The notes beneath the pieces are model-generated. The model did no database searches. It worked only from the letters and a program-made list of their open reading frames with translations, and had not been told where the DNA came from. This document shows positions 1 through 64,000 of a DNA stretch of 64,000 nt, in pieces. The stretch spans positions 24,804,001-24,868,000 of the forward strand of contig NC_053415.1 in the NCBI RefSeq assembly GCF_016859285.1. The letters are read 5' to 3'. This DNA is from Xiphias gladius. Lineage: Eukaryota; Chordata; Actinopteri; Istiophoriformes; Xiphiidae. How positions within the stretch are numbered: position 1 is the stretch's first letter; each line of letters begins with the position of its first letter. A program made the translations under genes and the position numbers.

Positions 1-56
1 GATTTTGGATTTCTTGAAGATGGAGGTTTTCAGTATACAAAGCTCATTGGTTGTAC

Positions 57-3000
57 CTTGCTGCTGTGTGCCATCGTCACCCCGAGAGGGGCCCTGGCTG
101 TTGTCGTACAGCGACAGTTGGATGATTTCCCCGTCAGGACCCAGGATCAGGCTGCCGACAGATTTGCCATTCTGAAAATCTGACAGTACAACGACTGTGA
201 AGAACGGAGACATGGGCCTTTTGACGGATGGATGAAAGTGTAACATCATCACTTCTCAGCCCTTGACTTAAAGTAATTATACTTATGTCAAAAGGAGGGG
301 AAGCTGAGTAACCATATATGTGTGGTAACATTTTAAACATCAACTTCATGGAAAAAAAAGATTCACGTAATTCTGTAATAACCCCACTAGAGGTCGCTTT
401 TAGTTTAATTTGAGTTTAATTTAATTTTAGTTGAATTCTACAGCTTCTTTCCTTCTTTTTTTCTGGATTCTCCAGTCATATTAAAGATCACAAAAATAGC
501 AAGCACTGGAAAACCCTAAAATCTAGATTTCTACGTTATCCCAAACTCTATATGTAAAAACCCAATTAAGTTTACCCACAGTTTGGGTCTAGGGGGTGAA
601 ATTTAAATAACTTTTTGAACATTTTCAAAAGTTTGGGCACCATCCATCTCTGAAGGGAATTTGTGAAAAATGAAGTTACAGAGACGTTACAGACAAAGTA
701 CTAAATGTAGTGTAAACTGTCTTGCCGTTCTTGTGATTTTATTTTTTGGTAAACGTCTTGTAGACACCAAGGTAGAGCTCGGGTAAGTCAGAGCAGGTAA
801 GGTTAATACAAGGTTTGCCTACTCGTTTAGTGTTCAGAAAACAGGTTGGCAACATGAGGTCAGTCAGCGAGTCCGATAAGGCAGGAGTAAAACAGGCAAA
901 CTCCCAAAACAGGCAGAGATCACGAACAAGCAGGCAGGCACGATGGAACGAGGGCAGGTAAATATGCTGACGGGGTTGATGGGGGAATGAGGAGCAGTTT
1001 GGCAGGCGGATGTAGAGGTCAGGGGACGGGGGAAGTTGGGAACACACTGGGGACAGCTGCTGGACAAGGAGGGAACGGCAGGTTTGGAAATTTCCAGAGA
1101 AATGCAGGGGCATGGGGAAAGTAAGAAAGTCTGAGACTGGTAAAAGGGACAGAGGCCCATTTTGCACTTGTCATTTCAAGGGGTCTCCAATCTGGATAAA
1201 ATCTAGAGGACATTTAAGACAGTTTTGTTTATATTTAGCCACACATATGTCTGCAATGCAACGTCTTGGTTTTCCCACCTACATGCAAATCAGGGACGGC
1301 TCTCCTCCAGTCCCGAGAGTGGTGAAATGACATTGTTTTTTAACTGCCAAAAACACCAGAGGAATAACTTATGATAGTTTAAAAATGTAATTACATCAAC
1401 AGCAGTTTAGCTGGCATTAGTTAGCTAACAACTATCCATAGAACCAACGCAATGGGAGAACTGCAGTTAGGAATAACAAGCGACACATTGATTTTACTGT
1501 CCTCAGAGGCTCTCGCTCACACTGCTCCGTCAGCTTCACAGATCAGTGATCTCTCATTCAAAAATCATTCAATGGTGGGACTGATCAGGGATCAGATCAT
1601 TGCTGTAACAGTCCGTTATGCCCGTTGTATGACTATACGTGTTGACATTGCTGAAGCTATTTTTTACCCGTGGCATTGTTTACCGCTTACCGATGTTGTC
1701 ACAGTCGGGAGGAGTAAAGATTGAGTTGCGTTTTTGGATGCAGTTACAGTTGTCCAGCATCTGACTACAACACGTCTCTAACCACCTCTGGAGGAGGTTT
1801 GAGAAACCAGATCCAGATTTCAGCCCATCTTGAATCCTTCTTGGATGCATTTACACTTAGCTTTTTAGACACATGATGTGACATAGTTTAAATGGGGTCA
1901 TAATGTCCAAACTTTTTTAGCTTTTCTTTATCTTTATAGATTAACACTATTATAAGAGTAAAACAGAAACACATCATGGATAACTTGGGAATTCACGTAG
2001 CCTTTTGAGGTCAGTTTGCTTTAAACCCATATGGTAGCTACAGTCCATTTAATCACCTCAAAAGCTGAAACTGCGTAAAAGTAAAATACACTTTATTTAT
2101 TATTAATAAATACTTTCTACTTTGAGGATCGTGTTTTCTCATAGTGGTTTAGTTCTCATTACCTCTCAGCTCCAGCGGTAGAAGGCCCCTAACCACACCT
2201 CTGTTAGCATCACTGGATCCACAGGGATCCTGGAGGTCAAGTAGGCGGTTCTGTAAGAAGGCCAAAGAGCTCTGCTTGCCCGGACCTTTCCGTCCTGCAA
2301 CACAACCCAACACGCCGACTGGAGGAGGAGGCTCTGAAGGAGAGGACAAGGTATGGGAGAAGATAGCAGGATAAGCAGAAAGAACACGGTTTGCCACGAA
2401 CTGGAGCTTGGGATGTGGCTCTGTTTGTGCTCGACCTGCATCACCAGCATCTTCATTTCCTTAAAAGTAACAGAGGTCATCCCACAGTTGAAAAGAAAAT
2501 CAAAGCTCCAGCTTAGTTCTGACTATCAGTCAGAAAGGAGTGGGAAACGTTATCCTGTTTGGCGTTGAGTACTAAGAAATTGATCTTATACTGTAAGGAT
2601 GGTCTGTCAGGGAATGTAGCTCAGTGGTTGAGTGAGTGCTTTGCATGTATTCGGGCCTGGGTTCAATCTCCAGCATCTCCACATCTTTTAAAAGATTTAA
2701 TAACATCTTTAGAAAGACAGTACTTTATTACTCTACGCTGGAAACTGCAGCATTACAGCAGCAAAGTCAAGAAATGAATCACAAAGCAAAAGGAACAACA
2801 CGAGGACACGCAAGGGGGCAAGAAAATAGAACAACAAAAAGCATAAATAACCAAAAACTAGAAACTGAACTGATACAAAAATTGGGGGCAACTCTTGGAA
2901 TATATGTCCCTGGTAATATTCTGCACATGGTTAATGCAAGTCTAGTGCTTTAGACAAACAATACAATATATTGTCATGTTGACTGTGTTTATCGTTACAC

Positions 3001-6000
3001 TCTGACTTTGTCTAAATACCGGCTCGTAAAGTGCACGAGTGCACTGTACCTTCACCTGGCTCCAGCAGATTCTTAGAGCCTCTCTCAGAGGGCAGCCTCC
3101 CCCCTCCGCCTGCTCCACCCTGCCCGGCTGTCTGTTTTCTAAAGTTCTGTCTCCCTGTTTTATCTCTTCCTCCTCGCTGCTTCCCATTTATCTCCTCTGA
3201 AAGACAGCGAGTGGAAAGATTAAGAATACAACACAGCATCAGTGCATCGGCCAGTAGTTCAAGTCATCATTTTAAATATAGTAAAAATAGAACATGGAGG
3301 ACATATCTGACCTGACACTTGACAAAATGCTGTCAAATAAAGATGTAAACTGGGAATACTTTAAATACGATTTCACATCCAAAAAAACAAAATACCTTGA
3401 ATTAAAAAATGTCCAAATAACATTGGACAAAATGATCACATAATGTATTTTAAGTTAACGCATCGTGAAATTTCTCACACATTCCAAACTGCATCAGTAC
3501 CAACAACTCTGAAACAAACGTATTTAACCATAGATGTATAAATGAAACAAAGGCATACCAGCAATTACTAAGGGTTTGTTATGCGTAACCAGTTTATTTC
3601 AGATGTCTTTGCTAGCCAGGACATTTCTTACGTTTTAAGGGTGCAAACTGATTTAGTATATCACCAACCGATGCAAACCAATCTCGGGCAGTGTCCGAAA
3701 TCACGCCCTTGGTTGCTCATTGACTTCTTCCCATTTAATGGACACTCAATAGTTTACGCTATAGTGAGCAGTACACTGAGAAGTTTGCCCTCCACTGTAT
3801 TTTGATTATGAATGAGAATAACGGAGTCTGTGGAATCAGCTTGATAGTTATTGTTGATTTTGATGTTTTGAGGATTTGTTGAAAAGACCAAAAAAAACAA
3901 TTAGTATATTGCCAGTCTTGTCCTTTAACCCACATGCCATTGGGAAAAACACAAACTGAGTCATAGTGTGTAAACTCCCTCCGTGTGTTTCTTTTGTTAC
4001 CCTCCTTCTCAGGAAACAGCAGAGGTAGAAACAAAGGCTGCTGATGGAGCCTAGTGGGATTTTCTCGGGATTGGAACCCGTCTCTTTCTGCTCGCGGCTG
4101 GGCATCCTGCCGGGTCTGATCCCGGTTCGCTCGCGCAGGGGCAACACCGCGGCTCTCTGCTATGGGAGGTAGGCGCCGTGCACGGAGCTCATCACTGTCC
4201 GAGCTCTCCCATCTCGGCTGAAACATTCAACACAGGCATGTCTGCCTTAGATCATGTAAATCTAAGGCAGACATGCCCTAGTTTTGCTCTTAGATCACGT
4301 GATGCCACATGAGGGAACTTAGGATTTCAGTCAGTATTTTAAATAAAACAAATTCTGATGTCCTGAGAAATGAGAACGTACAAAAAAATATTGTCATGTG
4401 ATATGCACCTTTGCATATCTACATTTGTGCAGTTGTCGAACAACATTGTAGATGATTAACTGCCAACCAATGTCACTAAAAGTTAAAAAGAGAAATAAAA
4501 CATTTCTTCTTCTTTTTTGACATAAAACATATTCATTTAAAATTCCATCAGATGGAACTTTTTATTTCACCAGCAGTCTTCTGTACATGTGCTGCAAATG
4601 TCTAGAGTTCTGATAAAAAAACACCTGGTGGTGCAAAAGTGCAATTATATGTTTTCATAGTAGTTTGAAAGAACTGCTAAACCAAATATTTGCTATTTTT
4701 TAATCACAAAAATGAAAACCGCTGTCTTACCCTGTCTGTCTTCTCCCAGATGGGTCCATAGGAGACTGACTGTCCCTCTTTCAAAGGAGGAAGGAACAGG
4801 CCTGTGTCTGGGGGGAGGCAATCAGAGCATCATGGTTATCAACATACTGCACAGGATAAAAGTTCCGTGTTATTCATTTACTGTTGCTGCCGTACTACTC
4901 CGACTTCTTGTGTTTGACTGCTGCTCCGCTCCACATAGTCTGACTCGAGAGCAGTCAGGAAGCTGCGGCTTTTAACTGATGCACTGAAGAGGAAGGTGAG
5001 CGCATGATTTACACCCATTACAAATTTACAACTTACAACTTTACCTATCCTCCCATTTCTGTTCCCACTTATGGCTCTTTCATTGTTCCCTTTTTCATCG
5101 GTCGTCCCACTGTTTCTCCGAATGGAGCAGCCCGGATCATCTGCCGCGTCACGGAAACAGTTGGTGTTTGGATGGTGGAGCTCCTCTCCCTTACTGTGGT
5201 GGTTTATTTCAGTATACTGTGAACTCTCAGTAGGCTGCAGACTCATGTCTAAGTAAGTCTGCAGGTGATAGGAAAGAAAAATAAATTAAACAAAATTAAA
5301 AAGAGCATCATTAACCCAATTCCATACATTTTGCTAAGATAAATGAGTATTAACAAATGTCTTTAGATGTAACTTCAGTCATTAGCAAGTCACCGGAGGT
5401 TCTTCAGGTTCTTCAGGGGTCATTGCTAAATAGTGTACCCAGGGCTGAGGCGCCGTCTGTGGGGTTGGAGTCCTGGAGGTACAGGGTATCTGGAGGAACA
5501 GGTCCAGCCTGAAGCTGTTCCTGCTGCCTGGCTGCTCCTCTTTATCTGCAGACAAGGTTAATTTTAGGATGCTGGGTTGCTTTTAGTGGGTCCAGGAGAG
5601 TTGAATTGGTTTTATTCTTCCACTGGGTTAGTTTTGTTTCAGTAAGAAAAATGTCTGACTAAAGATTTGGTCCTTGACTGCGCAGAAGTTTAGGTCGTTT
5701 TTACACCAAATTCGCTCCATTTTCCTTGCTCATAATAGCATACTATAAAAGAGTGTTGTAGTCGGGATTTCCAGCTTCTCAACTAAACTACAGAAACCCA
5801 CGCATATTTTGTCATTTTTAATTTTGGGGGTTTCACCAGAGTTTCTGTTTTGGACTTTGAAACTTCACCTATATTAGTTTCTATCCACCCATCTGTCCGC
5901 CTGTCCATTATTTACCCTCAGGTTGATTCTCCAGTTGTTCAGTACAGTTTTCCTCTGCAGGAAGCCGCTGTGGGTTCAACTGTACAAGCAACTCTGGACT

Positions 6001-7704
6001 GGGCTGTGGTTGTCTGCACCGAACGTGCAGAGGACTGGGACAATGAAGGTCTGGAACTGAAGGGAAGTGAGGAGGAGTAAAGAGGGGTGGAGCGAGTTGG
6101 GAAGAGGGGAACTGGAGGAAAGAGACACATTAAAACTAATTTTTGGTCACTAAAGGGCAGAAGATCTCAAACACAAGCTGACGAACACACAGCACTGACA
6201 TTTTTTCATCTTATAAAGTTGTTGTAGTTCAGAAGTTAACAAACAAGTGTGTATTTCCGCATCCACAACACACAGAGCAACATAACCATCCCATTAAAGA
6301 TCAGTTATGGTACTACACTGCAAGAAAGCATGGAAAAAGGACTGTTACGAAGAGCAGTTAAACGAAGATGATCCAACTGCTTTTCTTTAGCTTGTCTTTA
6401 GCTTGTTTGCTAAAAACAAAAGCCTGCAGCTGCTGGAAACTGGGTTGATGAGAGCACTGAGACTGAACCAAACAATGTTTGTGCCATAAAACCAAAACAA
6501 CGATGAGGCTAAAACAGGCTAAAAATCTTTGTAGAGTGGAAAAGTCGGGGAAATAATTCTCAGTAGGCAAAAGAAAAAATATTGATTTTTAGAGCTTCAC
6601 CTTTCGTAAATGCTTTGTTCAATTAAATGAATAAATACAATTGATAATGTCAATAAATAATGTCAACCTGGGCCATTATCATCAGCACTGTTCTGAATGC
6701 GTACAGACAAAGTTTTTCTTCTGATGTAGGAGTACGTGAACATAAGAAATACAGCACATACACAGTATGCATACATACATACTGTGTACACATAGTAAAC
6801 CTAGAGAAGTTATTCCTGCTCTATACAACCTACCTGATTGTGGCCATAGCTCAAAATGGCTGCCGTTAGCTCCTTCAGGGTGCTCAGCTGCTGCTCCACT
6901 TGTTGAGTATACCGCCGGAAAACCCTCTTCTTCGTGTTCCCGGCCTCTGACCCACAATTGGTTTCCATAGTAACCAGATCCTGGAGCCAGAAGAAGGGAT
7001 TAAAAAAAAAAAAAAGAAAATCAACCCGAAAACTGAATCCCTGGTTTCTGTATGTCAAAGGTCAATGTGGCTCAATATGAAGTTTTCAGTGGAAGTTTGG
7101 CGGCTACATCTGTCCTGCTAACTGTGCCTTGTACTGCAGTTAGACACACATACCTGGGAGTACAGTACTAGTGGCCCCCTACGAGTGCTGTAAGTCTTTG
7201 GAAGAGTTGACTCTGCTTCCACAAGCAGACGGCCGCTGTTGGACAGACGCAGCAGAGACTCCTGGGACTTCCAGATGTAGTAATCCTTTTGGTAAAAATG
7301 ATGCATTATATTGATTACATAATGAATGGAGTGACTGACTGATTAATGAAGGTCTGGATTGATTGATGGATGAATGGGTGGACAGTTGGTCGTTGGCTGT
7401 TGTGGTCATGTGAGAAGATCTGGTATAGATATATTTTATAACAGTCGGAAAACCGGCGACAACAAAACGTCTGACCAGCTTACTGCTGCTGTAAGACCAC
7501 TGTGTATTGAAATGCTAATATACTATACAAAAGAACTGGAATTATTACAACCTTTGCGAGTGTGTGTGTGTTTGTGTGTGTGTGTGTGTATACCTGTGGT
7601 GTGAAGCAGACGTCCAGCCGTCCATCATGTCTCCCAGTGTTTCCGCTGGATGAGACCCATCGACCACACCCCCGACTCAGCAGGGAGAGAGAATAATCCT
7701 TCAT
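57..7704 (-). CDS. KIAA2012-like uncharacterised protein, 5' part, at least 11 coding exons (gene continues past left edge)
   Basis: Exons found by acceptor/donor sites and phase matching, in transcription order: 7594-7704, 7154-7285, 6834-6980, 5916-6056, 5439-5545, 5045-5258, 4731-4807, 4001-4217, 3056-3196, 2163-2294, 57-194. All junctions agree in phase except exon 3 to exon 4 (phase 0 into an exon needing one preceding base), so a small exon of length 3n+1 is probably missed between 6056 and 6834. The start Met at 7704 has A at -3; an acceptor at 7719 implies an upstream non-coding exon. The N-terminus has SLLSRG, then LPKTYSTRRG followed by LVLYSQ, then LSTLKELTAAILSYG, in the order I recall for vertebrate KIAA2012 (SLLSRG, LPKTFSTRKG, LQDLKEAILAYG). 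Later exons are polar and low in complexity. The function of this family is unknown. The exon chain is well supported; the family name rests on memory and needs a search. Confidence 0.6.
2610..2681 (+). tRNA. tRNA-Ala(TGC)-like sequence, possibly a pseudogene or SINE head
   Basis: The stretch keeps a good A box (TAGCTCAGTGG), a slightly decayed B box (GGTTCAATCTC), anticodon-loop TTTGCAT giving anticodon TGC, a 5-bp T stem and a CATCTCC 3' acceptor strand. It closely resembles vertebrate tRNA-Ala. An A-C mismatch in the acceptor stem and several G-T pairs suggest decay. A TTTT run follows within 15 bases, which could terminate Pol III. It lies in an intron of the KIAA2012-like gene on the opposite strand. 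A tRNA-Ala-derived retroposed copy is equally possible. Confidence 0.5.
3686..3800. mobile_element. Remnant of a short MITE-like element with a GTGTCCGAAAT end
   Basis: The GTGTCCGAAAT start followed by CACTCAATAGTTTACGC and CTATAGTGAGCAGTACACTGAG resembles a small DNA-transposon derivative common in fish genomes. A related remnant is found in each TAAR repeat unit (for example near 24060-24275). Identity is from memory of the motif only. Confidence 0.35.
4235..4277. repeat. Perfect 18-bp inverted repeat (hairpin) with a 7-base loop
   Basis: Arms 4235-4252 and 4260-4277 are exact reverse complements. In the transcribed direction of the KIAA2012-like gene the hairpin sits in the intron, ending 18 bases before the acceptor of the exon at 4001-4217, between a likely branch point and the 3' splice site. 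Confidence 0.85.
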
Positions 7705-9562
7705 GATGACATGTCGTCCTAGAGGACAGCTGAGTCAAAGAGGATTGATTAGGTTATTCCATTGATTCCAAGGTAACGAAGACGACAATGACGGTGCTAT
7801 ATCCTGATGATACTGACTTGATCTTGTCAAATAAAACTTGACTACTGGGCTTAGGTTACTTTTTCTCCCTTTGTCCGCGTGGGTCTTGATATGCAGGTAA
7901 ACTGGAAACTTTTAGTTGCATGAGCGTAAGGCGTGAGTGTACGCATGAACTACAGTAGGTTATCTTTCAGTGTGCGTGTTTGTACTTTGATAGACTGGCG
8001 ACCCGTCCAGCTGGACCCTGCTTCTCAACCGACGTGTGCCGGGATGGGTTCCAACCCTCTCTACCCATAAGGGTATAGAAAGCACATGGCTGGATATTGG
8101 GTTCAGGAATGAGGAGGAGAAATACGTGTTGGCGGTTAGTAAGAATAAAATTCCAGGAGATGGCCCCTGCACCGGAACATTTATCTCTATGGTGAAGTCA
8201 CTTGCATATCACTGACTGCATTCAAAACTAAAGACAATTTTACTATCAGGACCTACAGGGCACAGCTGTGAAGCTGCGTTGCTTTTAATGATTTCCTAAA
8301 TATCCCTTTGTCCCAGCAGTTTACCACCTCTCAGGTTGTCTTTATTTTAAGCAGCGATTTCATGAGTAAATGTGACTATTTTGATTTTTCATTCACATCT
8401 GCACAGTCTGTAACCTTTAAATGTATGCTACCTGAATAAAACTTATTCTTGGTTAGACTCTAATCTTTGATTCATCGACTGGTTAACTTATTCAATTTCT
8501 TGTTATCCATAAATTGGCAGTAGGCAACCATAAGCAATTTCCGAAAAAACTACAACCAACTGAATTTTCCCTCTTTATAAATTAGTATTCGGCAGCCACA
8601 CCAACTACATACATGGCTCCACAATGCTACTGTTTTACTCATGGGCATTACGGAGCCGCTGCCCAGGAAACATGTGATTTACCTCAGCACTTTGAGCGTG
8701 TGTTAATAAATAAGACTGTTCTCCCTCTCGTAAAGTGTGTATAAAAAATCTAAGCCTACTGTACACGTGACGAAGCATACAACAGAATCTGCACTTAATC
8801 CAGTGTCTGAAAATGATTCCAGGGTCAGCGGCATGCATTGCTGTCAGACATTTCTACCACTTGCACACACATAGGGTTGCAATTATATGAATGTAGTGAT
8901 GTGATACAAGGTATGCTTTAATGAGGCAGTGGGTTACGAGAAATCTTAAGCTATAAAACGGGAAAACTATAGGCATCAGTGTTTTCTGTGTAAAAAAGTC
9001 GTTGTGGAGCACGGTTCATTATCTTATAATTTCACAGTGTAATACTGCCTTCAAGATTCATCGCACTGAATGTTCTTCGTCATCTAACAGGGATGATATC
9101 GCCTTCAACGGGGCAACGGAGTACTGGATATATCGCGGCAGATAACACGTGAAAAGGAAGAAACAAATGAATGTTATTAAGAAAACCGATGCATAATTTA
9201 GAGCACTGACAGTGACACACGTGACTTCCAGTTAAAATCGTGATTAATCGAGCTTTCAGTTTAGCTGAATGTTAAAGCAGAATAAGCTTATATTCCTGAG
9301 TCACCGACATTACAAGTAGCCAACAGTGAGGAGGTCAAGGATAAGAGCCCGGAAAATATTCCTGAGATAGAATCTCCTGAAAAAAAAGTCGAGTAAGGAA
9401 GGGAGATAGAGATTTTGCGTAAATATAGTTAGTTTGTCAGCTCCTTATAACAACTTCATGATTTGTATCATGCTTTATAGAAGAAATAAGAAATAAAAGA
9501 CAAAACACTGGACATACCTGCTGTCTCCCTTACAAAGACCCTCTCTCTCTCTCACTCTCTCT

Positions 9563-9635
<73 letters not shown>

Positions 9636-9760
9636 TGCGTGTGTGCGTGTGTGTGTGTTCCCATTTATGTCACTGCAGCCACGGCAACAGAAACACAGAG
9701 TACCAACTCTAGAAAACCTAGCAACAGGGGCTGAACACATGAATACGCAACCACACACAT

Positions 9761-9809
<49 letters not shown>

Positions 9810-10969
9810 CACACAGTCACACACGTACACGGATTTTTTTGTGCATTACAAGGTCACTTCTCCACAAGCCAGTTTTTTGCTGTGTTAAGGGGACAGAGGG
9901 CGCAGGGCGAATGCAGGCGCAGGCCTGCATCAGCAGTGGCAGTGGTAATATAGTAAAAAGTTAAGTTGGGCAGGTATCCTTGCTAGGACACTGCATTGAC
10001 TTCCATTCATTGTGGACAGCCTAACCTCTAGTTTATTGCTTGTTGTTGTTACCTCCACGGGATGTAAAATTCTCCATCTTTACACTGTCTGCTGTGACAA
10101 CACTGGCAACATTGGTGTTTTCACCAAGACAAAACTGTAACTGATTATAAGCCCTCGTTTCAACATGAGGTTGAATTGTGGCTTATGGGAAACTTACCAT
10201 TGCATATATCATCAATATAATGTCACCCCAGATTTGATTTAGGATACAGATATTTATGGTGCTGGTTTGCTGGTAGTATGAGTCACCCAGTCGCCTGGGC
10301 TCCTGCATCTTTACTATCTTTACATCAGGGACCGCAATAACAACAGGTCTGGGACCTTACTGTGTAATCTTTGAAATTTTTGTAGTTGAGCACGGTTCAG
10401 TGTCCTCCCTCCCATGTCAAATAAACTAAACACACTGCAGACTGTTAAAGATCCTTTACCCTGCATGTGTTGACGATTGATCATAAGATGGCAAATTCAT
10501 TTCAATTTTGGATTTGAATTTGCATCATATTTCTGTTGTTACATTAAAAAATATTTCTGAATCGTGTCTTAAAGTTTTGATGTGGCCCAATACGGGAGCA
10601 TTTCAGATTTCACTTGTCAAATAATTTTGGTGAAGTGGCCACATTTCCCCTACAGGTCACTATTTGCTGGTCCCGACTACAGATCCTTGGCCTTGTTTGA
10701 TAAAAACTCGTGTATTTTATCCCATTTTTCTCTCTGTGGGTACACACAGTACTCAATCAGTCCTCCACCAATATAATTCTAATCAATCAATAAAAACATT
10801 TCATGCTCTTAGTGAAATTAATAAACCTGTTTTACATCAGCAACCCGAGACGATTCAAGTTGTGTTGAAAGCAATTACATTTTTATCGACAATTAAACGG
10901 TAATGTATGTATGTAAACAAACTATATTTTCTTTTTAATTTCTTTTTAATTCATAATGAACCGCTGAAT
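7705..10969. other. Non-coding stretch between the KIAA2012-like gene and the olfactory receptor
   Basis: No supported exon was seen. 7988-8100 resembles the degenerate 3' tail of a common fish retroposon (a stretch like GACTGGCGACCCGTCCAG, then TATAGAAA). 9540-9815 is a compound dinucleotide repeat, listed separately. The rest is AT-rich and unremarkable. The promoter of the KIAA2012-like gene should lie in the proximal part, but no TATA box or CpG island is evident. Confidence 0.6.
9565..9815. repeat. (GT)n and (CA)n tracts facing each other
   Basis: A GT tract of about 95 bases (9565-9659, with a few interruptions) is followed after ~100 bases by a CA tract (about 9762-9814). As the two are reverse complements they form a large imperfect inverted repeat. 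Reading frames here are only Cys-Val or His-Thr dipeptide repeats and are not genes. Confidence 0.95.
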
Positions 10970-11932
10970 TTAAATTCTCTCCATGAAAATGTGCAGCCGC
11001 AATGTTTTCGATGTCAACAAATTTTTACAAGCATGTCTAATTTTTGACAGTTTAAGACCATACATGATTGGATTTTGAAGAGGCTGGATGATCACTACAT
11101 ACATAGACAAGAAAACACAGAGAGGATATGGAACTGAGAACATGTCAAATCTCTGAGTGATCAAACTATAAAAACAGGCAAAGACAAAGCTAATAAGTGA
11201 AACTAAATGTGGAGTGCAGGTATCCAAAGCCTTCATTCTGGTCTCTTTAGAAGCTTTTAAACACACCGCCAAAATCTTTACATAACTGTATGAAATATAA
11301 GTGACAGGAGCAGCAACAGTGAAAATAAGGCCAAAAACTAGATCATGAATAAGTGACACTGTTCTGTCTAATGAACAAGAAAGTTCAACTAAAAGGTGAT
11401 GCGCACAAAATACTTTGTTGATAACAGTCCCGCAACGCTTCAAATTAATAGTGAAAGACAATAAAACTCCAACCTCTACAAAAGAAACTATCCAGATCAC
11501 AAGTATGACAATCTGTACTTTTCTTTTAGTTATTATTGCATTGTAATGCAAAGGTTTACAAATACACACATATCTGTCATATGCCATTATTGTTAATGTT
11601 CCAAATTCAATAGCTACATATGTATGAATATTAAAGATTTGAAGGAAGCAGTAAAAGGCAGAAATTTCATGAATGTCTGACAAGATTTGTACCATCAAGC
11701 AGGGCAGCATAGACGTGCTGCCATATATTTCATTAATAAATAAATTGCACAGGAATAGATACATGGGCTCATGCAGGTTTTTCTCCCCATAAATAATGAT
11801 AATAAGAACAGTGTTGGCAAAAATAACCGATATGTAAAATAGCATTGCCAGAGTGAAATACAGGTACTTTAATTGTCCCAAGTCACCGTACATAGCCAAC
11901 ACAAACGACACAATCTCTGTTGAGTTCTCCAT
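10970..11932 (-). CDS. Teleost olfactory receptor (intact, single coding exon)
   Basis: The 320-aa protein is a seven-helix rhodopsin-like receptor expected in the plasma membrane and cilia of olfactory neurons, coupling to Golf. It shows an N-glycosylation site right after the start (MENST), LHEPMY in the first intracellular loop, MAYDRYVCICKPLHY at the end of TM3, KALDTCTPHL before TM6 and NPIMYG in TM7, all hallmarks of the OR family. The frame is open further upstream to 12067, but Met at 11932 gives the usual OR length and N-terminus, so I chose it. It stands alone, on the strand opposite to the first TAAR gene. No stop or frameshift is seen. The ligand is unknown, and I cannot assign the fish OR subgroup with confidence. 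Confidence 0.92.
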   Translation of the reverse strand: MENSTEIVSFVLAMYGDLGQLKYLYFTLAMLFYISVIFANTVLIIIIYGEKNLHEPMYLFLCNLFINEIYGSTSMLPCLMVQILSDIHEISAFYCFLQIFNIHTYVAIEFGTLTIMAYDRYVCICKPLHYNAIITKRKVQIVILVIWIVSFVEVGVLLSFTINLKRCGTVINKVFCAHHLLVELSCSLDRTVSLIHDLVFGLIFTVAAPVTYISYSYVKILAVCLKASKETRMKALDTCTPHLVSLISFVFACFYSLITQRFDMFSVPYPLCVFLSMYVVIIQPLQNPIMYGLKLSKIRHACKNLLTSKTLRLHIFMERI

Positions 11933-12518
11933 CGACCCAGCAATAAGACACAACAATACATTTGACGATTTGCCTTTTGAGGATATGTGATTGCAAATGT
12001 TGAAAGGCAATTCAGTGTTAAAATGTGTCAAGAGTAAATGAAGAAAAATTACAAACACATATTTCACACTTAAAGAATATCTTCATGGTTACAGAATATA
12101 AATACATAAAAGTATGCTTTTACTTTACGATTCAATAATTGATCTACCAGTGAATTAATAAATGAAAACATCCTATATCAAGATTTGTCAAGAGAACCTG
12201 TAATTACAAACAACTATTTAAAAAGAGCTAAGATAAATTAATGTTTATGAGACCCAGTTCCGCTATGAGATTTTCTGAAGTATGTGACAGATGGATAATC
12301 AATAGAAAACTGAAGACTGCTGTAACCGCCCCTCCCTAATGAGACAATCAGAGGCAGTTGCTGAACCTTTATACTGATGTCCTGGAAGGAAAAAGAACAC
12401 GACAGGCAGAATGTAATGCCAATTTGGACTGAGATACTGTTTCTTGTAGAATGAAGCCATGTGTAGATGTAGAAAATGCCAAGTCAAGTACAAGTCCTAC
12501 ATGTTGAGTTCTGAGTCC

Positions 12519-12785
12519 TTAACAAATTATTTTGTGCTCTTCACCACATTAAATGGAAAAGTAACCAAATATGGTAAAATTTCACAAAAGAAATAGTAAC
12601 GACCCCACCCAGAATCAGGATTTGGGTCCCCCTTCTAGAGCCGGGCCAAGGAGGGGAGCTCGCTGGCAAATTCCTGGTGGCCAAGCCTGTACCCGTGGAG
12701 AGGGCCTGAAGTCTCTCTTTCTCCAGAGTTGCCCAGGGTAACAGGCAGTTTTGGAGTTTCCCAGGAGAAAGAGACGGCTGTTCGG
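12519..12785 (+). repeat. Left arm of a 267-bp inverted repeat
   Basis: This arm matches the reverse complement of 13999-14265 with few differences. Part of it (around TGGGTCCCCCTTCTAGAG and CTGGTGGCCAAGCCTG) resembles the GC-rich 5' leader of fish RTE-type LINEs. The two arms enclose about 1.2 kb of other transposon debris. Confidence 0.85.
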
Positions 12786-12911
12786 AGTACCCCCAGCCTT
12801 CTCAGAGTCTCTTTGTTGGGTCCTGGACAGGGGATCACCTGTGCACCTCCCCACAGAAGTTATTCCATCCAGTCTACTTGGCTTTGAGTATCTGGTGGCT
12901 TTGTTCATGAG

Positions 12912-13372
12912 TAAGAGTAAGATTAACCACAACATTGACTGTTTGCTTCAGCATTGGCAGCGTTATGGGAGTTTTTATCAGACTGTGCTGGAGAGAGAGT
13001 TGAGCCTGAAGGTGAAGTTCTGAATTTAACAGTTGATTGAACCCTTATCTACGGTCAAGAGCTTTGGGTATTGACTGAAATAATGAGATGGATACAGGTG
13101 GCTGAAATGAGTTTCCTTTTGCAGAGTGGATGGTCGTCCCCTCTTGGAGCCATGTGGCCCAGAAGAAGTTCTCAGTTTGCCAGTTTGTCTGTGTTCCAAC
13201 TCCCATTATGGTCAGGTATGAACCTGGAGTAGAACTGCTGAATTTTCACAGTAAAAGGAGTCTGCTGAGGCTGTTCGGAAACCTCCCTGTGGAGGCTTTC
13301 TGGGTACGTCCAACTTGGGGCAGACCCAAGAGAAGACTGGAAGGATTATATATCCCATGGGTAAGACTTTAA
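12912..13372 (+). mobile_element. 3' fragment of a non-LTR retrotransposon (RTE-like LINE)
   Basis: Translated pieces include LLQHWQRYGSFYQ and RELSLK, then motifs like AAEMSF and LPVEAFWVRPTWGRPK. These match the C-terminal end of a LINE protein family very common in fish. The reading frame is broken several times and the 5' part is absent. Confidence 0.7.
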
Positions 13373-13827
13373 CTAAACTGCCGGCTATCAAAATGGAAGA
13401 ATTTCAACCTGAAATGTGTTTAAAAAGGGTGCTTAGGGTGCTAGGCAATGCAATTTACTTGTTTCAGTGGAGCAGGTGGTGACTGACTGACTCATTTTTT
13501 CTCTTCAAAACTACATACTCCTGCATAAATACTGAACTGCTATCCATACACTGAAAAGTGCCAAGATACTGCTTGGGGGCTTCAAGGCTTGCCAAATTGG
13601 TCGTTAACCTATAGATACTGTTCCTGGCTGATGACGGCGAAAGACAAGCCTGGCGGCTGCAGTTCAGTTGATAGACTACTGTAGTTCGCGTTGGTGTTAA
13701 TGATCATTGTGTGTTCATCAAATAATTTTCTAATCCTGCTAGTGTCAAGATGCAACATACAAACTGGATGTGTTACTAGATTTTTTTTTTTCTGGAAAAA
13801 TAATACACACAATAGAACACTCACACT

Positions 13828-13962
13828 CCGATGATACATCAGGGGCAATTTGGGGTTCAGTATTTTGCCAAAGGACACTTCGACATGCGGACTGGAGGAG
13901 TCAGGGATCGAACCACCAACTTTCCGGTTAGAGAACAACCCGCTCTACCTCTGGAGCCAATT
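13828..13962 (-). mobile_element. tRNA-derived SINE, minus strand
   Basis: Read on the minus strand it shows an A-box-like GGTAGAGCGGG, a B-box GGTTCGATCCCTGACTCC, then a segment with CATGTCGAAGTGTCCTTTGG and a CTGAACCCC-like tail. This is the usual build of a widespread fish SINE. It lies inside the inverted repeat. Confidence 0.7.
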
Positions 13963-13998
13963 GGCGTTGCATTCTGCTTGTCATGTTGCCAGGGTATT

Positions 13999-14265
13999 CC
14001 AAACAGCTGTCTCATTCTCCTGGGAAACTCCAAAACTGCCTGTTACCCTGGGCAACTCTGGAGAAAGAGTGACTCCAGGCCCTCTCCACGGGTACAGGCT
14101 TGGCCACCAGGAATTTGCCAGCGAGCTCCCCTCCTTGGCCCGGCTCTAGAAGGGGGACCCAAATCCTGATTCTGGGTGGGGTCGTTACTATTTCTTTTGT
14201 GAAATTTTACCATATTTGGTTACTTTTCCATTTAATGTGGTGAAGAGCAGAAAATAATTTGTTAA
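13999..14265 (-). repeat. Right arm of the 267-bp inverted repeat
   Basis: Reverse complement of 12519-12785. Both arms end in the same AT-rich segment (TTAACAAATTATTTT on the left), so the duplicated unit is sharply bounded on its outer sides. Confidence 0.85.
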
Positions 14266-17200
14266 TCAGACAATCTAAATCTAAGGAAATCTCAACTATG
14301 GTGGTGGCAAATCAAAGCAAACACGAATAATTTTTGTATGGTCATATGAATTCTTGGAGGTAAGCACACACAACCTTCGTTATTGATCAGCGTTGGAGGA
14401 CTCGCTGGAGGACGCGTGACCTACCTACAACCTTTTCTGTGAGGTAACTGGGCCTTTCTGAATCATGTCAGTGACCCCATTGTTTTATTTTATTGAAAAT
14501 CTGCTGTTTCCTCGGGATTATGGCCAGACTGGGTTCGCAGTATGTTTTTACTTGGTCCCAGGGGAATATGAAGACATGACATTTTACCATGTGTGTCTAA
14601 AGTAATTGCGTTGGACTCTAAAATCCATATTGTGCATGAGACTTTTCAGTAGTACGTGGTGACAGTAGTTTTCTCAACTGATTGGATGTTTTTACTGAGG
14701 TTTTCGCTCGGTGGAACATCCCATGAGGCCAACACACAGTAGCCATTGGGTCATTCATTAGCCATTTTAAAACCTGGCTGTGGGCTGTAGGCTGCAGCCG
14801 TCATTGTTCCTTGAGGCCTGTTCACCACGGTACAGGTGGCACACCAGGGAGGTCACAGTAGAGGACCTAGTGACACTCATTACTGTTAGCTGACATCTCC
14901 TCTGGGTTTGCTGCTGTTGTTGTTGTCGTTATTCCTAAAATTACAGTATCTAAAAAACTATAAGGCTCCATGAAGTTTCCCATTATGTATAACTAGTGTA
15001 TAATGTGATGTATAACCTTACTCCATGGCCGAGTTAACAAGGTGATTCATCTGTCTCAAAACAAAGAACTACAGACACCCCCCCCCAAGGGGGTAATGGG
15101 TGGGGGTGTAGGGGGACTTTATTAAGGTATCGCCACCAATGTTACAAGTAAAACTGAAAAGCTCAATACTTAATGAGAAAGTTAGGCCTGTTTCTAGTTT
15201 CATAATTCATTTGTCAGCGTGTGGAACAGTGTATTGATGAGAGAGAGAGGCTGCTCAAATTTATTTTTTTTCCCCCCCACCAGATTTTTCTTTTTCAAAC
15301 TTTTTAAAATGTTTTGTTTAATGCTTTGTTTCTGTACAGCAAATATAACCGGCTGTCATCGCCGTTTCCAGAATCACTTTTCAATTACTGTTACAGTGAT
15401 TAAATCACTTCAGTAGCATTCTCTGTGACAAAAAGTGAATGAATACAGGGAAATATCACATACATCAAATAGGTTTTTTTCTCTCTCTCTCTCTCTTCCA
15501 CTGGCTATTTACTAGTTTTTGTTGGAATTTTTCAATTTGGCAAACAATGCAGTTTTTTTTTTTTTCAGTGGTCAGTAGAGAGATCGATTCAGGGTGTTCA
15601 AGGCCGCAGTATGTTTCAAATGGACTGCATCATAAGACGTAACATCCAGGCAAAAATGCCAGTTTCAAATTCTCACACGCCAGCCGTCAGCCGGCGGCAT
15701 TCCACAGCCCCCGTGATCGCTCGCCGAGAATTCGGTGCCTTTTGCGTGACTTCCTCGGCGGCGTGTTAACTGTAAAAATAACAGAGCATATCTTCAGAGT
15801 GTCTCCCCCTTCAAAGGCCTTTCACGGTGTTGCACTCGGTTGAACACACACAAACCGACAGAAGTAGTTTGTGTGAAGAAATGAGAAAAAGAATGCTTCA
15901 GAGAGAGGCCACTATCACACCACCCCACATATGGCGAATCAGTGTGTGTACAGGGCTGTAGTGGTCAAACAAAGGGTGGGTACACCCTACCTCACCTCAG
16001 CTACTCTATCGCAGGCCCATGAGGGCTGTGATGACGGAAAGATGGACCCACTAGTCTCCATCTCATAAAAAAAACACTCTACGGTCTTTATTGTGGGTCA
16101 GTGTTTGGAATATAACTGAATAACGCAACTGACCGATGGAATTTATTTGCTTAAACTTCACAAACAAGTGTTGTTTGGCTTATAGATGAAAAATCGGCAA
16201 TTTGTACTTTACTGCTGTGTCTACAAACCATACTATTGTAAAGAGCATGAGAAAATAAATTACCATAGTTTTATATAGTGTTAGTCCCTGTATTAAAACA
16301 TTAGATATGGATTACAGGTCTGTCAGCTGCCTCCTGGGCTGCCTCTGAATCGGTCCGTGTCTCATATCCTCCTCCATCTGTTTCTTTAAATCTCGAATCG
16401 GTTCTCCCTCTCCTTCTCATCTGTCTCCTCAGCTTTTCATTCACTCTCTGAAAAAATATAAAAAAGCCTCTGTTTCTAAGTCTGCCAGTACATCTAGCAG
16501 TGCTCAGACCTGCACAGTGTTAATCACAGTAGCCGTGAATCTGATAATGTCGTGGGAGTACAGGCTTTGCGCCGTGGAGTTACTTTCAAGTTCACTTCAA
16601 ACTCTGAAGCGGCAACAGTGCCGATGAACCGAACGGTCAAAACGAACAACACTATGCGAGAGGAACTCTAGGCCTTCTTGGGGGTTCGTAACTAGCTACT
16701 TCCTTTTTGGTGGCGGGGGCCGGGACAGGCGGCCTCTTGGGGGTTGCCTGCTGTACGCTAACAGTTCACAGATTAGCTTTTGTTTCGCTTTATTTAGGTG
16801 AACATATAACGACAGACAGACACTAAACCAAATTTACTCCAGGGGCATTCAGTGACCATCAGTCTCAACAGATGAGGTCTTAGTGCTCTTGGCATTCAGC
16901 AACTAATCGATAGGAAAAATGACAACCAAGTGACTGTGACATAAGATCGAGAAGGACCAGCGAAGATGGTGGTCTATGACGGACGCCATGACTGACACAA
17001 TCCAAAATATGTTGCAGAAAACGGGTGGAGGCGTTTCTTATCTGCTGTTATATTTGTTAGACAGTTTACAGTATGGTTAACAGGGGGGTGATGAGGAAGA
17101 CAGCAGTGGAAACAGTGAATGCATCCTGTGGTGTCTGCCTCCTTCATGGCTGCAAGCGGAGTGACTTTGGAACAATTGACATTTTATTCTTTTTTTTTTT

Positions 17201-17404
17201 CCCCCCCTACATCCGGTCTTTTCAAGCGTAGTCAAAGATGCTCTCCTTGCTGTCGACCCCAGGAAGTTTACTATAGAGGACAATTAGGTTCACCTTTTTT
17301 TCTTAAGCTCTCGGCACGTATCGTCTCAAATAAACAATATTTTCAACCTTTCTGTCTCCTCGGATATAGACCGCAGAGTTTGGAAATAGGCTCATGTAAT
17401 TCCC
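14266..17404. other. Non-coding stretch without recognised genes
   Basis: Only short low-complexity tracts are visible: a C-run followed by G-runs near 15078-15115, a CT tract at 15481-15496 and several short T-runs. No exon chain or RNA gene was found. Confidence 0.5.
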
Positions 17405-17638
17405 CTACATAAGGGAGGTGACAAGAGCAATCTTAACAACTACAGACCAATATCTAAACTGCCTTGCCTGGTAAAGGTCCTTGAATCTCTAGTTAATGAT
17501 CAGTTGAAGGTATTTCTGTCCAGAGCCTCCATCTTGAGCCCATTCCAGGCTGGTTTCAGAGCGGGTCACATTACTACACCTGCTGTTACTGAGGTCTTGA
17601 ATGATGTTACGGTTAGAAAATCTGCAGAAATGAGGTGA
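17405..17638 (+). mobile_element. L2-like LINE reverse transcriptase fragment
   Basis: An open stretch encodes LHKGGD, then NNYRPISKLPCLVKVLESLV, then FQAGFRAGH. This is the N-terminal part of the reverse transcriptase domain of non-LTR retrotransposons. The catalytic core is absent. Confidence 0.85.
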
Positions 17639-17640
17639 TG

Positions 17641-17765
17641 CCTTCATGTCAGCATGGACCAGAACCTCGAAGGAAAGCTCCATCCTGTGGAATCGACGCC
17701 GTGAAGAACTGAGGCCCGACCCGGTATTAATAGGGGGTTCCTAATAAAGTGCACGGTGAGTGTGT
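17641..17765 (+). mobile_element. 3' end of a DNA transposon (Tc1/mariner-like C-terminus)
   Basis: The region resembles the distal end of a frequent fish DNA transposon: a stretch coding for WTRTSK, then a decayed MPRRIEAVL-like segment, ending in TTCCTAATAAAGTGCACGG and GTGAGTGT. It abuts the L2-like fragment directly. Confidence 0.5.
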
Positions 17766-18339
17766 ATCCATTATGAAACAGAAACAGATTTTTAGCTTCT
17801 TCCAGGGCAAAGAGTGAAAGGGGAAACAAAGTTTTCTGAAGCACTGAACCACTTCGAGGCGGTGCCCAAGATTAGTTCATTGCTGCAGAATATTTGTAAC
17901 AAGTGACGTGGTGACATCTGCTGGTTGACCCCTGGTACTGCATGTGTATGGACCCATTCAGGGCACTCTGGTCTCTTGATGTAATGTTCTGTGGTCAGTG
18001 AGAGACTGTGGTGCTGATTTTCTGTAATACCTGGCCTTAAGTAGAGGGTCAAATAAGGGAACAGGCATGTCGGCAAACACAGACCACTTTTACATGATTG
18101 CATGCATGCATGTATCACATGCATTTACAGAGTGTGATACAAAAATACCTGTTTGAAATGAATGCTTGTGCACCTGGAGAAGTGATTTGCGTTGCCAGAT
18201 ACGTTTGCGTCACTAATAAAGTGACTGCGGTTGTTTTAAAGTTTTTAAAAGACACAAGGAAAGAAAAATATGTAGGGAATGTTTACATGTGTATGTGCAG
18301 ATGGGTTTCCCCGTACCTTTAAACCCATATCATTTAAAA

Positions 18340-18342
<3 letters not shown>

Positions 18343-18381
<39 letters not shown>

Positions 18382-18382
18382 A
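18343..18382. repeat. (AC)n microsatellite
   Basis: An uninterrupted AC tract of about 40 bases. Confidence 0.95.
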
Positions 18383-18819
18383 CTGACACTGTGTTCTCGC
18401 TACTTCTCCGTCTTTGGGGAAACTTGTTCACTGGCATACAGAGATACCACTGGGCCAGCCCGAGGAAGGCTGGGGCGCAGCTGCCTGGGTTTCCCAGTGA
18501 ATAACTGAAAAAGGTCCCATTCCTCTGGCAGGTTTCTACCAATGTACGTGTGGACCTCAACTGTGGTGTCAGCTGTGGCTCAAAGTGAATCCTGTATCTG
18601 TGTGGAACCACAACAAAAAGTTGTATATGATAAATATCAGTATAGTTTCCTAAGTGTCTTTTAAAACTGCCAAAAAAAGGCGGAGAGGATTTTAGGCGGG
18701 AAACTGAGGTTGCTTGCCTGAGCTCCAGTGGAAGGCCATTCCCTGTGAAACACTGACAGTAAATGTCCTGCTACTCTTTCTTCCCATGCCTAGCCCTGGC
18801 CGGTTTGCTCCAGTGCCCC

Positions 18820-18846
18820 TTTTTTTTTTTTTTTTTTTTTTTTTTT
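18820..18846. repeat. Poly-T tract
   Basis: A run of about 27 T, followed by C/T-rich sequence. It could be the A-tail of a retroposed copy on the minus strand, but no body was recognised. Confidence 0.8.
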
Positions 18847-20716
18847 CTTTCTTTCCCCCACTGAGAAAAACTGGGCAGAGACTCTGAAGATGGCAGTGCA
18901 GACGCTTCCCGTCCAATCTGACGGCGCCTGAGAGGATCTGCCAGGAAGAACGGGACAAATCTGGGTCTGCAAGGCCTGTAGAGACCTCGCTATTAGAGCT
19001 ATAAATCCTGTTAGGGGGTTTTAGGAGAGCAAAACCTGAGTGGAACAGAGTAGTGATTACGTATTGTGATTGTAGTATCACAAACCCAGACAGACCCTGC
19101 TAATTCTGGTAGCATGACGTTCCCTCAAACCCCCTAAACTTCAGAATGCCGTAGTAAGTATCACTCCATATTGACAGGTCCTTCCTGGGTCGTCTGGATC
19201 AGCATGGGGCATATGCCGTCGTCTGGCCTCACCTGTTTCGAACATTAATGTATAAATATCCAACTTTAATATCCAACAGCTCCAGCCCCCATTTAGAAGC
19301 AAAAGTTTCAGCCGAAAATCAGAGCGGTAAAATAATACGTACTGGAGACTCTGTGGTACGCACACATGTTGGATTACATATTAGAAATGTAAACAGGACT
19401 CTGCGTGTGTGATCGTTTGTTGAGTGTGTAAACTCCATCATGTGAGTTGTCCATCGGACTGAACGGTAGAAATTGGTCTTTACAAACAGAACTTCTGTAC
19501 CGCATCATCCACTACGGCAGTCAGCTTGGCCGCCCTCTGGCGGCCTCCAGCAGCCACATCAACGTCTGCAGGCAAAACTCTGAGCCCACATCATTCCCCA
19601 TCATCCATGGACTTCGCGTCTGACCATGTGTCCCACGAACGTTGAATTGTATTATCTTCCGAGAGTTTCCGTAATTGCCTCTGTGCACCCAAAACCGTTG
19701 CGAAATCAACCATCCGTTTCTAAAACCTACACTGTTCCCTAATGCTGTAGCACACAGGGTTTATGTAAATACAACTCAAACACACTGTAAATATCTTGAA
19801 TCGAGCTTAGCAGTGACACATTTCACAGTAAGTAACTGATCCGTTCATTAACGAAGTCATTAGCGTAACTTTGTACGTGGCATGTATCATGAATTATTAT
19901 AGTGACTGCCCCGGGGCCATTTTACATTCCACCACATCATGTAATTTGACGTCGTGGCGATGTGCTGATATCGCTTTCCAAACGCATGCTGCCTTTCGTG
20001 TTTCCACAGAGCTGGGAGGATTTCGCGCTCCTCCGTGGATCAGAACTATCCAGTTCATGAGTTTAAAGACTCGCTGGACTGTTCCGAAAAAGTCTTGTCG
20101 AGCACGTAAAACACGACTGTTTTCTTCAGACACAAAAAGTTGGGATTTTGGTTACCGCCGCCCGCAACACCATGAGTAAGGAAGCAGTCTGCTTATGCTT
20201 GTTGCACCGCAATATTATCTTTTAACAGACAATCGGCCCAACGATATGCTTTTACTTGAATTATAGTTGTGTTGAATCACATCATGTACGTGTAGGATTT
20301 AAAGACTGACCAGTCAGGAGTCTGGTAGCTTTTTCCACCTGGCAACAGTGATAGAAAACATGACATGAAAATTTGCAATTTCTTTTCCAAATTGACGATG
20401 AACACACGAATGGATGGATGAATGGATGAATAGGCCCTGACTGGACTCCACTGTGAAGGGCTTGCATGTATGCCCTCTGCCGTAGCCCCACGTATTGGTG
20501 GGCTCTCCCCTTTAACTGCACAAGCAGATCCTTGTTCCTTTAAGGACGCTTCATATTCACGAACGATGAAAAACAAATAAATGTATTTCTGTATTTTATT
20601 AAATCTTACTTGGCTTTTTTCTTAAAATGATAAAGTTTCAGTTAAAGGGGTCACGGTAAACACGTTTGATCATTACATCACAGAACAGTTGCAATTGTTT
20701 TGGTCATGTGAAAAGA

Positions 20717-20750
20717 GGGAGGAGCGAGATAAATCCGATTTATGACGGAG
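20717..20750 (+). promoter_or_regulatory. Upstream block shared with the minus-strand TAAR genes
   Basis: The segment GAGATAAATCCG followed by TTATGAC lies 63-96 bases before the start codon at 20813. The minus-strand genes have GAGATAAATCCGCTGTATGAC at the same place, while much sequence further upstream differs. This suggests a core promoter or 5'-UTR element. No transcription start is known. Confidence 0.45.
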
Positions 20751-20812
20751 AGCACTGGCCAGAAAGCTGCCAGAGCTCCGCAGCGTCTCCTCTCCCCTTT
20801 CTCTCTCTGCTT

Positions 20813-22322
20813 ATGGAGACCCTGGAGGGAGCCGAACTCTGCTTCCCACAGCTCCTGAACACCTCATGTCGGTGGAAGCCGGGGCAGCGTCGCGCTCAGA
20901 CAATCTTCATTTACATCCTGCTGTCCTGTATCTCTCTGCTCACTGTGGCTCTCAACCTGATGGTCATCGTCTCTGTCTCCCACTTCAGGCATGAAGATTC
21001 ACTTCTGAGCATAACCTCAAATGATTTTTATTTTTCTTTATATCAATATTTTTCTTAACATCTGAAGAGTTGGCTTTGGGACAACAGAGATTTTGTTACA
21101 TCACAGCAACATTGTGAGATGAAATCATTCTGAACGATTGACATGTACTGCATTCAGCATTAAACATCGTTGTATAGTTTTACTACTACAACTAAATTCT
21201 CTCTCTGAGACCATCCTCGAACCTCCTAATGATGTGAAAGTTGGAATCCAGCCCTCTGCTCCTCTGCTACAGACACACAAACCGTAGTATACAGAACTGA
21301 TACATGCGCTGCCTCTGTTGTCACGTTCAAGCCTTTAACGAGCAACATCCTAGCTCTTCAGAGATGTTACTGCAGCTTCTACACTGATGTATCTGGACAC
21401 ACTTTGTTTATTTGATGATTCATGCTGTTGCAGACTTCCACAACTGCTCCATACGATAATATGTTCAGTGATGATATTCTCCCTCTCCAGGCGGCTGCAC
21501 ACCCCCACCAACCTCCTCCTCCTCTCTCTGGCTGTCTCAGACTTCCTCGTGGGGCTCCTGCTGCTGCCGGCTCAAATCCTCCTCATAGGGGGCTGCTGGT
21601 TTTTGGGGAGCTTTTTATGTGGACTACTTGCCTATGCCTCTTTTATCATTACATCCGCCTCGATAGGAACCATGGTGCTCATATCTGTTGACCGCTATGT
21701 GGCCATTTGTGACCCTCTGCATTACCCCACCAAAGTCACTGTGAAAAGAGTTCAGATCAGTGTTTGTCTGTGTTGGGCCTGTTCTGTGTCGTACAACAGT
21801 GTGATACTGAACGTCTTCCAGAGACATCCAGGTACATATAACTCCTGCTATGGAGAGTGTATAGTTGAAATCAACTTCATAGCAGGGGCTGTTGATGTCA
21901 TGTTGACCTTTATTGGCCCCATTGCCGTCATCATAGTTCTGTATCTGGGAGTGTTTGTGGTGGCTGTGTCCCAGGCTCGTGCCATGCGCTCCCACGTTGC
22001 AGCCGTCACACTCCGGCGTTCGGAGGCCGTAAAATCTAAGAAATCTGAAATGAAAGCAGCCCGGACTCTCGGTGTTGTTGTGTTTGTGTTTCTAATATGT
22101 TTCAGTCTTTATTTCTATCCCTCTCTCGCGGGCCAGGACGTGTCAAACAGCGTGGCAATATCCGTTTTTGGGATCTGGTTACTTTATTGCAACTCCTGTC
22201 TAAATCCACTGATCTATGTTTTTTTCTACCCCTGGTTTAGAAAATCAGTTCAACTCATTGTTACACTTCAGATACTTCAGCCAGACTCCCGTGATGCCAA
22301 CCTGCAGGGCAGACTGTTTTAG
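20813..22322 (+). CDS. Trace amine-associated receptor, plus-strand member (two exons)
   Basis: Exons 20813-20988 and 21491-22322 join in phase 2 to a 335-aa receptor. The intron (502 bp) has a GC donor and AG acceptor. Hallmarks: N-terminal NTSC, HFRRLHTPTN after TM1, DRY at residues 126-128, and the TAAR signature NSxxNPxxYxxxYxWF in TM7. The amine-binding Asp3.32 is replaced by Ser109, while Asp5.42 (Asp194) is present, as in non-classical fish TAARs. TM6 is odd: the usual CWxP is CFSL, so Pro6.50 and Trp6.48 are both missing. The start was chosen by alignment with the other copies; an in-frame ATG at 20666 would add 49 residues with no family match. It is the most diverged copy and the only one on this strand. 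Likely an olfactory amine receptor; ligand unknown. Confidence 0.9.
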
Positions 22323-23822
22323 AGTATTTAAAAAGAACGGAAATGTCTGCTTTTGCTGCTTCACCAGCCAACCGAGGACAAGAGCTGACAGAATAACTTG
22401 CTGACTGAAGAGTCTGCTCTTTGTCAGTACTTTTCACCGGGTACAGAAGGAGCAGATTCTTCCAGCACGTCGTCGCCACAGAGTTTTTCAGAGGAGATTT
22501 TTTTTTTTTCTTTTTCCTTTTATATGAAAGTGGAAATGTTCTCCGTGCTCTTGGGTCACTGAATTCAACAACCTTACATTAGCTGGAGGAGAACTGATTT
22601 TTTTTTTTTCCCCCCTGCTAAAACCAACCCATGTATCTGGACGTTATCATGACTCATTAAAGTGACTGACCACTGTTCTTTAAAACGCCACCCCCCTTCT
22701 TATGCTTTTTGTAAACAAAGTAAAGTCTCCAGCAAAGACAGTGTATGACTTTTTACTTTTGTCAAGTGTTTCCAAATTATCAAGCAACCTTACCATGATG
22801 TGGGTAAGCACAGAAACAACACACAGAAAATAGCAGGTCATACACTGATATCACAATAAAAGGTGGAACTTTAAAATAATGTCATGAGGTCTTGATATTT
22901 AATCTATCGATTATTAATCTGTTCACGTCAAAAGGAGACAGTTGAGGTGGTTCTGGCATCTGAAAATACTGGTTCGTGTAATCACAGCCAGTGTATCTTC
23001 TACTCCTATTTTCTGGGACTCCTTTGGCAACCAAAAAGAAGTCTTACGTTCCAAGTACAATCAGCATTTTAATCTTAAAAAACTGAGAAATAAATCTTGC
23101 TCTACAGTATTTTGTGCAGTTTTGAATGTTTAATGGTTTGTTTTAGATATTTTAAATGTAGTTTTTACTTGCGTACTGTAGTTATACAGTATAGAGGACT
23201 CTATACTTAAGGGTTTTCTAGTCTCATTAGCATCTTGATGCTACATTTGTTCTATATGTTAGTTGTTTTATTTGCTATACTGTATGTTCTCAAGTTGCTG
23301 AATACCTTTATTGGTGTGAGTAGGGTAAAATCAACAGGTGGAAGTTAAATGATGGCCATTTTCATTTACCTTAAAACCCAGGTGACAGATTAGAGGACCT
23401 TTAGCAAACATAATTTTTGTATCAGAAAACACAATGTAATTCCAGAAGGTGTCGCCTATAAATTATTTTCCCCTTTCGATGGGAAAATTAATACTAGAGC
23501 TCTGTTATGTGTTAGGATTACGGACCAGTTACAATGATGTTATTCATTTTTATTGATTCTTATTGATACTTCTTATCAGTATCAGTCCATTACTTTGTCG
23601 ATGTCGTCTTGTTTATTCCATTTGATTACTGTAAAAATTTTAATTTTTGATAAATTAGCGAAAAATTAAAAAAAAAACAAAAAAACTTTTTTCACCTGTC
23701 ATTATGGGTTAGATGTAGGATGATGAGCAAAAATGGCAAATTTGATCCATTTAATATTGAATGTACTACACAATAAAGTGTGCAAAAAGTGAAGGTGTCT
23801 GAGTATTTTTTCTCAAGGGACT
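22323..23822. other. Spacer with a diverged fossil of a TAAR 3' flank (about 23340-23640)
   Basis: 23340-23640 shows, in order, AAACCCAGGTGACAGATTAG, TAGCAAACATAA, CCAGAAGGTGTCGCCTATAAA, TTATGTGTTAGGATTA, and TTTATTCCATTTGATTA. The same order of words occurs in the 3' flanks of the minus-strand TAAR genes (for example 46340-46740), without an attached receptor exon. 22928-22963 resembles a tiny piece of the RTE-like LINE 3' end. Possible polyadenylation signals for the plus-strand gene are ATTAAA near 22656 and AATAAA near 22854. Confidence 0.5.
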
Positions 23823-24697
23823 GTATGTCAGCAGTGTGGACAGAGAGTTGGCTGAGTACACAGCTCTGAAAAGTGTTCGGTACTCAGTGTGGTGGTGCTG
23901 GAGGTGTAGGGGCTGATCTGGACTGGCTGCGCCCTAACAGTTAGGAAGGGAGAGGGGCATACAGAGATGGAGAAACCCACCCTCCAGCTTACAGCTACCC
24001 CCAGCTTCACCTCGGCTGCCAACGTCCCACAATGCAAACTGATGCCAACCGCATCTAGACTACGCTCTGCCTAAAGCCCCACAATGGAGTGCACGATATT
24101 TAGTAGATGTGTAAGTTGTGCAAGTCTACACGGCAGTGATTACGCAAAAAGACGACGATTAATTAGAGTCTGAAATCTCAATTTACGGCTTACTATAGTG
24201 TGAACTGCTGAATGTCTGTGACATGGTGAGTAATAAATGAATGAACACGGCAGGGATTTCGGACACAGTCATTGAGTACATTTCATTAGTTCGGGACGAG
24301 CAGTGAAGTTGGGCGTCCCTCAGCTGATTGGTTATCAGCTGTTTCATCCATGCTTCATCGTCAGCGGCTCATTCATAGAGAAGCTGATCAGCAGTCAGAA
24401 AACGTCACATTTAAACAGGTTGTCAACCATCTCCTTATCCGTTGAACATTTTGGTGTCGTTGACTATGTAGAGGCCTAAAGGTCATAAAGGTTTACACTG
24501 ATCTCCCAACACTGTGTACAATTGTTTACATGTCTGTTATGCTGAGGGTTTAGTGGGAGGAAGGCGGAATCAGCGGGTGGCAACTAAACACTGACCAATA
24601 GCGTTAGATCCTGTTCATTCGTCTTCAGACCGAGGCGACTGATTAGACAGACTGTGGGGCTGTTATCCTGTAGCAAACATAACATGTTACTCAGACA
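23823..24697. repeat. Unit block P, first copy (TAAR 3'-side spacer)
   Basis: The block is nearly identical to 36660-37530, 45540-46400 and 49902-50770. It begins in the reverse-transcriptase remnant of a LINE (minus strand), then contains a MITE-like remnant at about 24060-24275 ending in GGATTTCGGACACAG. This first copy lacks about 300 bases present in the others after TTACTCAGACATT. Confidence 0.8.
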
Positions 24698-25147
24698 TTC
24701 GTTGTTTATTCCATTTGATTAATCTACAAGAAAAGAGCAAATTAAAAACAAAATGTACATTTATTTACTTTTTAAAAAACAAAACAGAGTTTTCAATCAG
24801 CAGAAATATATCTGTGCTTGTATTGGAATAAAAAGTGTGCCATTCTCTGAAGTAGCAGCTGCACTGCCAGTGGCTTTACTTTAGGTTAAATAACAATAAT
24901 AAATAACAGTGGTGAGAATAATTCTTTACGTTTTTGAAATAATGATATAGAGCAAATTTCCTTACCATACCCTGACACCAGGTCCTCAATCAGACCCGGA
25001 TTTTGCAGGCATCCCTTTTGGATACAGGTTTTTTGTGTTGCCATGAAAATAAAATTCACAATGTAAAGACAAATTTATATGTGAGTTTGTATCCAATCAG
25101 TTTTACAGAGAAAGACCTGGTTTCAGTCAATCCATCCCTGTCTCTCT

Positions 25148-26444
25148 CTACATTAAATTGGCCTCACAGGAGCCAGGCTGCAGTATCTGAAGTGTAACAA
25201 TGAGTTTAATAGATTTCCTGAACCAAGGATAGAAAAAAACATAGATCACAGGGTTGAGACAGGAGTTGAAATACACCAGCCAAATCTCAACAGCTGCAGA
25301 TGATGACCCTACCGAGTTGCTCTCAGCTGCAACAGCGAAACAATAATATGGACAGGAGCACAACATAAAAACAACCACTACAACACCAAGAGTCCTGGCG
25401 GCTTTCATTTCAGATTTCTTAGCTTTTACGGCCTTTGAACGCTGGAGTGTGACGGCTGCAACGTGAGCACGCATGGCACGAGCCTGGGACACAGCCACCA
25501 CAAACACTCTCAGATACAGAAGTGTAATGACTAAAATGGGGCCTAAAAAGGTCACAACAAGGTCAACAGCTCCTTCAACAAAACTGACTACAACTACACA
25601 CTCTCCATAACAGGAGTTGTTCCTGTGTGGTTGTTTGAGGAAATCCCTCAGTATCCAGCTGCTGTGGACAGCAGAAAATATCCAACACAGACAAATGCAG
25701 AGCTGAACTCTTTTCACAGTGACTTTGGTGGTGTAAGACATGGGCTCACAAATAGCCACATAGCGGTCAACCGATATGAGCACCATGTTTCCCACTGAAA
25801 CACTGACAATGAGGAAACCTAAAAAGTAATGTACAGCACATGTGAAGTCACCAAGGATCCAGCAGCCTTGGCTGCCGAGAAGTAGAACTGGCATCTGCAG
25901 GAGACCCACGAGGAAGTCTGCGAAAGCCAGAGAGAGGAGGAGGAGGTTGGTGGTGGTGAAGAGCTGCCTGAAATGGGAGAATGTCAACACTGAAGACATT
26001 GTTATATTCAGAAGCTGTAGAAATAAGAGGTATTAACAGTTATAATACTAAAAGAATGAACTGTACTGTAACATGACTAAATGCAGCACAGTATAACAGA
26101 TTAATTCTATGCACTATTTATGTCCTAGCGGAGCAGGTAAGTGGATTTGCAGCAGCATATGCCATACAGCAAATGTAAAAACAAAGGATAAATCAAAAAT
26201 GTTTCCATTAGCGTCCTAAATGTGAAATCATGTTGCCCATAGCTGGAACCCAAGAGAAGAAATTTTATCTCTGCCTGAAGTGGGAGATAGAGATGATGAC
26301 CAGAAGGTTAAGAACCACAGTGAGCAGAGCGATGCAGGTCAGCAGACTGTAGATGAGCGAGGTCTCCGAGTGAGGACGTATCGTCTTCCTGCAGGAGGTG
26401 TTGAGTTGGGGAAAGCAGAGTTCAGCTTCTTCCAGGGCCTCCAT
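25148..26444 (-). CDS. Trace amine-associated receptor, minus-strand copy 1
   Basis: Exons 26275-26444 and 25148-25967 join in phase 2 (329 aa); intron 307 bp, GC-AG. The start ATG has A at -3 and G at +4. Residues 1-27 are the extracellular tail with N-glycosylation site NTS (15-17); TM1 about 30-51; DRY 124-126; Asp5.42 at 192; Gly107 stands where Asp3.32 would be; NSCLNPVIYVFFYPWF from 291. The toggle position 6.48 is Ser. An in-frame upstream ATG at 26504 could add 20 residues. Compared with the other copies its TM2/ECL1 region is unusual (MPVLLLGSQGCW instead of MPAEILLFRGCW), and its proximal upstream region has lost the octamer found in the other six. Intact and presumably functional; ligand unknown. 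Confidence 0.92.
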
Positions 26445-26656
26445 TGTCAGAGAGAGGAGAAGCTGCCGAGCTCTGACAGCTTTCTGATTAAGGGTCTTTG
26501 TCATGCAGCTGATTTCCTTCCTCCTCTCCCCTGTTCTCCTCCCCTGGTACTCCTCTATCTATCTATCTTTGTCCACTAGATAGATATATAGATAACACAG
26601 TTTACTGCTAACTGTGTTAGTCTAATCTACATTGATTTTTTTGTTTGTTTTACATT

Positions 26657-26689
26657 TAGTTTACTGCTAACTGTGTTAGCAGTAAACTA
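26657..26689. repeat. Perfect 15-bp inverted repeat with a 3-base loop
   Basis: Arms 26657-26671 and 26675-26689 (TAGTTTACTGCTAAC and its complement) with loop TGT. A direct copy of one arm (GTTTACTGCTAACTGTGTTAG) lies about 55 bases upstream. This replaces the sequence found at the same place in the other TAAR units. Confidence 0.85.
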
Positions 26690-27429
26690 GACTAACCTCT
26701 CTTTCAGGGCTCTGAGAGGGCCGCAGACCATGTGTGTGAAGACAAGTTCAGATGGGCTGTGTCCTACAGACTCTGGACTCAGAGACTTCAAAAAGCTATT
26801 ACTTCACTCCAGCTTATCTCAAACTGACCCAGGCTTGCACCAGGCTTGTGACAATAGAAGCCCCCTCTCTCCTCCTTTCACAGGGGCTGTCGGCCTTCTG
26901 GTGCTACCCTGGGCTTTTCAGTGGATGAGTGGGAAAATATAGGTTTGTGAATTATTTAAATGTACTACTATGCACCCAGGCTAACAATTCTCTGTTGTAA
27001 TCTAGGCAGAGTTAACTCGCAGAGAATCAAAACAATCAGCTTTTATCAATTACGAATCCCTTTTCCTTAAAAAACTCTACAATGATTTGTGTTTTTTCTA
27101 GGGACTCTATACTTCTCCCTGTAAGCCTCAGGGACTGGTCCATAGGCATGACAAGGTCATACTGCAAACTATGCTGTTCAGGGAGTGCCAATACAGCCTC
27201 TTTCTCTTTGCCAAGAATTTTACATTGCAACAACAGAGACCAAACCTGGGGCGACCACTGCAGAGCTATAACAGTGCACTCAAAAGCACTGAAGTAGGAG
27301 TCTACTTCAGTTTCTTGGAATGGAAGCGACTACAGCAGTAAGCTTATGTGATGTTCTTTCTTGGAGTCAAGCTCGAGCTGACGCAGTCTTTTGACTACTA
27401 TTTCAAGCTTTTTCACTCATTATCTTGAA

Positions 27430-27870
27430 CCCTGAAGCCCCGGTGTTTATTGTGGGTGATTTCAACAGCTGCAGACTTGATGGTGCCCCTGCCCTCTTTA
27501 CACCTGTATGTGGATGTAGATAATATTCTTACTGTTCTTTCAGTCTATTATTGCATTCAGGGCTCAAGTACATCTCCCCTTCTGTTTTGCAGAGCAGTGC
27601 GGTTTTCCTGCTGCCACACTACAAACTGGAACTGAAGCACACCAAGCCTCAAATCCACTGTGCATCTAAGTGGTTGGAGAACACAATTACACAACTATAG
27701 GTCTCTCTGGCATGCACGGACTGAGACATTTCTCAAATTGACCTGGATGAAATAGTTTCTATGATAAAGTTCTGCGTTACCACTGTCATGCCAAGAAGAA
27801 CATTTAAGGATATCCAAACTCCAAACCCTGGCAAGGCACCAGGGCCATATGACATCCGAGCTAAGGTGTT
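27430..27870 (+). mobile_element. LINE fragment: endonuclease motif and linker
   Basis: Encodes FIVGDFNSC (the GDFN motif of AP-type endonucleases of LINEs), then a linker ending in GKAPGP just before the reverse transcriptase. Large internal parts are missing. It seems to belong to the same Rex-like family as the minus-strand fragments at 36120-36720. Confidence 0.6.
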
Positions 27871-28399
27871 TATACAGTCAACAATCACCCTACCTGTTGA
27901 ACATTTTAGTGTTGTGGACTTTGCAAAGATCGAATATACAGAATGTCTACAGCTGTCTCCAAATACTGTACACACTATAATCGTGCATGACGAAATTAAA
28001 ATACATATAAGGTGTAGACAAACAACTAAGCTCTAGCACAATTTTGAGATTTTAGTGGAAACCATTGAGAGCCTGGAAAAGTTATGCATTTTGTCTGGCC
28101 CAGTTCCCACACTGAGAAGAGGTTCTGAAACCTTCAGCCATCCTTACAGTCTACATGAATGGCTTTGTAATTTTTGTATTGCTACAGGACATGGCTTTAT
28201 TACTCGATCTGACTTAAATTCTGACTTACATATAAATACTCATTTGGCAGATGCTTTTATCCAAAGCAACTTACAAGTGAGGGACAACACTAAAGCTTCA
28301 GTACAGTAGGAGACTTTGAAGTAATGCTAAGTACTAGATCTGTTCAAAACAAGAAGGAGATCAGGTAACGACGTGCTCTGAAAGTGCGAAGTAAGTGCT

Positions 28400-29090
28400 A
28401 GTTAGGCATGTTGTGGTATTGGAGGTGTTAGGAGAGGAAGTGCTCTCGGAGGAGATGAGTCTTGAAGAGCTTCTTTCAAGAGAACCACAAACAAGAACAG
28501 TCTGTACCGTGACTGCCCTTTGTGCAGGGATGTTAATGCCACAACCTTGGTTGGGGTGAGAGATGAAGAGGCAATTTTGATGTTGATATTGTCATGGAGA
28601 GATTGGTTGGCCATGATGACTAAGAGTTCAGTTTTAGAGAGGTTTAGTTGAGGGTGGCGTTCCTTCATCCATGTGGATATGTCTGAGAGACAAGTCGACA
28701 TCTGTGCTGAGACTGTAGGATCATCTGGTGGGAAGGACAGGTACAGTTGGGTGTCGTCTGCGTAGCAGTGATATTAGAAGCTATGTAAGCGGATAATCTG
28801 ATCCAAGAAGGTGCTGCATATTGCGAAGAGACGAGGCCCTAGCACTGCACCTTGGGTGCCTGTTGGGAGGGGATGGCGTAAGGCTATATGTCCTTGCCAT
28901 GACGCATTGAAGGAACGCCCAGTGAGACAGGATTCAAACCAAGAAAGTGCTTTGCCTGAGATGCCAATGTAGGAGGCTACAGTTGACAGGATGCCGTGTT
29001 TCACCATGTCAAAGGCTGCTGATAGGTCCAGCAAGATAAGGACTGAGCTGCAGAGTGAGCTCAATTAGTTTGTGTCAGACCATGAAGCAG
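28400..29090 (-). mobile_element. L2-like LINE reverse transcriptase fragment, minus strand
   Basis: On the minus strand it encodes LILLDLSAAFD, GISGKALSWFESCLTGRSF, a decayed PQGSVLGP motif, and WMKERHPQLNLSKTELLVI. These are reverse transcriptase motifs of the L2/CR1 group. The YADD box region is damaged. The right end of the fragment carries the left breakpoint of the 8.8-kb duplication (28999). Confidence 0.85.
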
Positions 29091-29399
29091 CGGTTTTTAG
29101 TACTCAGCTCCCTTATCAAAAATTCAATTGTCTTCATCAGATCTTACTCTTTTAACTCAGAATCAACAAAACCTTTGCGAAACCTTCTAAACCCGGCTCC
29201 AACCGGATTTCTGTGAACTCAGCATGGCACTTCCACAGACTTCCTAGCCAAATTATTTTATCACAACTGTCAGACCATTCTTCACTCCATTGCACACCTT
29301 AAAAGTCAAATTAAAAATTTCATTTTGCTGTTCAGCCCTGGCAGAATGAACATATATGCTACCTAAAAAAGCAACACAGGAAGGCTGAACGGAAATAGA

Positions 29400-30680
29400 G
29401 AGCAACCAAACCAATTACTTCTCTCACCTTGTTCAGAAAACTGATTGCAGAATATCAGTAATCAGTTAAAGACACTAGAACTGCTTATTTCTCCAATATC
29501 ACATCAAATAAAAGCCATATCAAATGTTTTGTTCAAGGTAATCGATTCAATCCTTATCCCCTCCCATGTCCATCATTTTGATCCTTCATCTAATGAGTGT
29601 GAAGAATCTCTAGATTTTTTCGTAAATAAAGTGGAGAATATCAGCCTTGAAATCGCCCGCAGCCACAGTTGATCATTGTGGCTCTCTGAAATCCTTTTCT
29701 CCCCTTACAAATTTTGCTCCAGTTCCACTATGTGACTTAGTAAAAACCATGTCTCAAATGAAGTTATCATCCTCTCAGCTTGACATCATCCTCACCACCT
29801 TCCTGAAAGAATTTGTTGATAGTTTAGGCCTCACTACACTGACAATCATCAATAGCTCCTCAACCCACAAGCTCCTTTCCCACTTGTTTAAATACTCAAT
29901 AGTTCAGTCATTAAAGAGGCCTGGTCTTGACGCTAAGCTCCTGGATAATCAAATCACCATTTATCTCTAATGTACTGGGGAAAAAATTCTCTATCCAAGC
30001 TTTTATCACACATGAAAAAATAGGGCATGTCTGAGGATTTCTATTTGGAATGTCAACAAATCCATAGCTCCATAGGACAGAAGCAGCCTTAAACATGGTA
30101 ACTAATAACCTCCTCATGGCAGCTGACTGTGGTGTTTGTTCATTTCTTGTTCTCTTAGACCTTTGACATGGTATTTGACACAGTATACCATACCATTCTC
30201 CTGAACGACCTTGAAAGCTTGATTGTCCTGAAAGGTGTGCTTCTCAATCTGTTCTGGTCTTATTTGTGTGGATGAACATTTTCCGTTGTCTTGGGTAATA
30301 CCTGCTCTGCATCATCTTCTCTTAACTGTAGGGTCCCACAGGGGTCAGTTTTAGGGCTGTTAGTTTTCTGTGTTTTTATGATCCCTTGGGGCCACAACTG
30401 CAACACTCTCTTACCGTCGCTCTTGATACACAGATCTACCTGCCACTCAAAACATCCGACCCTGATTTTTAAGTTCCATGGTTCATGGTTTGATGTGTCA
30501 AAGCTTTTTACAACTTAATCACGGCAAGATGGAGATTCTATTGTGTGGTCCTCCAAAAGATAAATATGTACTCTAAGATAAGCTTGGAAGCCTATCTGCT
30601 TATCTGAAGCCCTCAGCAAAAAATCAGGTGTGCTATTCAACTCAGATTTGACTTTCAGTGGACAAGTGAAAAAAGTGTGA
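29400..30680 (+). mobile_element. L2-like LINE fragment, plus strand, first copy
   Basis: Frames encode DFFVNKVENI, KRPGLDAKLLDNQ, a decayed LDL..FD motif and VPQGSVLGLLVF, the linker and reverse transcriptase parts of an L2/CR1-type element. The frame is interrupted many times. Confidence 0.75.
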
Positions 30681-32581
30681 TAGACTGAAGCTTCTTGAAT
30701 GCAGCTCTACTGCCGACACACCCCTACCCCCTTCTCATCGCTGGCCTTGGTACCTCATCTGCAAACTTCTAATTAGTGCAGACTGCACTAATTAAAGAAC
30801 TAAATGAAGATATTTTATCTTTTTCAAATGAATATTGCCTTTACTTTTATTATTTTTGATATCTGTTCTCTACCTATAGACTTTTAAGCATTACCAGTTC
30901 AATGATGTACATGATCTAAATACCTTTAGACCTCCTATTGAATTTATGTGCACTTTTAGAAACTTTACCTCTGCTTGTATTGTAGGACCTGGCCACCGCA
31001 GCTTCGCCTGCATTGTGTTTCTTTAATGTGAGGTTTTATTTATTAGAGTTTTCTTACCTTTTTCTTAATTGAAAATTTGCCTTGATCGTTTCTCATATTT
31101 ATTAGTACATAGGCAATTTTAATGCTGTCGGTCTTAAAGTTTTAGCCAATTTATTTTTACAAATTTTTGGTCAATTCCTCTTTTTTCTTCTTTTTTTAAT
31201 TGGGACACTGGCCTTGTGTGCCTGCTGAAAGAGTGTGCGCCCCACCCCCACATGTATGTGGTGGCAGTAAAGTATCGTAATCACCCCCTTTTTGGTGTTA
31301 CTGTGTTTGTTGGTTGTGCGTTTTTTGGGTGTTTGTGCACCAGCATGTGATGGTGTTTTGACCCCGTTTTTTCTGCTGGCCCCTAAAAAATTATGGTGCT
31401 CAACCATGCTTTTCTTAGGTGTGACAAGCTTTTATTATTCTGTATGTAAACCTGGTGATAGCCAGTCACTGTTCATTTTTATTCATCTAATTTTCTAATT
31501 AAATTATTGGTTCTAAGAATCTTGTATCTTAAGCTGTGAATACAATAAAGTTACCCATCATGTGAAGCAATCCACATCTTATTTTATGTGCAACCTTACC
31601 TGTTCTTTCTTCTCCAGACTTGCCTTCTTCAACTGAGGAGCATAGTATTCATTTATCTGATAAGTGCTTTTCGTGTAGCTTACATTCTTCATTCCCTATA
31701 TTGTAAATGTGTGATCTTGATTTTGTCACAGTGTTGCTTTGGTGGTTGTTCTATTATTGTTACTGACTGGTGCACCTTGTAACATTGTTCAGTAGGTTCT
31801 ATATAAAAGATTATTATGATTATAATCTTTTTCATTCTCCTTGAAACCCAGGTGACAGATTACTCAGATTAAGGGACTGTTGTCCTTCAGCAAACACGAT
31901 GTTAACAAGACACAGATTGTTGTCCCAACCATGAACTCTAATATCAAATTCTGCTGTCTTTTTATGGTCATAATGGCCTCTGTAATTGTGCTTTTGTGTG
32001 ACCAAAATACTTTGAAAAATAAAAGCAATGTGTTCTGGTATAACTGGTACAAAACTGAGTTTTGGTGAGTATATAGGTCTATGTTTCCACGAAAATGAAA
32101 TTTGAGGTCCCCCTAAAATTTCAATATTATTTAAAGACAAGACTTTCTGGCTTCACTCATCCCAATAGAATTGCTTTTGTCAGATCACAGAGAATGTATG
32201 CAATTAAAAAAAACAACAAGAATTAAAGCACTGGGTTGTCTAATAAAGACAATTTTATATGTAATTTTGTAGTGATCAAAATACAGTAATTTTTTTCATA
32301 TTTTCATGAAATGTCCTGGATTTAGAGTTTATACATTCAGTTTACTGAATACAACATGAAATAATATCCCCTTCACAGAGAAAGAACTGGTTTCAGTCAA
32401 ACTATCAGAGTCTTTCTACATTAAAATTAATTAAATTCATACATTAATTTTATGCATATTTTCTTTAGTTGTCCAGAATTTGAGCTTCAAATTAAAAATT
32501 CAGTGTATTGAGGACAACATAAGAATAATTTCCCCATCACACAGAAGGAATTGGTTTCAGTCAATCCATCCCTGTCTCTCT

Positions 32582-33878
32582 CTACATTAAATTGGCCTCA
32601 CTGGAGCCAGGCTGCAGTATCTGAAATGTAACAATGAGTTTAATAGATTTTCTGAACCAGGTGTAGAAAAAAACATAGATCACAGGGTTCAGACAGGAGT
32701 TGAAATACACCAGCCAAAGTTCGATGGCTGCAGATGATGACCCTACCGAGTTGTTTTTAGCTGCAACAGCGAACCAATAATATGGACAGAAGCACAGAAG
32801 AAACACAACAACAACAACCCCGAGAGTCCTGGCTGCTTTCATTTCAGATTTCTTAGCTTTTACGGCCTCTGAACGCTGGAGTGTGACGGCTGCAACGTGA
32901 GCACGCATGGCACGAGCCTGGGACACAGCCACCACAAACACTCTCAGATACAGAAGTGTAATGACTAAAATGGGGCCTAAAAAGGTCACAACAAGGTCAA
33001 CAGCTCCTTCAACAAAACTGACTACAACTACACACTCTCCATAACAGGAGTTGTTCCTGTGTGGTTGTTTGAGGAAATCCCTCAGTATCCAGCTGCTGTG
33101 GACAGCAGAAAATATCCAACACAGACAAATGCAGAGCTGAACTCTTTTCACAGTGACTTTGGTGGTGTAAGACATGGGCTCACAAATAGCCACGTAGCGG
33201 TCAACCGATATGAGAACCATGTTTCCAACTGAAACACTGACAATGAGGAAACCTAGAAAGTAATTCACAGCGCATATGAAGTCACCCAGGATCCAGCAGC
33301 CTCGGAAGAGGAGGATTTCAGCTGGCATCTTCAGGAGACCCACGAGGAAGTCTGCGAAAGCCAGAGAGAGGAGGAGGAGGTTGGTGGTGGTGAAGAGCTG
33401 CCTGAAATGGGAGAATATCAATACTGAAGACATTGTTATATTCAGAAGCTTTAGAAATAAGAGTTATTAACAGTTATAATACTAGAAGTATGAACTGTAC
33501 TGTAACATGACTAAATGCAGCACAGTATAACAGATTAATTCTATGCACTATTTATGTCCTAGCGGAGCAGGTAAGTGGATTTGCAGCAGCATATGCCATA
33601 CAGCAAATGTAAAAACAGAGGATGCATCAAAAATGTTTCCATTAGCATCCTAAATGTGAAATCATGTTGCCCATAGCTGGAACCCAAGAGAAGAAATTTT
33701 ATCTCTGCCTGAAGTGGGAGATAGAGATGATGACCAGAAGGTTAAGAACCACAGTGAGCAGAGTGATGCAGGTCAGCAGACTGTAGATGAGCGAGGTCTC
33801 CGAGTGAGGACGTATCGTCTTCCTGCAGGAGGTGTTGAGTTGGGGAAAGCAGAGTTCAGCTTCTTCCAGGGCCTCCAT
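32582..33878 (-). CDS. Trace amine-associated receptor, minus-strand copy 2
   Basis: Exons 33709-33878 and 32582-33401, GC-AG intron of 307 bp, 329 aa. Asp5.42 present, Gly at 3.32, DRY intact. The TM7 signature reads NSCLNPVIYVFFYTWF, with Thr instead of Pro before WF, shared only with copy 3. Position 6.48 is Phe. ECL2 reads HRNNSCYGEC, as in copies 1 and 3. An in-frame upstream ATG at 33938 could extend the protein by 20 residues. It lies in the first 8.8-kb unit and is almost identical to copy 3, so the pair is the youngest large duplication. Intact. Confidence 0.92.
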
Positions 33879-33933
33879 TGTCAGAGAGAGGAGAAGCTGC
33901 CAAGCTCTGACAGCTTTCTGATTAAGGCTCTTT

Positions 33934-33982
33934 GTCATACAGCGGATTTATCTCTTTCCTTCCTCTCCTCCCATATGCAAAT
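33934..33982 (-). promoter_or_regulatory. Upstream block and octamer of TAAR minus copy 2
   Basis: The conserved GAGATAAATCCGCTGTATGAC block (33934-33954 on the minus strand) is followed about 20 bases further upstream by ATTTGCAT, a POU octamer (33975-33982 as ATGCAAAT on the plus strand), about 100 bases before the start codon. Octamers recur at 42815, 48561, 53056, 57503 and 61956 at the same spacing. The role is inferred. Confidence 0.45.
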
Positions 33983-34036
33983 TTCATCTTGTCAGAAGGC
34001 TAAAGCTGAGTAGGTCATATTCTGGCCCCTGGTACT

Positions 34037-34037
34037 C

Positions 34038-34069
<32 letters not shown>

Positions 34070-34085
34070 CTACATATATGTACCT
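34037..34085. repeat. (TATC)n microsatellite in TAAR unit
   Basis: An imperfect TATC/TATT tract located about 160-200 bases upstream of TAAR copy 2. Counterparts lie upstream of each minus-strand TAAR gene (26555, 42877, 48627, 53118, 57565, 62020). Confidence 0.9.
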
Positions 34086-34404
34086 ATTTATCTGTTCTAC
34101 ATCTAATGTGCTGTAGTCTAATATCCTGATGTTGCCTGAACTAGTGTCCTTGAGTCTCAACAACGAGATCAAACTAAGTTTGCAATATCAAATAATAAAC
34201 AATCTGAGAGAGGAGGAGGAGGAAACGCTGAGAGATTGCCAGTGCATTTCACAGACTGAAAGTGATGACCATGTACTGCAGATGTCAGAGGCGCGGTTGG
34301 TTTTGGAGTTCCTGCCAATAGCATTTTAGCAGATCCAGTTTACACACAAATTTAGCATTTCCAAGATTGTCAAGGAAGTCTTTCATTCAGTGTAATGTTT
34401 ATGG

Positions 34405-34760
34405 ATCAGGCACTGTAACACTGTTGACTTTCTGAAAATCAGTAATAAATCTTGGCGAGCCGTCAGATTTGACCTCTAATAGAAAGGGCAAATTCCACAA
34501 GCTGGAGCTGGGTTTAGCCATTCCATGTTTCAGCAAGTGTTTCATCAGAGTCTTGTTTTGTTGGTTGACATGACAGAGCTGTTGTTTAGGCGTCCGGTTT
34601 GGAGTTTCCTATAACTCTGTCATGTTTAAGTACCGTTATCTGAGTAGGAACATCTCCAAAAAGGCAGGAGAAACAAGCAACTAGTCTGAAAACATCATGC
34701 CACCGAATTCCATACAAATGACCAGGCTTGCACTGCAACACCCATACCATCCCAGAATTT
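34405..34760 (-). mobile_element. Ty3/Gypsy LTR-retrotransposon pol fossil, minus strand
   Basis: The region resembles the part of a fish Ty3/Gypsy pol that links the protease region to the start of the reverse transcriptase. It is a short, broken remnant with no LTRs in view. It is older than the unit duplications, as it recurs in them. Confidence 0.65.
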
Positions 34761-35209
34761 AGCATTTGCACGCTCAGCTGGTTAAACTGCTGTCACAAGA
34801 ATCTTCTCTGTCCTCACTGTCATCCGTGCCGCCAGCTTATTATAACCAGCACGTTACGTTTGGTTGTTAGGCGACCTCCAGCGGCTGTAGTCATTACGAC
34901 GGGAGCAAAGGAGGAAGTCGGGTGACATAGTGTAAAGAGCGACAAAGTCCATGTTAGGACGAGGGGTGGGGTAGTTGGATGGGTCAACAAAACACAGGGC
35001 TTTCACATGCACCAGGCTCGTGACAATAGAAGCACTACCCCTCCTCTGTACGCGGGCGCTGTCGGCCCACTGATGCTAACCTGAGAAACAGGCATATAGA
35101 GGGTTTTTTTCTTACTGTTCAGTGGACGAGTGAAAAAACACAGTCTTGTGTGTGTGCACAAACTTGTTAGCTAACACAGCATCCACATTTGTTCATTTAA
35201 ATACACTGC

Positions 35210-35600
35210 TATGCGCAATAATTTTTTAATTTCAATCTTATCAGGATTAAATCATGGTGAGTCATCAGTTTTAGCAGCATTACACCATTTATCAATTGGC
35301 TTCCCCTTTCCTCAGCAAACTCCACATTGATTTGGGGATTTCCATGGAATCTAAACTTTAGCATTACAAACCTTGGGGACCAATTCATTAGCATGCAAGA
35401 CTGCAGCTTTGAAAAGATCGTTCTGCACGTAGGGGGAGCAACAGTGCCACCTCTTACGCTTTGCCATCAATTTTGCATTGCAACAACAAGAGAGGCCAAA
35501 CATCTGGCCACTACTGGAGAATGGTAGCGATGCACTCACAAGCACCAAAATAGGAATCTACTTAAGTTTCTTGGAATGGAGATGCTAGAGCAAGGAACTG
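35210..35600. repeat. Conserved unit block of unknown identity
   Basis: A block with ATTGATTTGGGGATTT, a CATTAGCATG-like middle, and TTTGCATTGCAACAAC near its end recurs at 27010-27310 (diverged), 44050-44440, 54480-54755, 58930-59209 and 63380-63649. In the last three its right end is cut by a Tc1-like fragment. No coding potential is convincing. Confidence 0.6.
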
Positions 35601-36119
35601 CACGTTTAACTGGTAAAAGAAGGCACACTAGCAGGCAGAGAGGGAGAAAGTTGGGCTTGACTTTTTCTTTTGAAAACCAGTTGATCTGAGGCAGACTTAC
35701 GGCGCCTATTGCAAACTTTTTCACTTCAAGCTGGAATTCAAGGTGTGCTTTGGGATTTTCTCGTGCCTCCATTTGCAGACATGCAAGGCATACTTTGATC
35801 CGATCATCATCTCTGGAGCCGGTGGGTGCAGGCAAAAAGTGTCCAAGGTTCAGCTTTTATAGTTGTCATTTGTACACATGTATGTCATACATTCGTATGT
35901 ATGAACCGTATATACTTTCCTATGGACTATTTGGCCCTTAAGCTGTTGAATATCCCCACAGCTTAAGGGAAGAAGCTTTTGTATAACCTGGCAGGAGAGG
36001 TTTTGATACTCCCGCATCTCCAGCCAGATGGTAAGTTGCTGAGAAGATGCTGTGGCTGGGGTGGGTGGGGATGTTCACAGTGCTGAGGGGCCTTGTTGGT
36101 GTACTGTTCCTTATGGATT

Positions 36120-36720
36120 TATTATATGGAGGGGAGAGAAGCACTGGTGATTGTCTCTGCTGTGCTCGCTCTTCACTGTAAGGTCTTACGCTGGGAGACC
36201 TTGCAGTTCCCGTACCAGCCAGTGATGCAGATGGTCAGGATGCTCTCAATGGTGCCTCTGTAGAACATGGTGAGTACTGACGGAGGGAGGCTTACCTTTG
36301 TCAGTCGTCACAGGAAGTGGAGAAACTACTGTGCTTTTCTTGGAGAGTTTTGTCACATGTGAGGGCCAGGAGCGGTCATCTGTGATCTGCACTTTCAGGA
36401 ACTTTGTGCGGCTGACTCTCTCCATAGCTGTGCCATTGATGGCCAGTGGTGTGTCGTCAGCGTATGTCTTTATGAAGTCGATGATAAACTGCTTTGTTTT
36501 CCTGCATGTCTGATAAAAGGTTGTTGGCCTTACACCATGCTGCTAGTAGGTCCACCTGTTCTCTATAAGCTTTTTCGTCTGTGTTGCTGATGAGGTCCAA
36601 CGCCGTTGTGTCATCAGAGAACTTAATGAGGCTGATGGAGATGAAAGATGCAGAGTAGTCATATGTCAGCAGTGTGGACAGAGAGTTGGTTGAGTACACA
36701 GCTCTGAAAAGTGTCGGTAC
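36120..36720 (-). mobile_element. Rex-like LINE reverse transcriptase C-terminal fragment, minus strand, first copy
   Basis: On the minus strand it encodes a decayed CVLNPLLYSLYT-like stretch, LIKFSDDTTALDLIS (FADD-type catalytic box changed to FSDD), EQVDLLAAWCKANN, and further down YRGTIESILTICITGWYGNC. This order is that of the palm/thumb region of a fish non-LTR element. Truncated at both ends. Confidence 0.75.
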
Positions 36721-38231
36721 TCAGTGTGGTGGTGCTGGAGGTGTAGGGGCTGATCTGGACTGGCTGCGCCCTAACAGTTAGGAAGGGAGAGGGGCATAAA
36801 GAGATGGAGAAACCCACCCTCCAGCTTACAGCTACCCCCAGCTTCACCTCGGCTGCCAACGTCCCTAATGCAAACTGATGCCAACCGCATCTAGACTACG
36901 CTCTGCCTAAAGCCCCACAATGGAGTGCACGATATTTAGTAGATGTGTAAGTTGTGCAAGTCTACACGGCAGTGATTACGCAAAAAGACGACGATTAATT
37001 AGAGTCTGAAATCTCAATTTACGGCTTACTATAGTGTGAACTGCTGAATGTCTGTGACATGGTGAGTAATAAATGAATGAACACGGCAGGGATTTCGGAC
37101 ACAGTCATTGAGTACATTTCATTAGTTCGGGACGAGCAGTGAAGTTGGGCGTCCCTCAGCTGATTGGTTATCAGCTGTTTCATCCATGCTTCATCGACAG
37201 CGGCTCATTCATAGAGAAGCTGATCAGCAGTCAGAAAACGTCACATTTAAACAGGTTGTCAACCATCTCCTTATCCGTTGAACATTTTGGTGTCATTGAC
37301 TATGTAGAGGCCTAAAGGTCATAAAGGTTTACACTGATCTCCCAACACTGTGTACAATTGTTTACATGTCTGTTATGCTGAGGGTTTAGTGGAGGAAGGT
37401 GGAATCAGCGGGTGGCAACTAAACACTGACCAATAGCGTTAGATCCTGTTCATTCGTCTTCAGACCGAGGCGACTGATTAGACAGACTGTGGGGCTGTTA
37501 TCCTGTAGCAAACATAACCTGTTACTCAGACATTTATTTTGTGTCAAGCAGGAATTCTGGTATCAAATGCTGTTGTCCTTCTTTATTAATGTCGGTTTCT
37601 GTTATTGTATGTGTAACAAGAATTGTTTAACAAAAAATGCAGAAATGTATTTTGGAACAGCTGGTGTAACTGGTATCTTCCAAAGGTGTCCCCTATAAAA
37701 TAATACTTGCCATTTAATGAGGGCAATTTAATGTTATAACTCTATAATGTGTTAGGATTAGGAATAGGTAACAACAATTGTATCAATACAGCCTCTGTCA
37801 TTGATACTGCTTTCACCATGTCAAAGGCTGCTGATAGGTCCAGCAAGATAAGGACTGAGCTGCAGAGTGAGCTCAATTAGTTTGTGTCAGACCATGAAGC
37901 AGCGGTTTTTAGTACTCAGCTCCCTTATCAAAAATTCAATTGTCTTCATCAGATCTTACTCTTTTAACTCAGAATCAACAAAACCTTTGCGAAACCTTCT
38001 AACCCCGGTTCCAACCGGATTTCTGTGAACTCAGCATGGCACTTCCACAGACTTCCTAGCCAACTTATTTTATCACAACTGTCAGACCATTCTTCACTCC
38101 ATTGCACACCTTAAAAGTTAAATTAAAAATTTCATTTTGCTGTTCAGCCCTGGCAGAACAGCAAAATGGTTGAGCACCAAAATGGTTGAGCTCCCTAAAA
38201 AAGCAACACAGGAAGGCTGAACGGAAATAGA

Positions 38232-39512
38232 GAGCAACCAAACCAATTACTTCTCTCACCTTGTTCAGAAAACTGATTGCAGAATATCAGTAATCAGTTA
38301 AAGACACTAGAACTGCTTATTTCTCCAATATCACATCAAATAAAAGCCATATCAAATGTTTTGTTCAAGGTAATCGATTCAATCCTTATCCCCTCCCATG
38401 TCCATCATTTTGATCCTTCATCTAATGAGTGTGAAGAATCTCTAGATTTTTTCGTAAATAAAGTGGAGAATATCAGCCTTGAAATCGCCCGCAGCCACAG
38501 TTGATCATTGTGGCTCTCTGAAATCCTTTTCTCCCCTTACAAATTTTGCTCCAGTTCCACTATGTGACTTAGTAAAAACCATGTCTCAAATGAAGTTATC
38601 ATCCTCTCAGCTTGACATCATCCTCACCACCTTCCTGAAAGAATTTGTTGATAGTTTAGGCCTCACTACACTGACAATCATCAATAGCTCCTCAACCCAC
38701 AAGCTCCTTTCCCACTTGTTTAAATACTCAATAGTTCAGTCATTAAAGAGGCCTGGTCTTGACCCTAAGCTCCTGGATAATCAAATCACCATTTATCTCT
38801 AATGTACTGGGGAAAAAATTCTCTATCCAAGCTTTTATCACACATGAAAAAATAGGGCATGTCTGAGGATTTCTATTTGGAATGTCAACAAATCCATAGC
38901 TCCATAGGACAGAAGCAGCCTTAAACATGGTAACTAATAACCTCCTCATGGCAGCTGACTGTGGTGTTTGTTCATTTCTTGTTCTCTTAGACCTTTGACA
39001 TGGTATTTGACACAGTATACCATACCATTCTCCTGAACCACCTTGAAAGCTTGATTGTCCTGAAAGGTGTGCTTCTCAATCTGTTCTGGTCTTATTTGTG
39101 TGGATGAACATTTTCCGTTGTCTTGGGTAATACCTGCTCTGCATCATCTTCTCTTAACTGTAGGGTCCCACAGGGGTCAGTTTTAGGGCTGTTAGTTTTC
39201 TGTGTTTTTATGATCCCTTGGGGCCACAACTGCAACACTCTCTTACCGTCGCTCTTGATACACAGATCTACCTGCCACTCAAAACATCAGACCCCGATTT
39301 TTAAGTTCCATGGTTCATGGTTTGATGTGTCAAAGCTTTTTACAACTTAATCACGGCAAGATGGAGATTCTATTGTGTGGTCCTCCAAAAGATAAATATG
39401 TACTCTAAGATAAGCTTGGAAGCCTATCTGCTTATCTGAAGCCCTCAGCAAAAAATCAGGTGTGCTATTCAACTCAGATTTGACTTTCAGTGGACAAGTG
39501 AAAAAAGTGTGA
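38232..39512 (+). mobile_element. L2-like LINE fragment, plus strand, second copy
   Basis: Near-identical duplicate of 29400-30680, carried by the 8.8-kb duplication. A short patch just before it (near 38155-38195) differs from the first copy. Confidence 0.75.
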
Positions 39513-41419
39513 TAGACTGAAGCTTCTTGAATGCAGCTCTACTGCCGACACACCCCTACCCCCTTCTCATCGCTGGCCTTGGTACCTCATCTGCAAACTT
39601 CTAATTAGTGCAGACTGCACTAATTAAAGAACTAAATGAAGATATTTTATCTTTTTTAAATGAATATTGCCTTTACTTTTATTATTTTTGATATCTGTTC
39701 TCTACCTATAGACTTTTAAGCATTACCAGTTCAATGATGCACATGATCTAAATACCTTTAGACCTCCTATTGAATTTATGTGCACTTTTAGAAACTTTAC
39801 CTCTGCTTGTATTGTAGGACCTGGCCACCGCAGCTTCGCCTGCATTGTGTTTCTTTAATGTGAGGTTGTTTTATTTATTAGAGTTTTCTTACCTTTTTCT
39901 TAATTGAAAATTTGCCTTGATCGTTTCTCATATTTATTAGTACATAGGCAATTTTAATGCTGTCGGTCTTAAAGTTTTAGCCAATTTATTTTTACAAATT
40001 TTTGGTCAATTCCTCTTTTTTCTTCTTTTTTTAATTGGGACACTGGCCTTGTGTGCCTGCTGAAAGAGTGTGCGCCCCACCCCCACATGTATGTGGTGGC
40101 AGTAAAGTATCGTAATCACCCCCTTTTTGGTGTTACTGTGTTTGTTGGTTGTGCGTTTTTTGGGTGTTTGTGCACCAGCATGTGATGGTGTTTTGACCCC
40201 GTTTTTCTGCTGGCCCCTAAAAAATTATGGTGCTCAACCATGCTTTTCTTAGGTGTGACAAGCTTTTATTATTCTGTATGTAAACCTGGTGATAGCCAGT
40301 CACTGTTCATTTTTATTCATCTAATTTTCTAATTAAATTATTGGTTCTAAGAATCTTGTATCTTAAGCTGTGAATACAATAAAGTTACCCATCATGTGAA
40401 GCAATCCACATCTTATTTTATGTGCAACCTTACCTGTTCTTTCTTCTCCAGACTTGCCTTCTTCAACTGAGGAGCATAGTATTCATTTATCTGATAAGTG
40501 CTTTTCGTGTAGCTTACATTCTTCATTCCCTATATTGTAAATGTGTGATCTTGATTTTGTCACAGTGTTGCTTTGGTGGTTGTTCTATTATTGTTACTGA
40601 CTGGTGCACCTTGTAACATTGTTCAGTAAGGTTCTATATAAAAAGATTATTATGATTATAATCTTTTTCATTCTCCTTGAAACCCAGGTGACAGATTACT
40701 CAGATTAAGGGACTGTTGTCCTTCAGCAAACACGATGTTAACAAGACACAGATTGTTGTCCCAACCATGAACTCTAATATCAAATTCTGCTGTCTTTTTA
40801 TGGTCATAATGGCCTCTGTAATTGTGCTTTTGTGTGACCAAAATACTTTGAAAAATAAAAGCAATGTGTTCTGGTATAACTGGTACAAAACTGAGTTTTG
40901 GTGAGTATATAGGTCTATGTGTTTCCACGAAAATGAAATTTGAGGTCCCCCTAAAATTTCAATATTATTTAAAGACAAGACTTTCTGGCTTCACTCATCC
41001 CAATAGAATTGCTTTTGTCAGATCACAGAGAATGTATGCAATTAAAAAAAACAACAAGAATTAAAGCACTGGGTTGTCTAATAAAGACAATTTTATATGT
41101 AATTTTGTAGTGATCAAAATACAGTAATTTTTTTCATATTTTCATGAAATGTCCTGGATTTAGAGTTTATACATTCAGTTTACTGAATACAACATGAAAT
41201 AATATCCCCTTCACAGAGAAAGAACTGGTTTCAGTCAAACTATCAGAGTCTTTCTACATTAAAATTAATTAAATTCATACATTAATTTTATGCATATTTT
41301 CTTTAGTTGTCCAGAATTTGAGCTTCAAATTAAAAATTCAGTGTATTGAGGACAACATAAGAATAATTTCCCCATCACACAGAAGGAATTGGTTTCAGTC
41401 AATCCATCCCTGTCTCTCT

Positions 41420-42716
41420 CTACATTAAATTGGCCTCACTGGAGCCAGGCTGCAGTATCTGAAATGTAACAATGAGTTTAATAGATTTTCTGAACCAGGT
41501 GTAGAAAAAAACATAGATCACAGGGTTCAAACAGGAGTTGAAATACACCAGCCAAAGTTCGATGGCTGCAGATGATGACCCTACCGAGTTGTTTTTAGCT
41601 GCAACAGCGAACCAATAATATGGACAGAAGCACAGAAGAAACACAACAACAACAACCCCGAGAGTCCTGGCTGCTTTCATTTCAGATTTCTTAGCTTTTA
41701 CGGCCTTTGAACGCTGGAGTGTGACGGCTGCAACGTGAGCACGCATGGCACGAGCCTGAGACACAGCCACCACAAGCACTCTCAGATACAGAAGTGTAAT
41801 GACTAAAATGGGGCCTAAAAAGGTCACAACAAGGTCAACAGCTCCTTCAACAAAACTGACTACAACTACACACTCTCCATAACAGGAGTTGTTCCTGTGT
41901 GGTTGTTTGAGGAAATCCCTCAGTATCCAGCTGCTGTGGACAGCAGAAAATATCCAACACAGACAAATGCAGAGCTGAACTCTTTTCACAGTGACTTTGG
42001 TGGTGTAAGACATGGGCTCACAAATAGCCACGTAGCGGTCAACCGATATGAGAACCATGTTTCCAACTGAAACACTGACAATGAGGAAACCTAGAAAGTA
42101 ATTCACAGCGCATATGAAGTCACCCAGGATCCAGCAGCCTCGAAAGAGGAGGATTTCAGCTGGCATCTGAAGGAGACCCACGAGGAAGTCTGCGAAAGCC
42201 AGAGAGAGGAGGAGGAGGTTGGTGGTGGTGAAGAGCTGCCTGAAATGGGAGAATATCAATACTGAAGACATTGTTATATTCAGAAGCTGTAGAAATAAGA
42301 GTTATTAACAGTTATTATACTAGAAGTATGAACTGTACTGTAACATGACTAAATGCAGCACAGTATAACAGATTAATTCTATGCACTATTTATGTCCTAG
42401 CGGAGCAGGTAAGTGGATTTGCAGCAGCATATGCCATACAGCAAATGTAAAAACAAAGGATAAATCAAAAATGTTTCCATTAGCGTCCTAAATGTGAAAT
42501 CATGTTGCCCATAGCTGGAACCCAAGAGAAGAAATTTTATCTCTGCCTGAAGTGGGAGATAGAGATGATGACCAGAAGGTTAAGAACCACAGTGAGCAGA
42601 GCGATGCAGGTCAGCAGACTGTAGATGAGCGAGGTCTCCGAGTGAGGACGTATCGTCTTCCTGCAGGAGGTGTTGAGTTGGGGAAAGCAGAGTTCAGCTT
42701 CTTCCAGGGCCTCCAT
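41420..42716 (-). CDS. Trace amine-associated receptor, minus-strand copy 3
   Basis: Exons 42547-42716 and 41420-42239, GC-AG intron of 307 bp, 329 aa. Differs from copy 2 by only a handful of residues (for example KMPAEI to QMPAEI, LRVFVV to LRVLVV, SEAVKA to SKAVKA). Shares the YTWF variant in TM7 with copy 2. Asp5.42 present, Gly at 3.32, Phe at 6.48. Here the CT repeat just before the start is 2 bases longer than in copies 1 and 2, so the upstream ATG at 42778 is out of frame and would make a short overlapping upstream frame. Intact. Confidence 0.92.
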
Positions 42717-43244
42717 TGTCAGAGAGAGAGGAGAAGCTGCCGAGCTCTGACAGCTTTCTGATTAAGGCTCTTTGTCATACAGCGGATTTATCTCTTTCCT
42801 TCCTCTCCTCCCATATGCAAATTTCATCTTGTCAGAAGGCTAAAGCTGAGTAGGTCATATTCTGGCCCCTGGTACTCATCTATCTATTTATCTATTTATC
42901 TATCTATATCTACATATATGTACCTATTTATCTGTTCTACATCTAATGTGCTGTAGTCTAATATCCTGATGTTGCCTGAACTAGTGTCCTTGAGTCTCAA
43001 CAACGAGATCAAACTAAGTTTGCAATATCAAATAATAAACAATCTGAGAGAGGAGGAGGAGGAAACGCTGAGAGATTGTCAGTGCATTTCACAGACTGAA
43101 AGTGATGACCATGTACTGCAGATGTCAGAGGCGCGGTTGGTTTTGGAGTTCCTGCCAATAGCATTTTAGCAGATCCAGTTTACACACAAATTTAGCATTT
43201 CCAAGATTGTCAAGGAAGTCTTTCATTCAGTGTAATGTTTATGG

Positions 43245-43600
43245 ATCAGGCACTGTAACACTGTTGACTTTCTGAAAATCAGTAATAAATCTTGGCGAGC
43301 CGTCAGATTTGACCTCTAATAGAAAGGGCAAATTCCACAAGCTGGAGCTGGGTTTAGCCATTCCATGTTTCAGCAAGTGTTTCATCAGAGTCTTGTTTTG
43401 TTGGTTGACATGACAGAGCTGTTGTTTAGGCGTCCGGTTTGGAGTTTCCTATAACTCTGTCATGTTTAAGTACCGTTATCTGAGTAGGAACATCTCCAAA
43501 AAGGCAGGAGAAACAAGCAACTAGTCTGAAAACATCATGCCACCGAATTCCATACAAATGACCAGGCTTGCACTGCAACACCCATACCATCCCAGAATTT
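43245..43600 (-). mobile_element. Ty3/Gypsy pol fossil, second copy
   Basis: Duplicate of the remnant at 34405-34760, carried along in the 8.8-kb duplication. Broken; no LTRs seen. Confidence 0.65.
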
Positions 43601-44997
43601 AGCATTTGCACGCTCAGCTGGTTAAACTGCTGTCACAAGAATCTTCTCTGTCCTCACTGTCATCCGTGCCGCCAGCTTATTATAACCAGCACGTTACGTT
43701 TGGTTGTTAGGCGACCTCCAGCGGCTGTAGTCATTACGACGGGAGCAAAGGAGGAAGTCGGGTGACATAGTGTAAAGAGCGACAAAGTCCATGTTAGGAC
43801 GAGGGGTGGGGTAAATGGAGGGGTCAACAAAACACAGGGCTTTCACGTGCACCAGGCTCGTGACAATAGAAGCACTACCCCTCCTCTGTACGCGGGCGCT
43901 GACGGCCCACTGATGCTAACCTGAGAAACAGGCATATAGAGGGTTTTTTTCTGACTGTTCAGTGGATGGGTGAAAAAACACAGTCTTGTGTGTGTGCACA
44001 AACTTGTTAGCTAACACAGCCGCCGCATTTGTTCATTTAAATACATTGCTATGCGCAATAATTTTTTAATTTCAATCTTATCAGGATTAAATCATGGTGA
44101 GTCATCAGTTTTAGCAGCATTACACCATTTATCAATTGGCTTCCCCTTTCCTCAGCAAACTCCACATTGATTTGGGGATTTCCATGGAATCTAAACTTTA
44201 GCATTACAAACCTTGGGGACCAATTCATTAGCATGCAAGACTGCAGCTTTGAAAAGATCGTTCTGCACGTAGGGGGAGTAACAGTGCCACCTCTTACGCT
44301 TTGCCATCAATTTTGCATTGCAACAACAAGAGAGGCCAAACATCTGGCCACTACTGGAGAACGGTAGCGATGCACTCACAAGCACCAAAATAGGAATCTA
44401 CTTAAGTTTCTTGGAATGGAGATGCTAGAGCAAGGAACTGCACGTTTAACTGGTAAAAGAAGGCACACTAGCAGGCAGAGAGGGAGAAAGTTGGGCTTGA
44501 CTTTTCCTTTTGAAAACCAGTTGATCTGAGGCAGACACCAGTTTGGCTTTGAAATCAGCATTGTTCAGATGTGATTTTAGTCACATTGCAAACTTTTTCA
44601 CTTCAAGCTGGAATTCAAGGTATGCTTGGGGATTTTCTCGTGCCTCCATTTGCAGACATGCAAGGCATACTTTGATCCGATCATCATCTCTGGAGCCGGT
44701 GGGTGCAGGCAAAAAGTGTCCAAGGTTCAGCTTTTATAGTTGTCATTTGTACACATGTATGTCATACATTCGTATGTATGAACCGTATATACTTTCCTAT
44801 GGACTATTTGGCCCTTAAGCTGTTGAATATCCCCACAGCTTAAGGGAAGAAGCTTTTGTATAACCTGGCAGGAGAGGTTTTGATACTCCCGCATCTCCAG
44901 CCAGATGGTAAGTTGCTGAGAAGATGCTGTGGCTGGGGTGGGTGGGGATGTTCACAGTGCTGAGGGGCCTTGTTGGTGTACTGTTCCTTATGGATTT

Positions 44998-45600
44998 ATT
45001 ATATGGAGGGGAGAGAAGCACTGGTGATTGTCTCTGCTGTGCTCGCTCTTCACTGTAAGGTCTTACGCTGGGAGACCTTGCAGTTCCCGTACCAGCCAGT
45101 GATGCAGATGGTCAGGATGCTCTCAATGGTGCCTCTGTAGAACATGGTGAGTACTGACGGAGGGAGGCTTACCTTTGTCAGTCGTCACAGGAAGTGGAGA
45201 AACTACTGTGCTTTTCTTGGAGAGTTTTGTCACATGTGAGGGCCAGGAGCGGTCATCTGTGATCTGCACTTTCAGGAACTTTGTGCGGCTGACTCTCTCC
45301 ATAGCTGTGCCATTGATGGCCAGTGGTGTGTCGTCAGCGTATGTCTTTATGAAGTCGATGATAAACTGCTTTGTTTTCCTGCATGTCTGATAAAAGGTTG
45401 TTGGCCTTACACCATGCTGCTAGTAGGTCCACCTGTTCTCTATAAGCTTTTTCGTCTGTGTTGCTGATGAGGTCCAACGCCGTTGTGTCATCAGAGAACT
45501 TAATGAGGCTGATGGAGATGAAAGATGCAGAGTAGTCATATGTCAGCAGTGTGGACAGAGAGTTGGCTGAGTACACAGCTCTGAAAAGTGTCGGTACTCA
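44998..45600 (-). mobile_element. Rex-like LINE reverse transcriptase fragment, second copy
   Basis: Duplicate of 36120-36720 with the same FSDD box and the same truncation points. Confidence 0.75.
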
Positions 45601-47165
45601 GTGTGGTGGTGCTGGAGGTGTAGGGGCTGATCTGGACTGGCTGCGCCCTAACAGTTAGGAAGGGAGAGGGGCATACAGAGATGGAGAAACCCACCCTCCA
45701 GCTTACAGCTACCCCCAGCTTCACCTCGGCTGCCAACGTCCCACAATGCAAACTGATGCCAACCGCATCTAGACTACGCTCTGCCTAAAGCCCCACAATG
45801 GAGTGCACGATATTTAGTAGATGTGTAAGTTGTGCAAGTCTACACGGCAGTGATTACGCAAAAAGACGACGATTAATTAGAGTCTGAAATCTCAATTTAC
45901 GGCTTACTATAGTGTGAACTGCTGAATGTCTGTGACATGGTGAGTAATAAATGAATGAACACGGCAGGGATTTCGGACACAGTCATTGAGTACATTTCAT
46001 TAGTTCGGGACGAGCAGTGAAGTTGGGCGTCCCTCAGCTGATTGGTTATCAGCTGTTTCATCCATGCTTCATCGTCAGCGGCTCATTCATAGAGAAGCTG
46101 ATCAGCAGTCAGAAAACGTCACATTTATACAGGTTGTCAACCATCTCCTTATCCGTTGAACATTTTGGTGTCGTTGACTATGTAGAGGCCTAAAGGTCAT
46201 AAAGGTTTACACTGATCTCCCAACACTGTGTACAATTGTTTACATGTCTGTTATGCTGAGGGTTTATTGGAGGAAGGTGGAATCAGCGGGTGGCAACTAA
46301 ACACTGACCAATAGCGTTAGATCCTGTTCATTCGTCTTCAGACCGAGGCGACTGATTAGACAGACTGTGGGGCTGTTATCCTGTAGCAAACATAACCTGT
46401 TACTCAGACATTTATTTTGTGTCAAGCAGGAATTCTGGTATCAAATGCTGTTGTCCTTCTTTATTAATGTCGGTTTCTGTTATTGTATGTGTAACAAGAA
46501 TTGTTTAAAAAAAATGCAGAAATGTATTTTGGAACAGCTGGTGTAACTGGTATCTTCCAAAGGTGTCCCCTATAAAATAATACTTGCCATTTAATGAGGG
46601 CAATTTAATGTTATAACTCTATAATGTGTTAGGATTAGGAATAGGTAACAACAATTGTATCAATACAGCCTCTGTCATTGATACTGCTTATCGATCCCAT
46701 AATTTATCAATGCTCTTGTTGATTCCATTTGATCAATGTAAAAAAAGGAACAGATTAAAACCAAAATTTACGTTTACTTGCTTGATTAAAAAAAACAAAG
46801 CACAGTTTTTCAATCAGCAGAAATATATCTGTGCTTGTATTGGAATAAAAAGTGTGCCATTACTCTGAAGTAGCAGCTGCACTGCCAGTGGCTTTACTTT
46901 AGGTTAAATAACAATAATAAATAACAGTGGTGAGAATAATTCTTTACGTTTTTGAAATAATGATATAGAGCAAATTTCCTTACCATACCCTGACACCAGG
47001 TCCTCAATCAGACCCGGATTTTGCAGGCATCCCTTTTGGATACAGGTATTTTGTGTTTCCATTAAAATAAAATTCACAATGTAAAGACAAATTTATATGT
47101 GAGTTTGTATCCAATCAGTTTTACAGAAAAAGACCTGGTTTCAGTCAATCCATCCCTGTCTCTCT

Positions 47166-48462
47166 CTACATTAAATTGGCCTCACAGGAGCCAGGCTGCA
47201 GTATCTGAAATGTAATAATGTGTTTAATAGATTTCCTGAACCATGGATAGAAAAAAACATAGATCACAGGGTTCAGACAGGAGTTGAAATATAACAACCA
47301 AATCTCAATGGTTGAAGATGACGCCCCTACCGAGTTGTTCTCAGCTGCAACAGTAAAACAATAATATGGACAGGAGCACAACATAAAAACAACCACTACA
47401 ACACCAAGAGTCCTGGCTGCTTTCATTTCAGATTTCTTAGCTTTTACGGACTCTGAACGCTGGAGTGTGACGGCTGCAACGTGAGCACGCATGGCACGAG
47501 CCTGGGACACAGCCACCACAAACACTCTCAGATACAGAAGTGTAATGACTAAAATGGGACCTAAAAAGGTCACAACAAGGTCAACAGCTCCTTTAACATT
47601 ATTAATTACAACTACACACTCTCCATAACAGGAGTTATACATGTCTGGTTGTTTGAGGAAATCCCTCAGTATCCAGCTGCTGTGGACAGCAGAAAATATC
47701 CAACACAGACAAATGCAGAGCTGAACTCTTTTCACAGTGACTTTGGTGGTGTAAGACATGGGCTCACAAATAGCCACGTAGCGGTCAACCGATATGAGCA
47801 CCATGTTTCCCACTGAAACACTGACAATGAGGAAACCTAAAAAGTAATTCACAGCGCATATGAAGTCACCAAGGATCCAGCAGCCTTGGAAGGGAGGGAT
47901 TTCAGCTGGCATCTGCAGGAGACCCACGAGGAAGTCTGCAACAGCCAGAGAGAGGAGGAGGAGGTTGGTGGTGGTGTGGAGCTGCCTGAAATGGGAGAAT
48001 ATCAATACTGAAGACATTGTTATATTCAGAAGCTGTAGAAATAAGAGTTATTAACAGTCATAATACTAGAAGAATGAACTGTACTGTAACATAACTAAAA
48101 ACAGCACAGTATAACAGATTAATTCTATGCACTATTTATGTCCTAGCGGAGCAGGTAAGTGGATTTGCAGCAGCATATGCCATACAGCAAATGTAAAAAC
48201 AAAGGATAAATCAAAAATGTTTCCATTAGCGTCCTAAACGTGAAATCATGTTGCCCATAGCTGGAACCCAAGAGAAGAAATGTTATCTCTGCCTGAAGTG
48301 GGAGATAGAGATGATGACCAGAAGGTTAAGAACCACAGTGAGCAGAGTGATGCAGGTCAGCAGACTGTAGATGAGCGAGGTCTCCGAGTGAGGACGTATC
48401 GTCTTCCTGCAGGAGGTGTTGAGTTGGGGAAAGCAGAGTTCAGCTTCTTCCAGGGCCTCCAT
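47166..48462 (-). CDS. Trace amine-associated receptor, minus-strand copy 4
   Basis: Exons 48293-48462 and 47166-47985, GC-AG intron of 307 bp, 329 aa. Distinct features: LHTTTNLLLLSLAVAD after the intron, MPAEIPPFQGCW in ECL1, MYNSCYGEC in ECL2, and VINNVKGAVD before TM5 (Asp5.42 kept). TM7 signature is canonical (FFYPWF), followed by a variant tail KHIITFQ. Position 6.48 is Ser. The upstream ATG is out of frame. Intact. The ECL1, ECL2 and TM5 changes sit around the expected ligand pocket, so its ligand range may differ from copies 1-3. Confidence 0.92.
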
Positions 48463-48654
48463 TGTCAGAGAGAGAGGAGAAGCTGCCGAGCTCTGACAGC
48501 TTTCTGATTAAGGCTCTTTGTCATACAGCGGATTTATCTCTTTCATTCCTCTCCTCCCATATGCAAATTTCATCTTGTCAGAAGGCTAAAGCTGAGTAGG
48601 TCATAGTCTGGCCCCTGGTACTCAGCTATCTATCTATCTATCTATCTCTCTATC

Positions 48655-48661
<7 letters not shown>

Positions 48662-48726
<65 letters not shown>
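48662..48726. repeat. (TA)n microsatellite, about 32 units
   Basis: A pure TA tract of about 65 bases next to a TATC tract, upstream of TAAR copy 4. No other unit has a TA tract of this length. Confidence 0.95.
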
Positions 48727-48727
<1 letters not shown>

Positions 48728-49360
48728 GTACCTATTTATCTGTTCTACATCTATTATGCTGTAGTCTAATATCCTGATGACGCCTGAACTAGTGTCCTTA
48801 AGTCTCAACAACGAGATCAAACTAAGTTTGCAATATCAAATAATAAACAATCTGAGAGAGGAGGAGGAGGAAACGCTGAGAGATTGCCAGTGCATTTTGA
48901 CTTTTCCTTTTGAAAACCAGTTGATCTGAGGCAGACTTACGGCGCCTATTGCAAACTTTTTCACTTCCAGCTGGAATTCAAGGTGTGCTTTGGGATTTTC
49001 TCGTGCCTCCATTTGCAGACATGCAAGGCATACTTTGATCCGATCATCATCTCTGGAGCCGGTGGGTGCAGGCAAAAAGTGTCCAAGGTTCAGCTTTTAT
49101 AGTTGTCATTTGTACACATGTATGTCATACATTCGTATGTATGAACCGTATATACTTTCCTATGGACTATTTGGCCCTTAAGCTGTTGAATATCCCCACA
49201 GTTTAAGGGAAGAAGCTTTTGTACAACCTGGCAGGAGAGGTCTAGATACTCCCGCATCTCCAGCCCGATGGTAAGGGGCTGAGAAGATGCTGTGGCTGGG
49301 GTGGGTGGGGATGTTCACAGTGCTGAGGGGCCTTGTTGGTGTACTGTTCCTTATGGATTT

Positions 49361-49960
49361 ATTATATGGAGGGGAGAGAAGCACTGGTGATTGTCTCTGC
49401 TGTGCTCGCTCTTCACTGTAAGGTCTTACGCTGGGAGACTTTGCAGTTCCCGTACCAGCCAGTGATGCAGATGGTCAGGATGCTCTCAATGGTGCCTCTG
49501 TAGAACATGGTGAGTACTGACGGAGGGAGGCTTACCTTTGTCAGTCGTCACAGGAAGTGGAGAAACTACTGTGCTTTTCTTGGAGAGTTTTGTCACATGT
49601 GAGGGCCAGGAGCGGTCATCTGTGATCTGCACTTTCAGGAACTTTGTGCGGCTGACTCTCTCCATAGCTGTGCCATTGATGGCCAGTGGTGTGTCGTCAG
49701 CGTATGTCTTTATGAAGTCGATGATAAACTGCTTTGTTTTCCTGCATGTCTGATAAAAGGTTGTTGGCCTTACACCATGCTGCTAGTAGGTCCACCTGTT
49801 CTCTATAAGCTTTTTCGTCTGTGTTGCTGATGAGGTCCAACGCCGTTGTGTCATCAGAGAACTTAATGAGGCTGATGGAGATGAAAGATGCAGAGTAGTC
49901 ATATGTCAGCAGTGTGGACAGAGAGTTGGTTGAGTACACAGCTCTGAAAAGTGTCGGTAC
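49361..49960 (-). mobile_element. Rex-like LINE reverse transcriptase fragment, third copy
   Basis: Third duplicate of the fragment at 36120-36720, with the same FSDD box; carried by the 4.36-kb unit. Confidence 0.75.
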
Positions 49961-51528
49961 TCAGTGTGGTGGTGCTGGAGGTGTAGGGGCTGATCTGGAC
50001 TGGCTGCGCCCTAACAGTTAGGAAGGGAGAGGGGCATACAGAGATGGAGAAACCCACCCTCCAGCTTACAGCTACCCCCAGCTTCACCTCGGCTGCCAAC
50101 GTCCCACAATGCAAACTGATGCCAACCGCATCTAGACTACGCTCTGCCTAAAGCCCCACAATGGAGTGCACGATATTTAGTAGATGTGTAAGTTGTGCAA
50201 GTCTACACGGCAGTGATTACGCAAAAAGACGACGATTAATTAGAGTCTGAAATCTCAATTTACGGCTTACTATAGTGTGAACTGCTGAATGTCTGTGACA
50301 TGGTGAGTAATAAATGAATGAACACGGCAGGGATTTCGGACACAGTCATTGAGTACATTTCATTAGTTCGGGACGAGCAGTGAAGTTGGGCGTCCCTCAG
50401 CTGATTGGTTATCAGCTGTTTCATCCATGCTTCATCGTCAGCGGCTCATTCATAGAGAAGCTGATCAGCAGTCAGAAAACGTCACATTTAAACAGGTTGT
50501 CAACCATCTCCTTATCCGTTGAACATTTTGGTGTCGTTGACTATGTAGAGGCCTAAAGGTCATAAAGGTTTACACTGATCTCCCAACACTGTGTACAATT
50601 GTTTACATGTCTGTTATGCTGAGGGTTTATTGGAGGAAGGCGGAATCAGCGGGTGGCAACTAAACACTGACCAATAGCGTTAGATCCTGTTCATTCGTCT
50701 TCAGACCGAGGCGACTGATTAGACAGACCGTGGGGCTGTTATCCTGTAGCAAACATAACCTGTTACTCAGACATTTATTTTGTGTCAAGCAGGAATTCTG
50801 GTATCAAATGCTGTTGTCCTTCTTTATTAATGTCGGTTTCTGTTATTGTATGTGTAACAAGAATTGTTTAAAAAAAATGCAGAAATGTATTTTGGAACAG
50901 CTGGTGTAACTGGTATCTTCCAAAGGTGTCCCCTATAAAATAATACTTGCCATTTAATGGGGGCAATTTAATGTTATAACTCTATAATGTGTTAGGATTA
51001 GGAATAGGTAACAACAATTGTATCAATACAGCCTCTGTCATTGATACTGCTTATCGATCCCATAATTTATCAATGCTCTTGTTGATTCCATTTGATCAAT
51101 GTAAAAAAAGGATCAGATTAAAACCAAAATTTACGTTTACTTGCTTGATTAAAAAAAACAAAGCACAGTTTTTCAATCAGCAGAAATATATCTGTGCTTG
51201 TATTGGAATAAAAAGTGTGCCATTACTCTGAAGTAGCAGCTGCACTGCCAGTGGCTTTACTTTAGGTTAAATAACAATAATAAATAACAGTGGTGAGAAT
51301 AATTCTTTACGTTTTTGAAATAATGATATAGAGCAAATTTCCTTACCATACCCTGACACCAGGTCCTCAATCAGACCCGGATTTTGCAGGCATCCCTTTT
51401 GGATACAGGTATTTTGTGTTTCCATTAAAATAAAATTCACAATGTAAAGACAAATTTATATGTGAGTTTGTATCCAATCAGTTTTACAGAGAAAGACCTG
51501 GTTTCAGTCAATCCATCCCTGTCTCTCT

Positions 51529-52957
51529 CTACATTAAATTGGCCTCACAGGAGCCAGGCTGCAGTATCTGAAGTGTAACAATGAGTTTAATAGATTTCCT
51601 GAACCAAGGATAGAAAAAAACATAGATCACAGGGTTCAGACAGGAGTTGAAATATAACAACCAAATCTCAATGGCTGCAGATGACGCCCCTACCGAGTTG
51701 TTCTCAGCTGCAACAGTAAAACAATAATATGGACAGGAGCACAACATAAAAACAACCACTACAACACCAAGAGTCCTGGCTGCTTTCATTTCAGATTTCT
51801 TAGCTTTTACGGACTCTGAACGCTGGAGTGTGACGGCTGCAACGTGAGCACGCATGGCACGAGCCTGAGACACAGCCACCACAAACACTCTCAGATACAG
51901 AAGTGTAATGACTAAAATGGGACCTAAAAAGGTCACAACAAGGTCAACAGCTCCTTTAACATTATTAATTACAACTACACACTCTCCATAACAGGAGTTA
52001 TACATGTCTGGTTGTTTGAGGAAATCCCTCAGTATCCAGCTGCTGTGGACAGCAGAAAATATCCAACACAGACAAATGCAGAGCTGAACTCTTTTCACAG
52101 TGACTTTGGTGGTGTAAGACATGGGCTCACAAATAGCCACATAGCGGTCAACCGATATGAGCACCATGTTTCCCACTGAAACACTGACAATGAGGAAACC
52201 TAAAAAGTAATTCACAGCGCATATGAAGTCACCCAGGATCCAGCAGCCTCGGAAGAGGAGAATTTCAGCTGGCATCTGCAGGAGACCCACGAGGAAGTCT
52301 GCAACAGCCAGAGAGAGGAGGAGGAGGTTGGTGGTGGTGAAGAGCTGCCTGAAATGGGAGAATATCAACACTGAAGACATTGTTATATTCAGAAGCTGTA
52401 GAAATAAGAGTTATTAACAGTTATAATACTAGAACAATGAACTGTACTGTAACAACATGCAGAAATACAGCACAGTGTTACAGTTGTAAGCATTTTCAAA
52501 TGACCAATATTCACTCATCAAAGACCTAAACAAGAAAACATTCTAGAAGAGAAGGTTAGTAAATGTGCAGCAGCCTGATATGTGAGATATGTGATTTGCT
52601 TTACTAATTATTTTTTTCATTATCACTGTTGCTGATTATCTCAAAAACACTATAATCATACTTATCATTAACTTTCAAAGTAACAACGGTAGACATAGAA
52701 GTATGTGTCCTACACAGTGTATCACATGTTAAACATAAGCACAAAAAATGCTGTCAGTATGTTCTAATCTACTAATGTTATCTCTGCCTGAAGTGGGAGA
52801 TAGAGATGATGACCAGAAGGTTAAGAACCACAGTGAGCAGAGTGATGCAGGTCAGCAGACTGTAGATGAGCGAGGTCTCCGAGTGAGGACGTATCGTCTT
52901 CCTGCAGGAGGTGTTGAGTTGGGGAAAGCAGAGTTCAGCTTCTTCCAGGGCCTCCAT
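51529..52957 (-). CDS. Trace amine-associated receptor, minus-strand copy 5 (chimeric unit)
   Basis: Exons 52788-52957 and 51529-52348, GC-AG intron of 439 bp, 329 aa. The exon 2 protein follows copy 4 in ECL2 and TM5 (MYNSCYGEC, VINNVKGAVD) but has FTTTN and MPAEILLFRGCW like copies 2, 3 and 6. Its 3' flank is type I (block P), while its intron and 5' flank are type II, like copies 6 and 7. It thus marks the boundary between the two unit types and is best read as the product of unequal crossing-over within or near the gene. Asp5.42 present, Gly at 3.32, Ser at 6.48. Intact. Confidence 0.92.
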
Positions 52958-53117
52958 TGTCAGAGAGAGAGGAGAAGCTGCCGAGCTCTGACAGCTTTCT
53001 GATTAAGGCCCTTTGTCATGCAGCTGATTTATCTCTTTCCTTCCTCTCCTCCCATATGCAAATTTCATCTTGTCAGAAGGCTAAAGCTGAGTAGGTCATA
53101 TTCTGGGCCCTGGTACT

Positions 53118-53222
53118 CATCTATCTATCTATCTATCTATATATATATATTTGTATATAGATATATATATCTATATACATATACATATATCTATATATAT
53201 AGATATATGTATCTATCTATCT
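53118..53222. repeat. TATC/TA compound microsatellite
   Basis: A short TATC tract then AT-rich TATATC/TATACA words, repeated with slightly different lengths at 57565 and 62020. Confidence 0.9.
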
Positions 53223-53761
53223 GTTCTACATCTATTGTGCTGTAGTCTAATATCCTGATGTTGCCTGAACTAGTGTCCCTGATTCTCAAAAACGAGATCA
53301 AACTAAGTTTGCAATATCAAATAATACACAATCACAACCCTAACTCCCAAACTCTGTTACCTGTAGACTATGTTAAGTAGGACTACACAATCAAAATAAA
53401 CGTCAAATAAAACAATTAATTAAAAACACAGAGGCGGACCGCTCAGGACAGCTAAAACATTTTTCAATCCCTTTTTATGCCTGTTTTTCAGATTGAAGAA
53501 GACTTTCATCAATAAAGCCCACAGCGTGGCTACATGCGGGAGAGGAACATGAAAGGGTTGTGGTGACTGTATATTATGACGGGCGAGCGGATGGAGCCGA
53601 TACAGAGCTTCGGTGTTGCAGGGGCAACAACAGGGCTAGGTTTTCTTTCTGATAGTGGAATATTTTGTCTGGTGCTTTCTAAACTTGTGGGGCAAATAGC
53701 TGAAGGTCTACTCCATCCACATTTTCCTGCAGTAGTACAGCACGTGGAAACAGAAGCACAA

Positions 53762-54035
53762 ACTCCACAAGCTGGAGCTGGGTTTAGCCATTCCATGTTT
53801 CAGCAAGTGTTTCATCAGAGTCTTGTTTTGTTGGTTGACATGACAGAGCTGTTGTTTAGGCGTCCGGTTTGGAGTTTCCTATAACTCTGTCATGTTTAAG
53901 TACCGTTATCTGAGTAGGAACATCTCCAAAAAGGCAGGAGAAACAAGCAACTAGTCTGAAAACATCATGCCACCGAATTCCATGCAAATGACCAGGCTTG
54001 CGCTGCAACACCCATACCATCCCAGAATTTAGCAT
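53762..54035 (-). mobile_element. Ty3/Gypsy pol fossil, type II unit copy 1
   Basis: Shorter version of the remnant seen at 34405-34760; its right part is the same but the reverse-transcriptase side is replaced by unrelated unit sequence at about 53762. Broken; no LTRs seen. Confidence 0.6.
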
Positions 54036-54755
54036 TTGCACGCTCAGCTGGTTAAACTGCTGTCACAAGAATCTTCTCTGTCCTCACTGTCATCCGTGCC
54101 GCCAGCTTATTATAACCAGCACGTTACGTTTGGTTGTTAGGCGACCTCCAGCGGCTGTAGTCATTACGACGGGAGCAAAGGAGGAAGTCGGGTGACATAG
54201 TGTAAAGAGCGACAAAGTCCATGTTAGGACGAGGGGTGGGGTAGTTGGAGGGGTCAACAAAACACAGGGCTTTCACGTGCACCAGGCTCGTGACAATAGA
54301 AGCACTACCCCTCCTCTGTACGCGGGCGCTGACGGCCCACTGATGCTAACCTGAGAAACAGGCATATAGAGGGTTTTTTTCTGACTGTTCAGTGGATGGG
54401 TGAAAAAACACAGTCTTGTGTGTGTGCACAAACTTGTTAGCTAACACAGCCGCCGCATTTGTTCATTTAAATACACGTCTATGCGCAAACATTTTTAAAT
54501 TTCAATCTTATCAGGATTAAATCATGGTGAGTCATCAGTTGTAGCAGCATTACACCATTTTTCCAGTGGTCTCCCCCTTTTCCCCAGCAAACTCCGCATT
54601 GATTTGGGGATTTTCATGGACTCCAAACTTTTCCACTGTAAGCCTCGGAGACAGGTTCATAGGCACACGGGACTGCAGCGTTGAAAAGGTCCTACTGCCT
54701 GTGGAGGGGGCACTAGTGCCGCCTCTTGTGCTTTGCCGTGTATTTTGCATTGCAA

Positions 54756-55436
54756 AGTATTCAGACCCTTAATTCAGAACTTTGTAGAAGTCCCATTGGC
54801 AGCATTTAGAGCTCAGAGTCTTTTTGAGTAAGTCGCTACCCAACTTTGCACACCCGGATTTGTGCAGTTTATCCCATTCTGTCAGGCACATCCCCTCAAG
54901 CTCCATCACACTGCATGTTCTATTGACTTTTAGTCTGGGCTTTGGCCTCAGCCTCTCAAGGACAGTCGGAGACTTGTCTCGAGGCACTCCAGAGATTTCC
55001 TGGCTGCATGACTCCGGTCTTGCTGAAAGGGGAAGCATTGCGCCCGTCTCAGGTCACGAGCACTCTGGAGCAGGTTTTCTTCAAAGACCTCTCTGTATTG
55101 GGCTGCATTGATCCTTCCCCTCACTTCTGACAATCTCCCTGCCCCTGCTGCTGAGGAAACCCCCCCGCCACAGCATGATGCTGCCACCGCCATGCCTCAC
55201 CATGGAGACTGTATTAGCCAGGTAACGAGGAGTGCCTGGTGTTCATCAGACATAGTGTTCAGAGTTCTGCCCGAAAGGTTCAGTTTTTGTTTGATCAGAC
55301 CAGAGTTTTTTTTCCCCTCACACTCTCAGAGTCATTTAAATATCATTTGGCAAACTCCAAAGCAGACTGTCATATGCCTTTAACTCAAAATGGCTTCCAT
55401 CTAGCCGTTCTGCCATTAAGGCCTGATTGATGGAGT
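54756..55436 (-). mobile_element. Tc1/mariner-like transposon fragment, copy 1
   Basis: It starts with AAGTATTCAGACCC, the inner end motif of a common fish Tc1-like family, and then carries the antisense of the C-terminal two thirds of the transposase gene (GGGCAGTTTATCCCATTCT-like, CTCTGGAGCAGGTTTTC, CACAGCATGATGCTGCCACC, CATCAGACCAGAG, TAAGGCCTGATTGATGGAG). The 5' transposase part and far inverted repeat are missing. Open frames on the plus strand here are antisense shadows. Confidence 0.85.
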
Positions 55437-55962
55437 TCTCTTCAACTGGAATAAAAAAGGAGCCAGCACTCTGAACTAGCAGCTGCAAAACATGACGTAT
55501 GTTGCTTTTATCTCAGGTTTTTATATCATAGTATCAGAAGCGGATAACAATGGTGAGAATAATTGTTTCTGAAATCATGAAATACAGTCAGTTACCTTAC
55601 TTTACGACAAAAACAGTTTCCCATTCAGGACTGTGTTTTGGCTGGAAACCCTATAGGACTAGGTGTTACTGGAAACAGGTGTTGCCATGAGGATACAATA
55701 CACAACATGATGACTGTCGTAAGATCCCACATAATATACATGTGCAATCACACACAAACAAAGAATGGTGACATCAGGCTGTCTTGTACAGACACGTTTA
55801 TACGTAAATTCATATGTGAACAACATACAGTCATTTGGTCCATATTTTTATTTATTTTCCAGACATTGAGACAAGGAAATTCAGTGTATTGATGACAGCT
55901 TAAAAATAATTTCCCCTTTGCAGGGAAAGAACTGGTTTCAGTCAATCCATCCCTGTCTCTCT

Positions 55963-57404
55963 CTACATTAAATTGGCCTCACAGGAGCCAGGCTGCAGTA
56001 TCTGAAGTGTAACAATGAGTTTAATAGATTTCCTGAACCAAGGATAGAAAAACATAGATCACAGGGTTCAGACAGGAGTTGAAATATAACAACCAAATCT
56101 CAACGGCTGCAGATGACGCCTCTACCAAGTTGTTCTCAGCTGCAACAGTAAAACAATAATATGGACAGAAGCACAACATAAAAAAAACCACTACAGCACC
56201 AAGAGTCCTGGCTGCTTTCATTTCAGATTTCTTAGCTTTTACGGCCTTTGAACGCTGGAGTGTGACGGCTGCAACGTGAGCACGCATGGCACGAGCCTGG
56301 GACACAGCCACCACAAACACTCTCAGATACAGAACTATGATGAGAGCAATGGGACAAAGAAAGGATAGAACAAGATCAACAGCTCCTTCAACAAAATTAA
56401 TTACAACTACACACTCTCCATAACAGGAGTTATACATGTCTGGTTGTTTGAGGAAATCCCTCAGTATCCAGCTGCTGTGGACAGCAGAAAATATCCAACA
56501 CAGACAAATGCAGAGCTGAACTCTTTTCACAGTGACTTTGGTGGTGTAAGACATGGGCTCACAAATAGCCACGTAGCGGTCAACCGATATGAGCACCATG
56601 TTTCCCACTGAAACACTGACAATGAGGAAACCTAGAAAGTAAATCATAGCACATATGAAGTCACCCATGATCCAGCAGCCTCGGAAGAGGAGGATTTCAG
56701 CTGGCATCTGCAGGACACCCATGAGGAAGTCCGCGAAAGCCAGAGAGAGGAGGAGGAGGTTGGTGGTGGTGAAGAGCTGCCTGAAATGGGAGAATATCAA
56801 CACTGAAGACATTTTTATATTCAGAAGCTGTAGAAATAAGAGTTATTAACAGTCATAATACTAGAAGAATGTACCCTACTGTAACAACATGCAGCACAAC
56901 ATTACAATTGTAAAAGCCTTTGCAAAACAATCAATATGCCCTCATCAAACACCTAAACAAACAAAGAAAAAACATTACTTCTGTGCACTATTTGTTTCAT
57001 AGATGAGAAAGTGACTGGATGTGCAGCAGCTTCATATGTGAGGAATCACTACTAATAATTTTTTCAATAACACTTTTACTGATTATCTCAAAAACACTAT
57101 AATGATACTTATCATTAACTTTCAAAGTAACAACGGTAGACATAGAAGTATGTGTCCTACACAGTGTATCACATGTTAAACATAAGCACAAAAAATGCTG
57201 TCAGTATGTTCTAATCTACTAATGTTATCTCTGCCTGAAGTGGGAGATAGAGATGATGACCAGAAGGTTAAGAACCACAGTGAGCAGAGTGATGCAGGTC
57301 AGCAGACTGTAGATGAGCGAGGTCTCCGAGTGAGGACGTATCGTCTTCCTGCAGGAGGTGTTGAGTTGGGGAAAGCAGAGTTCAGCTTCTTCCAGGGCCT
57401 CCAT
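55963..57404 (-). pseudogene. Trace amine-associated receptor, minus-strand copy 6, frameshifted in TM7
   Basis: Exons 57235-57404 and 55963-56780, GC-AG intron of 454 bp. The run of seven A (plus strand) that encodes FF in TM7 of the other copies is five A at about 56048-56052. This 2-base loss shifts the frame after NPVIYVF, giving a stop at 56021 and a 309-aa product that lacks the YPWF end and the cytoplasmic tail. The rest is intact: Asp5.42, DRY, Gly at 3.32, Phe at 6.48, and a TM5 variant DLVLSFLCPIALIIVLY shared with copy 7. The original stop position (55963) is kept. As the change is in a homopolymer, a sequencing or assembly error is possible; otherwise this is a very young pseudogene. 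Confidence 0.8.
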
Positions 57405-58216
57405 TGTCAGAGAGAGAGGAGAAGCTGCCGAGCTCTGACAGCTTTCTGATTAAGGCCCTTTGTCATGCAGCTGATTTATCTCTTTCCTTCCTCTCCTCCC
57501 ATATGCAAATTTCATCTTGTCAGAAGGCTAAAGCTGAGTAGGTCATATTCTGGGCCCTGGTACTCATCTATCTATCTATCTATCTATCTATCTATATATA
57601 TATATTTGTATATAGATATATATATCTATATACATATACATATATCTATATATATAGATATATGTATCTATCTATCTGTTCTACATCTATTGTGCTGTAG
57701 TCTAATATCCTGATGTTGCCTGAACTAGTGTCCCTGATTCTCAAAAACGAGATCAAACTAAGTTTGCAATATCAAATAATACACAATCACAACCCTAACT
57801 CCCAAACTCTGTTACCTGTAGACTATGTTAAGTAGGACTACACAATCAAAATAAACGTCAAATAAAACAATTAATTAAAAACACAGAGGCGGACCGCTCA
57901 GGACAGCTAAAACATTTTTCAATCCCTTTTTATGCCTGTTTTTCAGATTGAAGAAGACTTTCATCAATAAAGCCCACAGCGTGGCTACATGCGGGAGAGG
58001 AACATGAAAGGGTTGTGGTGACTGTATATTATGACGGGCGAGCGGATGGAGCCGATACAGAGCTTCGGTGTTGCAGGGGCAACAACAGGGCTAGGTTTTC
58101 TTTCTGATAGTGGAATATTTTGTCTGGTGCTTTCTAAACTTGTGGGGCAAATAGCTGAAGGTCTACTCCATCCACATTTTCCTGCAGTAGTACAGCACGT
58201 GGAAACAGAAGCACAA

Positions 58217-58490
58217 ACTCCACAAGCTGGAGCTGGGTTTAGCCATTCCATGTTTCAGCAAGTGTTTCATCAGAGTCTTGTTTTGTTGGTTGACATGACA
58301 GAGCTGTTGTTTAGGCGTCCGGTTTGGAGTTTCCTATAACTCTGTCATGTTTAAGTACCGTTATCTGAGTAGGAACATCTCCAAAAAGGCAGGAGAAACA
58401 AGCAACTAGTCTGAAAACATCATGCCACCGAATTCCATGCAAATGACCAGGCTTACGCTGCAACACCCATACCATCCCAGAATTTAGCAT
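58217..58490 (-). mobile_element. Ty3/Gypsy pol fossil, type II unit copy 2
   Basis: Duplicate of 53762-54035. Broken; no LTRs seen. Confidence 0.6.
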
Positions 58491-59209
58491 TTGCACGCTC
58501 AGCTGGTTAAACTGCTGTCACGAGAATCTTCTCTGTCCTCACTGTCATCCGTGCCGCCAGCTTATTATAACCAGCACGTTACGTTTGGTTGTTAGGCGAC
58601 CTCCAGCGGCTGTAGTCATTACGACGGGAGCAAAGGAGGAAGTCGGGTGACATAGTGTAAAGAGCGACAAAGTCCATGTTAGGACGAGGGGTGGGGTAGT
58701 TGGAGGGGTCAACAAAACACAGGGCTTTCACGTGCACCAGGCTCGTGACAATAGAAGCACTACCCCTCCTCTGTACGCGGGCGCTGACGGCCCACTGATG
58801 CTAACCTGAGAAACAGGCATATAGAGGGTTTTTTTCTGACTGTTCAGTGGATGGGTGAAAAAACACAGTCTTGTGTGTGTGCACAAACTTGTTAGCTAAC
58901 ACAGCCGCCGCATTTGTTCATTTAAATACACGTCTATGCGCAAACATTTTTAAATTTCAATCTTATCAGGATTAAATCATGGTGAGTCATCAGTTGTAGC
59001 AGCATTACACCATTTTTCCAGTGGTCTCCCCCTTTTCCCCAGCAAACTCCGCATTGATTTGGGGATTTTTATGGACTCCAAACTTTTCCACTGTAAGCCT
59101 CGGAGACAGGTTCATAGGCACACGGGACTGCAGCGTTGAAAAGGTCCTACTGCCTGTGGAGGGGGCACTAGTGCCGCCTCTTGTGCTTTGCCGTGTATTT
59201 TGCAGTGCA

Positions 59210-59887
59210 AAGTATTCAGACCCTTAATTCAGAACTTTGTAGAAGTCCCATATGCAGCATTTAGAGCTCAGAGCCTTTTTGAGTAAGTCGCTACCCAACT
59301 TTGCACACCCGGATTTGTGCAGTTTATCCCATTCTGTCAGGCACATCCCCTCAAGCTCCATCACACTGCATGTTCTATTGACTTTTAGTCTGGGCTTTGG
59401 CCTCAGCCTCTCAAGGACAGTCGGAGACTTGTCTCGAGGCACTCCAGAGATTTCCTGGCTGCATGACTCCGGTCTTGCTGAAAGGGGAAGCATTGCGCCT
59501 GCCTCAGGTCACGAGCACTCTGGAGCAGGTTTTCTTCAAAGACCTCTGTATTGGGCTGCATTGATCCTTCCCCTCACTTCTGACAATCTCCCTGCCCCTG
59601 CTGCTGAGGAAACCCCCCCGCCACAGCATGATGCTGCCACCGCCATGCCTCACCATGGAGACTGTATTAGCCAGGTAACGAGGAGTGCCTGGTGTTCATC
59701 AGACATAGTGTTCAGAGTTCTGCCCGAAAGGTTCAGTTTTTGTTTGATCAGACCAGAGTTTTTTTTCCCCTCACACTCTCAGAGTCATTTAAATATCATT
59801 TGGCAACCCAAAGCAGACTGTCATATGCCTTTAACTCAAAATGGCTTCCATCTAGCCGTTCTGCCATTAAGGCCTGATTGATGGAGT
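59210..59887 (-). mobile_element. Tc1/mariner-like transposon fragment, copy 2
   Basis: Duplicate of 54756-55436 with the same ends and small indels. A 209-codon frame on the plus strand (59252-59881) is the antisense of the transposase and is not a gene. Confidence 0.85.
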
Positions 59888-60413
59888 TCTCTTCAACTGG
59901 AATAAAAAAGGAGCCAGCACTCTGAACTAGCAGCTGCAAAACATGACGTATGTTGCTTTTATCTCAGGTTTTTATATCATAGTATCAGAAGCGGATAACA
60001 ATGGTGAGAATAATTGTTTCTGAAATCATGAAATACAGTCAGTTACCTTACTTTACGACAAAAACAGTTTCCCATTCAGGACTGTGTTTTGGCTGGAAAC
60101 CCTATAGGACTAGGTGTTACTGGAAACAGGTGTTGCCATGAGGATACAATACACAACATGATGACTGTCGTAAGATCCCACATAATATACATGTGCAATC
60201 ACACACAAACAAAGAATGGTGACATCAGGCTGTCTTGTACAGACACGTTTATACGTAAATTCATATGTGAACAACATACAGTCATTTGGTCCATATTTTT
60301 ATTTATTTTCCAGACATTGAGACAAGGAAATTCAGTGTATTGATGACAGCTTAAAAATAATTTCCCCTTTGCAGGGAAAGAACTGGTTTCAGTCAATCCA
60401 TCCCTGTCTCTCT

Positions 60414-61857
60414 CTACATTAAATTGGCCTCACAGGAGCCAGGCTGCAGTATCTGAAGTGTAACAATGAGTTTAATAGATTTCCTGAACCAAGGATAGAA
60501 AAAAACATAGATCACAGGGTTCAGACAGGAGTTGAAATATAACAACCAAATCTCAATGGCTGCAGATGACGCCTCTACCAAGTTGTTCTCAGCTGCAACA
60601 GTAAAACAATAATATGGACAGAAGCACAACATAAAAACAACCACTACAGCACCAAGAGTCCAGGCTGCTTTCATTTCAGATTTCTTAGCTTTTACGGCCT
60701 TTGAACGCTGGAGTGTGACGGCTGCAACGTGAGCACGCATGGCACGAGCCTGGGACACAGCCACCACAAACACTCTCAGATACAGAACTATGATGAGAGC
60801 AATGGGACAAAGAAAGGATAGAACAAGATCAACAGCTCCTTCAACAAAATTAATTACAACTACACACTCTCCATAACAGGAGTTATACATGTCTGGTTGT
60901 TTGAGGAAATCCCTCAGTATCCAGCTGCTGTGGACAGCAGAAAATATCCAACACAGACAAATGCAGAGCTGAACTCTTTTCACAGTGACTTTGGTGGTGT
61001 AAGACATGGGCTCACAAATAGCCACGTAGCGGTCAACCGATATGAGCACCATGTTTCCCACTGAAACACTGACAATGAGGAAACCTAGAAAGTAAATCAT
61101 AGCACATATGAAGTCACCCAGGATCCAGCAGCCTCGGAAGAGGAGAATTTCAGCTGGCATCTGCAGGACACCCATGAGGAAGTCCGCGAAAGCCAGAGAG
61201 AGGAGGAGGAGGTTGGTGGTGGTGTGGAGCTGCCTGAAATGGGAGAATATCAACACTGAAGACATTTTTATATTCAGAAGCTGTAGAAATAAGAGTTATT
61301 AACAGTCATAATACTAGAAGAATGTACCCTACTGTAACAACATGCAGCACAACATTACAATTGTAAAAGCCTTTGCAAAACAATCAATATGCCCTCATCA
61401 AACACCTAAACAAACAAAGAAAAAACATTACTTCTGTGCACTATTTGTTTCATAGATGAGAAAGTGACTGGATGTGCAGCAGCTTCATATGTGAGGAATC
61501 ACTACTAGTAATTTTTTCAATAACACTTTTACTGATTATCTCAAAAACACCATAATCATAGTTATCATTAACTTTCAAAGTAACATTGGTAGACATAGAA
61601 GTATGTGTCCTACACAGTGTATCACATGTTAAACATAAGCACAAAAAATGCTGTCAGTATGTTCTAATCTACTAATGTTATCTCTGCCTGAAGTGGGAGA
61701 TAGAGATGATGACCAGAAGGTTAAGAACCACAGTGAGCAGAGTGATGCAGGTCAGCAGACTGTAGATGAGCGAGGTCTCCGAGTGAGGACGTATCGTCTT
61801 CCTGCAGGAGGTGTTGAGTTGGGGAAAGCAGAGTTCAGCTTCTTCCAGTGCCTCCAT
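60414..61857 (-). CDS. Trace amine-associated receptor, minus-strand copy 7
   Basis: Exons 61688-61857 and 60414-61233, GC-AG intron of 454 bp, 329 aa. Shares with copy 6 the TM2/ECL1 variant DFLMGVLQMPAEI, INFVEGAVD and DLVLSFLCPIALIIVLY in TM5, and with copy 4 LHTTTN. Asp5.42 present, Gly at 3.32, Phe at 6.48, TM7 signature intact. At the cytoplasmic start of TM6 it has MKAAWTLG where all other copies have MKAARTLG, a loss of a basic residue near the G-protein contact. Otherwise intact. Confidence 0.92.
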
Positions 61858-62662
61858 TGTCAGAGAGAGAGGAGAAGCTGCCGAGCTCTGACAGCTTTCT
61901 GATTAAGGCTCTTTGTCATACAGCGGATTTATCTCTTTCCTTCCTCTCCTCCCATATGCAAATTTCATCTTGTCAGAAGGCTAAAGCTGAGTAGGTCATA
62001 TTCTGGGCCCTGGTACTCATCTATCTATCTATCTATCTATCTATATATATATATTTGTATATAGATATATATATCTATATACATATACATATATCTATAT
62101 ATATAGATATATGTATCTATCTATCTGTTCTACATCTATTGTGCTGTAGTCTAATATCCTGATGTTGCCTGAACTAGTGTCCCTGATTCTCAAAAACGAG
62201 ATCAAACTAAGTTTGCAATATCAAATAATACACAATCACAACCCTAACTCCCAAACTCTGTTACCTGTAGACTATGTTAAGTAGGACTACACAATCAAAA
62301 TAAACGTCAAATAAAACAATTAATTAAAAACACAGAGGCGGACCGCTCAGGACAGCTAAAACATTTTTCAATCCCTTTTTATGCCTGTTTTTCAGATTGA
62401 AGAAGACTTTCATCAATAAAGCCCACAGCGTGGCTACATGCGGAGAGGAACATGAAAGGGTTGTGGTGACTGTATATTATGACGAGCGGATGGAGCCGAT
62501 ACAGAGCTTCGGTGTTGCAGGGCAACAACAGGGCTAGGTTTTCTTTCTGATAGTGGAATATTTTGTCTGGTGCTTTCTAAACTTGTGGGGCAAATAGCTG
62601 AAGGTCTACTCCATCCACATTTTCCTGCAGTAGTACAGCACGTGGAAACAGAAGCACAAACT

Positions 62663-62935
62663 CCACAAGCTGGAGCTGGGTTTAGCCATTCCATGTTTCA
62701 GCAAGTGTTTCATCAGAGTCTTGTTTTGTTGGTTGACATGACAGAGCTGTTGTTTAGGCGTCCGGTTTGGAGTTTCCTATAACTCTGTCATGTTTAAGTA
62801 CCGTTATCTGAGTAGGAACATCTCCAAAAAGGCAGGAGAAACAAGCAACTAGTCTGAAAACATCATGCCACCGAATTCCATGCAAATGACCAGGCTTGCG
62901 CTGCAACACCCATACCATCCCAGAATTTAGCATTT
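62663..62935 (-). mobile_element. Ty3/Gypsy pol fossil, type II unit copy 3
   Basis: Duplicate of 53762-54035. Broken; no LTRs seen. Confidence 0.6.
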
Positions 62936-63649
62936 GCACACTCAGCTGGTTAAACTGCTGTCACGAGAATCTTCTCTGTCCTCACTGTCATCCGTGCCGC
63001 CAGCTTATTATAACCAGCACGTTACGTTTGGTTGTTAGGCGACCTCCAGCGGCTGTAGTCATTACGACGGGAGCAAAGGAGGAAGTCGGGTGACATAGTG
63101 TAAAGAGCGACAAAGTCCATGTTAGGACGAGGGGTGGGGTAGTTGGAGGGGTCAACAAAACACAGGGCTTTCACATGCACCAGGCTCGTGACAATAGAAG
63201 CACTACCCCTCCTCTGTACGCGGGCGCTGACGGCCCACTGATGCTAACCTGAGAAACAGGCATATAGAGGGTTTTTTTCTGACTGTTCAGTGGATGAGTG
63301 AAAAAACACAGTCTTGTGTGTGTGCACAAACTTGTTAGCTAACACAGCCGCGATTTGTTCATTTAAATACACGCCTATGCTAAACATTTTTAAATTTCAA
63401 TCTTATCAGGATTAAATCATGGTGAGTCATCAGTTGTAGCAGCATTACACCATTTTTCCAGTGGTCTCCCCCTTTTCCCCAGCAAACTCCGCATTGATTT
63501 GGGGATTTTTATGGACTCCAAACTTTTCCACTGTAAGCCTCGGAGACAGGTCCATAGGCACACGGGACTGCAGCGTTGAAAAGGTCCTACTGCCTGTGGA
63601 GGGGGCACTAGTGCCGCCTCTTGTGCTTTGCCGTGTATTTTGCATTGCA

Positions 63650-64000
63650 AAGTATTCAGACCCTTAATTCAGAACTTTGTAGAAGTCCCATTGGCAGCAT
63701 TTAGAGCTCAGAGTCTTTTTGAGTAAGTCGCTACCCAACTTTGCACACCCGGATTTGTGCAGTTTATCCCATTCTGTCAGGCACATCCCCTCAAGCTCCA
63801 TCACACTGCATGTTCTATTGACTTTTAGTCTGGGCTTTGGCCTCAGCCTCTCAAGGACAGTCGGAGACTTGTCTCAAGGCACTCCAGAGATTTCCTGGCT
63901 GCATGACTCCGGTCTTGCTGAAAGGGGAAGCATTGCGCCCGTCTCAGGTCACGAGCACTCTGGAGCAGGTGTTCTTCAAAGACCTCTCTGTATTGGGCTG
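63650..64000 (-). mobile_element. Tc1/mariner-like transposon fragment, copy 3 (cut by right edge)
   Basis: Same AAGTATTCAGACCC start and antisense transposase sequence as at 54756 and 59210. Confidence 0.85.

Follow-up and report, generated by a model that had tools for sequence, protein, structure and literature searches.

Genes of one receptor family in Xiphias gladius carry, at one and the same codon of the first intracellular loop, a predicted GC-AG intron with a short word of the exon repeated across both splice sites. The explanation that we prefer, and to which we give about an even chance, is that the intron was gained once, by insertion of DNA with a short target duplication, and that its GC donor came from the exon. 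Held slightly more tentatively, at a little below an even chance, is the fuller proposal that an insertion duplicating AGGC gave an intron born with a GC donor, which was kept throughout the family and turned into GT a single time, by changes that include those at -1 and +2. Vertebrates rarely gain introns, and the origin of a gained intron can as a rule no longer be read from its sequence. In this family a seemingly single gain has left many descendants, which coexist with intronless relatives and whose donor looks like unchanged exon sequence. If the proposal is true, the family records, gene by gene, how splice sites age from an exonic origin.

The window, i.e. the whole stretch of DNA that was analysed, comprises 64,000 nt (C16:24804001-24868000), and the genome that was searched 690.8 Mb. 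The minus strand of the window holds seven near-identical two-exon receptor genes and the plus strand one divergent gene, p21, which was absent from the first-pass annotation of this DNA (Table 1). The spliced protein of the minus-strand gene m26 matches the Pfam family 7tm_1 (PF00001, E 5.6e-45), and its best relative of solved structure is TAAR13d (E 1.4e-63), placing it among the TAARs (class A GPCRs). The genes are fish TAARs, probably of class III as we read the literature. Against TAAR13 chains the protein runs without a gap across the exon junction (viisishfrqlftttn versus viisiahfkqlqtttn), in line with the first-pass claim that splicing would restore an uninterrupted SHFRQ. Elsewhere in the window, a single-exon open frame (10970-12082, minus strand) resembles, by eye, an odorant-receptor-type GPCR and matches the TAAR queries at 23%, and a tRNA-like match (Rfam RF00005, 47.3 bits) is located at 2610-2681 on the plus strand.

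The junction of m26 splits codon 57, in SHF-R, in agreement with the place described for the class III intron (PMC4415300), which follows Phe and precedes a basic residue at about codon 55. Under the AG-acceptor rule, all 19 modelled introns interrupt their genes in phase 2 (AG/G or AA/G, the slash marking the splice junction). When the frame is read on from exon 1, an in-frame stop is met within each of the 19 introns examined, after three codons in eight minus-type copies, after one codon in five genes with a GT donor and, in the remaining six introns, after 4 to 37 codons. The donor reads CAG/GCA (+1 to +3 being GCA) at all nine distinct GC loci, and CAG closes each of the seven distinct GC introns whose end is known; with its GC start, AG end and CAG/GC donor the intron would class as a GC-AG intron of U2 type. 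Inspection of the repeat revealed that GC..AG alone restores SHF-R/K-Q-L with AG at the intron end, and on these sequence grounds we regard the GC donor as very probably real.

Other donors were tried and rejected. The GT donors in the last 53 nt of m26 exon 1 are all in phase 0 (inspection), and the in-frame acceptor considered for them, CTACAG/CTTCTG, breaks the TAAR spacing from the TM1 Asn to HFRQ; nor is this acceptor kept, since it reads CTAAAG in one copy and CCACAACT in p21. AT-type donors after GCAG have an inconsistent first dinucleotide, and no donor resembles the U12 consensus.

A 17-bp word (16 of 17 identical) lies across both splice sites of m26, as TCTCCCACTTCAGGCAG and TCTCCCATTTCAGGCAG, exactly as first annotated, and the same pair is present in all seven minus-strand genes, whose introns measure 307 bp in four, 439 bp in one and 454 bp in two; an eighth copy is found outside the window, in L014. 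Because the seven are near-identical tandem duplicates they count as a single observation, and we rejected their use as seven independent confirmations. In p21, exon 1 ends with TCTCCCACTTCAG/GCAT and the intron with TCTCCCTCTCCAG/GCGG. The 307-bp introns and those of 439-454 bp (e.g. 25968-26274 versus 52349-52787) agree in their first 14 bases and over approximately 100 bases at the 3' end, and have largely different middles, as though the interiors had been swapped with both ends retained. The gene m57 (56021-57404, minus strand) has lost the normal C-terminus, its frame stopping at 309 aa as against 329. All but one of the seven minus-strand genes have a TATC/TA microsatellite about 160 bp 5' of the start codon, at very different lengths.

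Table 1. Features of the TAAR genes in the window (positions are those of the window; all gene structures are predicted).
Feature	Position	Strand	Details
m26 exon 1	26275..26444	-	ATG to ..CACTTCAG
m26 GC-AG intron	25968..26274	-	phase-2 intron of 307 bp, interrupting an Arg codon (AG/G)
m26 exon 2	25148..25967	-	
m26 direct-repeat copy 1	26271..26287	-	TCTCCCACTTCAGGCAG, across donor TCTCCCACTTCAG/GCAG
m26 direct-repeat copy 2	25964..25980	-	TCTCCCATTTCAGGCAG, across acceptor TCTCCCATTTCAG/GCAG
Homologous GC-AG intron	33402..33708	-	307 bp; exons 33709-33878, 32582-33401
Homologous GC-AG intron	42240..42546	-	307 bp; exons 42547-42716, 41420-42239
Homologous GC-AG intron	47986..48292	-	307 bp; exons 48293-48462, 47166-47985
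Homologous GC-AG intron	52349..52787	-	439 bp; exons 52788-52957, 51529-52348
m57 homologous GC-AG intron	56781..57234	-	454 bp; exons 57235-57404, 56021-56780
Homologous GC-AG intron	61234..61687	-	454 bp; exons 61688-61857, 60414-61233
p21 exon 1	20813..20988	+	divergent TAAR paralog
p21 GC-AG intron	20989..21490	+	502 bp, CAG/GCATGA .. TCTCCCTCTCCAG
p21 exon 2	21491..22322	+	
TATC/TA microsatellites	34038-34067, 42881-42933, 48626-48726, 53122-53220, 57569-57675, 62019-62124		

The pattern extends beyond what had first been noted. Whole-genome protein and pattern searches, together with the loci retrieved, gave at least 24 junctions in the genome (16 of GC type, five of GT type at the same site and three intronless), all totals being lower bounds. 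The pattern search contributed at least 23 words (three intronless, 15 GC and five GT); p21, which it lacked because p21 differs from the pattern, was added as the 16th of GC type. The GC set consists of eight minus-type copies, p21, L014b, L015a, a copy in L017, L023a, a copy in L023, L027 and L029, the last on C6; the frames of L015a and L027 (C23) are broken. The copies in L017 and L023 are known from exon 1 only. These remnants (C16:24905172 and C16:27081547, respectively) retain the GC donor word, and exon 2 was not found within the stretches retrieved around them. L023b and L017psi (exon 1 only) were used in donor counts alone, and L033 was left out. The GT genes are located in L015, L016, L017 (two) and L018 and have the donors CAA or TAA/GTAACC or GTAGC. 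Donor nucleotide position and phase do not differ among the 21 junctions with a GC or GT donor, of which two are known from exon 1 only.

In the three intronless genes, L026 (C15) and L030 and L031 (both C13), the exon word (CACTTCAGGCAG / CACTTCAGGCAGCTCC) is uninterrupted, in agreement with the first-pass view that the family consists of TAARs with a gained intron. A distant intronless gene outside the census count, L032, which we take to be TAAR1-like, reads TACTTTAAGCAG, with AAGC instead of AGGC. An exact 17-mer also occurs at C16:2.33 Mb (L025), presumably by chance, since nothing around it matches a TAAR.

A coding-DNA tree of 15 genes was calculated with the junction codon excluded and rooted with the three intronless genes; m57, m33, m48, m869, m61, L015a, L027 and the TAAR1-like gene were left out. 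The intron-bearing genes form a clade (99/97) in which L029, with its GC donor, branches first; support is 93/94 for the rest without L029 and 96/97 for the GT clade, and a single change of donor type suffices for the tree. The intron-bearing clade was weaker, and unstarred, in the protein trees (84/91 without damaged genes, 78/92 and 91/92 with them), from which m57, m33, m48, m869 and m61 and, in the set without damaged genes, also L015a were left out. A first tree, lacking m57 and L015a, was inspected before the clade tests were run. Monophyly of the GC genes was rejected on coding DNA (AU test, p 0.010 with all codon positions and 0.025 with positions 1+2) and on proteins including two damaged genes (p 0.026 if the TAAR1-like row was kept, 0.027 if it was removed), and was not rejected in one of the five tests, that on proteins without damaged genes (p 0.176).

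Since the GT genes constitute one clade and GC monophyly was rejected in four of five tests, GC is probably the ancestral donor. Combined with the one-change tree, the AGGC present in the three nearest intronless relatives makes a GC-first history with one switch to GT, accompanied by Arg to Lys, the simplest one, and the first-pass suggestion that the GC donor is the old exonic AGGC is most probably correct. The intron may instead have been lost secondarily from the intronless relatives, a course of events suggested for some subfamilies in the cichlid study (PMC4415300).

That the GC-AG and GT-AG introns were gained separately, at the same codon, appears very improbable to us. Such a history would agree with the GT genes forming one supported clade, and also with L015a, a GC gene adjoining the GT genes, which was not recovered as their sister (though a sister position could not be rejected, p 0.29 and 0.42). 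For class III TAARs, Hussain et al. (2009) reportedly described two gains of an intron that were independent of each other. However, donor position and phase are shared by all 21 junctions, the GT clade is nested among the intron-bearing genes, from which L029, a GC gene, separates earlier, and the intron of L015a is close in size to those of the GT genes (149 versus 152-227 bp).

At +4 of the donor, where the usual consensus letter is A, six of the nine distinct GC loci have G and none has A. The 5' ends of the GC loci (e.g. 26274-26268, minus strand) exhibit A at +5 in eight of nine and at +7 in nine of nine, and vary at other positions. Consensus donors carry G at +5, and the GC loci depart from the strong consensus of GC donors, GCAAGT, +5 being A in eight of nine and the U1 pairing low. 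The conserved A at +5 and +7 may compensate for the weak donor. The predicted U1 duplexes amount to -4.5 to -4.9 kcal/mol for the nine GC donors and -3.0 to -4.0 kcal/mol for four GT donors, as compared with -9.3 (GC) and -14.0 kcal/mol (GT) for consensus donors. The intronless exon word of L026 reaches -4.5 kcal/mol, and the GC donors have therefore gained almost no U1 pairing. Their low pairing fits an exonic origin, although so weak a pairing also counts against the explanation preferred here. New introns of Drosophila are described as having weak sites and relying on nonsense-mediated decay (PMC2809761), and the early in-frame stops of the TAAR introns would permit such decay likewise. In L015, a GC-type intron of 149 bp (3168-3316, GCACATAACC) is situated near a GT-type gene (7707-7859), GT introns starting with GTAACCACAT; by eye, the GT donor may have arisen via a small insertion and not by point changes.

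A serious rival to an insertion with target duplication, albeit one that we consider rather unlikely, is convergence. The intron would have entered a proto-splice site, CAG/G, by any route and without target duplication, and a pyrimidine-rich exon end together with the requirements of an acceptor would have produced the likeness, by drift strongest in the young tandem family of the window. Since the repeat coincides with the splice-signal stretch, convergence can mimic it, and direct repeats of at least 5 bp are reported to flank 26% of conserved Drosophila introns (PMC3443670).

The m26 tract at -13..-4 matches the end of exon 1 at 9 of 10 positions, which was equalled by 0.26% of tract shuffles (p 0.0026). 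Of 977 windows in the m26 coding sequence one reached 9/10, namely the exon-1 end itself, and among 1037 pyrimidine tracts ending in CAG, taken from the window and the retrieved loci, those away from TAAR junctions reached 8/10 in five cases and 9/10 in none (the scan included TAAR words; L025 was set aside, having been retrieved because it contained the word). The first-pass test, by which absence of intron-end similarity in relatives would speak against a duplication origin, gave a divided answer. The tract matches the gene's own exon 1 at 7-9 of 10 positions in m26 (9), p21 (8), L014b (8), L015a (7) and L027 (7), and at 6 in L023a and in the earliest-branching L029; the GT representatives L017p, L018, L017m and L015b have 7, 5, 5 and 4 matches. 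Hence a strong match (9/10) is confined to one young family, and this gradient, like the restriction of the similarity to splice-signal positions, is in line with convergence.

Considered jointly, the seven GC introns match at 51 of 70 tract positions against 30.0 expected (permutation of acceptor columns, p 0.0009), and all 11 representative introns, out of 19, at 72 of 110 (p 0.0027). For the seven, the joint p value is 0.0047 at -20..-4 and 0.019 at -30..-4, and in a register scan from -8 to +8 the true register (51/70) was followed by 44/70 as the next best; their plurality acceptor is TCTCCCACTCCAG, to be compared with TCTCCCACTTCAG in the exon. These composition-preserving controls, for the m26 tract as well as for the seven introns, argue against convergence. 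Convergence also leaves unexplained why the apparent first donor should be GC, the letters of the exon, when GC donors make up about 0.8% of splice junctions in protein-coding genes (PMC7242645), and why +4 is G in six of nine loci.

At the 5' end of the intron, identity with exon 2 is limited to GCAG (4 of 4 in m26, L014b, L023a and L027, and 2-3 of 4 in the others), and at +5..+24 the match to exon 2 was not above chance in any of the 11 representative introns (the score was reached by a fraction of at least 0.14 of the control windows, the minimum being that of L018). The similarity consequently ends at about -13 and +4. Strongly conserved columns of the GC introns (at least 5 of 7 acceptors, or about two thirds of donors) match the exon in 11 of 11 cases inside -13..-4 and +1..+4 and in 2 of 17 outside, out to -40 and +40; inside the repeat, -9, -7 and -4 lack a strong majority, and the plurality letter at -4 differs from the exon. 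The Fisher p value for inside versus outside, 3.6e-06, is optimistic, because the limits were chosen after the repeat had been seen. A short repeat bounded at -13 and +4 would be expected of a target-duplicating insertion, but here it is confounded with splice-signal constraint.

The origin first annotated, birth of the intron by tandem duplication, did not hold up as stated: the columns outside the word match at 2 of 17, allowing one gap does not rescue the match, and 17 bp are too short. A longer version, in which a long exon segment containing AGGC was duplicated as in the Rogers model, the duplicated word supplied both sites and the intron is a decayed exon copy, is a minor rival and distinctly improbable. 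The word does lie in the right register over both splice sites with the protein unaltered (at 16/17 in the window family and with lower similarity in the other lineages), and there is experimental precedent in vertebrate ATP2A1 (PMC4974935). In end-anchored gapped alignments of the last 60 intron bases with exon 1, tract included and covering 12 of the 19 introns, few shuffles per 1000 did as well for m26 (16), m61 (4) and L014b (8), and the best one-gap extension is an in-frame shift of 3 nt (36/84). However, the other nine of the 12 introns did not come below 0.04 in that test (p21 293 per 1000, the other eight 41 to 320), the best single-gap shift is not significant at the acceptor (p 0.22) or at the donor (p 0.37), and of 12 intron bodies compared with coding sequence one fell below 0.05 uncorrected (m26, 7 of 200 shuffles; next L018, 18 of 200). 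With 2 of 17 outside columns matching and no significant gapped extension, the intron body does not show itself to be a copy of the neighbouring exon, although a copy may have decayed beyond recognition. The open frames LLNITMSSVLIFSHFRQ and CLTVVCSVMIFSLSRQ had prompted the idea that the 3' end of the intron is a decayed copy of the TM1 exon; since the shift test upstream of the tract gave p 0.22, this is not claimed.

Given that a 17-bp duplication alone cannot make an intron of 149-502 bp, and given the pattern of conserved columns, we favour insertion between short target copies. A single gain would have taken place after the lineage had split from the intronless relatives on C13 and C15, with DNA inserted precisely at CAG/GCAG, in the Ser-His-Phe-Arg-Gln stretch of the first intracellular loop. 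The insert would have come to be flanked at either end by exon sequence, comprising no less than CAGGCAG and probably the greater part of TCTCCCACTTCAGGCAG. The upstream copy may then have served as a weak GC donor (CAG/GCAG) and the downstream copy as pyrimidine tract and CAG acceptor, so that excision of the intervening DNA would restore the original frame exactly. Most descendants would have kept the GC donor, and GT (CAA or TAA/GTA.., with Arg to Lys) would have appeared once, in one clade.

The TAAR intron itself is already published; in the main texts of the open-licence literature searched, we found no report of a GC donor or flanking repeat in TAAR introns. An interloop-1 intron of family A (class III) TAARs is described in cichlids, stickleback, medaka and pufferfishes (PMC4415300, 2015), with about 80% of cichlid TAARs carrying it and a gain placed at the root of family A, followed by losses, and salmon TAARs are given as single-exon (PMC4065256). 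The published intron belongs to the same family and lies at the same place, after the Phe codon and before a basic residue, but is assigned phase 0 as compared with phase 2 here, and the main text of PMC4415300 contains no 'GC-AG'. A slide of 2 nt inside the repeat gives the Phe-Arg boundary of that paper, and the two would accordingly be the same junction; the slide may also be why the donor type went unremarked. Gene models restricted to GT donors may miss or mis-slide these receptors. With this family it can also be tested directly if a GC donor can stand at the birth of an intron, and how weak donors evolve to GT.

Among known systems, the Rogers model and ATP2A1 (PMC4974935, PMC3443670) likewise have a duplicated exon word that provides donor and acceptor without altering the protein, but the word contains AGGT there and AGGC here, and no exon-like intron interior was demonstrated in the TAARs. 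The novel introns of MC2R/MC5R and other GPCRs in fishes with compact genomes (PMC3151243) are, as here, gains specific to fish; they largely occupy proto-splice sites, most in phase 2 and one in the DRY motif; they concern other receptors and positions, and the main text of that paper mentions neither TAARs nor GC-AG. The insertion favoured here resembles the gains attributed to repair of staggered double-strand breaks, as these accounts present them: in Daphnia (PMC4202315) an exon repeat of 4-12 bp stands at the opposite intron end, and in Drosophila (PMC2809761), where splice sites are weak, the repeat measures at least 8 bp and, for one intron, matches at 16/18 bp across the splice sites. 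Both have, as here, an intron body of unknown origin and, at the end away from the adjoining exon, a short copy of that exon's sequence, whereas the TAAR intron is old and not recent, has a GC donor and belongs to a vertebrate multigene family.
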